Shown here: positions 1-64,000 of the stretch, piece after piece
Layout: each line of letters starts with the position of its first letter
Numbering within the stretch: the first letter of the stretch is position 1
NCBI GenBank assembly: GCA_938039675.1
Contig: CALHUI010000007.1
Span: forward strand, 124,001-188,000
Origin: an uncultured Cytophagales bacterium
Lineage (GTDB): Bacteria; Bacteroidota; Bacteroidia; Cytophagales; Thermoflexibacteraceae
Direction of reading: 5' to 3'
DNA length: 64,000 bases
Made by a program: the position numbers and the translations under genes
Notes under the pieces: model-generated
Database searches by the model: none
What the model was told of the DNA's origin: nothing
What the model saw: the letters and a program-made list of their open reading frames with translations, nothing else

Positions 1-1452
1 ACAGTCTACAACAGCAATCAGGGTTTTATTGCCGTCCGAATAGCACCAGTAAAAATCTCCCGATACGATGTCTTTAGGTTGATAATAGACAAAATAGTCT
101 TTGAAGGCTTCCTTAAAAGTGCTTGCAAGCGGCAGAATCGCATTTTGGATAGACTCTGCATAGCGAATACTGGTCGTAATCTGGTGATTTTGGCGTTCAA
201 TTTCAGTTTTTTGGGACTGTATTTCCAAATATGCTTTTTCCAGTTTTTTGTTTTTCTCTTCAATGCTATTGCGCTGACCGATAATTTCTTCTTTCTGTTT
301 TTTGAGTTTTTGAGAAACGCTGTAAGACGCAACGGCTGCCCCGGCAAGCCCTAAGGCTACCAATGCAATAATCAACAAACGGGCGCGGTAGAGCGCTTCA
401 ATGGCTTCTTTTTCCTTCACGGCCGCCTCTCTCTCCGCAGCGATGGTTTCTATTTTCTGAACGGCTGCGGCATTGATAGAGTCTTTGTATATCACCTCTA
501 ATCTCATGCGCTCAATCACCTGCTTTATTTTCTCCTGTGCACTTTCGTAAGCGAGGTCGTTTTCTATCAATCGTTTCTCCAATCGGTTGAGGTATTTGCG
601 GAGTTCTTGTTTGGCCTCATCGGAAAGTTGATGGTTGCCAAGTTGTGATGCTATTTTCTCTATTTCATCCCGAATTTTAATGCTGCGCTCATTGAGAAAC
701 TGTTTCTCCATCTCCAATTCGTTGAGCACATTGTTGAAGTCTTGCCTGATAATCTCCGAAACAGTTTTTTCGGTGCTTGGCAAAAGTTTTTCCTCCGGTT
801 TGCTGCCGGTGTTTGGCTGCGGCTGTGTGATTTCTTGCTTGGCCGCGGTTGATGGTTTTACCCCTTTCAGGTAAACAAAAAAGCGCCTGTTGGTAGCTGT
901 GTAGTAGGTGCTGCTGACTTCGTAGCCCTCAACGGAGATTGGTTCGCTGTTGAGCTCATCGGCTTTAAAATAGGGCGGACTGTTAAACTCTATGCAGCCT
1001 TTTTCATTGGTTCTAAACTTCCTCCCCTTTATGAAAACGGCAACCTGTGCAGGCAGCGGCAGGCTTCTTTCATCAAAAAACTCTATCAGTTGCACACCCC
1101 CCTCAGGCAATTCTTCTTTCAATCTGATTACCAAAGTGTTGGCAACTGCATTGTAAACATAGCCGCCACGCTCTATTTTTTTATTACCCACATAGACGGC
1201 CGTTTGCTCCGAAACAGCAAAAGAAGCAGGCATCGGCAATTCAAAGTTCCCGTTTCGGTCTGTTTCATCCTCAATATTATTGAAGCCCTCAAAGAAAACT
1301 TTTACGCCTTTGACAGGCTGATTGTCCGTATTGATAACCTGACCTGAAAACAGTCTGATTTTATTGCCCTGCGCACCTGATTGCCCCGAATGGAAAACTG
1401 ATAAAAATAAATAGCAAAATACTACTATGTTGAACTTATGCAGAGATTCCAT
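1..1452 (-). CDS. SpoIIE/PP2C-family serine phosphatase with carboxypeptidase-regulatory-like N-terminus (3' end outside window)
   Basis: The reading frame is open from ATG 1452 down to the window edge (484 codons), so the C-terminus is missing. Residues 1-28 look like a signal peptide. Residues 35-110 (SGQVINTDNQPVKGVKVFF...) resemble a carboxypeptidase-regulatory/TonB-plug-like beta domain, followed by a second Ig-like segment and a long charged coiled-coil region. One membrane helix lies at about 358-377 (LLIIALVALGLAGAAVA). A second coiled coil leads to SIRYAESIQNAILP and then KDIVSGDFYW, the linker and first metal-binding motif typical of SpoIIE-type PP2C phosphatases. In this family a periplasmic or extracytoplasmic sensor controls a cytoplasmic Ser/Thr phosphatase that often acts on STAS-type anti-sigma antagonists; the target here is unknown. 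It is divergent from the TPR gene that follows. The family call is firm, the input signal is not. Confidence 0.85.
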   Translation of the reverse strand, partial: MESLHKFNIVVFCYLFLSVFHSGQSGAQGNKIRLFSGQVINTDNQPVKGVKVFFEGFNNIEDETDRNGNFELPMPASFAVSEQTAVYVGNKKIERGGYVYNAVANTLVIRLKEELPEGGVQLIEFFDERSLPLPAQVAVFIKGRKFRTNEKGCIEFNSPPYFKADELNSEPISVEGYEVSSTYYTATNRRFFVYLKGVKPSTAAKQEITQPQPNTGSKPEEKLLPSTEKTVSEIIRQDFNNVLNELEMEKQFLNERSIKIRDEIEKIASQLGNHQLSDEAKQELRKYLNRLEKRLIENDLAYESAQEKIKQVIERMRLEVIYKDSINAAAVQKIETIAAEREAAVKEKEAIEALYRARLLIIALVALGLAGAAVASYSVSQKLKKQKEEIIGQRNSIEEKNKKLEKAYLEIQSQKTEIERQNHQITTSIRYAESIQNAILPLASTFKEAFKDYFVYYQPKDIVSGDFYWCYSDGNKTLIAVVDC

Positions 1453-1578
1453 TACTTTAGGTTTGAAGGGCAATTTAGCGAAAAAGCGACGAAAAAGGAA
1501 AAGATTTACTAACTTGTGCAATTAATTATCCGCTAATGAGAAGCGGTATCTTCCGAGCCGTTTCCAAAATAAAGACTT

Positions 1579-2928
1579 ATGAAGCAATTATTTACTTCTC
1601 TTTTTCTGTCTTTTACCTGCTATCTCGCATGGGGGCAACCACAAAGCGGGCTGGATTACTATATTAAAGCCTCGCAAGCAAAAAAATCAGGCCAATACGA
1701 GCAGGCTATTCAGAACTATAACTTAGCCTTGCAACGTGAACCGAGCAATCACTTCTACTTGTATGAAAAAGGGTTGTGTGAATATTTGCTAAAACAATAC
1801 TCCAGCGCAGTCTCTACGCTTTCTTCGGTTTTAAAGTTGCAGAGCAATTACACGCCTGCTTACGTTCTGCTCGCCAAAATAGCCATAGCCTCCAACGACT
1901 CAAAAAAAGTAGTGGAAAACCTCAATATGGCGGCCAAATATGAAAAGGACAACAATAAAAAAATCAATTACAGGCTGTATGCCATGAGTCACTTGGTGAG
2001 AGACGGCGACTTGGCGCAAGCCTACGAGCAAATAAAACAGGCATACCAAATTTCGCAGGAAGACACTTTGGTAGTTTACTTCTATGCCAAAATTAATAAT
2101 ATTCTCGGCAAATATGCCGAAGCAGAAAACGCCATTCAAAAGTTCCTGCCCAAAATTGCCAAAAATGACCCTCCCGCAAAGGCAAAGTATTACTACGAAC
2201 TTGGTTTTGCACAATTTCAACAAGGACAATACGAAAAAGCCGTCGCTACGTGGAAACAGGCAGAGTATGGCATTTTTAAGTCGCGTATAGAAAAATATTC
2301 TGCCAAAAACTTTGCAGCCATTGCCCTCACCTACTTCCGCATTTATGAGGACAGCATCTCCAATTACTATGCTGAAAAAGCGCTTGCCATGGAAAAAGGA
2401 CATCCTAATGCGCATATCATTTTGGTACAACTTGCCAAACGCAAAGTAGATCACAGTGTAACCCTACCCCAACTGCAAAATGCCGCCCAATACGAGAGCA
2501 ACCCGGTCAAAAAAAAGGAAATACTGATGAACATCAGCGAACAGCAGTTGCAGTTAGGCAGGTATGAGGAGGCTAACCAAACTTTAGGACAACTGCTCAG
2601 CACAGACCCGGACAACCAAAAAGCAAAATTGCTTCACCTATTGATTCCGTATCTTCAAAAAAATTATCGCGCAACTATTACCGCAACAGAGGCCGCCATT
2701 AAGAAAATACCCGATTTTAATGCACAGACACCTTTCATCTTCTTACAGGCAATGGCGCTTAAAAAAAGCGGACAAACCGAAAATGCCATCAAAACTTTCC
2801 GCCGTTTGCTTTCTACTCCGTTGGCAGGAGCCGCTACGGCAGAAATAGACCAGATGAAGCAGCAGACCAACTACTATTATGACGATTTCAACCTGCGACT
2901 CATTGACCCTCCCGAAAATGCAAAATAG
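1579..2928 (+). CDS. Secreted tetratricopeptide repeat (TPR) protein
   Basis: This 449 aa protein starts with a signal peptide (about residues 1-19, ending near YLAWGQ). Repeated helix pairs with TPR spacing follow, for example SGQYEQAIQNYNLALQREP at about 37-55, GKYAEAENAIQKFLP, GQYEKAVATWKQAE, GRYEEANQTLGQLLSTDPDN and a last one near residue 400. There is no catalytic motif. TPR arrays act as protein-binding scaffolds, and an exported one probably works in the periplasm or at the outer membrane. The gene ends 54 bp before tex on the same strand, so co-transcription is possible. No specific function can be assigned. Confidence 0.8.
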   Translation: MKQLFTSLFLSFTCYLAWGQPQSGLDYYIKASQAKKSGQYEQAIQNYNLALQREPSNHFYLYEKGLCEYLLKQYSSAVSTLSSVLKLQSNYTPAYVLLAKIAIASNDSKKVVENLNMAAKYEKDNNKKINYRLYAMSHLVRDGDLAQAYEQIKQAYQISQEDTLVVYFYAKINNILGKYAEAENAIQKFLPKIAKNDPPAKAKYYYELGFAQFQQGQYEKAVATWKQAEYGIFKSRIEKYSAKNFAAIALTYFRIYEDSISNYYAEKALAMEKGHPNAHIILVQLAKRKVDHSVTLPQLQNAAQYESNPVKKKEILMNISEQQLQLGRYEEANQTLGQLLSTDPDNQKAKLLHLLIPYLQKNYRATITATEAAIKKIPDFNAQTPFIFLQAMALKKSGQTENAIKTFRRLLSTPLAGAATAEIDQMKQQTNYYYDDFNLRLIDPPENAK

Positions 2929-2982
2929 TGCGAATTACCTATTTTTGCCTTATCAAATACCTTTTGCCACTCTGAAATTCTT

Positions 2983-5262
2983 ATGGAAAAACATTTCCTG
3001 CAAATTGCCGGCGAACTGGCTATCGCCCCAAGGCAGGTGCAAGCTACAATTGATTTGTTGGACAGCGGTGCTACCGTACCGTTTATCTCCCGTTATCGCA
3101 AGGAAGTTACCGGTAGCCTCGACGAAGTAGCCGTAGCAACCATTCGCGACCGAATAGCCCAACTACGCGAACTGGACAAGCGCCGCGAAGCTATTTTGGA
3201 GTCTATGCGTGAGATGGGCAAACTTACGCCTGAACTGGAAGCGGCTTTTATGGCAGCCGAAACGCTGGCACGGCTGGAAGACTTGTATCTGCCCTATCGC
3301 CCCAAAAGGCGCACCAAAGCCACAGAAGCCAAAGAGAAAGGACTGGAACCCCTTGCCGACATCTTGCAAGAACAAGACAGCAATACAGACCTTTTACAGG
3401 CCGTATTGAGTTTTATTAACGAAGAAAAAGGCGTTAAAACCATAGAAGAAGCGCTGACCGGCGCACGCCACATTATTGCAGAACGAGTAAGCGAAGATGC
3501 GCAGGCGCGTGCCAACATGCGTGAACTGTTCCTCAAAAAAGGCAAATTCAAAGCCAAAGTATTGGCAGGGAAAGAAGCCGAAGCGCAGAAATACAAAGAT
3601 TATTTTGACTGGGAAGAAGATATTGCCAAGGCTCCTTCGCACCGCATACTGGCCATGCGCCGCGCGGAAAAAGAGAATTTCATTTCCCTGACCTCATTCC
3701 CCGAAGAAGAGGAAGCGCTATTTTTGTTAATCAATCAGTTTGTAAAAGGCGACAGCCCAAGCTCCGAACAGGTAAAAATGGCCGTAGTAGATGCCTATCA
3801 TCGCCTGTTGGGTCCTTCTATGGAAACCGAAATCAGGGCTATTACCAAAAAGCGCGCCGATGAGGAGGCCATTAAAGTTTTTGCCGACAACCTTCGCCAG
3901 TTGCTGCTTGCCTCCCCCTTGGGCGAAAAACGCGTGCTGGCCATAGACCCGGGCTTCCGCACAGGCTGCAAAGTCGTCTGCTTAGATGCACAAGGCAAAC
4001 TGCTGCACAACGACACCATCTACCCGCACGAACCGCAAAAACAAACCGCCGAAGCGGGTATGAAAATTCGCAAACTATGCGAAGAGTATGACATTCAGGC
4101 AGTTGCCATAGGCAACGGAACAGCAGGACGAGAAACCGAACGGTTCGTAAAAAACATTCACCTGCCCAAAAATATTCAGATAGTGATGGTCAACGAAAGT
4201 GGTGCTTCGGTATATTCCGCCTCCGACATTGCCCGCAAAGAGTTCCCTAACCATGATGTAACCGTGCGCGGTGCTATTTCCATCGGTCGCCGCCTGATGG
4301 ATCCACTGGCAGAGTTGGTTAAAATAGACCCCAAATCTATTGGTGTAGGGCAGTACCAGCACGATGTAGACCAATCAGCACTGAAACATTCGCTGGACGA
4401 CGTAGTCATAAGTTGCGTAAATGCCGTTGGGGTAGAGGTCAATACGGCAAGTAAAGAATTACTCACCTACGTTTCAGGGCTGGGGCCGTCGTTGGCACAA
4501 AACATTGTAGATTACCGCAACCTCTATGGACCTTTTAAAACACGCAGCGAACTGAAAAAAGTACCCCGCTTAGGCGACAAAGTATTTGAGCAGGCCGCAG
4601 GTTTTTTGCGCATTCGCAACGGGGAAAACCCCTTAGATGCAAGTGCGGTTCACCCCGAAAGCTACCACATTGTTGAACAAATGGCTGCCGACCTGCAATG
4701 CACCATACAAGACCTGATTTGCAGCGAAGATTTGCGCAAAAAAATTGACCTTAAAAAATACATAACCGATAAAGTCGGGCTACCGACTTTACAAGATATC
4801 CTTAAGGAATTGGCTAAACCGGGTCGCGACCCGCGCGAGCAATTTGAGGCTTTTGCCTTTGATGACAGCGTGCACAGCATCAGCGACCTAAAAGTAGGCA
4901 TGAGACTGCCGGGCATAGTTACCAACATTACCAATTTTGGTGCTTTTGTAGATATTGGCGTACATCAGGACGGCCTCGTACACCTCAGCCAAATGGCAGA
5001 CCGTTTTATTGAGCATCCGAGCGAGATAGTAAAAGTACATCAACGCGTAATGGTTACGGTTACAGAGGTAGATGAATCAAGAAAGCGTATTGCCCTAAGT
5101 ATGAAAGGATTGCAGACCTCGCCTCCTGCTGCCGAGAAGAAAGCCAAGACCAACAAAAATGCCGAATCGGGCAACCGACAGGGTAAGCGCCCGCAAGCCA
5201 AACCAGAACCTGAAGAAGATATGAGCATCCTGCTGGCAAAACTCAAATCCAAATTCAGATAA
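2983..5262 (+). CDS. tex: Tex family RNA-binding transcription accessory protein
   Basis: The 759 aa length matches the Tex family (about 720-780 aa). The order of domains is typical: Tex N-terminal helical region with PFISRYRKEVTGSLDE at about 30-45, a YqgF/RNase H-like domain starting near residue 318 (VLAIDPGFRTGCK), a helix-hairpin-helix region at about 490-545 (TYVSGLGPSLAQNIVDYR, LKKVPRLGDKVFEQAAGFL), and a C-terminal S1 RNA-binding domain near residues 640-715 (GIVTNITNFGAFVDIGVHQDG), followed by a basic low-complexity tail. Tex binds nucleic acids and influences transcription and translation in the cytoplasm; its exact role is poorly known. The start MEKHFLQIAGEL fits the family N-terminus. 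Confidence 0.95.
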   Translation: MEKHFLQIAGELAIAPRQVQATIDLLDSGATVPFISRYRKEVTGSLDEVAVATIRDRIAQLRELDKRREAILESMREMGKLTPELEAAFMAAETLARLEDLYLPYRPKRRTKATEAKEKGLEPLADILQEQDSNTDLLQAVLSFINEEKGVKTIEEALTGARHIIAERVSEDAQARANMRELFLKKGKFKAKVLAGKEAEAQKYKDYFDWEEDIAKAPSHRILAMRRAEKENFISLTSFPEEEEALFLLINQFVKGDSPSSEQVKMAVVDAYHRLLGPSMETEIRAITKKRADEEAIKVFADNLRQLLLASPLGEKRVLAIDPGFRTGCKVVCLDAQGKLLHNDTIYPHEPQKQTAEAGMKIRKLCEEYDIQAVAIGNGTAGRETERFVKNIHLPKNIQIVMVNESGASVYSASDIARKEFPNHDVTVRGAISIGRRLMDPLAELVKIDPKSIGVGQYQHDVDQSALKHSLDDVVISCVNAVGVEVNTASKELLTYVSGLGPSLAQNIVDYRNLYGPFKTRSELKKVPRLGDKVFEQAAGFLRIRNGENPLDASAVHPESYHIVEQMAADLQCTIQDLICSEDLRKKIDLKKYITDKVGLPTLQDILKELAKPGRDPREQFEAFAFDDSVHSISDLKVGMRLPGIVTNITNFGAFVDIGVHQDGLVHLSQMADRFIEHPSEIVKVHQRVMVTVTEVDESRKRIALSMKGLQTSPPAAEKKAKTNKNAESGNRQGKRPQAKPEPEEDMSILLAKLKSKFR

Positions 5263-5332
5263 TCCTCGCGTAAATCGTTATGTAACATTTTACGGCAGCG
5301 TAGTTATTATTCTGACAGTATTTCTCTGGTAG

Positions 5333-6369
5333 ATATTTCATCAGGGAAATGCTTTGGAACAAACTGCAACAATCATTAGAGCCTCCGAAACGGCAACCGT
5401 ACCCAACCCCTCCATAGCGAATTTTTGCAATCTATGATGAAAATCTTCATAACCCTGTTGCGCTGTTGCTGGTTCAGGTAATCGCAACTGTATTTTTTGC
5501 CCGTTTAATCGGCATTTCAGCCACCCGCATCGGGCAACCTTCTGTTGTGAGTAAAATAGTCGCAAGAATTATTTTAGCCCCCTCGGCAGTAGGCAGCATC
5601 TTCCCCAAATTTTCAGCCGTACTTTTCCCTGCTGAATCTCTAAAAAGTCCGCAAGCACTCAGTCAGTTTGGGCTGGTGCTTTTTATGTTTATTATAGACA
5701 TGGAAATGGGGACATCCCCTCACAATAATTTACAAATCACAACGTTATATATTACACATAATTCGCAAGTTAGTCCGATTGATGCGCAGATATTTTGAGC
5801 AGGAAGGTTTCGCCCCCGTAAAAGAAATGGCAAGCCAATTGCAAATAGATATTAACTGCATTTATCGGACAATAACAGATGATTTGGTTAAAGAAGTAGA
5901 AGATACAGTAGAAGAAGGCAAGTTTGATTTTCTGCTGGTAGACAGTACGCGTTCTTTATTTACCGCAGACAGAACTATCGGCGTAGTACAGCGCTTCCTC
6001 CATGAAATAGATACTGAAATCGGTATTTTGGTGGACAGAGGCTTAGACAAAATCAAAAAATTGCTGCTATTGCTCAATGCTCCCGGCAATATGGCACTGT
6101 TGCCCTGCGTGCAGCGATTTGCCGAGGGCGGCGCTCAACACCTGACAGTACTTCAAACCGACCAGTACTTGTCTGATGAAAAAAATTTGATACGGAAAAA
6201 CTTTTCCAAAAGTTTCACTGTTAATATGCCGGAAGTTGCGTCTGCTACCATAGATTGGCCGCTGAAAAGCTATGATTTGGTGCTGATTGGCAAGCGCACT
6301 TACGAAAAACAATCAAACAATTGCCTGAATGGGCAGCAAAGCCTTGATATATTCAGGTCTGTAAAATAA
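5333..6369 (+). pseudogene. Decayed CPA2-type cation:proton antiporter
   Basis: Three pieces of one antiporter-like protein lie in order but in three different frames. The first, near 5333, reads IFHQGNALEQ. The second, about 5433-5740, reads DENLHNPVALLLVQVIATVFFARLIG, then GQPSV, then LFPAESL and LSQFGLVLFMFI, which matches the first membrane helices of KefB/CPA2 antiporters. The third, about 5750-6369, reads RRYFEQEGFAPVKE and TITDDLVKEVEDTVEEGKFDFLLVDS and resembles the cytoplasmic C-terminal region of Bacteroidota members. Most of the membrane domain (helices after about the third) is absent, and stops interrupt the N-terminal part. I infer an inactivated gene with an internal deletion. 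The 196-codon 3' piece is still open and could in principle be expressed as a soluble remnant. Confidence 0.75.
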
Positions 6370-6398
6370 ACAAACACTATGAAAAAAGCACGCAGTTA

Positions 6399-6431
6399 TT
6401 TGCATCGTATTTGTTGCTTTTTCTAACTTTG
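6399..6431 (+). promoter_or_regulatory. Probable rpoD promoter (TTTG / TAnnTTTG)
   Basis: TTTG at 6399-6402 is followed after 21 bp by TAACTTTG at 6424-6431. This fits the Bacteroidota -33/-7 consensus (TTTG, about 19-21 bp, TAnnTTTG). It would give a leader of about 155 nt before the rpoD ATG at 6592. The rest of the 6370-6591 gap shows no other clear signal. Confidence 0.6.
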
Positions 6432-6591
6432 CACCCTTATTTGTTTTTACTTACAAACAAACTATCTGTTAATCAATTGCTTGCATGTAAGTTTCCTGCA
6501 TTAACTCAGGAAGGTTAAGCTTATGTGCTTATGGGTCAAGAAACTATTTACCATGTAATTATTGTTACCATTATAAAACATTTGCAAGCCA

Positions 6592-7461
6592 ATGCGTCAG
6601 TTAAAAATCACAAACACCATTACCGACCGTCGCGAAAGCGCTACTCTCGAGAAGTATTTCACAGAAATCAGCCGTATTGAGATGCTGACTGTGGACGAGG
6701 AAGTAGAACTTGCGCGTCGCATTAAGCAGGGCGACAAAGCCGCATTAGACAAGCTGACCAAAGCCAACCTCCGATTTGTAGTATCGGTGGCCAAGCAATA
6801 TCAGAATGGGCACATGCCTTTGAATGACCTGATTAATGAAGGTAATTTAGGTCTGATTAAGGCTGCCCAAAAGTTTGATGAAACTCGTGGCTTTAAGTTT
6901 ATTTCCTATGCAGTTTGGTGGATTCGCCAGTCCATTATGCAGGCAATTGCCGAAAACGGTCGTATCGTGCGCTTGCCGGCCAATAAAACCAACGCATTAA
7001 ACAAATTGAAAACAGCCACCGGCGAGTGGGAACAGCAATATGAGCGCGAGCCAACTCCCGAGGAATTGGCTGAAATCCTTGAAATGGATTTGAAAGAAAT
7101 CAAAGGCATTATGACAACTTCGGTTCGTCAAGTGTCTGTGGATGCGCCTTTTGACAACGAAGACGGTGGCACGCTGCTGGACGTTATGTCGGACGACAGT
7201 ACCGAAAGCACCGACAAAAACGTTGAGTACAACGAATCGCTCAGCATTGAAACTGAACGTGCCTTGTCTATTTTGAGCGAGCGCGAGCGCAAAATCTTGA
7301 AATTATTCTTCGGTATTGGTATTGAGTCGCCCATGACTTTAGACCAAATCGGCGAAATTATGGGCACTACCCGCGAACGTGTTCGCCAAATCAAGGAAAA
7401 GGCCTTGAAGAAAATGCGTGCCTCTTCCAAAGCTGGACAACTAGCTGAATATCTGGGATAG
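6592..7461 (+). CDS. rpoD: Primary RNA polymerase sigma factor RpoD/SigA
   Basis: The protein has 289 aa, the usual short Bacteroidota form lacking the large region 1.1 and non-conserved insert of proteobacterial sigma70. Region 1.2 is seen at about 17-50 (LEKYFTEISRIEMLTVDEEVEL). Region 2 follows with LRFVVSVAKQYQ, LNDLINEGNLGLIKAAQKFD and FISYAVWWIRQSI, the core-binding and -10 recognition helices. Region 3 is at about 130-190, and region 4 carries the helix-turn-helix MTLDQIGEIMGTTRERVRQIKEKAL near the C-terminus. It directs housekeeping transcription from the TAnnTTTG promoters seen in this window. It stands alone, with its own promoter and a hairpin downstream. Confidence 0.97.
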   Translation: MRQLKITNTITDRRESATLEKYFTEISRIEMLTVDEEVELARRIKQGDKAALDKLTKANLRFVVSVAKQYQNGHMPLNDLINEGNLGLIKAAQKFDETRGFKFISYAVWWIRQSIMQAIAENGRIVRLPANKTNALNKLKTATGEWEQQYEREPTPEELAEILEMDLKEIKGIMTTSVRQVSVDAPFDNEDGGTLLDVMSDDSTESTDKNVEYNESLSIETERALSILSERERKILKLFFGIGIESPMTLDQIGEIMGTTRERVRQIKEKALKKMRASSKAGQLAEYLG

Positions 7462-7499
7462 TTCACCCGATAGAGCTAACATCATTCTTTTTATGCATC

Positions 7500-7526
7500 A
7501 AAGGTTGTCTTTTACAGGCAGCCTTT
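7500..7526 (+). terminator. Hairpin after rpoD, probable terminator
   Basis: AAAGGTTGTCT (7500-7510) pairs with AGGCAGCCTTT (7516-7526) with two G-T pairs and a 5-nt loop. The T tract after it is weak (AATGTTTTA), so termination may be partial. Confidence 0.5.
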
Positions 7527-7540
7527 AATGTTTTATGGGT

Positions 7541-8086
7541 TTATCCCTTGTTTCCTTCCCGCTTAGCACTCAGGTAGGCATTGCCTAAATTGAAAAATCC
7601 GAAATTATTGCGGTAGGCTTTCACGATGTGCCGCACGTAGCGGTCATAGTAGGCCGCAAATGCCAGCGACATTTTTGCTTTTATCTCTGCATCTTCTTCA
7701 AAAATGGCCAAGATATTCACCTGTGCCAGCACCCATAATTCGCACACCTCTGAGGCGGCGATTGCATTGAAATTGCGCCGCGCTCCTTCCAAAATAGCAT
7801 TTTCGCCAAAGGTTTCGCCGCGGGTGAGCGTAATGAGCTCCTCAAAGTTATCTTCCACATCTAAGTTGAGCTTTACCTCGCCCGACTTGATAATGTACAG
7901 CGCTTGACTGGGGTCGCCGCGAAAGAAAATAGCCTCATTTTGCAAATAGCGGCGCGGATGCAGATGCGGAATGAACAATGCCAACTCATCATCGGTTAGG
8001 TTGCGAAATATATCGCTGCGGCGCAAAAAACGAAACATGACTTTCTCGCGCGGTGAATACGATTTCTGGTCAAAAAAGCGAAACAT
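7541..8086 (-). CDS. Cyclic nucleotide-binding domain protein without DNA-binding domain
   Basis: A 181 aa protein with one cNMP-binding-type beta-roll. Residues 20-50 (FLRRSDIFRNLTDDELALFIPHL) and 52-110 (GDPSQALYIIKSGEVKLNL, then ITLTRGETFGENAILEG) follow the Crp/Fnr effector-domain pattern, and GETFGENAILEGARRNF corresponds to the phosphate-binding cassette (GE...R). After a short helical tail (130-181) the protein ends, so the HTH domain of true Crp/Fnr regulators is missing. It may be a stand-alone sensor that acts on a partner protein. It is convergent with rpoD and 20 bp downstream of sbcC, so it may be read through from the sbcDC transcript. Confidence 0.75.
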   Translation of the reverse strand: MFRFFDQKSYSPREKVMFRFLRRSDIFRNLTDDELALFIPHLHPRRYLQNEAIFFRGDPSQALYIIKSGEVKLNLDVEDNFEELITLTRGETFGENAILEGARRNFNAIAASEVCELWVLAQVNILAIFEEDAEIKAKMSLAFAAYYDRYVRHIVKAYRNNFGFFNLGNAYLSAKREGNKG

Positions 8087-8106
8087 GCTGAAATCTATGA
8101 ATTATT

Positions 8107-11100
8107 TCATGCTTGTACAATTTTACTGCCTTTTCGCTCTTTGATGACCTCAATTTTGACGGGAATCCGCTCTTTGAGTTCACTTACATGCGAAATAATG
8201 CCGACAAGTCGTTGGCTGCCTTCCAATTCGGCAAGGGTTCGGATGGCTAAATCCAGCGTTTCGCTGTCTAGCATACCGAAACCCTCGTCTATGAACATGG
8301 ACTCTAAGGCAATGCCACCGCTTCGCGAAGTAATCACATCTGTGAGCCCCAGTGCCAGTGCTAACGAAGTAAAGAAAGTTTCTCCGCCGGAGAGATTTTC
8401 TACAGGGCGCATAGTGCCGGAGTATTGGTCAAAAACTGCCAGCCGCATTCCGTCTTTGCCGCGCCCAACGGTTTCATCGTTCAGCAAGGTATAGCGCCCG
8501 CCCGAAAGTTGTTCCAATCGCAAATTGGCTTTGGCAAGTACTTCATTAAAATAGAAACGAAGCACGAAGTGTTGTAGGCGAAGTTTATCCGCATTGTCGC
8601 CCGAGGCAAGTGCAAAAAGTTCCCGTAAAGGCTTAACAACGGCTTCTTGGTCGGTAATTTGTTGTCGTAGGGCAGTCAGTTGCTGTTGTAAATCCTGCAA
8701 ACGCTTGATATTGTTGCCAATTTCGCCTGACTTACTCTGATAATTGCGCAGCGTTTGCGCAGCGGCTTGGGCTTTCTGCGCAGTGGTATCTAAGTCGGGT
8801 TTTTGCTTTCCTGCTACTTTTTTTTGGGCTTCGTTGAACGTTGTTTGCAGGGTCAGTTCCGTTTTTTCCCAATCTTCAATCTTTTGGGCAAGGTCTTTTA
8901 ATGCCTCTTCGGAAAACTCTTTGACCCAAGCAGCAACCTCATTCATGGCGGTAAATCCTTTGGCCAAGCAGGCCTGCTTGGTTCGTTCACGCAATTCGTT
9001 GAGTTGCTGCTCTTGCTCATTGAGTGCTATTTGCTGTTGTTCGGCTGTGATTTGCAGGCGTGCATATTTTTCGCGGGCTTCGTTGAGTGCCTTTTCTAAG
9101 GTTTGCTGCTTTTTTTCCCATTGCGCATATTGGTTAGCCAATGTAGCAACCTGTTTTTCTGCGGTTGCCGCATCGGATATACCCGCAGGAAGCCGCTCTG
9201 TAACGGCTTGCCAATTGCTTTGCAAACCACTCAAAGCAAGCTCATGCTTACGCACCTCTTCTTCCACAGCTTTTGCTTTTGCTGTTTTATCCTGCTGCTG
9301 CTGTTTGAGTTGCTCGGTTGCTTGTTGCAATACTTGCCACTGCTTTTGCGCTGCTTCGGCATTTTTGCGCTGTCGGGCGGCCTGTTGCCACTGCTGCTCC
9401 AACTCTTCCTGCGAAGGGATGCTGTCGGTAAAACTTGCTGCCAATATTTGGCAAGTGTTCTCCTGCATTGCCTGCTCGGTCTTTGCGTCTTGGTAAGCAG
9501 TAAGCGCCTCCTGTTCGGCTTTTTCGGCTTTTTCTTTGGCTTGGTGGGCTTTTTCTAATTCAGTATCATCCACACGCTTATCGGCAGGCTGTGCGGGATT
9601 CGGGTGTTCGGTTGCCCCGCAAACGGGGCAGGGCTGTGTCGGTTGCAGCGTTTCTGCCAATAAGGCTGCCTGACTGCTGCGCCACAATCGCTCGGTTTGG
9701 CGGTAGTGTTGATGGGCTTTTTCTGCCGCTTTTGCCGCCAAGTCATACTTCGCCGCCATCTTGGCAGTAGCTTTTGCGGCTTCCTCTACTGCTGCCTGCG
9801 CTGCCGTCAGTTTCTGCAAAGTCTCCCGAAGTGTGTTCAGGTCTTTTTCTTCGCGCTCGTACAATGCCAATTGCCGGGCGGTTTGGTGCAGTTGGGTCAG
9901 TTGCTCATCATTGGCAGCAATTTTCTCCTCTATGCTTGTAATTTCTTCTTGCAATACCTGTAAATTGTCCGACCAGGTAGCCAATTGCTGCCGCGTCGCC
10001 GCAATTTGTCGCCGCAATTCCGCAGCTTTGGCAAAATCGGGCAACTTCTCTCGCAGGCTTTGTGCGGCTTCCCGCGCCCGTTCGGCAGCATTTTTTTGCT
10101 CTGCATGATTAGCCAAATCCTGCGCGGTTTGCTGCATGTGCTGCTGTGCTTGCTGCTTTTCCTTTATGTTTTTTTTCTGTGCTTGCTGCTTTTCCTCTAT
10201 GTTTTTTTTCAATTCAGAGACACGGTCAAACAGCGGCTTTAAGTCGCGTACATTTTCCAAACGGGCTTTTTGCTGCTTCAACTGCTCGTAGGTTTCTCGG
10301 CTTGCCAAATGCGCATGGAGTTGCTGCCGTATTTTTTCAAAATGCTGAAAATCATCGTTTAAAGCACGTTCGGTAACTAGCTGCTGCTGAGCTGTATTAT
10401 TGGCTGTCTCCAATTCCTGCAAATAGTCGGTAAGTTTTTGCGCCTCCTCGTGCAAACTTTGCAGGCGGTTTTCTATGCTCTCGCCTTCGGACAATTGCCC
10501 GTTGGCAAGTAATGTTTTCTCGGCGGTTTGCAGGTTTTGGAGTTCCCCTGATGCAGTGTTCAATCGCTCTTGCAGGCGCTTCTGAAACTCTGTAAATCGT
10601 TCGGTGCGAAAAATTGCACTCAGAATTTTAGCCTTATCATCGCCGTTTGCCCGCAAAAAACGCTGAAATGCGCCCTGTGGCAGCACCACAATCTGCAAGA
10701 ACTGCTCTTTGGTAAAGTGCAAAATGCGACTAACCTCGTTTTTAATCTCATCTTTCTTGGTCAGTATTTTTTCATCGGGCAACGGGTTGCCGTTTTCATC
10801 GGAGCGATAAAATTGGCGTTCGTCGTCAAAGCCTTCGCTGCGCTTTTTCTTTCGTTTTTCGTAATACGCTACGTAGAAATTGCCGCGCTGCCTGAAACAA
10901 AATTTTACGATAGTAGGCTGATTATCAGAGGCAAAGTCTGAACGCATTTGTTGCTCTTTGCGGTCGCCTGTGGTATCGCCAAACAGCGCACAACTCATGG
11001 CATCAAAGATGGTGGTTTTGCCTGCACCCGTCGGGCCGTGCAAAAGGAACAGGTTGTTGCCCGAAAACTTGCCGAAATCAATGCGTTGATGGTCTATATA

Positions 11101-11139
11101 CGGGCCAAATGCCTGTATTTCAAGAAAGTGCGGTCTCAT
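8107..11139 (-). CDS. sbcC: Exonuclease SbcCD subunit C (SMC-like ATPase)
   Basis: The 1010 aa length suits SbcC. Walker A is GPTGAGKT at 35-42. Two long coiled coils (about 180-480 and 530-830) flank a zinc hook, CPVCG, with Cys504 and Cys507. The C-terminal lobe holds the ABC signature NLSGGETFF and a Walker B/D-loop FIDEGFGMLD. With SbcD it forms an ATP-driven nuclease that opens and degrades hairpin and blocked DNA ends. The start ATG overlaps the sbcD stop by 4 bp (ATGA), which implies translational coupling. The first coiled coil carries a 33-bp tandem duplication (10144-10209). The antisense strand has long open frames, which are a by-product of the Gln/Ala-rich coiled coil. Confidence 0.95.
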   Translation of the reverse strand: MRPHFLEIQAFGPYIDHQRIDFGKFSGNNLFLLHGPTGAGKTTIFDAMSCALFGDTTGDRKEQQMRSDFASDNQPTIVKFCFRQRGNFYVAYYEKRKKKRSEGFDDERQFYRSDENGNPLPDEKILTKKDEIKNEVSRILHFTKEQFLQIVVLPQGAFQRFLRANGDDKAKILSAIFRTERFTEFQKRLQERLNTASGELQNLQTAEKTLLANGQLSEGESIENRLQSLHEEAQKLTDYLQELETANNTAQQQLVTERALNDDFQHFEKIRQQLHAHLASRETYEQLKQQKARLENVRDLKPLFDRVSELKKNIEEKQQAQKKNIKEKQQAQQHMQQTAQDLANHAEQKNAAERAREAAQSLREKLPDFAKAAELRRQIAATRQQLATWSDNLQVLQEEITSIEEKIAANDEQLTQLHQTARQLALYEREEKDLNTLRETLQKLTAAQAAVEEAAKATAKMAAKYDLAAKAAEKAHQHYRQTERLWRSSQAALLAETLQPTQPCPVCGATEHPNPAQPADKRVDDTELEKAHQAKEKAEKAEQEALTAYQDAKTEQAMQENTCQILAASFTDSIPSQEELEQQWQQAARQRKNAEAAQKQWQVLQQATEQLKQQQQDKTAKAKAVEEEVRKHELALSGLQSNWQAVTERLPAGISDAATAEKQVATLANQYAQWEKKQQTLEKALNEAREKYARLQITAEQQQIALNEQEQQLNELRERTKQACLAKGFTAMNEVAAWVKEFSEEALKDLAQKIEDWEKTELTLQTTFNEAQKKVAGKQKPDLDTTAQKAQAAAQTLRNYQSKSGEIGNNIKRLQDLQQQLTALRQQITDQEAVVKPLRELFALASGDNADKLRLQHFVLRFYFNEVLAKANLRLEQLSGGRYTLLNDETVGRGKDGMRLAVFDQYSGTMRPVENLSGGETFFTSLALALGLTDVITSRSGGIALESMFIDEGFGMLDSETLDLAIRTLAELEGSQRLVGIISHVSELKERIPVKIEVIKERKGSKIVQA
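10144..10209. repeat. 33-bp tandem duplication inside sbcC
   Basis: Two adjacent copies, 10144-10176 and 10177-10209, differ at one position (CCTTTATG versus CCTCTATG). Translated on the minus strand they give NIEEKQQAQKK followed by NIKEKQQAQKK-like sequence. The unit is 11 codons, so frame is kept, and 11 residues is the hendecad period tolerated by coiled coils. Confidence 0.9.
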
Positions 11140-12287
11140 GCTTCGGGTTGAATTTCGCGGATAATTTGGGTGATAATTTCTTCGTGTACTATGTCCAAAG
11201 CGGGTAAATAGTGCAGAAAAAATTCGCGGGCTATCTCCCTGTCATCCATTTTAGAGAGTTGTTCGGTAGAAAGGCGGCGTTCCGATGTGTTGCGGTAAGC
11301 GTTGGGTTGCCGCAGCTCGAGCGCACAGGTATATTGCCGTCGCACAATTTCCATGGCGTTAATAACGGGTTCTTCGTTGAGCAGCGTTACTTCCAGCAAG
11401 TCATCCTGATGAACAGACGACTGATTATCAGCCAATTGAAATACTCCATCGCATACGTAGCCCTGAACGCGGCGGATGTCCTGTTTGTGCGCAATCGGAA
11501 TTTTTTCGGTTTGCACATTGCCTTCCCCGTCCATTTCTACCATCAAAAATACTTTTTGGTGGTCGGCTTCGGAAAAGGAATATTTGAGCAGTGAGCCGGA
11601 ATAGCGCACTCGCCCGTCCATGAATGACTGCGGACGGTGCAAGTGCCCTTGTGCGGTGTAGTGGAACGGCGTAAAGATTTCGGCAGGCACAACGGAAGCC
11701 CCACCAACGCTCAGCAGCACCCGTTCCGATTCACAACCCTCGCCGCCACTGATAAAAGCATGACCAATAGCCACGTGCCGCCCCTTTGCCGACATGCCAT
11801 TCACAATATTTTTTACCACATGGCGCATGATGGTCTCGTGGCTGTCAAAAAAAGCATTCTTATTTTCGGGCAGGTGCAAGTCGGTTGGCTTGGTGTAGGG
11901 TATGGGGTAGAAATATACCTCACCGTGTGCATCGTGCAGTACGACAGGTTTGACAACACCGGGCATACCGAAAATATGCAAGCCCTGCCGCTGTAAAATT
12001 CCGTTGAAGTAGTCAATGCGCTCGGCGCTGTCGTGATTGCCTGCAATGGCTATTACGGGCACTTTCAGCCCCAGCACAATTTCCGACATCACCTCGTCAA
12101 ACAACTCCACCGCACGGGCAGGCGGAAGCGTGCGGTCGTAAATATCGCCTGCAATAAGCAACACGTCGGGTTTTTCGCTGCGGATAAGGTTTGTAAGCTG
12201 TTGAAGCGCGTATTGCTGTCCGTCCAGCAAGTCAAAGTTTTTTAAAGATTTACCCAGATGCCAGTCGGCTGTATGTAGAATACGCAT
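11136..12287 (-). CDS. sbcD: Exonuclease SbcCD subunit D (Mre11-like nuclease)
   Basis: The 383 aa protein carries the calcineurin-like phosphoesterase motifs in order: RILHTADWHLGK at the N-terminus, LLIAGDIYDR, IAIAGNHDSAERI, IGHAF and TAQGHLHRPQ. These bind two Mn ions and cleave DNA 3'-5' and at hairpins when joined to SbcC. I chose ATG 12287 because the family begins MRILHTADWH; the frame is open upstream to 12311. A -7 box TAAATTTG lies at 12326-12319, allowing a leader of about 25 nt from 12287. It is the first gene of the sbcDC pair. Confidence 0.95.
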   Translation of the reverse strand: MRILHTADWHLGKSLKNFDLLDGQQYALQQLTNLIRSEKPDVLLIAGDIYDRTLPPARAVELFDEVMSEIVLGLKVPVIAIAGNHDSAERIDYFNGILQRQGLHIFGMPGVVKPVVLHDAHGEVYFYPIPYTKPTDLHLPENKNAFFDSHETIMRHVVKNIVNGMSAKGRHVAIGHAFISGGEGCESERVLLSVGGASVVPAEIFTPFHYTAQGHLHRPQSFMDGRVRYSGSLLKYSFSEADHQKVFLMVEMDGEGNVQTEKIPIAHKQDIRRVQGYVCDGVFQLADNQSSVHQDDLLEVTLLNEEPVINAMEIVRRQYTCALELRQPNAYRNTSERRLSTEQLSKMDDREIAREFFLHYLPALDIVHEEIITQIIREIQPEA

Positions 12288-12318
12288 AAAAAATTGTAAT
12301 TTTTTTACCAATTTACGC

Positions 12319-12326
12319 CAAATTTA
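12319..12326 (-). promoter_or_regulatory. Candidate -7 box for sbcDC
   Basis: TAAATTTG on the minus strand matches TAnnTTTG and lies 31 bp before the sbcD ATG at 12287. No clear -33 TTTG at standard spacing was seen. Confidence 0.4.
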
Positions 12327-12342
12327 CCCTGAAAAGTTGGTT

Positions 12343-13014
12343 TTATGATAGGTATTTTTCAATTTTTTTGGCTTCCAACTTTCTGAGGCGCACCCGCAGC
12401 GAAGTAATCCACACGCCGAGCAGTGTCCAGCCGATTACGGCCGGGTAGAATACCAGTCGCAGTTTAGAGTCTAAGTCATAGGCATTGAAGCCGGGATTGC
12501 CGCCCGAACCCGGGTGCAGCGAATCGGTCAGTCGCGGCAAAATCCAGATGAGAGGAATGTATGCCGCAAAAGCAAAAATGTTGTACACTGCACTGATGCG
12601 CCCACGCTGTTGCGGGTCGGAAAATGAGCCGCGCAACAACCCATAGGCCATATAAATGAGCATGGCAATGGCTGAACCGTTTTGTTTAGGGTCGCCGTGC
12701 CAAGGGTCTCCCCATGTGTAGGTTGCCCAAAACATGCCCGTGAGTAAGCCCAAAATGCCAAATAAAATGGCTGTATTGGCGGATTCAGCTGCCCATTGGT
12801 CGTATTTTTCCAGCGGATTGCGCAGGTATTTGATGGAATAGACTAGCGAAACCGTCAATAAAATCATCATACCAAACCACATCGGCACATGAAAGTAGAG
12901 GTTGCGAATGGTTTCGTTGAGGATATTTAGGCGCGGCACATCCAACAGCAGACCGCCCAGCAGGGTGTAGAACAGCAAGGCTATGGTCAGTAATTTCCAC
13001 CAGGCTAATTTCAT
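12343..13014 (-). CDS. ccmC: Cytochrome c biogenesis heme-handling protein CcmC/CcsA family
   Basis: About 223 aa with six predicted membrane helices. It carries the tryptophan-rich motif TYTWGDPWHGDPKQNG at about 107-122 of the 231-codon frame (WWD-like heme-binding domain) and conserved histidines in NLYFHVPMW and near the C-terminal loop (TDSLHPGSGG). The family moves or presents heme to the periplasmic side for cytochrome c maturation. The frame could begin at 13038, but a TAAATTTG promoter box covers 13043-13036, so the internal ATG 13014 (MKLAWWKLL) is more likely. Only this ccm gene is present here; ccmB or a CcmE-like gene is not adjacent. Confidence 0.85.
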   Translation of the reverse strand: MKLAWWKLLTIALLFYTLLGGLLLDVPRLNILNETIRNLYFHVPMWFGMMILLTVSLVYSIKYLRNPLEKYDQWAAESANTAILFGILGLLTGMFWATYTWGDPWHGDPKQNGSAIAMLIYMAYGLLRGSFSDPQQRGRISAVYNIFAFAAYIPLIWILPRLTDSLHPGSGGNPGFNAYDLDSKLRLVFYPAVIGWTLLGVWITSLRVRLRKLEAKKIEKYLS

Positions 13015-13035
13015 GGTTATTGGGGGATTAGTTCG

Positions 13036-13043
13036 CAAATTTA
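13036..13043 (-). promoter_or_regulatory. Candidate -7 box for ccmC
   Basis: TAAATTTG on the minus strand. It overlaps the upstream in-frame ATG at 13038, so transcription from it would force use of the ATG at 13014 with a leader of about 15-20 nt. Confidence 0.45.
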
Positions 13044-13148
13044 CGTCTAACGCAAGGTTTTATCGCTACAAAATTTCTCAGAATAGCTGCTAACATCATT
13101 TCTCTATAAGCTATTTATAACTCTCTTACTGAAATATGTTCTTTGATG

Positions 13149-13460
13149 CTATTGGTTAGCCGTATCAATACTTTTTTTGCAAGGATGCAAATTTTTTATG
13201 ATGATTGATGGACTTACCGTAAATAACTCATTGGTGCGCACTTCGCTGGTATATTTTAATTCTCGGTCAATATCGTTGGGGGTAATCAAAAAAGAAAACT
13301 GTTCTCCCCTAATGACAGATGTTATTTTGGCAATAATATAGTTTTGCTTATTTGTCGCATCATTGGAAATAATGACTGCCGGGCGTTGCTTAGTCTTGGA
13401 TAAATCAGTGGATGGATATGGAAGAAGAATAATATCGCCCTGATTATACTTCATATTCAT
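13149..13460 (-). CDS. PemK/MazF-like toxin, apparently frameshifted near its 3' end
   Basis: The 103 aa product shows the PemK/MazF fold motifs KYNQGDIILLPYPSTDLS, KQRPAVIISND, YIIAKITSV and SEVRTNELFTV. Such proteins are usually sequence-specific endoribonucleases of type II toxin-antitoxin pairs. The last 12 residues (HPCKKSIDTANQ) do not look like the family. Skipping one base in the A7 run (minus strand, positions 13178-13172) instead gives KKVLIRLTNSIKEHISVREL and a stop at 13115, about 114 aa in total, with an amphipathic C-terminal helix as expected. So either the gene is truncated by a homopolymer slip or the run is a sequencing error. The start overlaps the upstream gene stop by 4 bp (13457-13460), the usual arrangement of an antitoxin-toxin pair. 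Confidence 0.75.
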   Translation of the reverse strand: MNMKYNQGDIILLPYPSTDLSKTKQRPAVIISNDATNKQNYIIAKITSVIRGEQFSFLITPNDIDRELKYTSEVRTNELFTVSPSIIIKNLHPCKKSIDTANQ

Positions 13461-13906
13461 CCATAATTATCCCAGTGTTTGTCTTCGTTACTATCCCAGT
13501 CATTTGCTAAAACGGTATGAGACAACTCGTAGGCAGCGTTCACATTCGCTATGTCCTGTAAATTAGCTGATAGTGTATCAACTGTATCAAAAAAGTCTAA
13601 GGCAGCAGATTTGAAATCCTGCAACTCTTGTGTGTCAATCGGCTCTATCATCCTTCTGAGTTTTAATAAAACAGGAATCAGCGGACGAGTGGATTGCCAT
13701 TCTGCGGCAGCCTGTATCGGGATTAAATTCTTATGATAGAAAAATGAACCTCTCAGTTTGCTCGTAATATCTCTCATTTTAATAATTGCAAACTGTTCAT
13801 ACTTCTCCCGTATAGCCTCGGCTACACTGAATCCTGACAGAATCCCAAGAGAATCCAGCATACTGTCAGCATATGACGGCTGATATACCATATCACTAAA
13901 ATACAA
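13457..13906 (-). CDS. Uncharacterised protein, candidate partner/antitoxin of the PemK-like gene
   Basis: A 149 aa, mostly helical, acidic protein with no family I recognise. The middle reads SKLRGSFFYHKNLIPIQAA and the C-terminus is rich in Asp/Asn (NDWDSNEDKHWDNYG). It has no recognisable AbrB/MazE or RHH motif in its first 50 residues. The only functional hint is position: its stop overlaps the start of the PemK/MazF-like gene, as antitoxins often do. It begins 6 bp after the FG-GAP gene stop. ATG 13891 (MVYQPSYADS) is an alternative start. An acidic antitoxin-like tail is compatible with toxin neutralisation, but this is inference. Confidence 0.55.
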   Translation of the reverse strand: MYFSDMVYQPSYADSMLDSLGILSGFSVAEAIREKYEQFAIIKMRDITSKLRGSFFYHKNLIPIQAAAEWQSTRPLIPVLLKLRRMIEPIDTQELQDFKSAALDFFDTVDTLSANLQDIANVNAAYELSHTVLANDWDSNEDKHWDNYG

Positions 13907-13912
13907 TTTTTC

Positions 13913-16111
13913 TCACTCACTCACCAGCAACTTCTCTACCGCTACTTTGCCATTGCCTGCTGCCAGATGGATGAAATACATACTGCGTGCTGTTGGCAGT
14001 TGCAGGGCGTGCTCCCCTGCGGCAAGGCTGAACTGCGACCATGTGCGCCCTGAAAGGTCTGTGATGCTGACAGCAGCAGATTCAGCCAGTTGCAGGCGCA
14101 CCCTGCCCTGTGATGCCGGATTGGGGCTCAGGCTGTACCAACTGCGCGGCAGCAAGTTGTCAGCAGGCAGGGCAGTCGGCACATCCTGCTGAAAACGAAG
14201 CAGTTGCAAACCGCCACCGGCAGTACCCAAAATCAGGTGATTGCCTAAAACAATCGGCAGTACCTCTCTGCCAAAGTTTTTTTCTTCTAACCGATTAGTC
14301 AGGCGATTAAACATCAGGTTGCGCACCGGTTGCGGATTACCGTTTAGAAAGTTGTTGTAAAAAAGCAACTCACCACTGCGATTGGAAGCAAATAAGTCTA
14401 ATCGCCCATCGGTGTTTACATCAGCTACGGTAATGCTCAGGCCGCGTTTCAAAGCATCGTTTTCAATGCCTGCCACGTTACTGCTGCGCAAAGTAAAGTT
14501 CAAGTTCCCTGTGTTTTCGTAGCGCTCGAGCGCGCCCTGAAATTTAGCCACTAACAAATCCGCATCGCCATCGGCATCCGTATCGGCAAAAAGCAGTTCA
14601 TCGCCAATAGAAAGCGTGCTGACTGTCAGGTCGGTCGCATTGGCAAGGCTAAACTGCACGGGTTCATTGCGGCGTGCTGTGTTGAGAATATAGGCAAAGC
14701 GTCCGCGATTGTCGCTGTTGCGCTGTGCGGAAAATGCCAAGTCCATTGCTCCATCGCCGTTCAGGTCGGCAACCGTGATTTTGAGTTGGCGCAAATTGGC
14801 GGTGGCAAATCCTGCAAAATTGTCATTGGCCAACCTGAAAGCAGGACGTGCGTTGTTGCCCGTGTTTTCAAAATAGTAGATGCGGCTAACAATTCGCTCT
14901 AACTCTGCGGGGTTAGTGTCGCTGCGCTGCCCGGTGGTACTCAACAGCAGGTCTAAGTCGCCGTCGCCGTCCACATCCAGCACGGCAGGGCGGGCAGTTT
15001 CTCCAATTTCCACCATATCGGCCTGCAAAAAGTTGCGCTGCCGAAAGCGAAAATCGGGACGCTGCAAAGTTCCTTCGTTTTTGTAGAACCACGCCGAGCG
15101 CGTAAAGTCCAGCGAGGGAGCAGTGGCAGGCTCATTAATGAATACGTTGGGTGCTGCCAGCAAATCGGGGATACCGTCAAAGTCTGCATCTTCGTAGAAA
15201 GCAGCCGGAAACAACTGAAAATCAACGGGATTAACGGCAGGAAACGCCTGCTGAAAGCTATTAAAATTGGCATTGGCGGGCGTTCCTACGTTGAGCATAG
15301 CTACTAAGTTGGTGCAACTCACATCGCCAAGCAACAGGTCTTTGGTATTGTCGCCGTTCAAATCTATGGTCAGCAAAGTGGAGCCGGCATGTTCCACCGC
15401 CTCAACGCGGCAAAAACTGTTGCCGAAAAGAAATTCGTTACAGTTAGAACACTCTTCAATATTGCCCCAGCGCAAAGTGGCCTTCTCAAATACAAGGCTG
15501 TCTGAGTGGCCGAAGCGTTCGCGGCTCAGGTTGCGATTCCACTCTATGTTGAAGCCGCTGGTAGGGATAAAATTCAGAATATCTAAATCGCCGTCGTTAT
15601 CAATATCGGCAATTGCGGGTATGTCGGTAAGGTCTATGCGAAGGTTGAGATTTACACCCGAAATGCCGCGAACCTGCAAGGGGTCGTGCAGGGTTTGAAA
15701 TTGCAGCCTGCCACCCTGAGGGGTTACGTTGCGCAACACACGGATGCCGAAATTGGTGGTTGTGAATATGTCTTTGCGTCCGTCGCTGTCATAGTCTGCC
15801 AGCAAACACCAAGCATTCAAATCCTTCGGAAAAAGTGATTCGTATTCGGGGGCATATTGCCAACGGTTATTGATATTCAAAAAAGTACTGACTTTGTTGG
15901 TGTTGCGGTCAAAGATGAATAAGTCGCTGCGCCCGTCACCGTTGAGGTCTACGGTGGAAAACTGCGGAGCATTGAAACCTCCTGCCCATGCCAACGGCAA
16001 ATTGCGTCCATTGATTTGCACGGGGATAGAATCGGAAAAGACAAAAGTCGGATTTTGTGCCGCGGCGGCAACCGCTAACATCCACGCAAACAGAAAGGGT
16101 AGGTATTTCAT
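13913..16111 (-). CDS. Secreted FG-GAP/VCBS repeat protein with T9SS C-terminal sorting domain
   Basis: About 732 aa. A signal peptide (MKYLPFLFAWMLAVAAAAQ) is followed by many FG-GAP/VCBS-type calcium-binding repeats with the core pattern DLNGDGxxDL, such as VDLNGDGRSDLFIF, DYDSDGRKDIF, DIDNDGDLDIL, DVDGDGDLDLLLS, ADLNGDGAMDLAFS and DVNTDGRLDLFAS. Together they would form a beta-propeller. The last about 80 residues (WYSLSPNPASQGRVRLQL, then ISDLSGRTW-like ITDLSGRTW and a final VEKLLVSE) match a type A T9SS sorting domain, so the protein should be exported across the outer membrane and held or released at the cell surface. The start ATG 16111 gives the best signal peptide; ATG 16117 is two codons upstream. 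Ligand unknown. Confidence 0.85.
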   Translation of the reverse strand: MKYLPFLFAWMLAVAAAAQNPTFVFSDSIPVQINGRNLPLAWAGGFNAPQFSTVDLNGDGRSDLFIFDRNTNKVSTFLNINNRWQYAPEYESLFPKDLNAWCLLADYDSDGRKDIFTTTNFGIRVLRNVTPQGGRLQFQTLHDPLQVRGISGVNLNLRIDLTDIPAIADIDNDGDLDILNFIPTSGFNIEWNRNLSRERFGHSDSLVFEKATLRWGNIEECSNCNEFLFGNSFCRVEAVEHAGSTLLTIDLNGDNTKDLLLGDVSCTNLVAMLNVGTPANANFNSFQQAFPAVNPVDFQLFPAAFYEDADFDGIPDLLAAPNVFINEPATAPSLDFTRSAWFYKNEGTLQRPDFRFRQRNFLQADMVEIGETARPAVLDVDGDGDLDLLLSTTGQRSDTNPAELERIVSRIYYFENTGNNARPAFRLANDNFAGFATANLRQLKITVADLNGDGAMDLAFSAQRNSDNRGRFAYILNTARRNEPVQFSLANATDLTVSTLSIGDELLFADTDADGDADLLVAKFQGALERYENTGNLNFTLRSSNVAGIENDALKRGLSITVADVNTDGRLDLFASNRSGELLFYNNFLNGNPQPVRNLMFNRLTNRLEEKNFGREVLPIVLGNHLILGTAGGGLQLLRFQQDVPTALPADNLLPRSWYSLSPNPASQGRVRLQLAESAAVSITDLSGRTWSQFSLAAGEHALQLPTARSMYFIHLAAGNGKVAVEKLLVSE

Positions 16112-16144
16112 AGCCATCCGATGCCTACATAACTGTCAGAGGTA

Positions 16145-16152
16145 CAAAGTTA
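16145..16152 (-). promoter_or_regulatory. Candidate -7 box for the FG-GAP gene
   Basis: TAACTTTG on the minus strand at 16152-16145, about 30 bp before the start codon. A second TAACTTTG occurs at 16177-16170 whose last four bases supply a TTTG 17 bp upstream of the first box. The remainder of 16118-16336 holds only the terminator described next. Confidence 0.45.
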
Positions 16153-16269
16153 TTCCCGACCGACCATTACAAAGTTAATACAAACGCTTTACGATGAGCC
16201 ACAGCTAACCGCGAAGCATGCAGAAAAATAAAATTGACTTTTTGTGATGCCCGATTGTACGGAACTCAT

Positions 16270-16313
16270 AAAAAAATCAGCAGCCCGAAAACCTTTTAAT
16301 CTTCGGGCTGCTG
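16270..16313 (-). terminator. Rho-independent terminator after the lipoprotein genes
   Basis: A 12-bp perfect stem, CAGCAGCCCGAA (16278-16289) with TTCGGGCTGCTG (16302-16313), followed on the minus strand by a T7 run (16276-16270). It ends transcription of the gene that stops at 16337. Confidence 0.9.
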
Positions 16314-16336
16314 CCATGAAAACGGTTAGAAAACTA

Positions 16337-16828
16337 TTATTGCACAACTTTGGGAGCTACGGGCTGCTTAGAGTAAAAGTTGGTTGACGGGTCTTTTACC
16401 AATTCGTACAGCGTACTGTCGCCCAGTTGGCGAAAGTAGAAGCCACTTACGCGGAAGTTACCCCAAACGGTGTCTTTGCCTTTTAATTGATAAAGTGTTG
16501 TATCCCAAATAACGGCCACATCTACCAGTACATCGCCGAATCGCTCTTCCTTCATTTTTACGGGGGCATAAGCCATAAAGTCGGTCAGCGGAAATACTTC
16601 TTTGGTAGGTTCACCAATGGTAATATTTACTATTTGGCGGATGTTATTGTCAAAACGCACAAACTTACCGGAGTCGCCGCCCATCATTTTCAGTTCATTG
16701 GTAACTTTTGCGAGGATGGAATCTACACGCGTCCAATCGGCTTTCAACTCATACTGTTTCTCTTTTTTGCCGCCACCGCAGGCATATGCAAAAAGTGCAA
16801 TTACAGATAAGATAACAATCTTTCTCAT
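16337..16828 (-). CDS. Putative lipoprotein, uncharacterised
   Basis: A 163 aa protein with a lipoprotein signal (MRKIVILSVIALFAYACGGG, Cys17 as the lipidated residue). The mature part is a small mixed alpha/beta domain with no family I can name. Its second half (VDVAVIWDTTLYQLKGKDTVWGNF, then FRQLGDSTLYELV) resembles the matching part of the next gene upstream (VDFKLQWDP, NDTTMGEF, RYRWVKQGEYY), suggesting a tandem duplication. It is probably anchored to the outer or inner membrane facing the periplasm. A strong terminator follows. Confidence 0.65.
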   Translation of the reverse strand: MRKIVILSVIALFAYACGGGKKEKQYELKADWTRVDSILAKVTNELKMMGGDSGKFVRFDNNIRQIVNITIGEPTKEVFPLTDFMAYAPVKMKEERFGDVLVDVAVIWDTTLYQLKGKDTVWGNFRVSGFYFRQLGDSTLYELVKDPSTNFYSKQPVAPKVVQ

Positions 16829-16870
16829 AAGAAATATAACGGGTTTAGGTTAAGTTTATCGTGAAAAAGA

Positions 16871-17356
16871 TTATTGCAACAACTTGGCTTGCTTGATGTA
16901 ATATTCGCCCTGCTTAACCCAACGATAGCGTTCTTGCCCTTTCAATACACGAACTTCGGCAGCAACGAGCTTAAACTCACCCATCGTCGTGTCATTTACC
17001 TTGATATCAGGATCCCATTGCAGTTTGAAATCTACATTGAGCGAATCGCCGTTTAAACGATCCTGCATCAGAACACCCAATACGGTCATATCCTCTCCTA
17101 CGGGATAATTTACCGTATCGTAAGCCAGTGGATAAGTTATGATTGGGAACTCGCCCCCGTCCATTACTTCAAAACCTGCCTTGCCCTGTTTTACAATCAA
17201 ATCGGTAATCATACCGTCTATCAGGCGAACCATGCGCTTGTTATTGGTCAGTTCTGCTTTTACTTTGGCCTTCATTTCGGCGCGGCGTTTTTCTTCTGCG
17301 CTCTCACAAGCCCATGCCAGCATAGCAATAGCTATGAGCAGATAGATTTTTTTCAT
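16871..17356 (-). CDS. Putative lipoprotein, uncharacterised paralogue of its neighbour
   Basis: A 161 aa protein with lipoprotein signal MKKIYLLIAIAMLAWACES (Cys17). A charged helix (about 20-40, EEKRRAEMKAKVKAELTNNK) leads into a domain sharing the WD..DTTMGEFKL pattern with the protein encoded 43 bp downstream. No enzymatic motif is seen. A TAACTTTG box at 17427-17420 probably drives both genes. Function unknown. Confidence 0.65.
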   Translation of the reverse strand: MKKIYLLIAIAMLAWACESAEEKRRAEMKAKVKAELTNNKRMVRLIDGMITDLIVKQGKAGFEVMDGGEFPIITYPLAYDTVNYPVGEDMTVLGVLMQDRLNGDSLNVDFKLQWDPDIKVNDTTMGEFKLVAAEVRVLKGQERYRWVKQGEYYIKQAKLLQ

Positions 17357-17419
17357 TGCGAAAAAACTTTTTAGGTTGAATTTTTATCAAAAATGAGCCT
17401 GCCTTTCCAAACAGGCGCG

Positions 17420-17427
17420 CAAAGTTA
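17420..17427 (-). promoter_or_regulatory. Candidate -7 box for the lipoprotein pair
   Basis: TAACTTTG on the minus strand, 64 bp before the ATG at 17356. No -33 TTTG at exact spacing. Confidence 0.45.
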
Positions 17428-17523
17428 GAGTCTTAGCAACTGAGCAGCAAGATTTTAACAATATTCAACACATGAAATTTTATGCTGCTGCATTGCACCT
17501 TCTCACATAAAAACAGTCGAGTA

Positions 17524-18567
17524 TCAGTTGTAGGTAACGTAGTGTTCCCATTTGTCTAAAACAGCGCGGAAGTCGTCGGGCAGCTCAGAGTCAAACTGCA
17601 TGTACTGCTTGCTGACGGGATGCTCGAAGCCCAACGATTTGGCGTGCAGTGCCTGACGCGGCATGAGGCTGAAGCAATTTTCCACAAAGGCGCGGTACTT
17701 GGAAAAAGGCGTGCCTTTCAGAATCTGGTCGCCGCCATAGGTGGCATCGTTAAAGAGCGGATGCCCCAGATACTTCATATGCGCTCTGATTTGGTGGGTA
17801 CGTCCTGTTTCAAGGCGGCATTTGACTAACGATACATAGCGCAGTGTCTGAATAACTTCGTAGTGGGTAATAGCATGTCTGCCGTAGGGTACCATGTCAC
17901 CTTCGTAAACCATGGTGATGCGGCGGTCTTTGGGGCTTCTGCCCAGCGGCGCATTGATGGTTCCTTTGGATTCTTTAGGTTCTCCCCACACAAGGGCATA
18001 GTAGGTGCGCTCAATGGTATGATGAAAAAATTGACGTGCCAGACTCATCATCGCTGTTTCGGTTTTGGCAATGACCATCAGCCCACTGGTATCCTTGTCT
18101 ATGCGATGAACAAGCCCCGGACGGCCTTCGTTGCCTTGCATTTCGGGCAATTGTTGGAAGTGATACACTAAGGCATTGACCAGTGTGCCTTCCCAGTTGT
18201 TATAGCCCGGATGTACTACCATGCCCGGCTCTTTGTTCAGCACAAGCACATGTTCATCTTCAAAAACAATATTGAGCGGAATATTTTCAGGCTTTACCTC
18301 TCCGCTGCGTGGCGGCTCGGGCAATGAAACGGTAATAACATCTAAGGGATGCACCTTGTAGTTGGGCTTAATCAGCTGATTATTGACCAGAATAAAGCCG
18401 TTGTGAATGGCATCCTGAATTTTACTGCGCGAAGCGTTGGGCAAGCGGTCGCATAAAAACTTGTCTATGCGCAGCAGAGACTGCCCCTTGTCGGCCACAA
18501 TGCGATGATGCTCAAACAGCTCGTCATCGTCTTGCTCACCCGCAAAATCGTTGATTTCCTCACTCAT
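17524..18567 (-). CDS. rluD: RluD-like 23S rRNA pseudouridine synthase
   Basis: The 347 aa protein has an N-terminal S4 RNA-binding domain (about 32-90, LRIDKFLCDRLPNASRSKIQ) and an RluA-type catalytic domain. The motif GLVHRIDKDTSGLMV at 151-165 contains the catalytic aspartate (Asp157 of RID). LETGRTHQIRAHM, LGHPLFNDATYGG and ALHAKSLGFEHP complete the family pattern. It isomerises uridines in 23S rRNA (helix 69 in E. coli RluD). The start overlaps the purK stop by 4 bp, so the pair is co-transcribed. Confidence 0.9.
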   Translation of the reverse strand: MSEEINDFAGEQDDDELFEHHRIVADKGQSLLRIDKFLCDRLPNASRSKIQDAIHNGFILVNNQLIKPNYKVHPLDVITVSLPEPPRSGEVKPENIPLNIVFEDEHVLVLNKEPGMVVHPGYNNWEGTLVNALVYHFQQLPEMQGNEGRPGLVHRIDKDTSGLMVIAKTETAMMSLARQFFHHTIERTYYALVWGEPKESKGTINAPLGRSPKDRRITMVYEGDMVPYGRHAITHYEVIQTLRYVSLVKCRLETGRTHQIRAHMKYLGHPLFNDATYGGDQILKGTPFSKYRAFVENCFSLMPRQALHAKSLGFEHPVSKQYMQFDSELPDDFRAVLDKWEHYVTYN

Positions 18568-19736
18568 TGAATTACCTCCGATGATTGGGCTGCCGATTTT
18601 TTGTTGCTGATAACTTTTAGCCTTTGTTTCACCAAAGCCACTTTTTGAGGCAGTTCTTCCGTCGTATCGGCAAGGATGGTAACGTGCCCCATTTTGCGGA
18701 AAGGCTTGGTAATGGTTTTACCGTAGAGGTGCACATAAACGCCCGAAAGCCCTAAGACTTTTTCTATGCCCGTGTAAACAGCCTCGCCCGTGTAGCCCGG
18801 TTCGCCGAGTAGGTTTATCATAGCGGCAGGACAGCGTGCGGAAGTATCGCCCAGCGGCAGGTCGAATATGGCACGCAGCAGTTGCTGATATTGCGATGTA
18901 TAGTTGGACTCTATGGTGTGATGCCCGCTGTTGTGTGGGCGCGGGGCTACTTCGTTTACCAAAATTTCACCGTCTTTGGTAAGAAACATTTCCACTGCCA
19001 ACAAACCGACAAAGCCCATCGTTTTAACGACTTGCTCTGCTATTGTCTGCGCTTTGTGGGCAAGATGAGTCGAAATGCTGGCAGGTGCAAAAAGGTACTC
19101 TACCAGATTATGTTCAGGATGAAAAACCATTTCCACTACTGGGAAAGTCTCCATTTGCCCTGAATGGTTGCGGGCAACCATTACAGCCAACTCTTTTTCA
19201 AAATCAATTTGTTTTTCTAATACGCCCGGCGCATCAAATGCCTTTTCCCAATCGGCCAATGTGTTGATTTTTTGCACACCGCGCCCGTCGTAGCCTTCCT
19301 TGCCGAGCTTATGAACGGCAGGCAGCATGTCGGCATACAGGCGTACATCCGTGCGTTTTTCCGTCAGTACGAATGGTGCGGTAGGAATGTCGTATGCCTT
19401 GTAAAACTGCTTTTGCAAGCGTTTATCTTGAATCAGGCTAATCAGCTTGGGGTCAGGATAAACGGTTTTGCCTTGTGCCTGCAAGGTTTCCAATGCCTTT
19501 GTATTAACATTTTCAATCTCAATCGTGATGATATCCACATCCTGACCAAAGTTTACTACCGTTTGGTAGTCTGTCAGCGCACCGCAGACAAATTCGGATG
19601 CCAGCGAACAACACGGGGCATCGGGTGCGGGGTCTAACACTTTTACGTACACATTCCAATCGGCGGCAGCTTGAATCAACATTTTACCCAACTGACCGCC
19701 TCCCAAAATACCTAACCGAATCTGCTTAAATGCCAT
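18564..19736 (-). CDS. purK: N5-carboxyaminoimidazole ribonucleotide synthase
   Basis: About 390 aa, ATP-grasp fold. The N-terminal nucleotide-binding loop RLGILGGGQLGKML, the strand VNTKALETLQ region, the grasp loop KLGKEGYDGRGVQ and the metal-binding MFLTKDGEILVNEVAPRPHNSGH are all present. PurK uses ATP and bicarbonate to carboxylate AIR, giving N5-CAIR for PurE (gene at 40227, 20 kb away). I take ATG 19736 (MAFKQIRLG) as start, matching the family; an in-frame ATG lies 10 codons upstream at 19766. Confidence 0.95.
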   Translation of the reverse strand: MAFKQIRLGILGGGQLGKMLIQAAADWNVYVKVLDPAPDAPCCSLASEFVCGALTDYQTVVNFGQDVDIITIEIENVNTKALETLQAQGKTVYPDPKLISLIQDKRLQKQFYKAYDIPTAPFVLTEKRTDVRLYADMLPAVHKLGKEGYDGRGVQKINTLADWEKAFDAPGVLEKQIDFEKELAVMVARNHSGQMETFPVVEMVFHPEHNLVEYLFAPASISTHLAHKAQTIAEQVVKTMGFVGLLAVEMFLTKDGEILVNEVAPRPHNSGHHTIESNYTSQYQQLLRAIFDLPLGDTSARCPAAMINLLGEPGYTGEAVYTGIEKVLGLSGVYVHLYGKTITKPFRKMGHVTILADTTEELPQKVALVKQRLKVISNKKSAAQSSEVIQ

Positions 19737-19803
19737 AATGAAAAAATGAGACGCAAAATTCATCATTTTTCCTTACTTTACACCCTGTTTATGTGCTTTT
19801 CAC

Positions 19804-20409
19804 ATGTTTATTGAGCCTTATCATCCTAACAAAACACCACATGGGTGGATTGAAGTTATTTGCGGGTCAATGTTTTCGGGTAAAACCGAAGAGTTGATTC
19901 GTCGGGTCAATCGGGCGCTGATAGCCCGCCAAAAAGTAGTTATTTTTAAGCCCGCCCTCGATGTGCGCTACGACGAGGTAAAAGTTGTTTCACACAACAA
20001 AACGGAAATCCACTCTAACCCCGTTCAAACTGCCAAAGAAATTCTGTTGGTAGGTCGTGACTGCGATGTGATAGGTATAGACGAAGCCCAATTTTTTGAC
20101 GAGGGGTTGATTGAAGTCTGCGAAACTTTGGCGCGCCGCGGCAAGCGAGTGATTCTTTCAGGGTTGGACATGGACTTTGAAGGTAAACCGTTTGGCGTAA
20201 TGGCTCCGCTGATGGCTATTGCCGAGTTTGTTACCAAAGTACACGCCATTTGTGTGCGTTGCGGCGGCATGGCTTCTTTCTCCTATCGTTTGAGTACTTC
20301 GCGCGAGCGCTTGTTACTTGGCGAACAAGATGCCTACGAACCTCGCTGCCGCAGTTGTTTCCTCCAAGGGAAATCAGTTACCGAAGGCGAAGGAAGAAGA
20401 GATAACTGA
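19804..20409 (+). CDS. tdk: Thymidine kinase
   Basis: The 201 aa protein is a type II thymidine kinase. The P-loop GSMFSGKT is at 21-28. IGIDEAQFFDEG carries the catalytic Glu. The lasso/thymidine-binding segment includes FEGKPFGVM. Four cysteines in two CxxC pairs (ICVRCGG and PRCRSCF) form the structural zinc site. It phosphorylates thymidine for nucleotide salvage. It is divergent from purK with only about 65 bp between starts, and convergent with nuoH. Confidence 0.95.
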   Translation: MFIEPYHPNKTPHGWIEVICGSMFSGKTEELIRRVNRALIARQKVVIFKPALDVRYDEVKVVSHNKTEIHSNPVQTAKEILLVGRDCDVIGIDEAQFFDEGLIEVCETLARRGKRVILSGLDMDFEGKPFGVMAPLMAIAEFVTKVHAICVRCGGMASFSYRLSTSRERLLLGEQDAYEPRCRSCFLQGKSVTEGEGRRDN

Positions 20410-20419
20410 GCGTCGCTTT

Positions 20420-21472
20420 TTAGAAAATCAACTTTGTCAGGCTGCAAAGCAACAACAGCAGTAAAGCTGCGGGAGTCAGGTATTTCCAGCAAAGCGACAT
20501 GAGTTGGTCTATTCGCAAACGCGGATAAGTCCAGCGCACCCACATTTGCAGGCCGACCAGCAGCAAGCCTTTCCCAAGCAGCCAAAAAGCACCCCAAAGC
20601 CATGCGGAAATGTGCCCGGGTGTGCCACTTGTCCATTCGGCCAAGCGTACTATCCCTACATTCGGGAGTGGCGTATTCCATGCACCAAAAAATAGAACAG
20701 CTGAAAGCAGGCTGACCAATAACATCATACCATACTCGGTTAACATCAGGATGCCCCAGCGGAAACCCGCATACTCTGTCTGATAACCTGCCACCAACTC
20801 CGATTCAGCTTCGGGCAAGTCAAAAGGAGCGCGGTTACACTCTGCCAGCGAGGCTGTAAAGAATATCAGAAACACAGGCAGCAACAGCGGGTAGCGAACT
20901 ACATACCAACTGAAAACGCCGCCCCACGCATGGCTTTCAATAGCAAAAATACCTTGTTGCCATGCCATTTCCTGCAAATTGAGCGTGCCTGCACAAACGG
21001 CCACACAAAGCACTGCCAACCCGAGCGGCACTTCGTAAGATACGATTTGTGCCACCGAACGCATGGCACCCAACATGGAAAACTTGTTATTGCTCCCCCA
21101 TCCGGCCATCAGAATGCCCATTACATCCAGCGAAACAATGGCAAGCAGCGCAAAAATGCCGGTAGTACTTTCCGAGCCGATGCCCTGCGGGGCAAGAGGA
21201 ATAAAACAGAACCCCGCAAACACGGAAGCAAAAATAACAAAAGGAGCAGCCCTGAAAAGCACGCCATCTGCACCGCGCAGTACGATATCCTCCTTCTGTA
21301 ACATTTTCAGCAGGTCGGCGACAGTTTGCAATAGCCCGTAATAGCCTGTTTCCATTGGGCCGAGGCGGTCTTGAATAAATGCTGCCATTTTCCGCTCCGC
21401 ATACACAGCAAGAACGGTATAGAGCAACAAAAAGCCCAAGAAAAACAGAAAGAGCAGTATGGTGGTGGGCAT
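20420..21472 (-). CDS. nuoH: NADH-quinone oxidoreductase subunit H (orphan locus)
   Basis: The 350 aa protein has eight or more membrane helices and the subunit H hallmarks AVYAERKMAAFIQDRLGPMETG, LADLLKM-type VADLLKMLQKED, SLAECNRAPFDLPEAESELV and GYQTEYAGFRWG. In complex I this subunit forms the quinone chamber and the start of the proton path. No other nuo gene flanks it: tdk lies on one side and hslU on the other. It is about 100 bp downstream of hslU on the same strand and might share its transcript. The rest of complex I must be encoded elsewhere if this subunit works. Confidence 0.93.
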   Translation of the reverse strand: MPTTILLFLFFLGFLLLYTVLAVYAERKMAAFIQDRLGPMETGYYGLLQTVADLLKMLQKEDIVLRGADGVLFRAAPFVIFASVFAGFCFIPLAPQGIGSESTTGIFALLAIVSLDVMGILMAGWGSNNKFSMLGAMRSVAQIVSYEVPLGLAVLCVAVCAGTLNLQEMAWQQGIFAIESHAWGGVFSWYVVRYPLLLPVFLIFFTASLAECNRAPFDLPEAESELVAGYQTEYAGFRWGILMLTEYGMMLLVSLLSAVLFFGAWNTPLPNVGIVRLAEWTSGTPGHISAWLWGAFWLLGKGLLLVGLQMWVRWTYPRLRIDQLMSLCWKYLTPAALLLLLLCSLTKLIF

Positions 21473-21575
21473 GAGTTAGGTGGCCAATCCGAATATAGAG
21501 ATAAGGTTGCGAATGTATTTTTTATTCATCTGTTCATAGCGAACGGTTTGCAAACCATTCGGTAGGATGGATGGG

Positions 21576-22958
21576 TTACAAAATGTAACGGCTCAAATCG
21601 CGGTTTTGCACCAATGAGCTCAGGCGCTGCTGCACTATTTCCCGATTAACCACCAGTTTGGAGTTGGGCGGGATAGTATCGGGAACTTCAAACAAAAACT
21701 CGTTGAGCAGGTGGCTCATCACCGTATGCAAACGGCGTGCGCCAATATTTTCTACCTCCGAATTGATAGCAAAAGCTACTTCCGCAATGGCTTCCAGCGC
21801 ATCATCGGTAAAACTCAACTCTACATCCTCGGCGGCCAACAGCGCCTGATACTGCTTGGTGAGTGCGTTTTTGGGTGTTTTCAGAATCTGGTAAAAATCG
21901 GCTTGGCTGAGGCTTTGCAACTCTATGCGTATAGGGAAGCGCCCTTGCAGCTCGGGGATGAGGTCGGAAGGTTTAGATACATGGAAAGCTCCTGCCGCAA
22001 TAAACAAGATATGGTCGGTGTTGATGATGCCATATTTGGTATTAACTGCGCTACCTTCTACAATAGGCAGCAGGTCGCGCTGCACACCTTCGCGGCTTAC
22101 ATCGGGGCCGCCCGATTTACCGGAAGAAGATGCGATTTTGTCAATTTCATCAATGAATATAATGCCCATGTTTTCGGCTTTTTGCAGGGCAACCTGTTTT
22201 ACTTCGTCCATATCAATCAGTTTGGACGATTCTTCTTCCATCAGAATACGGCGAGCTTCGGCAATGGCTACTTTGCGTTTGCGGCTCTTTTTAGGCATCA
22301 TGTTGCCTATTATTTCCTGTAAATTCATCATAGAGACTTCGTCCATAGCACCGCCAATGATGCTCATGCCGCCTGTATTGTTTTCTACTTCAATTTCTAT
22401 TTTGCGGTCTTCCAGTTCGCCGTTGCGCAGTTTTTCGCGAAATCGCTCGCGGGTGCGCTCGTTGAGTTCTACGTCCGAATCGCTGGCCTGAAAGCCTATT
22501 GTTCCTTCGGGCTGGCTGCGTTTTGACTTCACGGGTGGAATCAGCGCATCCAAAATAATTTCTTCCACTGCTTCGGCTGCTTTTTCCTGTACTTCGGCGC
22601 GCTTCTGCATCTTCACCATATTTACGGCCTGCTCAGCCAAATCGCGCACCATGCTCTCCACGTCGCGGCCTACATAGCCCACTTCAGTAAACTTAGAGGC
22701 TTCTACTTTGACAAAAGGCGCATCGGCAAGTTTGGCCAAACGGCGGGCAATTTCGGTTTTACCTACGCCGGTAGCGCCAATCATGAGAATATTGTTAGGC
22801 ACGATTTCGCGCTTTATATCGCCGGGGGCATTCATGCGCCGCCAGCGGTTGCGCAGGGCAATGGCTACGCTGCGCTTGGCCTGGTGCTGCCCGATGATGT
22901 ATTTATCTAATTCGGCAACTATTTGCCTCGGGGTCAAGTATTCGGGTTGTTCAAGCAT
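21576..22958 (-). CDS. hslU: HslUV protease ATPase subunit
   Basis: The 460 aa length is right for HslU/ClpY. Walker A is GATGVGKTE, followed by VKVEASKFTEVGYVGRDVESMVRDL, the pore and lid region. The I-domain is at about 140-230, Walker B is GIIFIDEIDKIA, sensor 1 lies near ILFIAAGAF, and the C-terminal tail ends LSRYIL, as needed for docking to HslV. It unfolds substrates for the HslV peptidase, which is not encoded next to it here. Confidence 0.96.
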   Translation of the reverse strand: MLEQPEYLTPRQIVAELDKYIIGQHQAKRSVAIALRNRWRRMNAPGDIKREIVPNNILMIGATGVGKTEIARRLAKLADAPFVKVEASKFTEVGYVGRDVESMVRDLAEQAVNMVKMQKRAEVQEKAAEAVEEIILDALIPPVKSKRSQPEGTIGFQASDSDVELNERTRERFREKLRNGELEDRKIEIEVENNTGGMSIIGGAMDEVSMMNLQEIIGNMMPKKSRKRKVAIAEARRILMEEESSKLIDMDEVKQVALQKAENMGIIFIDEIDKIASSSGKSGGPDVSREGVQRDLLPIVEGSAVNTKYGIINTDHILFIAAGAFHVSKPSDLIPELQGRFPIRIELQSLSQADFYQILKTPKNALTKQYQALLAAEDVELSFTDDALEAIAEVAFAINSEVENIGARRLHTVMSHLLNEFLFEVPDTIPPNSKLVVNREIVQQRLSSLVQNRDLSRYIL

Positions 22959-22993
22959 TGACTATCGGCTTTAACTATGGACAAAAATACAAT

Positions 22994-23025
22994 AAAAAAG
23001 CCATCCTGAAATGGGAGGGCTTTTT
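22994..23025 (-). terminator. Terminator between secA and hslU
   Basis: AAAAAGCCATCC and GGGAGGGCTTTTT pair with one internal mismatch around a 6-nt loop. On the minus strand a T-rich tract follows (TTTTTTATTGTATTTTTG), so it ends secA transcription. Confidence 0.75.
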
Positions 23026-23053
23026 GCATATATGACCAATCGGTGGCAAGGTC

Positions 23054-26000
23054 TTACATGAGGATACACTTGTTGTCTTTCAGGTCTTGTTCAACATTTT
23101 TGAACTTGGTTTCCACCACCCGACCGTCCATATAGCGCACGGTTACTTTATCGTTGCGCCTTGGTAATTTTTGTGAGATAATCGGCTTAGTAACTTCCAC
23201 GTTTTGGCGTTTGGTCGTACTGTAAGCAGTTTTGTTATCGCTGCGGGTGCTTACTGTTTCGGTTTGCGGCTTATTGGCCGAAAGTTTAGCCTGCTGTTGC
23301 CGTTGGCGATTCATGGCTGCCATGGCTTCCGCATTCTGTACGGCATTCTGTCCCTCATCGTAAGGCATAGCGCGGAACAAAAAGGCTGTAATTTGCGTAT
23401 TGAGTTCGCCAATCAGGTTTTTAAACAGCTCGAAGGCTTCAAACTTGTAAATCAACAGTGGGTCTTTCTGCTCCAAAGTGGCAAACTGTACTGACTGGCG
23501 AAGGTCATCCATTTCGCGGAGGTGTTCTTTCCAGTACTGGTCAATCAGTGCAAGTGTAATGGCTTGCTCCATATTCTGAATCATGGCCATACCGCCTGTT
23601 GCAACGGCTTGTTGCAAGTTGGTAACGATGTTAATCATTTTCCTGCCGTCAGTAAATACTAAGGCAACATCGCGGAATACAGCACCCTGCGTCTGGAAAG
23701 CATGGTTCAGTATGGGGAAAATCATTTCTGCCAAATGCTTGTTCTTTGCTGTGTAGCGCCCGTACACCTCATCATAAAGCATTTGGGTAATGGCATCGGT
23801 GTTGTTTTTAGCAAAACTCTCCGCTGTGATAGCAACAGTAAGGCCGAATTGTGAAAGCACCGCCAATTTGAAACCTTCATAGTTGCCTTTGTTGTTCTCG
23901 GTAATTTCCTGACAGGTATCATAGAACATGGTCATGATGTCTAATGACAGACGCTCGCCAAAGAGTGCATTACGGCGACGGCGATAAATCACCTCGCGCT
24001 GTGCATTCATTACGTCGTCGTATTCCAGCAGGCGCTTGCGCATACCGAAGTTATTTTCTTCTACTTTCTTTTGTGCACGCTCAATAGACTTGGTAATCAT
24101 GGAGTGTTGGATTACTTCTCCCTCTTCCAAACCAAGCCTGTCCATAATGCTAGCAATGCGCTCCGAACCGAAAAGGCGCATCAGTTCGTCTTCAAGGCTG
24201 ACAAAGAATTGTGATGAGCCCGGGTCTCCTTGACGGCCTGAGCGACCGCGTAGCTGGCGGTCTACACGACGGCTTTCGTGACGCTCTGTACCAATAATTG
24301 CTAAGCCGCCTGCTTGTTTGGCTTCGGGCGTAAGTTTGATATCCGTACCGCGACCTGCCATGTTGGTAGCAATTGTTACCGTGCCGGGGATACCTGCATT
24401 GGCAACAATCTCTGCTTCGCGGGCGTGCTGCTTGGCGTTTAGTACCTGATGCGGAATTTTGCGCAATTGCAGCATACGGCTGATAATTTCTGAGTTTTCT
24501 ACCGAAGTAGTACCCACAAGCACCGGCCTTCCGGCTGCTACTAATTCCTGTATTTCTGCTACTACGGCGTTGTATTTCTCGCGAACGGTTTTGTAAACCT
24601 TGTCCTCATAGTCTTTGCGGATAACCGGCTTGTTGGTTGGTATTTCTACTACGTCCAATTTGTAGATTTCCCAGAACTCGCCTGCTTCGGTACTTGCCGT
24701 ACCGGTCATGCCGGCCAGTTTGTGGTACATGCGGAAGTAGTTCTGCAGGGTAATGGTAGCATAGGTTTGCGTGGACTCTTCTACCTTTACGTTTTCTTTG
24801 GCTTCCAGTGCTTGATGCAGGCCGTCGGAGTAGCGGCGGCCTTCCATTACACGGCCGGTCTGCTCGTCTACAATTTTTACTTTGCCGTCCACCAAGATGT
24901 AGTCCACATCACGCTCGAAGAGGGTATAGGCTTTGAGCAACTGGTTTACGCTGTGGATGCGCTGGCTCTTCATGGTATAGTCGGCTAATACTTGGTCTTT
25001 GGCACGCAGTTTATCGTCATCGCTTAGCTCAGGGTTAGCATCTATATTAGCTATTTCAACACCGATATCAGGCAATATGAAGAAGTTGGCATCTTCGCCT
25101 GCTTCGGTAATGAAGTTGATACCGTTTTGTGTCAGTTCTACCGAGTTGTGTTTTTCATCAATCACGAAATAGAGTGGTTTGTCGGCTTCGGGCATCATTT
25201 TGGCGTTGTCTTGTAAGTAGAAGTTTTCTACTTTCTGCATTTTAGCCTTTACGCCCGGCTCGCTAAGGTATTTAATCAGAGGCTTACTTTTAGGCAGCCC
25301 TCTGTAAGCGCGGAACAACGCCAAACCGCCTTCTTCGTCTTTGCCTTCTGCCAACAATTTTTTGGCTTCATTCAAAAACTTGATAACCAGTTGCTTTTGG
25401 GCTTCTACTAATCGGTTGATGCGTGGTTTGAGTTCGTAGTAGAGTTGCTCGTCTTCGTTGCCTGCACCTACCGGCCCTGAAATGATAAGCGGCGTACGGG
25501 CATCGTCTATCAACACAGAGTCTACTTCGTCCACCATGGCATAGTGGTGTTTGCGCTGCACTAATTCGGTCACTTCACGCGACATGTTATCGCGCAGGTA
25601 GTCAAAGCCGAACTCGTTGTTTGTGCCGTAGGTAATATCTGCCATGTAGGCACGGCGGCGCATGGGTGTATTGGGCGGGTGCTTGTCTATACAATCTACT
25701 CGCAAGCCATGGAACTCAAAAAGAGGTCCCATCCACTCGCTGTCGCGTCGGGCCAGATAGTCGTTTACAGTTACTATGTGTACGCCTTTACCACCTAAGG
25801 CATTCAGGTAGGCAGGCAAAGTAGCCACAAGTGTTTTACCTTCACCGGTGGCCATCTCGGCAATTTTGCCTTGGTGGAGCACGATGCCGCCGATAAGTTG
25901 TACATCGTAGTGCACCATTTCCCATGTTACCAAGTTTCCGGCAGCCATCCATTGATTGTGCCAAATGGCTTTATCGCCATCAATGGTTACGCCTTGACGC

Positions 26001-26437
26001 GTGGCAGCAATTTCGTGGTCAAAGGGTGTAGCCGTTACAACCAATTGCTTGTTAGTAGTCCAGCGGAAAGCTGTTTCGCGCACAACGGCGAATGCCTCCG
26101 GCAGGATGTTCATCAGCACTTCTTCCAATTTTTTGTCGTGCTCTTTTTCCAAACGGTCTATCTGTTGGAAAATCTGTTCCTTTTCCTCGATATCCATCGC
26201 CGGATTTTCTGCCACTCGTTGGTGTAAATCTGCCAGTTGGCTTCCAAAATCGGACAATTCTTTTGTAATCAGCTCTTTAAAGGCGAAAGTTTTGCCCCGC
26301 AGTTCATCATCGCTCAACGATTTGAGCTTAGTGTATTCCTGATTGATGGAAGCAACCAATGGATAAATTTGTTTCAGGTCGCGCTCGGACTTGGTGCCAA
26401 ACAGTTTGGCGAAGCCTTTGGTAAGAAAGTCTAACAT
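23054..26437 (-). CDS. secA: Preprotein translocase ATPase SecA
   Basis: An 1127 aa protein, longer than E. coli SecA (901 aa) as is usual in Bacteroidota, with extra segments in NBD1 (about 30-170 and 330-420). Motifs: MATGEGKTLVATLPAYLNAL (Walker A), VHIVTVNDYLARRD, MVDEVDSVLIDDART (DEAD-like), GTASTEAGEF, VLVGTTSVENSE, TIATNMAGRGTDIKL and RQLRGRSGRQGDPG. The C-terminus (TVRYMDGRVVETKFKNVE, ending in NKCILM) lacks the CxCx8CH zinc site of proteobacterial SecA. It drives protein export through SecYEG. It is monocistronic, with a terminator after it and a TAACTTTG box upstream. Confidence 0.97.
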   Translation of the reverse strand: MLDFLTKGFAKLFGTKSERDLKQIYPLVASINQEYTKLKSLSDDELRGKTFAFKELITKELSDFGSQLADLHQRVAENPAMDIEEKEQIFQQIDRLEKEHDKKLEEVLMNILPEAFAVVRETAFRWTTNKQLVVTATPFDHEIAATRQGVTIDGDKAIWHNQWMAAGNLVTWEMVHYDVQLIGGIVLHQGKIAEMATGEGKTLVATLPAYLNALGGKGVHIVTVNDYLARRDSEWMGPLFEFHGLRVDCIDKHPPNTPMRRRAYMADITYGTNNEFGFDYLRDNMSREVTELVQRKHHYAMVDEVDSVLIDDARTPLIISGPVGAGNEDEQLYYELKPRINRLVEAQKQLVIKFLNEAKKLLAEGKDEEGGLALFRAYRGLPKSKPLIKYLSEPGVKAKMQKVENFYLQDNAKMMPEADKPLYFVIDEKHNSVELTQNGINFITEAGEDANFFILPDIGVEIANIDANPELSDDDKLRAKDQVLADYTMKSQRIHSVNQLLKAYTLFERDVDYILVDGKVKIVDEQTGRVMEGRRYSDGLHQALEAKENVKVEESTQTYATITLQNYFRMYHKLAGMTGTASTEAGEFWEIYKLDVVEIPTNKPVIRKDYEDKVYKTVREKYNAVVAEIQELVAAGRPVLVGTTSVENSEIISRMLQLRKIPHQVLNAKQHAREAEIVANAGIPGTVTIATNMAGRGTDIKLTPEAKQAGGLAIIGTERHESRRVDRQLRGRSGRQGDPGSSQFFVSLEDELMRLFGSERIASIMDRLGLEEGEVIQHSMITKSIERAQKKVEENNFGMRKRLLEYDDVMNAQREVIYRRRRNALFGERLSLDIMTMFYDTCQEITENNKGNYEGFKLAVLSQFGLTVAITAESFAKNNTDAITQMLYDEVYGRYTAKNKHLAEMIFPILNHAFQTQGAVFRDVALVFTDGRKMINIVTNLQQAVATGGMAMIQNMEQAITLALIDQYWKEHLREMDDLRQSVQFATLEQKDPLLIYKFEAFELFKNLIGELNTQITAFLFRAMPYDEGQNAVQNAEAMAAMNRQRQQQAKLSANKPQTETVSTRSDNKTAYSTTKRQNVEVTKPIISQKLPRRNDKVTVRYMDGRVVETKFKNVEQDLKDNKCILM

Positions 26438-26504
26438 AGTAGTTTACAGGTGGTTCAAAAACGTGCCAAACAGCCACCCGACTGATATTTTGGCTGTGAA
26501 TTTG

Positions 26505-26512
26505 CAAAGTTA
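26505..26512 (-). promoter_or_regulatory. Candidate -7 box for secA
   Basis: TAACTTTG on the minus strand, 68 bp before the secA ATG. No convincing -33 partner. Confidence 0.45.
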
Positions 26513-26596
26513 CGAATCCGATTTGGGATTTCCTGCCCATTTAACGTATTTGCGATTGGTTAATGAAAACAAAACAATTCGCATATCTATTACTTT

Positions 26597-28339
26597 ATGG
26601 AACTGAATTGGATAGACTGGGCGGTTATCATCGCTTTTTTGCTTGTTTCGCTCGGTATTGGGCTTCGCTATGCCAAGCAGGCAGGTAAGGGAGTAGAAAA
26701 TTTTTTCTTGGGAGGGCGCAACCTGCCTTGGTGGATTGCCGGAACATCTATGGTAGCAACTACTTTCGCTGCCGACACACCGCTGCTGGTAACTGAGTTG
26801 GTAGCCAAAAACGGCATCAGCGGCAACTGGCTGTGGTGGAACTTCCTCATCGGAGGTATGCTTTCCACCTTCTTTTTTGCCGACTTGTGGCGACGCGCCA
26901 ATATCATTACCGATGTAGAACTGGTAGAAAAACGCTACAGCGGCAAACCTGCCGCCTTCTTGCGCGGCTTCAAGGCAATCTATCTTGGCATTTTTATGAA
27001 TGCAGTCATTATCGCATGGGTCAATTTGGCGCTGGGCGCGCTGCTTAAAATTTTTTTCAATATTCCCGATTATGAACTCCTCTGGTGGGTTGGTGCTGCC
27101 ATGCTCATGGTTGTTGCCTACTCGAGCCTTTCAGGCCTGATGGGGGTGGCCATTACCGATTTTGTACAATTTATCTTAGCCATGTCGGGCTGTATTCTGC
27201 TGGCTGTGCTTATTGTCGGCTCGGAAAAAATAGGCGGCATCAGCGGCATGAAAGCACAACTGCCGGAGTGGACACTGCATTTTTTCCCTTCGCTCGATTT
27301 TAGCAGTTCGTCTGCCGCAGGCATGACGGCCAAAGCGTTCAGTCTTGGTTTAGGCAGTTTTTTAGCATATGTAGGTATGCAATGGTGGGCAAGTTGGTAT
27401 CCGGGAGCAGAGCCGGGTGGCGGCGGCTACATTGCCCAACGCATGATGAGCGCCAAAAATGAAGAACATGCCGTAAAAGCCATGTTGCTTTTCCAAATAG
27501 CACACTATGCGCTGCGCCCGTGGCCGTGGATTTTAGTAGGCTTGTGCGCACTCGTGCTCTATCCGGAACTACCCGAGACAGATAAAAAGCTCGGATATGT
27601 GCTGGCCATGAAAGACTTCTTACCGACAGGGCTGCGCGGAATGTTGCTTGTTGCCTTTTTGGCAGCCTACATGAGCACGGTTTCCACACAGTTAAACTGG
27701 GGGGCAAGCTATATCATCAACGACCTTTACAAGCGATTCATCCGCCCCAAGGCCAGTCAGGCGCAATTTGTAAAGGCTTCACGCCTGACAACTTTCTTGC
27801 TGATGATTGTTTCGCTCATCATCACCTCGCAAATTGAAACCCTCTCGGGTGCGTTCAATTTCATGATTGAATGTGGTGCAGGTTTAGGCTTGGTGCTGAT
27901 TCTCCGCTGGTATTGGTGGCGGGTGAACGCATGGAGCGAAATTGCGGCAACCCTTGCGCCTTTCGTCGGCTATTCGGTTTCGCGCTATGTATTCCACATG
28001 GAATTTCCCGACAGCTTTTTCCTGACCATTGGTTTTACTACCGTCGTATGGCTGGCGGTAACATTCCTGACCCCACCAACCGAGCAGGCACATTTGCAGC
28101 AATTCTACCGCGATGTACGCCCGCAGGGAGCATGGAAACCTATTGCCGACTCCCTCCAAATACCCGTAGAAAATAAACTGCCCGTTCTTTTTGCCAAATG
28201 GGGTACAGGCTTGCTGCTGTGCTACTCGGCACTGTTCGGTATCGGCAAGGCTATGCTGTTAGAGTGGTCGGCGGCAGCCGTGTATGGCTTGGTATTTGTG
28301 GCGGCAGCCCTGCTGCTGAACAGGCTGTTGAAGCAATAA
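26597..28339 (+). CDS. Sodium:solute symporter (SSS family)
   Basis: The 580 aa protein has about 13-14 membrane helices. The N-terminus (NWIDWAVIIAFLLVSLGIG, then FFLGGRNLPWWIAGTSMVAT and TFAADTPLLVTELV) is typical of the SSS/SLC5 fold, and LLVAFLAAYMSTVSTQLNWG marks the Na-site helix. An inserted polar stretch (NWGASYIINDLYKRFI) and the aromatic YVGMQWWASWYPGAEPGGGGY segment place it among uncharacterised Bacteroidota SSS proteins. It imports an organic solute with Na+, which fits a cell with a Na+-pumping NQR. The substrate is not evident. Confidence 0.85.
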   Translation: MELNWIDWAVIIAFLLVSLGIGLRYAKQAGKGVENFFLGGRNLPWWIAGTSMVATTFAADTPLLVTELVAKNGISGNWLWWNFLIGGMLSTFFFADLWRRANIITDVELVEKRYSGKPAAFLRGFKAIYLGIFMNAVIIAWVNLALGALLKIFFNIPDYELLWWVGAAMLMVVAYSSLSGLMGVAITDFVQFILAMSGCILLAVLIVGSEKIGGISGMKAQLPEWTLHFFPSLDFSSSSAAGMTAKAFSLGLGSFLAYVGMQWWASWYPGAEPGGGGYIAQRMMSAKNEEHAVKAMLLFQIAHYALRPWPWILVGLCALVLYPELPETDKKLGYVLAMKDFLPTGLRGMLLVAFLAAYMSTVSTQLNWGASYIINDLYKRFIRPKASQAQFVKASRLTTFLLMIVSLIITSQIETLSGAFNFMIECGAGLGLVLILRWYWWRVNAWSEIAATLAPFVGYSVSRYVFHMEFPDSFFLTIGFTTVVWLAVTFLTPPTEQAHLQQFYRDVRPQGAWKPIADSLQIPVENKLPVLFAKWGTGLLLCYSALFGIGKAMLLEWSAAAVYGLVFVAAALLLNRLLKQ

Positions 28340-28357
28340 AGTATGCTGTCGGTCAAA

Positions 28358-28397
28358 TAAAAAACCTGACAGCAATCAACATCTGTCAGGTTTTTTT
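28358..28397. terminator. Bidirectional terminator between symporter gene and mdh
   Basis: AAAAAACCTGACAG (to 28372) and CTGTCAGGTTTTTTT (28383-28397) form a 14-bp stem with A and T tracts on both sides, serving the converging genes at 28339 and 28435. Confidence 0.9.
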
Positions 28398-28434
28398 GCA
28401 AATCACGGTTGTTGGTCAGGCCAACAGTACTGAT

Positions 28435-29376
28435 TTATTTTTTCTCGGCACGCATTTTATCAAAGGCATTCATTACCTCTTTTACGTGTCCGCGAGAAAT
28501 TTCCAGCAATTGCTTTTCTTCATCGTTTAGTTGCAGCTCGATGATGCGCTCGATGCCGTTCTTACCCAACAAGCAAGGCACGCCAAGGTAGCAATCTTCA
28601 ATGCCATATTCGCCTTCCAGTTTCACGCATACCGGCAGGATGCGTTTCTGGTCGCGAACGATGGCTTCTACCATTTGCGCAGCGGCAGAGCCCGGCGCAT
28701 ACCATGCAGAAGTACCCATCAGTTTTACCAGTTCGCCGCCGCCTACTTTGGTGCGCTCCACAATTGCGTCGAGGCGCTCACTGTCAATCAGTTCAGTTAC
28801 AGGGATACCACCTACGGTTGTGTAGCGAGGCAGCGGGACCATTGTATCGCCGTGTCCACCCAAAATCATTGCCTGAATGTCTTTCGGAGAAACGTTCAGC
28901 GCTTCGGCCAAAAACGCACGGTAGCGAGCAGTATCCAAAATACCAGCCATACCCATTACGCGCGTGCGGGGCATTTGCGAAGTGATATGCGCTGCATAAG
29001 TCATTACGTCTAACGGGTTAGAAACTACAATGATAATAGCATTGGGTGAGTTCTTTACCACGTTTTCAGTAACCGAAGTGACAATGTCGGCATTAACGGC
29101 AATCAAATCGTCACGGCTCATACCGGGTTTGCGCGGTAAACCGGAAGTAATAACCACTACGTCAGAACCTGCCGTGCGAGTGTAGTCGTTAGTTACCCCC
29201 ACGGTGCGGCTGTCGTACAGGTCAATCGGGGCTTTTTGCCAGATGTCCAGCGCTTTACCTTGCGCCATACCATCTTTAATATCCACCAATATAATTTCAT
29301 TGGCAATTTCCTTATATGCCAGAACGTCGGCGCAAGTAGCTCCTACATTGCCCGCTCCTACAACGGTTACTTTCAT
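28435..29376 (-). CDS. mdh: Malate dehydrogenase
   Basis: About 313 aa, LDH/MDH superfamily. NAD loop: VTVVGAGNVGATCADVLA. Substrate motif GLPRKPGMSRDDLIAVN has the Arg pair of malate-type enzymes. VVSNPLDVMTY and MILGGHGDTMVPL (catalytic His) complete the site, and MGMAGILDTAR is typical of the tetrameric MDH class. It oxidises malate to oxaloacetate in the TCA cycle. I chose ATG 29376 (MKVTVVGAG) rather than the in-frame ATG 29409, as the family starts there. Confidence 0.95.
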   Translation of the reverse strand: MKVTVVGAGNVGATCADVLAYKEIANEIILVDIKDGMAQGKALDIWQKAPIDLYDSRTVGVTNDYTRTAGSDVVVITSGLPRKPGMSRDDLIAVNADIVTSVTENVVKNSPNAIIIVVSNPLDVMTYAAHITSQMPRTRVMGMAGILDTARYRAFLAEALNVSPKDIQAMILGGHGDTMVPLPRYTTVGGIPVTELIDSERLDAIVERTKVGGGELVKLMGTSAWYAPGSAAAQMVEAIVRDQKRILPVCVKLEGEYGIEDCYLGVPCLLGKNGIERIIELQLNDEEKQLLEISRGHVKEVMNAFDKMRAEKK

Positions 29377-29503
29377 AAATTTATAGCTGTGTAATGATTG
29401 GTTTGACAAAACACTGCAAGTTACGCACTGCCCGCAAAATATGGAAATAGATAGGCAATCCTAATAGCGCATTTATTAATTTTGTGTAACATAAACTTAC
29501 AAT

Positions 29504-30640
29504 ATGCACAGTTCATCGGATAACGACTCATTCCTGCACACCTTCTACTCCAATTTGCCCTATGAAAATTACGAAGAGCGGGAACGCATTGCGCTCAACA
29601 CACCGCATGGCGACAGTATGGCAGTTATGAATGAGATGTATCTGCACGATTATCGCCTGTATTTCAAACTGTTCGGCAAGTTTCCTAATATCTGCCTAAT
29701 AAATGGGCTGGATATTGCCAAAGCAATTGAGTTTTTTAAAGAACATTTTGCCGAGCGCATTGTCAATTGCTACTTCAAAAAAGAGTACCGCTGGCGAAAA
29801 AAGAAATTTGAGTATGCCGAAATTTTCTTTGTATTGAACGATGATACGATTGTTTCTTTCAACGAAGGCACTAATTGTCGCGTGATGCACTATCATCCGG
29901 CGGCTGGCTGCTATGCCGAAATTTCCAAAAAACTGTTGCCTTTCAAACTCAAAGAACGGCAGCGCCGCCCCCATGAAATCAACCTGATTACGGTTTCCAA
30001 CATGGGGCTGGAACTGCACAGCATGGAAATTAAGCGCATGCGTTTAGATTTGAATAAGAACTACAACGACGACTTTCCGCCGGTGCATCAGCAAATCGTA
30101 AATCGGCTCAACCACCGCAACGACAAGGGCATCGTACTGCTGCACGGCATACCGGGAACAGGCAAAACCACTTACCTGCGCTATCTTATCGGGCTGTTGC
30201 GCAAAAACATGATGTTTATCCCGCCCAATATTGCAGTTAATTTGGCCAACCCCGACTTTATCAAAATTCTGATTAACAACCCTAATTCGGTGCTGATTAT
30301 TGAAGATGCCGAAAACATTATTATGGACAGGGCGCAAAGCCACAACTCGGCCGTTTCTATGCTGCTGAACCTTTCCGACGGTCTTCTCTCCGATTGTCTG
30401 AACATTCAAATTATCTGCACGTTCAACATGCCAATTCAACGCATAGACGACGCATTGCTGCGCAAAGGCCGACTCATTGCCAAGTATGAGTTCAAAGAAC
30501 TTTCAGTAGCAAAAGCTCAACGCATTTCCAATGAACTTGGCTACAAACGCACCATTACTGAACCTATGACCCTCAGCGACCTGTACAATCAGGATGAGCC
30601 CGATTTTGGCAAGCAAGAGTACCCGAAAATCGGTTTCTAA
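29504..30640 (+). CDS. BCS1-like AAA ATPase
   Basis: A 378 aa soluble protein. The first about 200 residues (conserved in Bacteroidota but of unknown role) lack membrane helices. The AAA core begins near residue 205: Walker A LLHGIPGTGKTTYLRY at about 211-226, Walker B SVLIIEDAENI, sensor ICTFNMPIQRIDDALLRKGRL with the arginine finger region, as in BCS1/CDC48-type AAA proteins. The C-terminus has an AAA lid (ELSVAKAQRISNELG). It probably remodels a protein substrate, unknown. TAATTTTG at 29477-29484 may be its promoter box. The stop codon abuts the next frame (TAATGA). Confidence 0.8.
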   Translation: MHSSSDNDSFLHTFYSNLPYENYEERERIALNTPHGDSMAVMNEMYLHDYRLYFKLFGKFPNICLINGLDIAKAIEFFKEHFAERIVNCYFKKEYRWRKKKFEYAEIFFVLNDDTIVSFNEGTNCRVMHYHPAAGCYAEISKKLLPFKLKERQRRPHEINLITVSNMGLELHSMEIKRMRLDLNKNYNDDFPPVHQQIVNRLNHRNDKGIVLLHGIPGTGKTTYLRYLIGLLRKNMMFIPPNIAVNLANPDFIKILINNPNSVLIIEDAENIIMDRAQSHNSAVSMLLNLSDGLLSDCLNIQIICTFNMPIQRIDDALLRKGRLIAKYEFKELSVAKAQRISNELGYKRTITEPMTLSDLYNQDEPDFGKQEYPKIGF

Positions 30641-30711
30641 TGAAGTTGTTTCATGGCATTTACTTTTATCCCAGTACCGTCTTTAAATTATTTGTGCTGA
30701 ATATCAATGAG

Positions 30712-31239
30712 ATGAATTTCTTGAAACGTTTCTTTGTTCAACGACGACTGCGGCAGACGCTTCAAAACAAGAAGTGCCGCTTTGCGCCTTTATTCTCAGA
30801 AGCCAAACAAATAGGCATCCTGTTCGATGCCGAAAATCAGGCTATAGAGAAGCCGTTAGCTGCCTTTATCCGCCAATTGGAAAAAGAAGGCAAAAGCGTT
30901 TCATCGCTTACCTACTTTGACAGCGAGCGACAAGCCGCTTTCCAATTTCTATATGAGGTATTTACCGGCAACGATATTGACTGGCTGGGAAATATCAAGT
31001 CAGCAAAAGCCAACAAGTTCATGGAAAAGAAGTTTGACTACCTGTTTTGTTTCAGTGCACAGCCCATACCAGTAATAGACCTGCTGCTGGCCAACAGCGA
31101 GGCAAAATGCAGAATCGGGTTTTATCAGGAAGGCAGAGAGGATTTCTACGAACTTATGCTCATTCCTGACAAAGGCGCAAAAGAAGAGCAAATGATACTC
31201 TTAACTTTGGAATACACTAAAAATATTTGTCAAAACTAA
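30712..31239 (+). CDS. DUF6913 family protein
   Basis: About 175 aa from ATG 30712 (MNFLKRFFVQRRLRQ); the frame is open back to an ATG at 30640. The segment IGILFDAENQAIEKPLAAFIRQLEKEGKSV, then YFDSERQ, and FDYLFCFSAQPIPVIDLLLANSEAKCRIG follows a pattern I associate with DUF6913, a Bacteroidota family usually encoded beside dapA. The function is unknown; an alpha/beta Rossmann-like fold is plausible. It ends 8 bp before the dapA ATG, so the two are almost certainly co-expressed, which hints at a link to the diaminopimelate pathway or wall synthesis. Confidence 0.7.
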   Translation: MNFLKRFFVQRRLRQTLQNKKCRFAPLFSEAKQIGILFDAENQAIEKPLAAFIRQLEKEGKSVSSLTYFDSERQAAFQFLYEVFTGNDIDWLGNIKSAKANKFMEKKFDYLFCFSAQPIPVIDLLLANSEAKCRIGFYQEGREDFYELMLIPDKGAKEEQMILLTLEYTKNICQN

Positions 31240-31247
31240 AACCCAAG

Positions 31248-32159
31248 ATGACTAACGTAACAACAGTTTTGTATGGCACAGGGGTAGCCCTTGTAACCCC
31301 TTTTGATGCAAACGGACAGATTGATTTTGCCGCTTTGCACAAGTTGCTGGCGTTTACTGCCGAAAGCGTAGATTACTGGGTAGTGAATGGTACTACCGGA
31401 GAATCCCCCGTCCTTTCCAAGGAAGAACGAAAGAAACTGTTGGCGTTTGTCAAGGGAAACAATCCTAAGAAACTGCCTATTGTTTGGGGTATGGGCGGCA
31501 ACCATACGGAGGAACTCGTTGCACAAATCAAAGAAACCGATTTGAGCGGCGTAGCTGCCGTTCTTTCCGTATCGCCTTACTACAACAAACCATCGCAAGA
31601 GGGCATTTTCCGCCACTATATGGCCGTTGCCGATGCCTGCCCCGTGCCTGTTTTGCTCTACAACGTACCCGGCAGAACCGGCTCTAATATATCGGGAGCA
31701 ACTACCGTGCGGCTGGCTGCGCACCCGAACATTATCGGTACAAAAGATGCTTCGGGCGATTTTGAACAATATACTTACATTGTCAAAAGCGCACCCGAAG
31801 GCTTTTTGGTCATTTCAGGAGATGATATGCTCACCGTGCCGCTCATTGCCATTGGTGGCAAAGGAGTTATTTCCGTATTGGCCAATGCTTTCCCTACATT
31901 GTTTGCACAAATGACGCGCGCAGCTCTGCAAGGCAACTTTACCGAGGCAGCACAAATTATGTACAGCTTTGCCGATATTAACGGCCTGCTCTACAAAGAA
32001 GGCAATCCGACAGGCATCAAATATGTGCTGAGCCGTTTGGGCATTTGCAAACCGCATCTGCGGCTGCCCAACGTGCCTCCTTCGGAAGAACTCAGCAAAA
32101 AACTGGATGCGGCGCTTGCTGCTATAACTGCCGACACCCGACAGTTATTAGGCACATAA
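31248..32159 (+). CDS. dapA: 4-hydroxy-tetrahydrodipicolinate synthase
   Basis: About 303 aa TIM-barrel of the DHDPS/NAL family. GTGVALVTPFDANGQID is the N-terminus, VNGTTGESPVLSKEE carries the TTGES pyruvate-binding motif, VLLYNVPGRTGSNI has the catalytic Tyr and Arg region, and IGTKDASGDFEQY has the Schiff-base Lys. GDDMLTVPLIAIGGKGVIS closes the site. It condenses pyruvate with aspartate semialdehyde in the lysine/diaminopimelate pathway, downstream of lysC (58956). ATG 31248 fits the family; an alternative TTG at 31227 would overlap the previous gene. Confidence 0.95.
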   Translation: MTNVTTVLYGTGVALVTPFDANGQIDFAALHKLLAFTAESVDYWVVNGTTGESPVLSKEERKKLLAFVKGNNPKKLPIVWGMGGNHTEELVAQIKETDLSGVAAVLSVSPYYNKPSQEGIFRHYMAVADACPVPVLLYNVPGRTGSNISGATTVRLAAHPNIIGTKDASGDFEQYTYIVKSAPEGFLVISGDDMLTVPLIAIGGKGVISVLANAFPTLFAQMTRAALQGNFTEAAQIMYSFADINGLLYKEGNPTGIKYVLSRLGICKPHLRLPNVPPSEELSKKLDAALAAITADTRQLLGT

Positions 32160-32177
32160 GTAAGCAAACTTCTTCTG

Positions 32178-32277
32178 TACAAAAGCACAAAAGATTTGCG
32201 AAAGCGCTCTGTTAAATCGCTGAAAGTCAGTCATTTAAACCTTAAATATCTCTAAAACCCATCAGGTTTGTGCGTAA
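32178..32277 (+). repeat. Dispersed intergenic repeat, copy A (5' part)
   Basis: TACAAAA...TTTGCGAAA...TTAAAT.GCTGA.A..CAG..ATTTAAACCT...CAG.TTT.TGC.TAA is shared, by eye at about 70 percent, with 37952-38053. A second shared block, 32432-32458 (ATCCGAATACCAAAATGTTG...), matches 38087-38113 at 22 of 27 positions. Copy A contains about 120 nt extra between the two blocks, including the hairpin at 32291-32318. Both copies lie on the same strand just before a coding sequence. No open frame is conserved. The whole 32160-32504 gap is otherwise empty of genes. Confidence 0.7.
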
Positions 32278-32290
32278 TGTATAACTTAGA

Positions 32291-32318
32291 CCCGACAAGT
32301 CTTAAAAAAACTGTCGGG
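32291..32318. terminator. Hairpin, possible terminator after dapA
   Basis: CCCGACA (32291-32297) pairs with TGTCGGG (32312-32318) around a 14-nt A-rich loop. No good T run follows on the plus strand, so a terminator role is weak. The position, 130 bp after dapA, is inside the extra segment of repeat copy A. Confidence 0.4.
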
Positions 32319-32431
32319 CTTAGGTGCTTTTACAGCAAATTGCAAAAAATTATTTTCTGCCAATCGCTTAGGCTTTTGTGTAGATACGGTTGTGAAGTAA
32401 ACAAGGCGGTTTTTTTACCGGATTTTTTGCA

Positions 32432-32458
32432 ATCCGAATACCAAAATGTTGGTTTATT
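32432..32458 (+). repeat. Dispersed intergenic repeat, copy A (3' block)
   Basis: 27 nt matching 38087-38113 at 22 positions. It ends 46 bp before the ATG of the broken STAS-like gene. Confidence 0.65.
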
Positions 32459-32504
32459 GTACTCAGTTGCATAAATTAAACCTCATCAAAATACTTTGGG
32501 CTGC

Positions 32505-32905
32505 ATGATTTCAATCGTAGATTACCCGACATTCAAAATCATCTTTGACGAGGAGAGCCGAACGCTCATCGTCATAGACACCACATCTGCTGAAGTGCAA
32601 GACGATGATATCCGCAATATTCGAGCATGATTTTCTCAATCATGCTCGAATATAAGCCCGTTAATTGCTTGATTGACAACAAATTGCGCAAATATGTTTT
32701 TAGCGTTGAGATGCAGGAATGGGTAGCCAATACACTTTTACAGGCCTGTTTGGCAGTAGATTTGAAAAAGTTTGCCGTTGTGCAGCCCGAAGAGTTGGTG
32801 GCAAGCCTTTCCAACGAACAAGTGGCCGATGAAGCAGGCAAAAATCCGGTACAAGTCGGTTTTTTCCACACCATGGAACAAGCCAAAAACCAGTTAGGTA
32901 TTTAA
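32505..32905 (+). pseudogene. STAS/SpoIIAA-like protein gene split by a frameshift
   Basis: The first frame (32505-32630, 41 aa) reads MISIVDYPTFKIIFDEESR, TLIVIDTTSAEVQ and stops at TGA 32628. The second (ATG 32627 to 32905, 92 aa) reads IMLEYKPVNCLIDNK, MQEWVANTLLQ, KKFAVVQPEELVA and ends QLGI. Joined, they give about 133 aa with the order seen in a common small Bacteroidota family of STAS-like single-domain proteins. A shift of one base reconnects them at the expected spacing. Stop and restart overlap as ATGA, so coupled translation of two halves cannot be excluded. The break lies inside a perfect inverted repeat (32617-32653). The next gene follows after 10 bp. Confidence 0.65.
32617..32653. 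repeat. Perfect 16-bp inverted repeat at the frameshift
   Basis: ATATTCGAGCATGATT (32617-32632) and AATCATGCTCGAATAT (32638-32653) are exact reverse complements with loop TTCTC. The stop codon of the first frame and the start of the second lie in the left arm. Confidence 0.95.
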
Positions 32906-32915
32906 TCAAAGTCCT

Positions 32916-33884
32916 ATGAAATTTCGCATAGCAGCATGGCTGGGGCTTTCTTGGCAGGAAATGAAAGGCTTCGTGCTGACGCTTTTGGCAATGACACTTG
33001 TGTTAGCACTGCCTTATGTTATTGCCTCCGGACAGGAAAACCCTGCTTACGATAAAGCAGCGGATGAAGCGGTGCTGGACAGCCTGCTAATGGTAATGCA
33101 GGTTGCCAAGCCAATAATGCCGGAAGAAGAACGCGAAACTGCTCTCAGCGAAGCCGTTGCCGCAAATGCAATCAAGCCTTTCAACCCCAATGAGTTAGAC
33201 GTTGTGGCATGGGTAAATCTTGGCCTGAAACCCTACCTTGCCGAACGCGCAGTAAAATATCGCGCAAAAGTTGGTCCGTTTCGTGCCAAGCGTGATTTGC
33301 TCAAAGTTTACGGCTTCCCCGAGTGGCTCTACCAGCGATTAGAACCATTCATTCTGTTGCCTGAAACCGCTCCGGCAGAAACGGCAAAAACCGACCGACC
33401 GTTGGAAAAAACGGTTGAACCTGCCGCAGACCATCATGCACCTGCTGCCTATGGCTTCAAAGAAAGCCGTCCTCTGCGCAAGCAGCCTCAAAAATTTGAC
33501 CTCAATACGGCAGATACAACCCAACTGATGGCGCTGAAAGGGATTGGGGCAACTATCGCAGGGCGCATCATCAAATTTCGCGATGCGCTGGGCGGCTTTC
33601 ACAGCCTTGAGCAACTTAACGAAGTATATGCCATTACGCCCGAAGCACTGGCATCATTGGCTACCTACACCGAACTTTCGCCCGACACCCACAAAAAAAT
33701 AGCCATTAACACCGCCGATGTAGAAACACTCAAAAAACACCCGTACATCGACTCTAAACTTGCCGAGGTTTTGGTAAACTATCGCAAACAGCACGGCGCT
33801 TATAAAAACGCATCCGACCTGCAAAAAATCCGCATCCTGACACCCGAAAAGTTGGGAAAAATATTGCCCTATTTGGAGTTTTAA
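32916..33884 (+). CDS. ComEA-like protein with three helix-hairpin-helix domains
   Basis: A 322 aa protein with one N-terminal membrane anchor (about 18-38, GFVLTLLAMTLVLALPYVIA). Three HhH-type units follow: about 85-150 (FNPNELDVVAWVNLGL, YRAKVGPFRAKRDLLKVYG), 192-250 (FDLNTADTTQLMALKGIG, FRDALGGFHSLEQLNEVYAI) and 264-320 (INTADVETLKKHPYI, YRKQHGAYKNASDLQKIRIL). The NTAD...L..L.GIG pattern is that of ComEA, the DNA-binding protein of competence pili, so a role in DNA binding at the outer face of the inner membrane is likely. Whether it takes part in DNA uptake is not shown here; no com/pil genes are adjacent. Confidence 0.8.
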   Translation: MKFRIAAWLGLSWQEMKGFVLTLLAMTLVLALPYVIASGQENPAYDKAADEAVLDSLLMVMQVAKPIMPEEERETALSEAVAANAIKPFNPNELDVVAWVNLGLKPYLAERAVKYRAKVGPFRAKRDLLKVYGFPEWLYQRLEPFILLPETAPAETAKTDRPLEKTVEPAADHHAPAAYGFKESRPLRKQPQKFDLNTADTTQLMALKGIGATIAGRIIKFRDALGGFHSLEQLNEVYAITPEALASLATYTELSPDTHKKIAINTADVETLKKHPYIDSKLAEVLVNYRKQHGAYKNASDLQKIRILTPEKLGKILPYLEF

Positions 33885-33958
33885 GCGGCGTGGCATCCTT
33901 ATTTTGGCAACCATTTTGTACCTTCGGAAGTTATTATAGTTAAAACATCCGAGCAATT

Positions 33959-34669
33959 ATGAAACAATTTGCAGCCAAAACAGGATTCGTATTGAGCACA
34001 TTTTTATTTTGCTTAATTTTGACCAGTTTTTCACACAAAACCTCTAAACCAATGGCATTTGAACTACCTAAATTGGCCTACGCATATAATGCGCTGGAGC
34101 CTCATATTGATGCAATGACCATGGAAATCCACCACAGCCGTCATCATCAGGCCTATGTAAACAACCTGAACACAGCCATTGCAGGCACAGAAGCCGAAAA
34201 AATGAGCATTGAAGACATCTGCAAAAACATCAGCAAGTTTTCAATGGCCGTTCGCAACAATGGCGGCGGCCACTACAACCACACTTTCTTCTGGGAAATT
34301 ATCGGCCCTACTAATGCCGGTGGAGAACCCAAAGGAGCTTTAGCTGAGGCAATCAACAAGAAGTTCGGCTCTTTTGCTGCCTTCAAAGAAGAATTTACCA
34401 AAGCTGCTATCGGCCGTTTCGGTTCAGGATGGGCATGGTTAGTAGTAGATGGTGGCGAATTGAAAATCGGCTCTACTGCCAACCAAGACAACCCACTGAT
34501 GGATATTGCCGACGTAACCATTAAAGGCAAGCCTGTTCTTGGCATTGACGTTTGGGAACACGCTTACTACCTGAAATATCAAAACAAACGCCCCGACTAC
34601 GTAGCCGCTTTCTGGAACGTAGTAAATTGGGATGTAGTAGGTGCTAAGTACGAAGCTGCTATTAAATAA
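33959..34669 (+). CDS. sodA: Superoxide dismutase, Mn/Fe family, with possible export signal
   Basis: The dismutase proper begins at Met32 ([20 protein letters not shown]). Metal ligands are His in [12 protein letters not shown], His in [11 protein letters not shown], and Asp/His in [12 protein letters not shown]. The residues [11 protein letters not shown] and TANQDNPLM (Gln rather than the His/Ala of Fe types) favour manganese. The frame is open to ATG 33959, adding 31 residues with a hydrophobic core ([16 protein letters not shown]) that looks like a signal peptide or anchor. So the enzyme may be exported, or two starts (33959 and 34052) may give two locations. It removes superoxide. A strong terminator follows. 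Confidence 0.93.
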
Positions 34670-34698
34670 TATAGCCTGAGGCTATTAAATTAAAGCCT

Positions 34699-34735
34699 AA
34701 CCTGTCAGGTAATAATATGCCTGACAGGTTTTTTT
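34699..34735 (+). terminator. Rho-independent terminator after sodA
   Basis: AACCTGTCAGG (34699-34709) pairs with CCTGACAGGTT (34720-34730), followed by T7. Confidence 0.92.
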
Positions 34736-34852
34736 ATTATCCGGTTGCTGTTTGATTACCTGCTGCCTGCGCTTGTAAGATTCATTTGCAAAACAACCAA
34801 TTATAGGCTAACATTGCCCCACATGTTATCTTAAACTTTCATTCATCAACAC

Positions 34853-37792
34853 ATGAAAAAACTATTCTTCTTCAGCCTCACCTTGTGGCTGACGGCAGTT
34901 GCCTATGCTCAATCCAAAAGCTATGAGTGGAAAACCGGCAAAACCGGCAAATACACTTATCGCTACGTAACCAATGATCCGTTTGGGGCGCGTTTCTACA
35001 AGTTAGACAACGGCCTGACCGTAGTGCTTAGCGTAAACAAACGCGAGCCGCGTATCTACACCATGATAACCACCCGTGCAGGCGCAGTAAATGACCCCCG
35101 CACCGATACCGGTCTTGCGCACTATCTGGAGCATCTGATGTTTAAAGGTTCGAGCAAATTTGGCACTATCGACTGGGAAAAAGAAAAAGTTCTGCTCACC
35201 AAAATCGAAGATTTGTACGATGAGTACGGCAAAACTACCGACACAGCCAAGCGCGCTGCCATCTACCGCGAAATTGACCGCGTTTCCAATGAAGCTGCCA
35301 AATTGGCAATTGCCAACGAGTACGACAAACTGATGTCCGGCATGGGCTCACAGGGAACAAATGCATTCACCGGCTATGAGTACACCAGCTATCTGGAAGA
35401 CATCCCTTCCAACGCCTTAGACCGCTATTTGGCCGTACAATCTGAACGCTTCCAAAACCCCGTGTTCCGCATTTTCCACACCGAATTGGAAACCGTTTAT
35501 GAGGAAAAGAACATCTCATTGGACAACGATGGCCGCAAAGCAAGCGAAGCCCTGTATGCTGCCCTGTTTGAGAAATATCATCTCAACAAGTCCATTCTTG
35601 GCGACCAAGAACACCTGAAAAACCCTAACCCGCGCCGCATCCGCAAGTTCTACGAAACCTACTATGTGCCTAACAACATGGCAATCATTCTGGCAGGCGA
35701 CCTGAACCCGGAAGAGGTAATGCCTAAGGTAGAAAAAGCATTTGCTTGGATGAAAAGCAAACCGTTGGAAGACTACAAGGCTGCACCTGAGAAGGAAATT
35801 ACCGAGCCAATTGTGCGTGAAGTATTCGGGCCAACACCCGAAAACGTAATACTCGGCTTCCGTATGCCCGGTTTGTTAGACCGCCGAGCCTCTCTGTTGC
35901 TAACCGTAGCCGATGACATTATGTCTAATCGCGGTGCAGGTTTATTAGACCTGCACCTGAACAAAAAACAGTTGGTACAAAACAGTTTTTCAGGCACTAA
36001 CCAAACACGCGGTTACAGCGTATGGCAGTTTGGCGGAACACCCAAAGCAGGCCAATCGCTCGAAGAAGTACGCGACCTGATTTTGGCTCAGTTAGAAAAA
36101 CTCAAAAAAGGCGATTTTGACGAATCTATCATTCAAGCAATTGTCAATAACGCCAAATTGAGCTATCTGCAACAGTCGGAGAATAACAACGCACGTGCAC
36201 TCACTATCATGCGTTCTTTCAGCTTAGACTATGCAAACTCTTGGGATGCCTACCTGCGTCAATCCGATGAAATGAGCAAAATCACCAAAAAAGACATTGT
36301 TGATTTTGTAAACAAATATTGCGGCAACAACTACGTAATCGTTTACAAGCGCAAAGGTGAAGACAAAAACGTGCTTAAACTGGCAAAACCACCTATCACA
36401 CCGGTTTCACTTAACCGCGACGCACAGTCCGACTTCTTCAAGCAGGTGAACAATATTCCGATGGCAGAAGTAAAACCCGTGTTTGTGGACTTTGAGAAAG
36501 ACCTGAAACGCAGCAAAATTGCCGACAAAGTAGAGTTGCTGTATGCACAAAATACCGATAACCAACTGTATCGCCTCATTTTCCGCATAGAAGGCCTTGG
36601 TTCTTGGAACAACAAACTGCTGCCCTACGCTTTCCAATACCTGCAATTCCTCGGTACGGACAAGTACTCTGCCGAAGACCTGAGCAAAGCGTTCTACGCC
36701 CTTGCAGCAAGCTATAACGCCAATGCCAGCGGAGAAACTACTTCGTTGGTGGTGAGCGGTTTGCAGGAAAACATGGAAAAAACACTGGAACTTTTACAGC
36801 ACGTGCTGCGCAATTGCAAAGCCGATGAACAGGCATGGCAAATGCTGAAAGCACGTATCATAAAATCGCGCAATGATGCCAAACTGAATAAGCTGGCGAT
36901 TATGCAAGGTCTGCGCAGCTATGCCACTTACGGTGCAAAAAATCCGTTCAATACAACATTGAGCAACGAGGAAATCAACGCCATTACGCCGCAACAATTA
37001 GTGGACATTCTGCACACAGTGCTCGACTATCCGCACATCGTCATCTATTATGGCCCCAAAGCAATGAACCAAATCAGCGCCGATGTTGCCCGCCTGATGC
37101 CCCTGCCGACCGAGTTCAAACAATTGCCCGCACCTATAAGCTACAACCGCATTCCTACCGAAAAAAATCAGGTATTGTTTGCCGATTATAACATGGTACA
37201 AGCCGAAATTTCATGGATTCGCGTAACCGAACAATACAACCCAACGCTTACGCCAACCGTGCAAATGTTCAACGAATACTTCGGCGGCAACATGAGTTCG
37301 GTAGTATTCCAATCGCTGCGCGAAGCCAAAGCATTAGCCTACAGCACTTTTGCCACCTATAGCCAGCCTTCCAAAAAAGAAGACCGCTATACGCTGACCG
37401 GTTACATCGGCACACAAGCCGACAAAATACATGATGCAATGGAAGGCATGAACGAGCTGCTGAAAGACATTCCCGAAGCACAGAACATGTTTGAACTTTC
37501 ACGCAAGAGCCTAAAAAAATCTATTGAAACCGAACGAGTAACCCGCGATGGCGTTATCTTCGCTTACTTGTCGGCTAAAGACTTGGGGTTGAAGGAAGAA
37601 GCACGCAAAGCCACCTACGAAGCATTGGAGAAGTTTACTTTTGACGATTTAAAGCAATTCCACAAAGAAAAACTGTCCGGCAAACCGTATGTGTATTGCG
37701 TAGTAGCTTACGAGCAAAAAATCAAGTTGGACGAACTCAGCCGCTACGGCGAAGTAAAAAAACTGAGCTTGGAAGAAATCTTCGGCTACTAA
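34853..37792 (+). CDS. Secreted M16 family zinc metallopeptidase
   Basis: A 979 aa protein with signal peptide (MKKLFFFSLTLWLTAVAYAQ). The inverted zinc motif HYLEH lies in TGLAHYLEHLMFKGSSKFG at about 86-104, and the distal ligand Glu sits in LETVYEEKNIS. Two M16 half-domains in tandem follow (about 45-480 and 560-960); the second lacks HxxEH, as expected. Pitrilysin/insulinase family enzymes of this type cleave peptides in the periplasm. It stands alone with a terminator after it. Confidence 0.92.
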   Translation: MKKLFFFSLTLWLTAVAYAQSKSYEWKTGKTGKYTYRYVTNDPFGARFYKLDNGLTVVLSVNKREPRIYTMITTRAGAVNDPRTDTGLAHYLEHLMFKGSSKFGTIDWEKEKVLLTKIEDLYDEYGKTTDTAKRAAIYREIDRVSNEAAKLAIANEYDKLMSGMGSQGTNAFTGYEYTSYLEDIPSNALDRYLAVQSERFQNPVFRIFHTELETVYEEKNISLDNDGRKASEALYAALFEKYHLNKSILGDQEHLKNPNPRRIRKFYETYYVPNNMAIILAGDLNPEEVMPKVEKAFAWMKSKPLEDYKAAPEKEITEPIVREVFGPTPENVILGFRMPGLLDRRASLLLTVADDIMSNRGAGLLDLHLNKKQLVQNSFSGTNQTRGYSVWQFGGTPKAGQSLEEVRDLILAQLEKLKKGDFDESIIQAIVNNAKLSYLQQSENNNARALTIMRSFSLDYANSWDAYLRQSDEMSKITKKDIVDFVNKYCGNNYVIVYKRKGEDKNVLKLAKPPITPVSLNRDAQSDFFKQVNNIPMAEVKPVFVDFEKDLKRSKIADKVELLYAQNTDNQLYRLIFRIEGLGSWNNKLLPYAFQYLQFLGTDKYSAEDLSKAFYALAASYNANASGETTSLVVSGLQENMEKTLELLQHVLRNCKADEQAWQMLKARIIKSRNDAKLNKLAIMQGLRSYATYGAKNPFNTTLSNEEINAITPQQLVDILHTVLDYPHIVIYYGPKAMNQISADVARLMPLPTEFKQLPAPISYNRIPTEKNQVLFADYNMVQAEISWIRVTEQYNPTLTPTVQMFNEYFGGNMSSVVFQSLREAKALAYSTFATYSQPSKKEDRYTLTGYIGTQADKIHDAMEGMNELLKDIPEAQNMFELSRKSLKKSIETERVTRDGVIFAYLSAKDLGLKEEARKATYEALEKFTFDDLKQFHKEKLSGKPYVYCVVAYEQKIKLDELSRYGEVKKLSLEEIFGY

Positions 37793-37818
37793 TTTGCTTT
37801 TGGCGTAGTATCTACGTT

Positions 37819-37856
37819 AAACCCGACGACTCTTTATGAGCCGTCGGGTTTGTTTT
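37819..37856 (+). terminator. Rho-independent terminator after the M16 gene
   Basis: AAACCCGACG (37819-37828) pairs with CGTCGGGTTT (37842-37851), followed by GTTTT. Confidence 0.85.
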
Positions 37857-37890
37857 AACTTTTTACCACATACTACCCCGCGTTACTTAC

Positions 37891-37904
37891 TGGCTTGCAA
37901 GCCA
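37891..37904. repeat. 14-bp perfect palindrome
   Basis: TGGCTTGCAAGCCA is its own reverse complement. It lies in the gap between the M16 gene and lpxK and could be an operator or part of a mobile repeat. Confidence 0.8.
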
Positions 37905-37940
37905 ACAGAATCAATATGCAGACACGCGAAGGCTGACGGA

Positions 37941-37956
37941 TTGTATAATTATACAA
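37941..37956. repeat. 16-bp perfect palindrome
   Basis: TTGTATAATTATACAA is its own reverse complement, centred at 37948/37949, touching the start of repeat copy B. Confidence 0.85.
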
Positions 37957-38113
37957 AAACGTAAAAGGTTTGCGAAAAATGCTTTACTTAAATTGCTGAC
38001 ATACAGGTATTTAAACCTGACAGGCAGCTAAGCCTCGTCAGTTTTATGCATAACACGGTTTTCGCCGATATTTAAATCCGCCCTCCATCCGAATTCCGAA
38101 ATGCCGATTTATT
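37952..38113 (+). repeat. Dispersed intergenic repeat, copy B
   Basis: Blocks 37952-38053 and 38087-38113 match copy A (32178-32277 and 32432-32458) with only 33 nt between them. Copy B ends 22 bp before the lpxK ATG. The 37793-38135 gap holds only the terminator, the two palindromes and this repeat. Confidence 0.7.
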
Positions 38114-38135
38114 TTGCTACTGATTTACTTTTATC

Positions 38136-39188
38136 ATGATACCTCCTCAAAATCCCCTTTGGCATCTCCTGGCCGCATTGCCTGCCGCCTTGTATGGTAG
38201 CCTCATGCGCTTCCGCAACCACCTGTACAATATCGGCAATAAGCCTGAAATTTATTTTGAACTGCCCGTTATCAGCGTGGGCAACTTGGCGGTAGGCGGA
38301 ACAGGCAAAACCCCCATGACTGAATACCTGATTCGGTTGTTGATGCCTGAGAAGAAAATCGCGGTTTTGAGTCGCGGCTATGGCCGAAAAACCAAAGGGT
38401 TTTTGTTGGCCAATGCAGATGCAACCGCTACAAACATTGGCGACGAACCCATGCAGTATTTCACCAAATTTGGCAATCGGATAGTTGTAGCCGTTGGCGA
38501 AGACCGCATAGCCGCCGTTCCCAAAATTTTGTTTGCTCACCCTGAAACAGAGGTAATTCTGTTAGACGATGCCTATCAGCACCGCAAAATAGGTCGTCGG
38601 CTCAACCTGCTGCTCACCGAATACAGCCACCCGTTCTATAAAGACTTTGTGGTGCCGCGCGGTAGTCTGCGGGAGTCGCGCAGCGGGGCTAATCGTGCCG
38701 ATGCCGTTATTGTTACCAAATGCCCGCAAACCATCACAGCAGACAACAGAAGCCAAATAACGGCAGCCGTTCGCCGATATACCAAGCCTGAAACACCCGT
38801 CTTTTTCACCAATATTACCTACGCTCCCCCGCAATTTTTTTGGGGTACAACCAAAAACCTTAATCGAGGCGAAAAGGTTATCCTTGTATCGGGCATTGCC
38901 AAACATCAGGCGTGGGCAAATGCCATGCAAGAGCAATTTACCATTGCGGCAAGTTATCACTTTGCCGACCATCACCAATACCAAATGAAAGATGTAGCAA
39001 CAATCATCAGTGCCTGCCAAAAACACGAGGCCGTATTGCTATGCACCGAAAAAGACATGGTCAAACTTAAACCCTTGCTACAACAAATCCATGCGCCTGT
39101 TACGGCGTTTTTTCAACCTGTTAGTGTACAGTTTCTTTTCGATGAATCGCTTTTTAAAAAACTGATTTTTAACGCTTTACAGCAATGA
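38136..39188 (+). CDS. lpxK: Tetraacyldisaccharide 4'-kinase
   Basis: The 350 aa protein starts with a membrane-associating helix (PLWHLLAALPAALYGSLMRF). Walker A is VGNLAVGGTGKTPMTEYL at about 48-65. SRGYGRKTKGF, VGDEPMQY-like IGDEPMQYF and LLDDAYQHRKI are family signatures. It phosphorylates lipid A disaccharide at the 4' position on the inner membrane, so the cell makes lipopolysaccharide. It overlaps the next gene by 4 bp (ATGA). Confidence 0.95.
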   Translation: MIPPQNPLWHLLAALPAALYGSLMRFRNHLYNIGNKPEIYFELPVISVGNLAVGGTGKTPMTEYLIRLLMPEKKIAVLSRGYGRKTKGFLLANADATATNIGDEPMQYFTKFGNRIVVAVGEDRIAAVPKILFAHPETEVILLDDAYQHRKIGRRLNLLLTEYSHPFYKDFVVPRGSLRESRSGANRADAVIVTKCPQTITADNRSQITAAVRRYTKPETPVFFTNITYAPPQFFWGTTKNLNRGEKVILVSGIAKHQAWANAMQEQFTIAASYHFADHHQYQMKDVATIISACQKHEAVLLCTEKDMVKLKPLLQQIHAPVTAFFQPVSVQFLFDESLFKKLIFNALQQ

Positions 39189-39781
39189 CACAACTCAATT
39201 TAGACAAATCATATTGGAGCAACCGCTACCGTGCCTGCGAAACAGGCTGGGACATTGGCAGCATCAGCACACCGCTGAAAGCATACATAGACCAATTACC
39301 CGAATCAGCCAAAAACAGCCGCATCCTCATTCCCGGAGCAGGCAACGCCTACGAGGCAGAATACCTCTGGCAGCAAGGCTTTCGCCATGTGTTTGTGGCA
39401 GACATTGCCGCCGAGCCATTGGAAAACCTGCAAAATCGCATACCCGACTTCCCCAAAAAACAGTTGCTGGAAACCGACTTCTTCCACCTGAACGGCTCAT
39501 TTGATTTGGTGATAGAGCAAACTTTCTTCTGCGCCCTTCACCCCAACCTGCGGATGGACTATGCCCGCAAAATGCACGAAATAATCGTTCCCGGAGGCAA
39601 ACTGACCGGCGTACTGTTCAATGCGCCCATGAACAGCGACCGACCGCCTTTTGGCGGACATGCGGACGAATACCGCCGCTATTTTGACCCCTACTTCCGC
39701 TACCGGCATTTCTCTCCCTGCTACAACAGCATCCAACCTCGCCAAGGCAACGAATTATTTATCTGCTTAGAACGTTTTTAA
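39185..39781 (+). CDS. SAM-dependent methyltransferase, thiopurine methyltransferase-like family
   Basis: A 198 aa Rossmann methyltransferase. TGWDIGSISTPLKAYIDQL and the SAM loop RILIPGAGNAYEAEYLW match the TPMT-like group of small methyltransferases; DFFHLNGSFDLVIEQTFFCAL and GGKLTGVLFN correspond to motifs II and III. The substrate is unknown; bacterial relatives act on thiols, selenium or tellurium compounds. Translation is coupled to lpxK through the 4-bp overlap. Confidence 0.85.
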   Translation: MTQLNLDKSYWSNRYRACETGWDIGSISTPLKAYIDQLPESAKNSRILIPGAGNAYEAEYLWQQGFRHVFVADIAAEPLENLQNRIPDFPKKQLLETDFFHLNGSFDLVIEQTFFCALHPNLRMDYARKMHEIIVPGGKLTGVLFNAPMNSDRPPFGGHADEYRRYFDPYFRYRHFSPCYNSIQPRQGNELFICLERF

Positions 39782-39855
39782 CGAATTTTAGGCATCCGAT
39801 TAGCGGGCAATCGGGGCTTAGTTCGTAAATTGCCGTATAAACTGTCTCGATACGT

Positions 39856-40224
39856 ATGTTGTTAAAAATTGCCAATGGCATAGTGGCGAGCATTTTTACC
39901 CTGTTTGCATGGTTTCAACTGAACGACCCCGACCCCTATTTGTGGGTAGCCTTATACGGGTATGCGGCGGTTGTATCCTTTCTGGCAATATTTCACTTTT
40001 ATCAACCGTGGATGATTACAGTGGGGATAGTGGTCTATACGGGCGGCATTTTGTATTTGCTGCCAAGTGTTTTTGACTGGCTGATGAATCATTCTGACGT
40101 AAGCCTGATTAGCGGCATGTCGGCAGAGCGTATGTACATAGAAGAATCACGCGAGTGTTTCGGGCTAATGATTACACTGGCTTGTTTTGTTTTTCATTAT
40201 TTTTCGGCAAAAAAATTGAATTAA
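39856..40224 (+). CDS. TMEM220-like small membrane protein
   Basis: 122 aa with four membrane helices. The motif FAWFQLNDPDPYLWVALYGY near residues 18-37 and a C-terminal EESRECFGLMI are the marks of the TMEM220 family. The function of the family is not known. It ends 2 bp before the purE start and is thus likely co-transcribed with it. Confidence 0.75.
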   Translation: MLLKIANGIVASIFTLFAWFQLNDPDPYLWVALYGYAAVVSFLAIFHFYQPWMITVGIVVYTGGILYLLPSVFDWLMNHSDVSLISGMSAERMYIEESRECFGLMITLACFVFHYFSAKKLN

Positions 40225-40226
40225 AA

Positions 40227-40724
40227 ATGGTTGGCATTATCATGGGGAGTAAATCGGACCTGCCCATTATGCGGCAGGCAGCAGAGGTGTTGCAAGAAAT
40301 GGAAATAGCCTACGAGCTAACTATTGTTTCGGCACACCGCACCCCATTGCGCATGGTAGAATATGCACAGAGTGCGCGGGAAAGAGGCTTCAAAGTAATT
40401 ATTGCGGGTGCAGGCGGAGCAGCACACCTGCCCGGCATGGTGGCTTCCATCACCACACTGCCTGTAATTGGCGTACCTATCAAGTCTTCCAACTCCATAG
40501 ACGGCTGGGACTCAGTTCTTTCCATCTTGCAAATGCCCGCAGGCGTACCGGTTGCTACCGTAGCACTGGACGGTGCCAAAAATGCAGGTATTCTGGCTGC
40601 GCAAATCATCAGCACCTACGACCTTCGGGTAGCCGAAGCACTCTCGCTTTTTAAGCAATCGCTAACCGATAAAGTTATAGAAACCGTTCAAGAAGTAGAA
40701 CACTTAGAAAATCTTAAACAATGA
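40227..40724 (+). CDS. purE: N5-carboxyaminoimidazole ribonucleotide mutase
   Basis: About 165 aa. MVGIIMGSKSDLPIM, the VSAHRTP motif (carrying the catalytic His), AGAGGAAHLPGMVAS and GVPIKSSNSIDGWDSVLSILQMP all match PurE class I. It converts N5-CAIR, made by PurK, to CAIR in purine synthesis. The start ATG 40227 fits the family; the frame is open upstream inside the TMEM220-like gene. It overlaps the next gene by 4 bp (40721-40724). Confidence 0.96.
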   Translation: MVGIIMGSKSDLPIMRQAAEVLQEMEIAYELTIVSAHRTPLRMVEYAQSARERGFKVIIAGAGGAAHLPGMVASITTLPVIGVPIKSSNSIDGWDSVLSILQMPAGVPVATVALDGAKNAGILAAQIISTYDLRVAEALSLFKQSLTDKVIETVQEVEHLENLKQ

Positions 40725-41371
40725 ACCGAATAATTTACATAACAGCAGGGCTGCTGTTGGTTACAGGGCTGCTTACCGCAACACACGCACAGGCGCAGGG
40801 CGAGCGCAAAGTAATTACCTTTTCGGGCATCATCGTAGAAGGCGACAGTTCCTATGGCGTGCGAGGCGTACACGTGTATGTACCCCGTGCCGGACGCGGT
40901 ACCGTAACCGACCAGTTTGGCTACTTCTCTATGCCTACGCTGGTAGGTGATACCGTTGTTATCAGCGCCGTTGGCTACAAAACACATAAAATGGTTATTC
41001 CACGCCGCGAAGACAACGCTTTCTCGGTCATGATTAACCTCAAAATAGAAAGCACCTTCCTGCCCGAAGTAGAAATTTTGCCGTTCCCTACCGAAGAACT
41101 GTTCAAAGAAGCCTTTATCGCACTCAAATTACCCGACCAAGAAAAATATGAAAATATGGAACGGAATTTGGCGCAAGAAAGGCTGGTGCGCATGTCGGCA
41201 GCCATGCCTATGGACGGCAGCCTGAACTATCGCAACTACATGAATACAAGCATCAACACAATGGCTAATCGTAACTTTGCAACAACTTTGCCTCTGTTAA
41301 ATCCCTTTGCATGGGCACAGTTCATACAATCCATCAAACGAGGAGATTTGAAGAAAAAGAAAAACGATTAA
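40721..41371 (+). CDS. Secreted carboxypeptidase-regulatory-like domain protein
   Basis: 216 aa with a signal peptide (about 1-26, ending THAQAQ). Residues 33-105 (FSGIIVEGDSSYGVRGVHVYVP, GTVTDQFGYFSMP, VVISAVGYKTHKM) form a CarboxypepD_reg-like beta domain, as found at the N-termini of TonB-dependent receptors. The C-terminal half is helical and unknown. Its ATG overlaps the purE stop, so expression is coupled, although no biochemical link is apparent. Confidence 0.75.
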   Translation: MNRIIYITAGLLLVTGLLTATHAQAQGERKVITFSGIIVEGDSSYGVRGVHVYVPRAGRGTVTDQFGYFSMPTLVGDTVVISAVGYKTHKMVIPRREDNAFSVMINLKIESTFLPEVEILPFPTEELFKEAFIALKLPDQEKYENMERNLAQERLVRMSAAMPMDGSLNYRNYMNTSINTMANRNFATTLPLLNPFAWAQFIQSIKRGDLKKKKND

Positions 41372-41387
41372 GCTAAGTTAAATTGCA

Positions 41388-41395
41388 TAGTTTTG
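41388..41395 (+). promoter_or_regulatory. Candidate -7 box for mreBCD
   Basis: TAGTTTTG, matching TAnnTTTG, 48 bp before the mreB ATG. No -33 TTTG at standard spacing. Confidence 0.35.
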
Positions 41396-41442
41396 CACTG
41401 CTAAATAAAAAGTAATCAAACGCCGATAAAGTAGAGTAAGAG

Positions 41443-42468
41443 ATGGGACTTTTTGACATGTTCTCTAGCGACATTGCCATAGATTTAGGTACGGCAAATA
41501 CACTGATTCTGCACAAAAATAAGATTGTGGTAGATGAGCCATCTATCATTGCAATGGACAAAACAACCAATAAGGTAATTGCTATCGGCAGGTCGGCAAT
41601 GATGATGCACGAAAAAACGCATGAAAACATCAAAACCATACGCCCGCTGCGCGATGGCGTAATTGCCGATTTCTACGCCGCCGAGCACATGATTCGCGGC
41701 ATGATTAAAATGATAGACACCGGCAAGCGTTTGATTACACCTTCTCACCGCATGGTTATCTGTATCCCTTCGGGCATTACCGAAGTAGAAAAACGTGCCG
41801 TTCGCGACTCTGCCGAACATGCCGGCGCAAAAGAGGTGTTCATGATTCACGAGCCTATTGCAGCAGCTATCGGTATAGGTATTGACATAGAAAAACCTGT
41901 AGGTACTATGATTGTGGATATTGGCGGCGGTACTACCGAAATTGCCGTTATTGCGCTTTCAGGTATCGTTTGCGACCAATCGGTACGCACCGCAGGCGAT
42001 GTTTTCAACCGCGATATTTTGGACTATATGCGCCGCCAGCACAACCTGCTTATCGGCGAGCGCTCTGCTGAAACCATCAAAATACAAGTCGGCTCAGCCC
42101 TTGCCGAATTAGACAACCCACCCGATGACTATGAAGTGCGCGGACGCGATTTGATGACCGGTATCCCCAAAGTAGTGAAGGTATCCTACCCCGAAATCGC
42201 CTTTGCCATTGACAAGTCCATTTCTAAAATTGAAGAAGCCGTTCTCAAAGCATTAGAAAGTTCGCCTCCGGAGCTGGCTGCCGATATTTACGACAATGGC
42301 ATCCACCTAACCGGCGGCGGTGCACTGCTGCGCGGTTTAGACAAGCGCCTCTACATGAAAACCAAATTGCCTATTCACGTAGCTGAAGACCCGCTGCGTG
42401 CTGTTGTAAGAGGTACAGGCATCGCGCTTGCCAAACTCAATGAGTACAAAGGTGTTTTAATGACTTAA
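41443..42468 (+). CDS. mreB: Rod shape-determining protein MreB
   Basis: The 341 aa actin-like ATPase has phosphate 1 loop IDLGTANTLI, phosphate 2 loop IVDIGGGTTEIAVI and adenosine motif IHLTGGGALLRGLD, with ICIPSGITEVEKRAV between. It polymerises under the inner membrane and organises peptidoglycan synthesis, implying rod-shaped or filamentous cells. First gene of mreBCD. Confidence 0.97.
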   Translation: MGLFDMFSSDIAIDLGTANTLILHKNKIVVDEPSIIAMDKTTNKVIAIGRSAMMMHEKTHENIKTIRPLRDGVIADFYAAEHMIRGMIKMIDTGKRLITPSHRMVICIPSGITEVEKRAVRDSAEHAGAKEVFMIHEPIAAAIGIGIDIEKPVGTMIVDIGGGTTEIAVIALSGIVCDQSVRTAGDVFNRDILDYMRRQHNLLIGERSAETIKIQVGSALAELDNPPDDYEVRGRDLMTGIPKVVKVSYPEIAFAIDKSISKIEEAVLKALESSPPELAADIYDNGIHLTGGGALLRGLDKRLYMKTKLPIHVAEDPLRAVVRGTGIALAKLNEYKGVLMT

Positions 42469-42483
42469 TTCTGACTTGGAACA

Positions 42484-43326
42484 GTGCGGCAATTACTGCT
42501 TTTGCTGGCGCGTTACAGAAACTTCTTTTTGTTTTTGTTTTTGGAAGCGGTAGCTTGGGGGCTCATACAAGGCAGCAACGCATATCAAAGTGCCTTTTTT
42601 TTCACATTGACCAACAACATAGCCTCCTCCTTTAATCAGGCTAGGGAGTCGGTATTTCAATATCTCTACCTGCAAAAACACAATGAGGTATTGGCAGAAG
42701 AAAATGCACTGCTCCTGAAAAGGCTGGCGCAGCACAGCATAGCAGGCAGCAACAAACGCCCCGATTCACTTTATACCAGAGGATACAGTTTTATTGCCGC
42801 ACGTGTCATTCAAAATTCGGTAGCCTTTGAAAACAATTTCATCATTCTTGACAAAGGAATCGACGACGGCATAGAACCCGGCATGGGAGTTATTACGGCC
42901 AATGGCGTGGTTGGCAAAATACGGTCGTGCACGAAGAACGCATCTGTGGCCTACTCGTTTCTGCACAACGACCTAAGCGTATCTGCACGAGTAAAGCGGT
43001 TGGGGGTTCTAGGCACTCTCAAATGGGGGCGCGGCAACATCACGGAAGCCAACCTGCTCTACATAGGTCAGCACGAAAAAATAGCTCTTGGCGATACTGT
43101 TGTTACCGCCGGTTTCAATGCCGTTTACCCCCCCGATTTACCGTTGGGAGTTATCTCTCATATCAACTATGGCTCTTCGGCTATCGGAGGGAGTGCCTTT
43201 TTGGACTTAAAAGTGCGGCTCAGCACCAACTATGCAACACTGAACCATGTTTACATTGTCAAACATAAACTGGCCGAACAAATCAACAAGCTCCAACAAC
43301 AAGCAGCCATCCCGAAAACAGATTAA
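42484..43326 (+). CDS. mreC: Rod shape-determining protein MreC
   Basis: 280 aa, beginning with GTG 42484 (no ATG fits the family N-terminus MRQLLLLLARYRNFFLFL). One membrane helix at about 13-32, a coiled coil at 55-85 (LYLQKHNEVLAEENALLLKRL), then the MreC beta-sandwich domains (IILDKGIDDGIEPGMGVITANGVVGKI, LGTLKWGRG, GDTVVTAGFNAVYPPDLPLG). It links MreB to the periplasmic elongasome. 15 bp after mreB. Confidence 0.93.
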   Translation: MRQLLLLLARYRNFFLFLFLEAVAWGLIQGSNAYQSAFFFTLTNNIASSFNQARESVFQYLYLQKHNEVLAEENALLLKRLAQHSIAGSNKRPDSLYTRGYSFIAARVIQNSVAFENNFIILDKGIDDGIEPGMGVITANGVVGKIRSCTKNASVAYSFLHNDLSVSARVKRLGVLGTLKWGRGNITEANLLYIGQHEKIALGDTVVTAGFNAVYPPDLPLGVISHINYGSSAIGGSAFLDLKVRLSTNYATLNHVYIVKHKLAEQINKLQQQAAIPKTD

Positions 43327-43338
43327 TACAACAATCCA

Positions 43339-43845
43339 ATGATTGAAAAGTACCCCGCTATACTCATTCGGTTTGCTGTCTATCTGTTGCTGCAAATCAT
43401 CTTTTTTAAAGACATTGCTCTTTTCAATCGGGCTGTCTGTTTGGTTTATATTCTACCGCTGCTGTTGTTGCCACTGAATACCAAGCCATGGCAGCTCATG
43501 CTCATTGCATTTGCCATGGGCTTCCTGACCGATGTTTCTTATGCGACCGGCGGGCTGCATACCGCCGCCTGCGTACTACTGGCATTTGCCAGACCTTATA
43601 TACTAAACCTAATTGTGCCAAGCGGAGGCTATGACATGTCGGCTGAACCCTTCCTTTCTTTAATGGGTATGCGCTGGTTTTTGACTTACGGTTTTATTAC
43701 GGTCGTGCTACATCATCTCAGCCTTTTCCTTTTTGAATCACTCACCCTCAGCAATATTTTCCAAACTATCCTGACAGCACTGCTCAGCAGTTTATTTACA
43801 CTGACTGTTATTGTCATTTTGCAAGTACTCTTCCACCGAAACTAA
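43339..43845 (+). CDS. mreD: Rod shape-determining protein MreD
   Basis: 168 aa with five or six membrane helices. LPLLLLPLNTKPWQLMLIAFAMGFLTDVSYATGGLHTAA matches the MreD core in Bacteroidota (in short: GFLTDV and GLHTAA). It lies 12 bp after mreC. mrdA (PBP2) and rodA, often next in the cluster, are absent here; dnaK follows. Confidence 0.85.
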   Translation: MIEKYPAILIRFAVYLLLQIIFFKDIALFNRAVCLVYILPLLLLPLNTKPWQLMLIAFAMGFLTDVSYATGGLHTAACVLLAFARPYILNLIVPSGGYDMSAEPFLSLMGMRWFLTYGFITVVLHHLSLFLFESLTLSNIFQTILTALLSSLFTLTVIVILQVLFHRN

Positions 43846-43982
43846 AATTTTCCCTGCCATTATGTCAGGCTTATTGCTAAAATACAGGCGTGGCACATGC
43901 CTTGCGAAATAGTAATAAAGCGTTTTTACGCCTCCGGATTACAGCGTTCAATCTTACAACAGCAATAAAACGACAAACAATT

Positions 43983-45890
43983 ATGGGAAAAATTATAGGC
44001 ATTGACCTTGGTACAACAAACTCTTGCGTGGCAGTAATGGAAGGTAACGAGCCTACCGTTATTGTAAACAGCGAAGGCAAACGCACAACGCCTTCAATCG
44101 TAGCTTTTATGGACAACGGCGAACGAAAAGTTGGTGACCCTGCTAAACGCCAAGCAATTACCAACCCTAAAAATACGGTAATGTCCATCAAACGCTTCAT
44201 GGGCAAAAAATTTAACGACGTGCAAGGCGAACTTGCTACCGTTTCCTACACAGTGGAACGCGGTAACAACGATACGCCACGCGTGCGTATCAAAGACCGC
44301 CTCTACACGCCACAGGAAATTTCTGCTATGATTCTTCAGAAAATGAAGGCAACCGCAGAAGAATATTTGGGAACTACCGTAACCGAAGCAGTTATCACCG
44401 TACCTGCTTACTTCAACGATGCAGAACGTCAGGCAACCAAAGAAGCCGGACAAATTGCAGGTCTGGATGTAAAACGCATCATTAACGAGCCTACAGCCGC
44501 AGCATTGGCTTACGGCTTGGATAAGAAGCACAAAGACATGAAAATTGCCGTATTTGACCTTGGCGGTGGTACTTTCGATATTTCCATCCTCGAGCTTGGC
44601 GATGGCGTATTTGAAGTGAAAGCTACCGACGGCGATATTCATCTGGGTGGCGATGACTTTGACCAATGCATCATCAACTGGCTGGCAGATGAGTTCCAAA
44701 AGGACGAAGGCGTAGACCTGCGCAAAGACCCGATGGCACTCCAACGCCTGAAAGAAGCGGCTGAAAAAGCTAAAATAGAGTTGTCAAGCTCTTCAACGGC
44801 AGACATCAACCTGCCCTATATTATGCCTGTAGATGGCATTCCGAAGCACTTGGTACGCACGCTGAGCCGTTCTAAGTTCGAGCAGTTGGTTGACCACTTG
44901 GTACAGCGCACATTGGAGCCTTGCCGCCGCGCCATGAAAAATGCCGGTATGACTCCTGCCGACATTGACGAGGTAATTTTGGTAGGCGGTTCTACCCGTA
45001 TCCCGAAAATTCAGGAAGAAGTTGAAAAATTCTTCGGCAAAAAGCCTTCTAAGGGTGTAAACCCCGACGAAGTAGTAGCGATTGGTGCAGCTATCCAAGG
45101 CGGTGTATTGACAGGTGAAGTAAAAGACGTACTCTTGCTGGACGTAACTCCGCTGTCGTTGGGTATTGAAACCATGGGTGGCGTATTTACCAAACTGATT
45201 GAGGCTAATACAACCATTCCGACCAAGAAATCACAGATTTTCTCTACAGCGGCCGACAATCAGCCCTCAGTGGAAATCCACGTGTTGCAAGGCGAGCGCG
45301 CTATGGCAAAAGACAACCGCACTATCGGTCGCTTCCACTTAGATGGTATTCCACCTGCACCGCGCGGCGTTCCGCAAATCGAGGTAACGTTTGATATTGA
45401 TGCCAACGGTATCCTGAACGTTTCAGCAATGGATTTGGGCACACAGAAAAAACAGCACATCCGTATTGAGGCTTCCTCCGGCCTGACCGAACAGGAAATC
45501 CAGCGCATGCGCGATGAGGCACGAGCCAATGAAGCGGCAGATAAGGCTGAGAAAGAGAAAATAGAGAAAATCAATGCGGCAGACTCTATGATTTTCCAAA
45601 CCGAGAAGCAGTTGAAAGAATACGGCGACAAACTCTCGGCAGGCAATAAGTCAGCCATTGAAGCAGCTTTGGCTGACCTTCGCAATGCACATGCCCAGAA
45701 AGACGTAGCAGCCATAGACCGCGCCATGGAAGCCCTGAACGGTGCATGGAATGCAGCATCTCAGGAAATCTACCAAGCCGCAAGTGCTAATGCCTCAACC
45801 AGTGGCAATCCGGCAGGTGCAAATGGTGCAGCAAGTAACAGCAGCAACCCGGATGTTACCGATGTCGATTACGAAGAAGTACAGAAGTAA
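43983..45890 (+). CDS. dnaK: Chaperone DnaK (Hsp70)
   Basis: About 635 aa from ATG 43983 ([20 protein letters not shown]); the frame extends upstream without family support. Hsp70 signatures: [26 protein letters not shown] and [14 protein letters not shown]. The substrate-binding domain ([18 protein letters not shown]) and helical lid follow, with a flexible Ser/Asn/Gly tail ending [12 protein letters not shown]. It folds proteins with DnaJ and GrpE, which are not adjacent. A bidirectional terminator follows. Confidence 0.97.
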
Positions 45891-45906
45891 TTAACCGTTA
45901 ACCAAT

Positions 45907-45941
45907 AAAAAAACCATCCTGAAAATCAGGGTGGTTTTTTT
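45907..45941. terminator. Bidirectional terminator between dnaK and the ECF sigma gene
   Basis: AAAAAACCATCCTGA and TCAGGGTGGTTTTTT pair (one G-T pair) around a 2-3 nt loop with A and T tracts on both sides. Confidence 0.9.
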
Positions 45942-45970
45942 ATTACATCATAACTGGTGGAAATAAAAAA

Positions 45971-46486
45971 CTAATTCATATTAGTGGCGTAGATGCTCAG
46001 TTTTTCCTTCAACTCTTTGCGGGCTATATGGATGCGGTTTTTTACCGTGCCTATAGGTATTTGCAATTTATCTGCTATTTCGTGGTATTTAAACCCGCGG
46101 AAATGCATCATAAACGGCATACGATAAGTCTCATCCAGATGCTCGATGGCTTTATTGATATCAGCCATCATAAATGCGGAAAATGCCAGATTATGTGTAA
46201 CGTTTGCCGATGAATTGATGTAGTGCAAATTTTCGGTAGAGTCAATAAACGTATTACGACGTACTAATCGCTGATAGTTAGTAATGAAAGTGTTCTTCAT
46301 AATCGTGTAAAGCCATGCTTTCAGGTTAGTACCCTCCGCAAACTTTTCACGATTGATAAAAGCTTTCAGCATCGTTTCCTGCAAGAGGTCGTTCGCCTCC
46401 TCCGCGTCTTTGGTGAGTTTCATCGCGAATGGTTTCAGCGATGAAGTCATATCTTTAATTGAATGGCTGAATTCTGATGCTGTCAT
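45971..46486 (-). CDS. ECF-type RNA polymerase sigma factor
   Basis: 171 aa. Region 2 (FAMKLTKDAEEANDLLQETMLKAF, then TNLKAWLYTIMKNTFITNYQR) and region 4 (EHLDETYRMPFMMHFRGFKYHEIADKL and IPIGTVKNRIHIARKELKEKL) are complete. No anti-sigma gene is next to it. A closely similar ECF type is widespread in Bacteroidota as a stand-alone regulator. TAAATTTG lies 24 bp before the ATG, so its own transcription may come from the housekeeping sigma. Confidence 0.9.
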   Translation of the reverse strand: MTASEFSHSIKDMTSSLKPFAMKLTKDAEEANDLLQETMLKAFINREKFAEGTNLKAWLYTIMKNTFITNYQRLVRRNTFIDSTENLHYINSSANVTHNLAFSAFMMADINKAIEHLDETYRMPFMMHFRGFKYHEIADKLQIPIGTVKNRIHIARKELKEKLSIYATNMN

Positions 46487-46509
46487 GGCGATGATGATTT
46501 TTGTTTAAG

Positions 46510-46517
46510 CAAATTTA
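46510..46517 (-). promoter_or_regulatory. Candidate -7 box for the ECF sigma gene
   Basis: TAAATTTG on the minus strand, 23 bp before the ATG at 46486. Confidence 0.45.
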
Positions 46518-46627
46518 AAAATCGTTAAACAAAAATACAAGAATTTGTTTAATTTTTTTTGAGCATTGGTTTAACAAAACTCACATCATTAACGCCCGCT
46601 TTCGGTTCTTATTGTGCAAAGGCAGCA

Positions 46628-47863
46628 TTAAACATCGTTTTGTCCGCCCTGCACTTGTGCAATGGCCGGCCTTACAAGGCTAAAGAGTGCTGCTAAAGGC
46701 TGTTTACCTGTAATAATTTGTGCTGCCCATTCGCCAATCGCAGGGCCGTGTTTGTAGCCGTGCCCGCTGCCGCCACCTAAAAACCAACAGTTTTCTGCCT
46801 CAGGATGACGGTCTAAAATAAAGTTCCCATCGGGGGAGTTCTCATACTGGCACACGCGCGCCTCTACTAGGGGTGCAAGCACCATCCCCGGGAAGCGACG
46901 TGCCAAAAAACGACGCGACTTTTCTATCAGTGAAGGAGTTGGCTGCCGCTCCATGTGCGTAGGATGCACATCTTCCCCGCGCTTATCGTAAGCCACTTTA
47001 AATCCCCGATGCGTGCTGCCGGGAATGCCATAAAAAAACTCATCGCCATTGTCCCAATCTATCCATACCGGCAGATGCTCCCATGCCGCCGAACAATTTT
47101 CGGGAACACCAAAATAGTACACCTCCTGACGGGTAGCTGTAATCACTTTGCCCAAAATTTCGGGGAACAGATAACCCAACCACGCACCACATGCCCATAC
47201 ATATGCCTGCGCCTGCACAACACTGCCATTGGATAATTTGATGCCTGCTAACTGATTATGATTGACAGACATAGGTTCGGCCTGCGCCTGTATGTAACGC
47301 CCACCCTCTTCTATAAAGGCTTCAGCCACTGCTCTACATCCTTCACGCGCCATTAAATAGCCCGCCTCCGCATCAAAAACCGCATGATGAAGGTCGGTGA
47401 AATTAATCAGCGGATAGCGGTAAGCGGCCTCCTCTGCTGAAAGGTATTCATATGCAAGCCCGTGCTTTGCCATAAAAGGCATAGTAGCTTCAATAAAGGG
47501 CATTTGCTCATGGTAACAAAGCCATAAAATCCCTGTCCGATGAAACAGTTTCTTGCCCCATCGCTCCTGATTTTCGCACCAGAGTTGCAAGGCGCGTCTG
47601 TTAAGGTCAAAATAGGTTTCATTAGCTCCGTAAGTGCTGCGAATTACACGGGTTTCATCGCCCGAGCTGGCACGCGAGTTGCCGGGTCCGAAAGCGTCTA
47701 TCAGTGTTACGCGGTAACCCTGCCGCAACAGATGCAAGGCTGTCCAACCACCAAAAGCACCTGCCCCGACAACGGCAATTTCCGATTGTGTTTTAAGTTG
47801 AGGAATAGCTTTCAGTTGCAATACAGAATGCACCTCGGGGGGTGCAAAAGTTCTAATTTCCAT
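46628..47863 (-). CDS. FAD-dependent amine oxidase, sarcosine/N-methyltryptophan oxidase family
   Basis: About 411 aa. The dinucleotide fold is EIAVVGAGAFGGWTALHLL near the N-terminus, followed by GNSRASSGDETRVIRSTYG, the family's flavin loop. A cysteine in ARVCQYENSPDGNFILD corresponds to the one that binds FAD covalently in monomeric sarcosine oxidase, and GGGSGHGYKHGPAIGEWAA closes the FAD site. The substrate is a secondary amine or amino acid, not defined here. ATG 47863 is preferred over 47923, whose extra 20 residues would be hydrophobic and cross the nqrE terminator region. Confidence 0.85.
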   Translation of the reverse strand: MEIRTFAPPEVHSVLQLKAIPQLKTQSEIAVVGAGAFGGWTALHLLRQGYRVTLIDAFGPGNSRASSGDETRVIRSTYGANETYFDLNRRALQLWCENQERWGKKLFHRTGILWLCYHEQMPFIEATMPFMAKHGLAYEYLSAEEAAYRYPLINFTDLHHAVFDAEAGYLMAREGCRAVAEAFIEEGGRYIQAQAEPMSVNHNQLAGIKLSNGSVVQAQAYVWACGAWLGYLFPEILGKVITATRQEVYYFGVPENCSAAWEHLPVWIDWDNGDEFFYGIPGSTHRGFKVAYDKRGEDVHPTHMERQPTPSLIEKSRRFLARRFPGMVLAPLVEARVCQYENSPDGNFILDRHPEAENCWFLGGGSGHGYKHGPAIGEWAAQIITGKQPLAALFSLVRPAIAQVQGGQNDV

Positions 47864-47900
47864 CAAAAGTAACTGGTTTAAAGAAAAGTAAAACAAACAA

Positions 47901-47933
47901 AAAAGTCGTCTTGAGCACTTCAAGACGACTTTT
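47901..47933 (-). terminator. Terminator of the nqr operon
   Basis: AAAAGTCGTCTTGA (47901-47914) and TCAAGACGACTTTT (47920-47933) are a perfect 14-bp stem with loop GCACT; a T-rich tract follows on the minus strand. It marks the end of the operon right after nqrE. Confidence 0.92.
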
Positions 47934-47954
47934 CGACAGCCATTTGGTTGTCGT

Positions 47955-48566
47955 TTACAAAGTAATACCCATGAAACTCAAAAAGCCAAGCGACATCAGA
48001 CCTACCAAAATAAAGGTAATACCCAGTCCTTTCAAGGGTTTAGGTACGTTGGAATAGCGCAGTTTCTCGCGAATGGCCGCAAGTGCTACAATGGCAATCA
48101 GCCAGCCAATACCGGAACTAAAACCATATACACCTGCCTCTATCAAACTGTAAGGACGACCTTGCATAAATAATGAGGCACCTAAAATTGAGCAGTTTAC
48201 TGCAATCAAAGGCAGGAAGATGCCCAGAGCGCCATACAGGGCAGGCGCAAATTTCTCTACCGCCATTTCTGTCAATTGTACGAAGCCGGCAATAACAGCA
48301 ATAAATACAATGAATGAGAGGAATGACAAATCTACTTCTGCAAATTGGGGGCTAATCCACGACAAGGCTCCGGGTTTCAATAGATAGTTTACGATAAGCC
48401 AGTTCAGCGGAACGGTTGTTGTCAATACAAAGATAACCGCCAATCCTAAACCTAAAGCGGTAGGCACCTTTTTAGATACGGCTAAATAAGAGCACATACC
48501 CAAAAAGTAGGCGAAAATCATGTTGTCTATGAATATGGAGCGAACCCCTAAGCTAATCAGTTCCAT
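47955..48566 (-). CDS. nqrE: Na+-translocating NADH:quinone reductase subunit E
   Basis: 203 aa, six membrane helices. [16 protein letters not shown] and [16 protein letters not shown] hold the two conserved Cys that, with two in NqrD, bind the intramembrane 2Fe-2S cluster. [20 protein letters not shown] is the conserved C-terminal part. It is the last gene of the operon; a strong terminator follows, so nqrF is not present at its usual place. Confidence 0.95.
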
Positions 48567-48608
48567 GTTTGCAAACAGGTTTACAGAGTGATAATTAAAT
48601 CAGTTAGA

Positions 48609-49283
48609 TTAATGGTCTTCGGAGTAACCGTTGCGTGCACGTTGTGCCCAAATCAGCAGGCCAATGACAATACAAGCACCAGCAGGCAACATCATCAGGC
48701 CGTTGCCCTGATAAGGTAGACCGGTGAGGCTGTCTGCGCCTAGCAGTTTGATGCCGAAAACAGAGCCTGAGCCTAACAACTCACGGAAAAAAGCTACAAT
48801 AATCAGAATCACACCGTAGCCGATACCGTTACCCATACCATCAAGGAAAGACGGCCATGGCTTATTGCCCAAAGCAAATGCTTCCAAACGCCCCATGATG
48901 ATACAGTTCGTAATAATCAGACCAACGAATACAGAAAGTTGTTTGGAAACATCATATACATAGGCTTTCAGCACTTGGTCAACAATAACTACCCAGCTTG
49001 CCACTACTGCCAATTGCACGATGATACGTATACGCGTAGGAATTGTATTGCGGAGCAGTGAAATAAACAAGCTCGAGAAACTTGCAACGAAAATAACTCC
49101 CAATGACATTACAAAAGCAGGTTTAACTTGTACCGTTACTGCCAGTGCCGAACAAATACCTAATACCTGAACGGTGATAGGGTTATTGCTATCTAACGGG
49201 TCAACTAAGAGTTTGCGATTTTTCTTTGAAAAAAGCGGTTCTGCTGGCTGTGCTTTTACCGCGGTTTCAGTTTGTGCGCTCAT
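48609..49283 (-). CDS. nqrD: Na+-translocating NADH:quinone reductase subunit D
   Basis: 224 aa, six membrane helices after an N-terminal extension of about 35 residues. [19 protein letters not shown] and [16 protein letters not shown] contain the conserved Cys residues matching those in Nqr[23 protein letters not shown] is typical of the subunit. Part of the Na+ channel of NQR. Confidence 0.95.
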
Positions 49284-49296
49284 TTTGGAATCATGA

Positions 49297-50028
49297 TTAT
49301 TGATTGAGACTTATTTTGTTGTTGATTTTAGACTTGATGAAGTTGTAATAACCGCCAAAATACTCCAACAGCATTTTGTTTAAGCCTTTACCGGTAATAG
49401 TAGCACCTGACATGCCATCTACTTGATGTGGATTATTACTATAATCTTGACCTTCACCTTTTTGCATAACTACCGAAACGATTTCGTTGCCTTCAAATAT
49501 TTTCTTGCCTACGTATCGGGCTTGAATTTCTTCGGTTGCGATGCGAGCACCTAAGCCCGGAGTCTCACCCTTGTGTTCAAATTTTACACCTTTAATAGTA
49601 TTCATGTCTTCCTGCAAGGCAACAAAGCCCCAGATATTATCCCAAAGGCCGAAACCATACACAGGGAACACATAAAATTCGGTTTTGTTGGGGTTGGTTT
49701 CAGAAACAATTTCATAAACCGGATACAGACGGTCTTCTTTGGGCTTCTTGTATTCGTCAGCAGCCACAACACTTTCAGCCTTAACACCCTCTCTCACTTC
49801 TCCTTCAAAATCAACCACATAAGACTTCACACGTTTTTCATAAATGGCTTTTACATCGTCTGTTTCTTTGAGTGTCATTACAGAAGCAAGAATGTTTTTC
49901 TTCTGCTCAAGAGCGATGTTTTCATCTTGACGAGGTTTTAATCCGGTTGCTGTAACCGACAACAGCAGGCCGCAAATAACGGTAAGACCTACTGTATAAG
50001 CTAAGATATAAAAATTAGACTGTTGCAC
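49297..50028 (-). CDS. nqrC: Na+-translocating NADH:quinone reductase subunit C
   Basis: 243 aa. One N-terminal membrane helix (about 6-28), then the periplasmic FMN-binding domain. The flavinylation motif is [12 protein letters not shown] near residues 208-219; Thr in SGAT receives FMN from the ApbE transferase. [20 protein letters not shown] is also family-specific. The start ATG overlaps the nqrB end by 14 bp. Confidence 0.95.
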
Positions 50029-51226
50029 GGCTCAATCTCCTGTTTTTGTTTGCTTGAACTACGTAATAATCAATCAGTGGAGCAAATACGTTCATCAGCA
50101 ATATTGCCAACATGATGCCTTCGGGATATGCTGGATTGAACACACGGATAATCACGGTAAAGAAGCCAATAAAGAAACCGTAAATCCACTTTCCTGTTTC
50201 TGTATGAGCGGCCGATACAGGGTCGGTTGCCATAAAGACCGCACCAAATGCTAAACCGCCAATTACCAGATGATAGTGAGCGGGCAAATCCATGTAGGCA
50301 TTAACAGCTACTGCGTTTACCAGCAGGCCTGTTATATAAGCGCCTGTAAATACGCTTACGATAATTTTCCAACTGCCTACACCCGTAGCAATCAGGATAG
50401 CCGCACCAATTAAGCACATCAGGGTTGAGGTTTCACCGATAGAACCCGGAATTGCGCCCAGAAACAAGTTCTCAAAAGAGAACAGCCCGGGAGCCCATGA
50501 AATACTGTTCAGTGCTGCTACGGCAGCGCCCGGTGTAAATCCGCTTCCCTGAGCCGTAGAAGTTTCGGCAATGATGGCAAGGGCTGTTTCACCTGAATAA
50601 CCGTCCACGGTAGATGCGCCGTCCAGCAGCGTCCATACAGAACCTGAAATATCGGTAGGATAAGCAAAATAGAGGAATGCACGGGCTGTAAGAGCAACAT
50701 TGAGAATATTCATACCTGTACCGCCAAATACTTCTTTGGCTACCAATACGGCAAAAATAGTTGCTACGGCAACCTGCCACAGAGGAATGGTAATAGGCAT
50801 TACCAAAGGAATCAGCATACCTGTTACTAAGAACCCTTCATTGATAGGGTGTTTGCGCATAACCGCAAAAACAACTTCTACCAAACCACCGGCAGCATAG
50901 GCAACCAGTATGATAGGCAGCGTATGTTTCAAGCCCAACATAAACTTGGTCATAAAGTCAGCTTCCCGACCAATTGCCAAATAATGCTGATGGCCGGCAT
51001 TCCACATACCGTAAATCAAGCACGGTAGCATGGCAACTACTACGGTTATCATCATGCGCTTCAAATCAATCGCATCACGAATTTGCGTGCCACGCGCCGG
51101 AGTGGTTGATGGAGGCGTAAACATGAAAGTTTCTGCTGCCTCAAACACGTAGTAGAATCGTTCAAATTTGCCGCCTTTTTCAAAAAGCGGGCGTTGCTTT
51201 TCTAATAGATGATGTAAGAAATTCAT
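50015..51226 (-). CDS. nqrB: Na+-translocating NADH:quinone reductase subunit B
   Basis: About 403 aa from ATG 51226 (MNFLHHLLEKQRPLFEKGGKF); an ATG at 51259 would overlap nqrA. About ten membrane helices. KEVFGGTGMNILNVALTARAFLYFAYP matches the subunit (shortened: GGTGMNILNVALTARAF). The FMN site reads DGYSGETAL, where SGAT is usual; the acceptor Thr is kept. AFGAVFMATDPVSAAHTETG is conserved. It holds FMN and riboflavin and forms part of the Na+ path and quinone site. Confidence 0.94.
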   Translation of the reverse strand: MNFLHHLLEKQRPLFEKGGKFERFYYVFEAAETFMFTPPSTTPARGTQIRDAIDLKRMMITVVVAMLPCLIYGMWNAGHQHYLAIGREADFMTKFMLGLKHTLPIILVAYAAGGLVEVVFAVMRKHPINEGFLVTGMLIPLVMPITIPLWQVAVATIFAVLVAKEVFGGTGMNILNVALTARAFLYFAYPTDISGSVWTLLDGASTVDGYSGETALAIIAETSTAQGSGFTPGAAVAALNSISWAPGLFSFENLFLGAIPGSIGETSTLMCLIGAAILIATGVGSWKIIVSVFTGAYITGLLVNAVAVNAYMDLPAHYHLVIGGLAFGAVFMATDPVSAAHTETGKWIYGFFIGFFTVIIRVFNPAYPEGIMLAILLMNVFAPLIDYYVVQANKNRRLSRATV

Positions 51227-51248
51227 GGTTTTTTGGCTGGTTTGCTCT

Positions 51249-52622
51249 TTAGGATTCACGCATCATATTGATGCCTTCACGAATGATTTGCTGGATGGGT
51301 TGTTTAGACACATCTATAAACTCACATAGCGCAAGGTCTTCTTCGACTACTTCATAAATACCAAGCGCTTCCATACCGTCATAGTCGTTTGCCAGAATGG
51401 CCTTTATCAGGTGCATCGGAAGGATATCCATTGGCACAACCTGCTCGAAAGTGCCAGTAGCTACGAATGCTCGCTCTTCGCCATTAGTGCTTGTGTCGAG
51501 CACATATTCTTTGTTGCTGCCGTTTAGGAATGACAGCAAACCAAGCGCACGATGGAAGCTCAAACGCTTGGCAATAGGCGCTAACCAACCGTCGGTTAGG
51601 AAGAAGCGAGGCTTATCGCCCTCAGGAATTACGGTAAGCATGTGGTCGTAGAAACCGATATGGCCGTCGGCAGCAATTTTCTGACCACACAGCACATTGC
51701 CGCTGATATAGCGCACATGGTCGCTTTTCAGATTGCCGGCTATTAATTTGCTGATGTTTGCTCCCAGAGCGGTTCTGTAATATTGCGGCTGTTTAACTTC
51801 CGAACCAACAACGGCAATGGTTTTGGAAGCATCGTAGCGGCCTTCCATAAATAACTTGCCGATTTGAATAACGCCGTAGGGATGGAGTGTCCAAACCACA
51901 TCTCCTTTGTTAATAGGGTCTATATGATGAATTTGTACGCCTACGTTTCCGGCAGGATGAGGTCCTATGAATTTGTGTAACTTGGCATTTTTTACACCAC
52001 CAAACACTTTGGACACCTCTGCTCCTGCATTCAGACCGATGTGGACATCGCACTTGCCTACTTTACGCAATACATCTACACCCGCCTGAAAATATTGCTC
52101 CTGTCCTTTAAACAAGAAGTCATAGTCGGGCGCCAAGGGACTGGTATCGAAGGTAGAAATGAAAATGTTTTTAGGTGCTACGTCAGGGTCAGCCACAATC
52201 GCATAAGGGCGCTGCACAACTTGTGGCCATACGCCGCTGCCTACCATATGGTTAAGCGCATCTTCGGCGCTCATGCTCGCAATATTGGATATGGTAAATT
52301 TGCGATATTCTACGTATTCTGTCTTTTTATCGCACAAAATAACGATTTCGATGGGCTTGCGTTTTTCGCCGCGCTTAACAGCCACCACCTCACCGCTCAC
52401 AGGAGAAGCATAAATGACCTTTTCCATGGCCTTGTCGAAGAATAGAGGCGAGCCGGCTTTTACTGCATCACCTTCTTTTACAAGGATTTTCGGACGATAT
52501 AAACCCGGAAAATCATCAAATTTAATGGCTACTGTTTCAGGAGTATGTTCAGCAAGTTGGGTAGCTGCCTTACCTGCTAAGTTGATATTGAACCCTTTTT
52601 TGAGCTTGATTACCTCTGACAT
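51249..52622 (-). CDS. nqrA: Na+-translocating NADH:quinone reductase subunit A
   Basis: 457 aa soluble subunit. KGFNINLAGKAA at the N-terminus, PKILVKEGDAVKAGSPLFFDK (biotin-lipoyl-like fold), GLNAGAEVSKVFGG, VQIHHIDPINKGDVVWTLHPYGV and LCGQKIAADGHIGFYDH are all typical. It contributes to quinone binding on the cytoplasmic side. First gene of nqrABCDE. Confidence 0.95.
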   Translation of the reverse strand: MSEVIKLKKGFNINLAGKAATQLAEHTPETVAIKFDDFPGLYRPKILVKEGDAVKAGSPLFFDKAMEKVIYASPVSGEVVAVKRGEKRKPIEIVILCDKKTEYVEYRKFTISNIASMSAEDALNHMVGSGVWPQVVQRPYAIVADPDVAPKNIFISTFDTSPLAPDYDFLFKGQEQYFQAGVDVLRKVGKCDVHIGLNAGAEVSKVFGGVKNAKLHKFIGPHPAGNVGVQIHHIDPINKGDVVWTLHPYGVIQIGKLFMEGRYDASKTIAVVGSEVKQPQYYRTALGANISKLIAGNLKSDHVRYISGNVLCGQKIAADGHIGFYDHMLTVIPEGDKPRFFLTDGWLAPIAKRLSFHRALGLLSFLNGSNKEYVLDTSTNGEERAFVATGTFEQVVPMDILPMHLIKAILANDYDGMEALGIYEVVEEDLALCEFIDVSKQPIQQIIREGINMMRES

Positions 52623-52648
52623 CGTAAAGTAAGTTCTTTTTTGGCACG

Positions 52649-52656
52649 CAAATCTA
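52649..52656 (-). promoter_or_regulatory. Candidate -7 box for the nqr operon
   Basis: TAGATTTG on the minus strand, 27 bp before the nqrA ATG. A TTTG (52675-52672) lies upstream but with only 15 bp spacing. Confidence 0.4.
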
Positions 52657-52708
52657 ATAAAGAGACGTTATCAAAACTAATGAATGTAAGAGTATGTTTG
52701 CTTTACCT

Positions 52709-54418
52709 TCATTTTTTGTGAATACTCCTTTTGTCTGAAAACCAAGCCTCTATATTTGCCAGTGAAAAGGCGTTCAAAATGTGGCGGCTTTCCGCACCGC
52801 CTTTGCGGGCAATCGGCAGCCCGTAGCGCATGTCGTACAGTCCGTCAGTTTCGTGTGCATCGGGATTGATGCTCAGCAAACAACCAGCCTCAATGGCACG
52901 ATATACCCAACGCCAGTCTAAATCTAATCGCCAAGGGTTGGCATTGATTTCAATAACCACGCGATGCTCGGCACAAGCTGCAATAATCTCTTCATAATCA
53001 ATTGGGTAGCCTTCGCGGCGGAGCAGTAGCCGCCCGGTAGGATGCCCTAAAATGGTGGTGTAAGGATTTTCTATGGCTTTCAGCAATCGGCGGGTGGCTT
53101 TGGCTTTATCCATTTTTAAACCCGAATGAACGGATGCTACCACATAGTCAAAAGTTGCCAGCACTTCATCGGGATAGTCTAAGCTGCCATCTGTCAAAAT
53201 GTCCGATTCAATGCCTTTCAATATTTTGAAGGGGGCTAATTGTGCATTGAGTTGGTCAATTTCTTCATGCTGACGCTGTACGCGCTCTATGCTCAAACCA
53301 TTGGCATAATATGCCGAAACCGAGTGGTCGGCAATTCCAAAATATTCATACCCCATCGCACGGGTTGCCTCTGCCATTTGCCGCAGGGTATGTTTGCCGT
53401 CAGAATAGGTAGAGTGGTTATGCAGAATGCCTTTCAGGTCTTGTAACTCAACGGGGCGGGGCAATTGATTGGCTTTTGCAAGTGCTATTTCAAATGTTCC
53501 TTCCCGCATCTCGGGAGGCACGAAGGGCAGCCCAAGTGCTTGGTAAACAGCCTCGACAGAAGCAAAATCGCTCTGTTTTTTCAGCAGTTCAGGAATGCCC
53601 AAACCGTTGAAGTGTGCGGGAGTAGCGCTGTTTTTCAGGCTCTCGGCAGCAAATCGCGCCGGCGTTACCCATTTGATTTCGGCGGAAATGAGCCTTGTGC
53701 CGTCGGCCTCATTGAGCAACCAACCGCGCCACGCAAAAGGCGAGCAGGCCGGCCAGTCGGTTTCAACAGATGTATTTGCGCTTGTCCATCGCTGAAAGGC
53801 AAGTTCAAAATCGGTAACTGCCACAGTGAGTTGCAGCAGGTCTATCACCTCCAAGCACCGCGCCACTTGACCCGTTACTGCCACCTGCACGGGAGTTATT
53901 TTTTCTTGTAACAATTGCAGCAGACGGGCTGCCATTGGCTCGGCATCGGCATAATGCCATTTTTTGGCATTGGCTTCCATGAACTGAATCTGTTCCACAA
54001 TAGCTGCCTGCGTTTTTTCACCGAAACCTTTCAGTTCGGCTACCTTGCCGGAACGGCAGGCTTCGGCAAGTTCATAGAGGCTTGTAATGCCCAACTCCTG
54101 CCAAAGAGCACGCACTTTTTTAGCACCGATGCCTTTGATATTGAGCATCTCCACTACCCCTTGGGGAGTTTGCGACTTCAACTCTTCCAACTCCTCAAAC
54201 GTACCTGTTGCAATAATGGCCTGTGCTTTCTGCGCCATATTTTCGGAAAGCCCCGCAGCTATTAACTGCTCAACAGTAATTTTATCATTGGGAAATTCGG
54301 CTTTTTCCAATGTAAAAACCGCATTGGTATAATTACGGATTTTAAATGGGTTGGCTTCGTGCAACTCCATTAGTGCAGCTGCCAGTCGGAAGCCCTTAAT
54401 CACAGCTTTTTTTGACAT
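52709..54418 (-). CDS. polX: PolX-like protein (HhH, polymerase-beta-like and PHP domains)
   Basis: About 569 aa from ATG 54418 (MSKKAVIKGFRLAA). Domains: N-terminal 8-kDa-like domain (1-80), HhH units (VEMLNIKGIGAKKVRALWQE and AELKGFGEKTQAAIVEQI), a polymerase-like middle part, and a C-terminal PHP phosphoesterase (KGILHNHSTYSDGKHTLRQM, YFGIADHSVS, GIESDILTDGSLDY, ILGHPTGRLLL, INPDAHE). In active bacterial PolX the palm has GSxRRxxExxxDxD; here the matching stretch is VTGQVARCLEVIDLLQLTV, so polymerase activity is doubtful while the PHP metal site looks intact. It may act mainly as a 3'-5' exonuclease or phosphatase in repair. Confidence 0.85.
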   Translation of the reverse strand: MSKKAVIKGFRLAAALMELHEANPFKIRNYTNAVFTLEKAEFPNDKITVEQLIAAGLSENMAQKAQAIIATGTFEELEELKSQTPQGVVEMLNIKGIGAKKVRALWQELGITSLYELAEACRSGKVAELKGFGEKTQAAIVEQIQFMEANAKKWHYADAEPMAARLLQLLQEKITPVQVAVTGQVARCLEVIDLLQLTVAVTDFELAFQRWTSANTSVETDWPACSPFAWRGWLLNEADGTRLISAEIKWVTPARFAAESLKNSATPAHFNGLGIPELLKKQSDFASVEAVYQALGLPFVPPEMREGTFEIALAKANQLPRPVELQDLKGILHNHSTYSDGKHTLRQMAEATRAMGYEYFGIADHSVSAYYANGLSIERVQRQHEEIDQLNAQLAPFKILKGIESDILTDGSLDYPDEVLATFDYVVASVHSGLKMDKAKATRRLLKAIENPYTTILGHPTGRLLLRREGYPIDYEEIIAACAEHRVVIEINANPWRLDLDWRWVYRAIEAGCLLSINPDAHETDGLYDMRYGLPIARKGGAESRHILNAFSLANIEAWFSDKRSIHKK

Positions 54419-54452
54419 ACTGCGAAGATAATGTATGGAGTCATTTCCTTTG

Positions 54453-54460
54453 TAACTTTG
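54453..54460 (+). promoter_or_regulatory. Candidate -7 box next to the FecCD start codon
   Basis: TAACTTTG lies only 5 bp before the ATG at 54466. If used, transcription would start at or within a few bases of the start codon. Confidence 0.5.
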
Positions 54461-54465
54461 CAACC

Positions 54466-55476
54466 ATGCGCCCACACTATTTGCTTGCGCCTGTATTAGT
54501 GCTACTTTTGCTACTCTGCATAGCCAATGTTGCTGTAGGAAGCGTGTATATTCCCTTTGAGGAGGTGGTTGGTATTCTCACAAAAAGCATTGCGAATTCT
54601 AATAACTACTTGATTATCTGGGAATTTCGCCTGCCTAAAATGCTGACGGCAGTTTTGGCTGGTGCTGCACTGTCGGTCAGCGGGCTACAGATGCAAACGC
54701 TTTTTCGCAACCCGCTGGCAGGACCTTATGTATTGGGTATCAGTTCGGGAGCAAGTTTGGGGGTTGCATTGGTGGTAATGGGTGGCAGCTATGGGGGCTT
54801 GCGCTGGAGCAGTGTTGGGGGGAGTTGGCTGCTCATTGGCGCCGCTGTTACCGGAGCAATATTGACGCTGCTGTTGATGATGCGCATGGCTGCCCGTATG
54901 CAGGTCGGACAAAATACGGCTTTGCTGATTGCCGGGCTGATGTTAGGAAGTACGGTTAGCGCCATTGTCAATTTACTGGAATATTTCAGCTCGTCGGAAG
55001 AATTGCAACGCTATGTGATGTGGGGCTTTGGCAGCCTGACTACCGTAGATTGGCAGAAGATGCAGGTGCTTGTGCCTTTCGTGGGCGTAGCGCTGCTCAT
55101 TTCGCTGTTATATTTCAAACCTTTGGATGTGCTGCATTTGGGCGAATTGTATGCGCAAACTTCGGGGCTTCATGTGCGCAAAGTGCGTCGGCGATTAGTG
55201 ATTTTGACAGGTCTGCTGGCAGGCAGCATTACTGCTTTTTGCGGGCCTATCAGTTTTATAGGGCTGGCCGTACCGCAAATAGCGCGCTTGCTTGCAAGAA
55301 CTGCACGCAACAACATTCTGCTCACGCTTAGCGCCATGCTCGGCGCGTGCATGTTGCTGCTCTGCGATATGCTTTGCTACCTGCCGCCTCGTGGACAGGT
55401 ATTGCCAATTAATGCCATTACTTCGCTCATTGGCGCACCCATTGTCATATGGCTGGTGCTGCAACGTTGGAAGTAA
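54466..55476 (+). CDS. FecCD-family ABC transporter permease (iron-siderophore/cobalamin type)
   Basis: About 336 aa with nine to ten membrane helices. IWEFRLPKMLTAVLAGAALSVSGLQMQTLFRNPLAGPYVLGISSGASLG is the signature block of BtuC/FecD permeases (key parts: RLPKMLTAVLAG, MQTLFRNPLA, LGISSGASLG). RRLVILTGLLAGSITAFCGPISFIGLAVPQIAR carries the ATPase coupling helix. No ATPase or binding protein gene is adjacent, so partners must be elsewhere. ATG 54466 fits the family. Divergent from polX, with 47 bp between starts. Confidence 0.9.
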   Translation: MRPHYLLAPVLVLLLLLCIANVAVGSVYIPFEEVVGILTKSIANSNNYLIIWEFRLPKMLTAVLAGAALSVSGLQMQTLFRNPLAGPYVLGISSGASLGVALVVMGGSYGGLRWSSVGGSWLLIGAAVTGAILTLLLMMRMAARMQVGQNTALLIAGLMLGSTVSAIVNLLEYFSSSEELQRYVMWGFGSLTTVDWQKMQVLVPFVGVALLISLLYFKPLDVLHLGELYAQTSGLHVRKVRRRLVILTGLLAGSITAFCGPISFIGLAVPQIARLLARTARNNILLTLSAMLGACMLLLCDMLCYLPPRGQVLPINAITSLIGAPIVIWLVLQRWK

Positions 55477-55666
55477 TACTTTTAGAAGCTATAAAACAAT
55501 CACACCTCACTCTCCGGCTGAAAGAAAAGAAAAGCCGACCAACAGCCGAAATGTTAAATATTGTCAAAAAGTGTTAAAATTTATCCGAAAACCCGCCCAA
55601 AGCCTGAATTGCGGAAAATGTTGTAACCGGTTTTCAAAATGTGTAACCTGAGTGCGAACCTTTGTA

Positions 55667-55710
55667 GAAAAAACAAAGCCGCCAGACACCGTTAAAATGC
55701 GTCCGGCGGT
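55667..55710 (-). terminator. Terminator of the tRNA gene
   Basis: CCGCC-AGAC at 55679-55687 region pairs with GTCCGGCGG (55701-55709), one bulged base, and a T-rich tract (TTTGTTTTTT) follows on the minus strand. The remaining 55477-55666 stretch shows nothing I can identify. Confidence 0.75.
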
Positions 55711-55738
55711 GCGTACAACGGCAATTTTTTCGTATTTG

Positions 55739-55812
55739 TGGGCCCAACAGGGCTCGAACCTGTGACCCCCTGATTATGAGTCAGATGCTCTAACCGACTG
55801 AGCTATGGGCCC
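55739..55812 (-). tRNA. tRNA with CAU anticodon (elongator Met or Ile2)
   Basis: A 74-nt cloverleaf can be folded: acceptor GGGCCCA/TGGGCCC plus discriminator A, D-arm GCTC...GAGC, anticodon stem TCTGA/TCAGG with loop CTCATAA, variable loop GGGTC, and T-arm ACAGG-TTCGAGC-CCTGT. CCA is not encoded. A CAU anticodon outside the initiator type (no C1 mismatch, no GGG/CCC anticodon stem) can be elongator tRNA-Met or the lysidine-modified tRNA-Ile2; I cannot decide from sequence alone. Confidence 0.95.
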
Positions 55813-55842
55813 CTTGCGTTTCAATTGTGGCTGAAAACGCTG

Positions 55843-55850
55843 CAAATATA
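55843..55850 (-). promoter_or_regulatory. Candidate -7 box for the tRNA gene
   Basis: TATATTTG on the minus strand, 30 bp before the tRNA 5' end. Confidence 0.45.
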
Positions 55851-55888
55851 AGCCTTTTGCCCGTTTGTAAAACATTGCGCTTGTTTTT

Positions 55889-56800
55889 TTATTTCGCAGG
55901 GCGGGCTATGGTATAAAGAAAGCCCACATTCAGAATCTGATTCCACTGAATAGCCGTGTCTTGGTCGGTATCGTAGAGTATGGTTGCCCCAAAATTGACT
56001 TTTATGTACTTGTTCACTGCCATTTCCAGCAGCGCATCCAAACGATGGTCAGGGTCAAACTGTTGGTAATTGGCAAAAAGCAGATAGCGCGCTTTCAGGG
56101 AAATATTTTCGGCCAATTTGGCATTGATGTCTGCCTGAATTTGTGCGGCGGCAATTTCGCTGCGTACTGTTTTGCCAGTCTCGACGCCGTAACGCCTGCC
56201 GTCGGGCGAAGTCGGCAAGATGCCGTTGTCGGTAACAATGGTGAGGCGTGGCGAAAAGGGACTCATTTTCAGTGAAAACCATGGCTTAGGCTTGTAATCA
56301 AAGCCAACGGCAAAAGTCAGGAAGGCAGGCGCAAAAAAGTTGGAGATGCGCGGCTGGTCGGTTTTGGCATAGTCAAAACCCGGCGCAAATTGTGAGAGGA
56401 AATTCCCCGAAAGAAACACATACCAGTGGTTAGCGACTTGGTAGCCTGCCACACTGTTTAGAAATATTCGGTCTGCATTTTTGCGCTGCCCGATGCCTTC
56501 TGTCCAAACTAAACCGTAGAGCAACTCGGCATCATTTGCCCACGACCATTTAGCTTTTTTGTAGTTGGCTTTGGCGGTAAAAACCGTCCCTATGGCAATG
56601 GAATTAGTACCGCCTGCCTTCCAATTGCTGCTGAACGAGCCCTGATTGAAATTAATGCCAAGGCTCATTTTTTGGTCCCAATAGGTCGTGTCTTGGGCAG
56701 CTGCCGCATCGGATTGTGCATGTAAGATGTTTACCCACATCATCAGACTGTATAAGCAAGTGGCGAACAGCACGCGGCTAAAAAATCGGTTTGTTTGCAT
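55889..56800 (-). CDS. DUF3078 family outer-membrane-like protein
   Basis: 303 aa with a signal peptide (about 1-29). The mature part is a beta-strand-rich protein: GINFNQGSFSSNWKAGGTNSIAIG, KKAKWSWANDAELLYGLVWT and KNADRIFLNSVAGYQ match the DUF3078 pattern. Its last strand ends in LNVGFLYTIARPAK. Probably an outer-membrane beta-barrel of unknown role. Confidence 0.8.
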   Translation of the reverse strand: MQTNRFFSRVLFATCLYSLMMWVNILHAQSDAAAAQDTTYWDQKMSLGINFNQGSFSSNWKAGGTNSIAIGTVFTAKANYKKAKWSWANDAELLYGLVWTEGIGQRKNADRIFLNSVAGYQVANHWYVFLSGNFLSQFAPGFDYAKTDQPRISNFFAPAFLTFAVGFDYKPKPWFSLKMSPFSPRLTIVTDNGILPTSPDGRRYGVETGKTVRSEIAAAQIQADINAKLAENISLKARYLLFANYQQFDPDHRLDALLEMAVNKYIKVNFGATILYDTDQDTAIQWNQILNVGFLYTIARPAK

Positions 56801-56853
56801 GGCACAGTTTATTTAGCTTTTGCGAAAGATAAACAGGCTATGTGCTAAAAACG

Positions 56854-56861
56854 TATTTTTG
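56854..56861 (+). promoter_or_regulatory. Candidate -7 box next to the acyltransferase start codon
   Basis: TATTTTTG lies 4 bp before ATG 56866. If active it excludes the GTG at 56842 and implies a leaderless or nearly leaderless mRNA. Confidence 0.45.
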
Positions 56862-56865
56862 CGGC

Positions 56866-57717
56866 ATGTTTTTCATCCGATTGATTTCGCGTTTGCCTTG
56901 GGCTGTGTTGCACCGCATCAGCGATTTTCTTTTTTTGCTCACCTACTACCTGATTGGTTATCGGAAAAAAGTTATCATGCACAACTTGGCACTTGCCTTC
57001 CCCGAAAAAACAGATGCCGAACGCAAGGCTATTGTCAAAGAATTTTACAAACATCTGTGTGATATTATCGTGGAAATGGTGAAAACGCTGACCATCTCGG
57101 CGGAAGATTTTCGCAAGCATATCTACATGGAAAACCCCGAACTGTTGGCACAATATCTTGACCAAGGGCAATCGTGTATCATTATGGCGGGGCACTTATC
57201 GCATTGGGAGTGGACACCGCCCATCCTGAAACTATTATTTCCGAAATACGACGGATTGCCTGTGTATAAAACCTTGTCCAATCCTTTTTCTGACCGTTTG
57301 GTATTGAAGATTCGTTCGCGTTTTGGCGTAATCCCCATTACCAAAGAAAACACCCTGCGCGAAGTGGTACGTCGCAAAAAAGCAGGTGAAACATTCATTC
57401 TTGGTTTGGTAGCCGACCAAAGCCCAGCCGGCCATGAACTGGATTTTAAAACTAATTTTTTCAATATTCCGACTTATTTTTATACAGGCAGCGATAAGCT
57501 GGCACGGCAGACAGGTTTTCCTGTTTTTTATTCGGAAATTGAGCGACTTGCCCGCAGCCGATATGTGCTTCGCCTGCAACTGATAGAGCCGCAGCAGCAT
57601 TATCCGAATGAAATTATAGAAATTTATGCACGGTTATTGGAAGCCTCTATCCGTAAGCACCCTGCCCACTGGCTGTGGAGTCATAAACGTTGGAAATTTT
57701 TAGCCCATGAGAACTAA
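56866..57717 (+). CDS. LpxL/HtrB-like lysophospholipid acyltransferase
   Basis: About 283 aa from ATG 56866 (MFFIRLISRLPWAVLHRIS). One N-terminal membrane anchor (SDFLFLLTYYLIGYRKKVI). The catalytic HxxxxE-type box is AGHLSHWEWTP, and VADQSPAGHELDFKTNFF is the second conserved block. Relatives add secondary acyl chains to lipid A or make aminolipids. An in-frame GTG at 56842 is possible. The gene overlaps the thioredoxin-family gene by 11 bp. Confidence 0.88.
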   Translation: MFFIRLISRLPWAVLHRISDFLFLLTYYLIGYRKKVIMHNLALAFPEKTDAERKAIVKEFYKHLCDIIVEMVKTLTISAEDFRKHIYMENPELLAQYLDQGQSCIIMAGHLSHWEWTPPILKLLFPKYDGLPVYKTLSNPFSDRLVLKIRSRFGVIPITKENTLREVVRRKKAGETFILGLVADQSPAGHELDFKTNFFNIPTYFYTGSDKLARQTGFPVFYSEIERLARSRYVLRLQLIEPQQHYPNEIIEIYARLLEASIRKHPAHWLWSHKRWKFLAHEN

Positions 57718-58891
57718 GGTTATTCTTTCGGCAACTTTGCTTATATGGAGCAACTTGGTTGCTATCTTGGCACAAACTGATGGCATTCGCTTTGAGGCTG
57801 CCTCCTTTGAGGCTGCACTTGCAAAAGCACAGGCAACCAACAAATACATTTTTGTGGATGTTTACACCGAATGGTGCGCACCTTGCAAAAAATTAGAAAA
57901 AGAAGTTTTTACCCATCCGGAAGTGGCCTATTTTTTCAACCAAAACTTTATCAACCTGAAAATTAATGCCGAAAAGGGCGAGGGGGTTGAGTTTTCCAGC
58001 GTGTTTGATGTCAATGCCTACCCCTGCGCCTTGTTTTTTTCGCCCGATGGCAAGTTGGTGCATCGCACCGTAGGTTATTTTGAACCGCAGGCGTTTATTG
58101 AAAACGGTAAAAATGCGCTCAATACTGACCGCCAGATAGTTACATTGAATCAAAAATATGAAAACGGCGACCGCAGCGAGCAGGTTTTGCGCAATTATGC
58201 CTATGCGTTGCTCGCCGCCGGGGATATCAAAGCCTCTGCTATTGCAAGGGAGTTACTGCAACAGCTAACCCCTGCCAAATGGCATCAGCCCGAAAACTGG
58301 GAGTTTATCCAAAAAATGGAACTGGATGTGAACAGCCCTGTTTTTGACTATGTGGCAAAAAACCCGCAGTTGTTTGCTCCTTACGAACCCGAATACAGCG
58401 CCTACATCCATTTAGTAACGGGCAGGGCGATGTTTATGGCAGGCAGAAGCCAAAAAGTGGAACGATTGCGATTAGTGAAACAAGTTTTGAAATACTACTT
58501 TCCGCAAGATTCGGCAAAATATATGGCCAGAGCCGATTTTTATTTTTACACCATGGGTAACCATGATGAGAAAAAGTATGCTGCTGCCGTCCGTTATTTA
58601 GACAACTACTGCGACGATTGGCAAGAACTGAACGAGATGGCATGGAACTACTACGAGCAGGAAGAAACACAACTGCAACTGCAAAAAGCGCTGCAATGGG
58701 CAGAAAAATCGGTGCAGTTACACAAAACCTATCAGAATTTAGACACAAAAGCACATCTGCTGTATACATTGGGTCAAAACGAAGCCGCAGCAGCGACCGC
58801 AAGAGAAGCCATCACGCTGGGAGAATCTGCCAAAATGGATGTTAGTATGACCCGAAAACTGTTATTGAAAATAACACAGCCCAAAAAGTAA
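57707..58891 (+). CDS. Periplasmic thioredoxin-family protein with helical repeat tail
   Basis: 394 aa with a signal peptide (about 1-22, ending VAILAQ). The thioredoxin domain at about 30-150 contains the redox site EWCAPCKK and the cis-Pro loop VNAYPCALFFSPDG (note a Cys after the Pro). Residues 160-394 are helical with TPR-like spacing (LQKALQWAEKSVQLHKTYQN, LYTLGQNEAAAATAREAI). It likely reduces or isomerises disulphides of exported proteins. Its ATG lies inside the acyltransferase gene, indicating coupled translation. Confidence 0.85.
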   Translation: MRTKVILSATLLIWSNLVAILAQTDGIRFEAASFEAALAKAQATNKYIFVDVYTEWCAPCKKLEKEVFTHPEVAYFFNQNFINLKINAEKGEGVEFSSVFDVNAYPCALFFSPDGKLVHRTVGYFEPQAFIENGKNALNTDRQIVTLNQKYENGDRSEQVLRNYAYALLAAGDIKASAIARELLQQLTPAKWHQPENWEFIQKMELDVNSPVFDYVAKNPQLFAPYEPEYSAYIHLVTGRAMFMAGRSQKVERLRLVKQVLKYYFPQDSAKYMARADFYFYTMGNHDEKKYAAAVRYLDNYCDDWQELNEMAWNYYEQEETQLQLQKALQWAEKSVQLHKTYQNLDTKAHLLYTLGQNEAAAATAREAITLGESAKMDVSMTRKLLLKITQPKK

Positions 58892-58955
58892 ACTGCAAAC
58901 AACTTCCGGCTATTACTCAGATTACTTCTTAAAATTTATTCACATACGCTTACAC

Positions 58956-60272
58956 ATGAAAATTCTAAAATTTGGTGGCACTTCGGTAGGAAGTGCGCAG
59001 CGGATTCAAAATGTTGAAAAACTGATTAATACGCCCGAGCGAAAAATCGTGGTGTTATCGGCTATGTCAGGCACTACCAATGCCTTGGTAAAAATCAGTG
59101 AGGCATTGTTTGCCAAGAACTATCAGGAGGCACATAAACAGATTGACGAGCTGGAGGCCAAATATCACGCAGTAGTAGCAGAATTGTACCAAACCGAGGC
59201 AGGTAAAGCCAAAGGAACACGACTGATTTATGACCATTTCGGTTACATGCGTGTATTGGCCAAGAATATGTTCAATACACGAAAAGAAAAGGCAATGCTG
59301 GCAGAAGGCGAAATTCTTTCTACCCACCTGATGCTGTATTACCTCGAAGAAATAGGCGTAGATGCAGTCCTACTCGATGCGCTGGATTTTATGCGCATTG
59401 ATGAAAACGAAGAGCCCGATTTGCCATTCATTTCCGAACAACTCACCGCAGAATTAGCCAAATATCCTGATAAACAACTGTTTATCACACAGGGTTACAT
59501 CTGCCTCAATTCCTACGGAGAAGTAGATAACCTCAAACGCGGCGGCAGCGATTACACGGCCTCGCTCATTGGTGCGGCAATTATGGCCGAAGAAGTGCAG
59601 ATATGGACAGATATTGACGGTATGCACAACAACGACCCGCGCATTGTAGAACGCACAGTGCCCGTTGCCGAGTTGTCGTTTGATGAAGCAGCAGAGCTTG
59701 CCTATTTTGGTGCAAAAATTTTGCACCCGCAAAGCGTAAACCCTGCACGATTGAAGAAAATTCCGGTGCGTTTGCTGAATACAATGCAGCCCGAACAACC
59801 CGGTACGCTCATCAGCGACCACGCCGCCGGCCACGGTATTAAGGCAGTCGCAGCAAAGGACAATATCACGGCCATTCGCGTACAGTCGGGGCGCATGTTT
59901 CTTGCCTACGGTTTCCTCAAAAAACTTTTTGAGGTATTTGAGCGCTACAAAACACCTATTGATATGATTACCACTTCGGAAGTGGCTGTTTCGCTCACTA
60001 TTGACAATACCGCACATTTACAGGAAATAGTGGCCGATTTGCAGCAGTTCAGTACGGTGGAAGTAGAACATGACCAAACCATCATCTGCGTAGTAGGCGA
60101 TATGATGGAACAAAAGCAAGACTATGTAGCCCAAGTATTAGAGTCTGTAAAAGGAATTCCTATCCGCATGGTTTCGTATGGCGGCAGCAAAAATAACATT
60201 TCCCTTTTGGTGCACAGCAGCCGCAAAGCCGATGTGTTGAAGGGACTCAATAAAGGCATTTTTGGGTTGTAA
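58956..60272 (+). CDS. lysC: Aspartate kinase
   Basis: 438 aa monofunctional aspartokinase. KILKFGGTSVGSAQRI at the N-terminus, LNSYGEVDNLKRGGSDYTASLIGAAI (nucleotide/aspartate site) and WTDIDGMHNNDPRIV are conserved, and two ACT domains follow at about 305-438 (ITAIRVQSGRMFLAYGF, MVSYGGSKNNISLLV). It phosphorylates aspartate, the first step to lysine, threonine and methionine, and is probably feedback-regulated through the ACT domains. dapA at 31248 is the next lysine-branch enzyme in the window. Confidence 0.95.
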   Translation: MKILKFGGTSVGSAQRIQNVEKLINTPERKIVVLSAMSGTTNALVKISEALFAKNYQEAHKQIDELEAKYHAVVAELYQTEAGKAKGTRLIYDHFGYMRVLAKNMFNTRKEKAMLAEGEILSTHLMLYYLEEIGVDAVLLDALDFMRIDENEEPDLPFISEQLTAELAKYPDKQLFITQGYICLNSYGEVDNLKRGGSDYTASLIGAAIMAEEVQIWTDIDGMHNNDPRIVERTVPVAELSFDEAAELAYFGAKILHPQSVNPARLKKIPVRLLNTMQPEQPGTLISDHAAGHGIKAVAAKDNITAIRVQSGRMFLAYGFLKKLFEVFERYKTPIDMITTSEVAVSLTIDNTAHLQEIVADLQQFSTVEVEHDQTIICVVGDMMEQKQDYVAQVLESVKGIPIRMVSYGGSKNNISLLVHSSRKADVLKGLNKGIFGL

Positions 60273-60284
60273 TTAGATTATGGA

Positions 60285-60319
60285 TAATCCTGACCGGTTG
60301 TTAAAGCCTGTCAGGATTA
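60285..60319 (+). terminator. Weak hairpin after lysC
   Basis: TAATCCTGAC (60285-60294) pairs with GTCAGGATTA (60310-60319), loop 15 nt, then AACTTTTG. The T run is short. Confidence 0.5.
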
Positions 60320-60394
60320 AACTTTTGACTATCACTAACTTCATTACAAATTTCTCTGCCAAATCTTTGCATCTGTGCAATGGCGGGGCAAGTC

Positions 60395-60949
60395 TTAAAG
60401 CTCCTCGCAGCCTTTATAATTTTTGCTGTTGCTGCCCCGCTTGCCTAATTCAATGACCTCTAACTGACCAATACTTGCCAGCCCCTGTTTTTCGGTATCT
60501 ATGGCAAAACGGAGCAGTGTACGCACTTTGTGAAAGCCTTCTTGCCCCGCAGACCCGGGGTTCAGGTGCAGCAGTTGCCGCTCTGCATCGGGAATGACTT
60601 TGAGGATGTGCGAATGGCCGCAAATAAAAACATCGGGCCGAATGTCAGCCAATTGCTTTTTTAAAGCTACCGTATAGCGGGGTGGATAACCGCCGATATG
60701 TGTCATCCATATTTTCAGATTACCGCAAGTAAAAATCTGGTTTTCAGGATATTGCTGACGAACAATCAGATTGTCAATATTGCCGTAAACGGCTCGCAAC
60801 GGCTTAAATGCGGCAAGTCTTTCGGCTAAGGCCAAATCACCAATATCGCCTGCATGCCAGATTTCATTACAGGCAGCAAAATAATCAAATACGCACTCGT
60901 CTAAGTAGCCGTGTGTATCGGAAATTAAGCCAATGCGAATCAAGGCCAT
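60395..60949 (-). CDS. YfcE/MJ0936-type metallophosphoesterase
   Basis: 184 aa. Metal-binding motifs in order: IGLISDTHGYLDE (DxH), IWHAGDIGDLAL (GDxxD), AVYGNIDNLI (GNxD replacing GNHD), FICGHSHILKV (GHxH) and LHLNPGSAG. The family hydrolyses phosphodiesters; the physiological substrate is not known. Convergent with lysC. Confidence 0.9.
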   Translation of the reverse strand: MALIRIGLISDTHGYLDECVFDYFAACNEIWHAGDIGDLALAERLAAFKPLRAVYGNIDNLIVRQQYPENQIFTCGNLKIWMTHIGGYPPRYTVALKKQLADIRPDVFICGHSHILKVIPDAERQLLHLNPGSAGQEGFHKVRTLLRFAIDTEKQGLASIGQLEVIELGKRGSNSKNYKGCEEL

Positions 60950-61354
60950 GACTCTTTTTTACAGCAAGTTAAAGGCTTGACTATCAGATATTTTGCCTTT
61001 CAGCAATAAGTGTTAGGAAAATAAATCAATGCAAATTACGCAGTGAAACATTTAAAAATTCAACTTTTGTTAAGAATACAAAATTTTTGACCGTTGGCCG
61101 GGTTAGAACATCGGCCTGAAAAGCCGCAGACCAAAGATTATCTCAACGATGAGTCTTTTTTAACAAATTGTTTTTCACCTTGCCAAATTTTTTATGTTAC
61201 GCCTCAGTTTGGTGATGAGTTTCACCCCTTCAATAGCAGTTGTAAATCATCCGGCTTTAAACACACTATTCTGTACCCTTTTCAAAAAAACGCTGCAATA
61301 AAAAACCGCCTGAAAATCTTCAGACGGTTTTTCCATAATTGTTCAAAGCATTAA
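60950..61354. other. Intergenic region between phosphoesterase gene and rpoC
   Basis: 405 bp without a supported gene. An 86-codon frame (61094-61354, plus) has no recognisable domain and runs into the rpoC terminator, so I do not call it. Only the terminator at 61300-61333 can be identified. Confidence 0.6.
61300..61333 (-). terminator. Terminator of the rpoC transcript
   Basis: AAAAACCGCCTGAA and TTCAGACGGTTTTT pair with one mismatch (C/A); a T-rich tract follows on the minus strand. Confidence 0.85.
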
Positions 61355-64000
61355 TTACATGTTCTGATAGTCTTTTGAGCGTACTTTAAACGCCTCTTTA
61401 GACTCCTGCATCTGGTCATAATCTTCTTTAGAGAACACACGATTATTTTGGAAGACTCTCATGCCTGTACCGGCAGGAATCAAATGACCTACAATAACGT
61501 TTTCCTTCAAGCCTGCGAGGTAGTCGGTCTTACCGCGGATGGCAGCCTCGCTGAGCACTTTGGTAGTTTCTTGGAACGATGCGGCAGAAATCCAGCTCTT
61601 TGTACCCAATGATGCTTGCGTAATACCTTGCAAAGTTGGCTTAGATACGGCAGGTTGTGCGTCACGCACCTTCACTAACTTCTGGTCTTTGCGCTTCAGG
61701 CTCGAGTTTTCATCACGCAGTTTGCGGGCGCTGACAATCATGCCTTTTTTCATTGTGGTTGATTCACCGGCATCGATAACAACCTTTTTGTCAAGAATGG
61801 AATCATTAGCCTCACGGAACGTCCACTTGTCTACCACTTGTCCGGGCAGGAAAGTAGTATCGCCCGGGTCAATGATTTCTACTTTCTGCATCATCTGACG
61901 AACGATTACCTCGAGGTGCTTATCATTGATTTTCACACCCTGCAAGCGGTAAACTTCCTGAATTTCATTCACCAAATACTCCTGAACGGCAGTTGGGCCT
62001 TTAATGGCCAAGATGTCGGCAGGCGTAACAGCACCATCGGAAAGCGGCATACCTGCTTTTACGTAGTCGTTTTCCTGCACGAGAATGTGCTTAGAAAGCG
62101 GCACCATGTATTTCATCTGTACCCCTTCTCGGCTCTTTACGTAGATTTCGCGATTACCGCGCTTAATGCTACCGTAGCTTACCTCGCCGTCAATTTCACT
62201 TACAACAGCAGGGTTAGACGGGTTGCGAGCTTCAAACAATTCTGTTACACGTGGCAGACCACCGGTAATGTCGCGGGTTTTGCCGATTGCACGCGGAATT
62301 TTCACCAGTATCTGACCTGCGCGAATATGCTGTCCGTTCTCAACTACCAAGTGAGAACCTACCGGCAAGTTGCTGCTTGCCTGTTCGCCGGTTTGCGGAT
62401 TGCGAACCGTAATAGTCGGGTTCTTAGAACGGTCTTTGGTTTCAATAATTACTTTTTCGCGGTGGCCGGTCTGCTCGTCATACTCTTCTTGGTAAGTAAT
62501 GCCTTCCTCAATGGCCTCAAACTCAACAATACCGTCGTACTGTGAAAGAATAACAGCATTGAATGGATCCCAGAAGCATATCTCCTGTCCTTTCTCTACC
62601 ATATCGCCTTCTTTCACGCGCAGGAACGAACCGTAAGGCACGTTGTTACTAATGAGCACTTGGCCGTTTTCAGGATTGACGATGCTTACCTCCGCAGAAC
62701 GCGCCATCACTACATCAATGCTTTCGCCTTCGGCATTGGTGGTCGTAACCTTGCGCATTTCTTCAAACTTGATTTTGCCGCTGTATTTGGCAACAATGCT
62801 CGAATCTACGGCAATGTTAGAAGCCGTACCACCTACGTGGAAAGTACGTAATGTCAGCTGAGTACCCGGCTCACCGATAGACTGAGCAGCTATTACGCCC
62901 ACTGCATCACCTATCTGAGCGAGCTTGCCTGTGGCCAAGTTGCGGCCGTAGCACTTGGCACATACGCCTTGCTTGGTTTCACAGGTGAGCACCGAGCGAA
63001 TTTCAACAGATTCAATGCTGGTTTCCTCAATACGGCGCGCAATATCCTCATCTATCTCTTGACCTGACTCAACAATCAGTTCGTCGGTCAGCGGGTCGTA
63101 CACATCGTGTACGGATACACGCCCCAGAATACGCTCGGAAAGTTTCTCGATAACGTCTTCTTGGTCTTTCAGGGCTTCCACGGTCAGGCCGCGCAGTTTA
63201 CCGCAGTCCTCTTCATTAACTACTACGTCTTGCGCAACGTCCACCAAACGACGGGTCAGATAACCGGCATCGGCAGTTTTCAAAGCTGTATCGGCCAAAC
63301 CTTTACGCGCACCGTGAGTAGAAATGAAGTACTCCACAACGTCTAGACCTTCCTTAAAGTTAGAAAGGATGGGGTTCTCAATAATTTCACCTACCGAACC
63401 TTGCAGGTTTTTCTGAGGTTTGGCCATCAAGCCCCTCATACCGCCCAACTGACGGATTTGCTCGCGAGAACCACGTGCACCGGAGTGCATCATCATGTAA
63501 ATGGAGTTGAAGCCGCCTTTGTCTTCTTCCAACTGCTTCAACAGTGTATTGGTGATGCTGTTATTCACGCGTGTCCAGATGTCAATAATCTGGTTATAGC
63601 GCTCGTTGTCGGTAATCAGACCCATGTAGTAGTTATTCCACACGGCATCTACTTCTTTCTTGGCTTCGGCAATCAGTTGGTGTTTCGATTCAGGAATCAT
63701 AATATCATCCAAACCGATAGAAAGACCGCCCTTGTAGGCAGTTTGGAAGCCAAGTTGTTTGATATCGTCCAAGAACTGAGCCGTGCGTGCCATACCCACA
63801 ATTTTGAATACGTGGGAAATGATACCCTGCAACTTTTTCTTAGTCAGTTCTTCATTAACAAAGCCTACTTCTTTGGGCACTACCTGATTAAAAATCACGC
63901 GACCGGCAACAGTTTGTACTAATTTGGTTTCCAGTTGCTTGGTCTGCTCGTTGCGTACAGGTACGCGCACTTTGATATAGGCATTCTTATCGAGTTGTCC
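61355..64000 (-). CDS. rpoC: DNA-directed RNA polymerase subunit beta' (5' part outside window)
   Basis: The frame is open from the window edge to the stop at 61355, 881 codons of a protein of about 1400 aa. Visible parts: [24 protein letters not shown] (bridge helix/secondary channel region), the second zinc site [43 protein letters not shown] (trigger loop), [12 protein letters not shown], and the C-terminal [20 protein letters not shown] with [17 protein letters not shown]. It is the catalytic beta' subunit. The start lies beyond 64000, presumably next to rpoB. A terminator follows. Confidence 0.97.

Follow-up and report, generated by a model that had tools for sequence, protein, structure and literature searches.

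A SpoIIAA/STAS-like gene in the genome of an uncultured Cytophagales bacterium is broken by a change of reading frame that falls within a perfect inverted repeat, which raises the question of how the hairpin and the broken frame came about. The locus was analyzed within a 64,000-nt stretch of this genome (hereafter, the window), for which a first-pass annotation made from the sequence alone had proposed a quasipalindrome (template-switch) mutation. In all probability, one short-range inter-strand template switch, which took place after the split from the closest of the available genus genomes (G002), made the hairpin and broke the gene.

Hairpin and Frame Break

The inverted repeat at 32617-32653 of the window sequence has 16-nt arms that are 100% complementary and a 5-nt spacer, and its position at the frame break agrees with the first-pass annotation. 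The first frame runs from an ATG at 32505 to a TGA at 32628-32630 (41 aa). Its stop and the start of the 3′ piece overlap as ATGA at 32627-32630, inside the left arm, as had also been described. The second start codon (ATG 32627) is held inside the RNA hairpin, which is predicted to be strong (-22.7 kcal/mol), and no slippery heptamer was seen by eye at the ATGA overlap. Predicted folding of the DNA gave -15.6 kcal/mol for the window hairpin vs. -0.4 kcal/mol for its counterpart in G002. The coordinates of these and the neighboring features are listed in Table 1.

Table 1. Features of the hairpin locus and its surroundings, and orthologs of the broken gene in the genus.
Feature	Position in window	Strand	Size	Remarks
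SbcC	8110-11139	-		Above-threshold Pfam match
SbcD	11139-12311	-		Above-threshold Pfam match
dapA	31227-32159	+		Upstream neighbor; synteny anchor in G001, G002, and G003
5′ piece of broken SpoIIAA/STAS-like gene	32505-32630	+	41 aa	Alignable to the first part of the intact G002 ortholog
Inverted repeat, left arm	32617-32632	+		Largely copied from the right arm as its reverse complement
Copied segment	32621-32639	+		Four-point model; one of several equal-scoring placements
3′ piece of SpoIIAA/STAS-like gene	32627-32905	+	92 aa	Open frame from ATG 32627 to a TAA ending at 32905
Inverted repeat, spacer (TTCTC)	32633-32637	+	5 nt	Exact reverse complement of the G002 spacer
Inverted repeat, right arm	32638-32653	+		Inferred template of the copied segment; collinear with G002, 3 of 16 positions differ
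ComEA-type helix-hairpin-helix repeat gene	32916-33884	+		Downstream neighbor; synteny anchor in G002 and G001, not G003
G002 ortholog			148 aa (first TTG) or 133 aa (ATG corresponding to the start codon of the 5′ piece)	dapA upstream, helix-hairpin-helix gene downstream
G001 ortholog			147 aa	Neighbors as in G002
G003 ortholog			151 aa	dapA upstream; downstream gene differs

The suggestion that such a hairpin is rare by chance holds against random sequence: perfect repeats with arms longer than 13 nt (loop 3-12) were absent from 25 first-order Markov shuffles of the window, and arms of at least 16 nt have an analytic expectation of 1.6e-4 per window. It holds less well against real DNA, which is richer in such structures. 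The 411-kb contig contains 16 perfect repeats with arms of at least 13 nt (loop 0-12), and four with arms of at least 16 nt, the hairpin at the frame break among them.

Other hairpins were encountered in this comparison. Those at 28359-28396 and 34699-34730 of the window are terminator-like, share a common CCTGACAG/CTGTCAGG core, and have counterparts in G002; they represent a recurrent hairpin sequence. At the place on its contig C1 that matches window 21537-21573, G002 carries approximately 0.5 kb of extra DNA with a perfect 52-bp palindrome that has no spacer.

The Gene in the Genus

The genus sample consisted of four genomes, namely, the window's own (G000), G001, G002, and G003. The gene at this locus is a single open frame in all three of the others. 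A split gene sharing the perfect palindrome was looked for in these relatives and found in none of the three, which leaves the reading as a template-switch mutation standing. The first-pass annotation had also expected relatives to carry an intact gene with an imperfect version of the hairpin; the intact gene was found in each of them, whereas the imperfect hairpin was absent from G002, in which the corresponding site has neither an inverted repeat nor a stable fold.

The intact G002 ortholog matches the Pfam SpoIIAA-like profile PF11964 with 26.4 bits (gathering cut-off, 25). Neither half of the window gene alone matches any Pfam profile; the 5′ piece was searched, and also aligned to the G002 ortholog, without its first Met.

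Footprint of the Event

G002 is the closest genome and the sole relative that can be aligned base by base, and the pre-event sequence is therefore represented by a proxy. The window aligns with G002 in seven blocks with identities of 90.6 to 95.8%, and substitutions amount to 5.9% over 62,715 aligned bases of the window. Approximately 500 bases of the window at 16902-17440 are much more divergent from G002 than their surroundings.

At the hairpin, the right arm is collinear with G002, whereas the left arm and the spacer are not. These are instead a reverse-complement copy of the G002 spacer and right arm, with an exact 14-nt reverse-complement run that spans the spacer and the inner arms. All five spacer positions have changed, and the window spacer matches the G002 spacer, GAGAA, exactly when reverse-complemented. 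Where the right arm differs from G002, at three positions, the left arm still pairs with it; of these positions, the innermost alone falls within every shown placement of the copied segment. At least eight placements score equally, with starts at 32618 or 32621, ends from 32637 to 32640, and one or two mismatches each. The product is one base shorter than the G002 arrangement, in line with the length change of about a base that had been anticipated, and the second half is therefore out of frame. Just downstream, divergence is raised to 10 differences in 48 nt, a density that is reached by about 2% of such stretches.

The direction of change was resolved by outgroup comparison, using the single frames in G001, G002, and G003 and the amino acids encoded at the spacer position, which are Glu-Lys in G001 and G002 but not in G003. 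The G002 orientation of the spacer was taken as ancestral because both G001 and G002 encode Glu-Lys there.

Statistical Support for a Template Switch

A nearby reverse-complement copy explained the site far better than linear changes did, with the four-point model surpassing the linear alignment by 38.3 log units. This gain exceeds the switch penalty of 29.7 log units, an arbitrary and harsh value. The fairly divergent flanks might suggest that independent point substitutions and a deletion produced the palindrome by coincidence. However, the linear model is worse by the above margin before any switch penalty is charged, arms of this length did not arise in the shuffled sequences, and the spacer is inverted exactly, so that such a coincidence can hardly be credited.

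The gain was compared with that of other places on one contig pair (C7 of G000 vs. C1 of G002; 378,241 aligned bases, rates refitted). Of the 263 dense-divergence clusters found, 258 were tested without a switch penalty, and the hairpin site ranked first among them, with 37.2. The cluster in second place reached 30.6 (25.5 in its own reverse-only control), and the best reverse-without-complement control reached 28.8, which places the hairpin site 6.6 log units above the next reverse-complement cluster and 8.4 above the best control. Dense clusters can give gains in the twenties by chance, and the inverted spacer and the perfect arms therefore count as further support. The second-best cluster, G000:C7:219287 (L074), contains 17 differences in 36 nt, and its gain lies just above the penalty; it is possibly a further switch, or merely a very divergent patch.

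Scans for reverse-complement runs gave a similar picture. In the window, where runs of at least 13 nt were considered, one of seven had at least four linear differences in the window lineage, and this was the hairpin site. At the same thresholds, two of seven runs were found in the G002 lineage (the hairpin site and a hairpin at 47901), and the reverse-only control gave 0 of 17 in each lineage. The 14-bp hairpin in question (47901-47933) was rejected as a candidate second event; it is terminator-like by eye, and one arm base plus the loop changed relative to G002. Across the contig, where runs of at least 12 nt were considered, 4 of 82 had at least three differences in the G000 lineage, the hairpin site having the most (seven), vs. 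2 of 149 in the control, with at most four differences. The corresponding counts in the G002 lineage were 5 of 83 vs. 2 of 149; here, the hairpin site had five differences, a poorly aligned place had eight, as did a different place in the reverse-only control.

Spacer inversion was surveyed in 76 repeats with arms of at least 8 nt, spacers of 2-10 nt, and aligned spacers of the same length. Ten of these had two or more spacer differences, and exact inversion was found in two of the ten, namely, the hairpin site and a TTT/AAA site elsewhere. The latter, L077:9927-9951 (G000:C7:277927-277951), is a perfect inverted repeat of 11 bp, located where a gene named coaE-like by eye ends; its spacer reads TTT, vs. 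AAA in G002, and is a possible flip. It was rejected as further evidence for switching, since a change to the complement alone explains it equally well.

Probable Mechanism of Hairpin Formation

The event would have accompanied replication or repair synthesis of the DNA after the lineage of the window genome had diverged from G002; the switch scores fit both processes alike. Read from left to right, synthesis would have left the original template at the left arm, continued in reverse on the complementary strand across the right arm and then the spacer, and resumed on the original template immediately to the right of the spacer. In this way, the sequence of the right arm and spacer, in reverse-complement form, would have taken the place of the former left arm and spacer. 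The outcome would be a perfect hairpin of 16 bp whose spacer is inverted, with a net loss of one base that puts the second half out of frame. The order of the switch points on G002 is 1-3-4-2. Part of the template lay ahead of the growing end for either fork direction, and the nascent strand therefore could not template itself; under the four-point model, the opposite strand would be the natural template. The observations at this site were taken to indicate one event, acting between strands, with loss of the function of the gene.

Spacer or loop inversion is tied to inter-strand switching in the excerpted text of two studies (PMC8794818; PMC8604942), and at this locus the spacer is exactly the reverse complement of the presumed ancestral one. 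An intra-strand quasipalindrome correction, in which the nascent strand folded on an imperfect hairpin and perfected it, the spacer being inverted separately or not by switching, is a textbook bacterial mechanism according to the excerpted text of PMC7202029. Perfect hairpins can also flip their spacers, as 9 of 10 spacer inversions in the excerpted yeast study occurred in repeats that were already perfect (PMC8604942). However, fold-back correction starts from an imperfect precursor and keeps the orientation of the spacer, and neither applies with G002 as the proxy ancestor, which has no inverted repeat or stable fold at this site, while all five spacer positions are exactly inverted in the window. 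Correction by fold-back is thus unlikely. A two-step history, in which the arms were copied first and the spacer was flipped later, is possible.

Since the spacer is inverted, an inter-strand switch is favored over fold-back, and since G002 lacks a stable imperfect hairpin, the hairpin would, on this evidence, essentially have been made new rather than perfected from an imperfect one. The template-switch origin put forward in the first-pass annotation is therefore well supported by the relatives, whereas the imperfect precursor that it presupposed was not found in G002, and the inverted spacer speaks against the fold-back correction.

The hairpin is known from one genome of the species, and chimeric DNA is reported to arise in strand-displacement amplification (PMC9484634); in vitro strand switching or an error of sequencing or assembly might thus have put a false hairpin in the consensus. 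Against such an artefact, the footprint is that of a local copy with two jumps, and it lies within a contig of 411 kb in an assembly rated as 100% complete and 0.05% contaminated. Chimeras formed in vitro are usually long single inverted joins and seldom dominate a consensus. An artefact is accordingly highly improbable.

The window also encodes SbcCD, as had been noticed earlier, with Pfam support for both subunits (Table 1). No link between sbcCD, which lies 20 kb from the hairpin, and the event was found in the analysis.

Relation to Known Template-Switch Mutations

The hairpin adds a clean case to a class of mutation that is already known, and the event in the REG2 gene of Saccharomyces cerevisiae is nearly identical in form. 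In REG2, as described in the excerpted text of PMC8604942, arms of 5 bp were extended to a perfect 16-bp repeat, with inversion of the 5-nt spacer, in one event; the two cases share the 16-bp arms, the inverted 5-nt spacer, and the location within a coding gene. The switch in REG2 produced seven substitutions and five amino-acid replacements, whereas that in the window shortened the gene by one base and broke its frame, and REG2 represents a difference between yeast strains (PMC8604942), whereas the present case lies between bacterial species. Four-point switch mutations, as presented in excerpts of PMC7954356 and PMC8794818, likewise involve a nearby reverse-complement copy, new hairpins, and an inferable order of switch points. 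The former study treats great apes and the latter microRNA and rRNA genes, including loop inversions in bacterial rRNA, whereas the case described here concerns a bacterial protein gene.

In bacteria, laboratory cases were already known from Escherichia coli, namely, the thyA hotspot and lacZ reporters (PMC7202029, excerpted text). They resemble the present case in that repeats are perfected during bacterial synthesis and lengths change such that the frame is altered. However, the E. coli cases involve fold-back on an existing imperfect hairpin (PMC7202029), whereas no imperfect hairpin is seen in G002 and the spacer of the window hairpin is inverted. A comparison between bacterial species that shows this kind of switch in a protein gene was not found among the literature matches listed, from which subscription papers were mostly absent. 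At this locus, a natural bacterial switch can be followed cleanly, base by base, between related species, including its direction, the inversion of the spacer, and the breakage of the gene. The case suggests that a hairpin can form where no quasipalindromic precursor is evident, and that single switch events may underlie some of the apparent frameshift pseudogenes and clusters of substitutions in bacteria.

Fate of the Broken Gene

Because the second half has lost its frame, a young pseudogene is the most likely state of the SpoIIAA/STAS-like gene. Relative to G002, pairwise dN/dS was 0.049/0.196 in the 5′ part and 0.040/0.363 in the 3′ part, vs. 0.032/0.189 in dapA. These values suit a gene that broke very recently as well as one that still functions, and they carry no information on the age of the event.

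A functional split gene, which would be compatible with a template-switch origin, was considered as an alternative. The ATGA overlap makes coupled co-translation of the two halves possible; these might then assemble, with the hairpin tuning reinitiation. The 3′ frame is still open and has a low dN/dS, and the predicted RNA hairpin is strong, all of which would suit such an arrangement. On the other hand, none of the three other genus genomes carries the two-frame arrangement, a low dN/dS is equally expected from a recent break, and neither half alone has a Pfam match, which makes a working split gene decidedly unlikely. A broader reading holds that inter-strand switching recurs in the genus, flipping spacers and making intragenic hairpins, and that the broken gene survives as co-translated halves that restart in the hairpin; as a whole, this is very unlikely. 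The young pseudogene thus remains the preferred reading.

The 92-aa frame was searched against 59 genomes (its own included) and gave matches in 22. A genome-contig search, from which records of its own or near-identical genomes were possibly omitted, returned 39 pattern matches, none of which was a relative. A search with dapA gave 23 homologs with identities of 43-54%, whose names point to Bacteroidota. The frame has 12 matches in its own genome, itself included, and up to 30 in a relative (E of 0.01 or better). The gene family is therefore large, and the loss of one copy may be tolerated.
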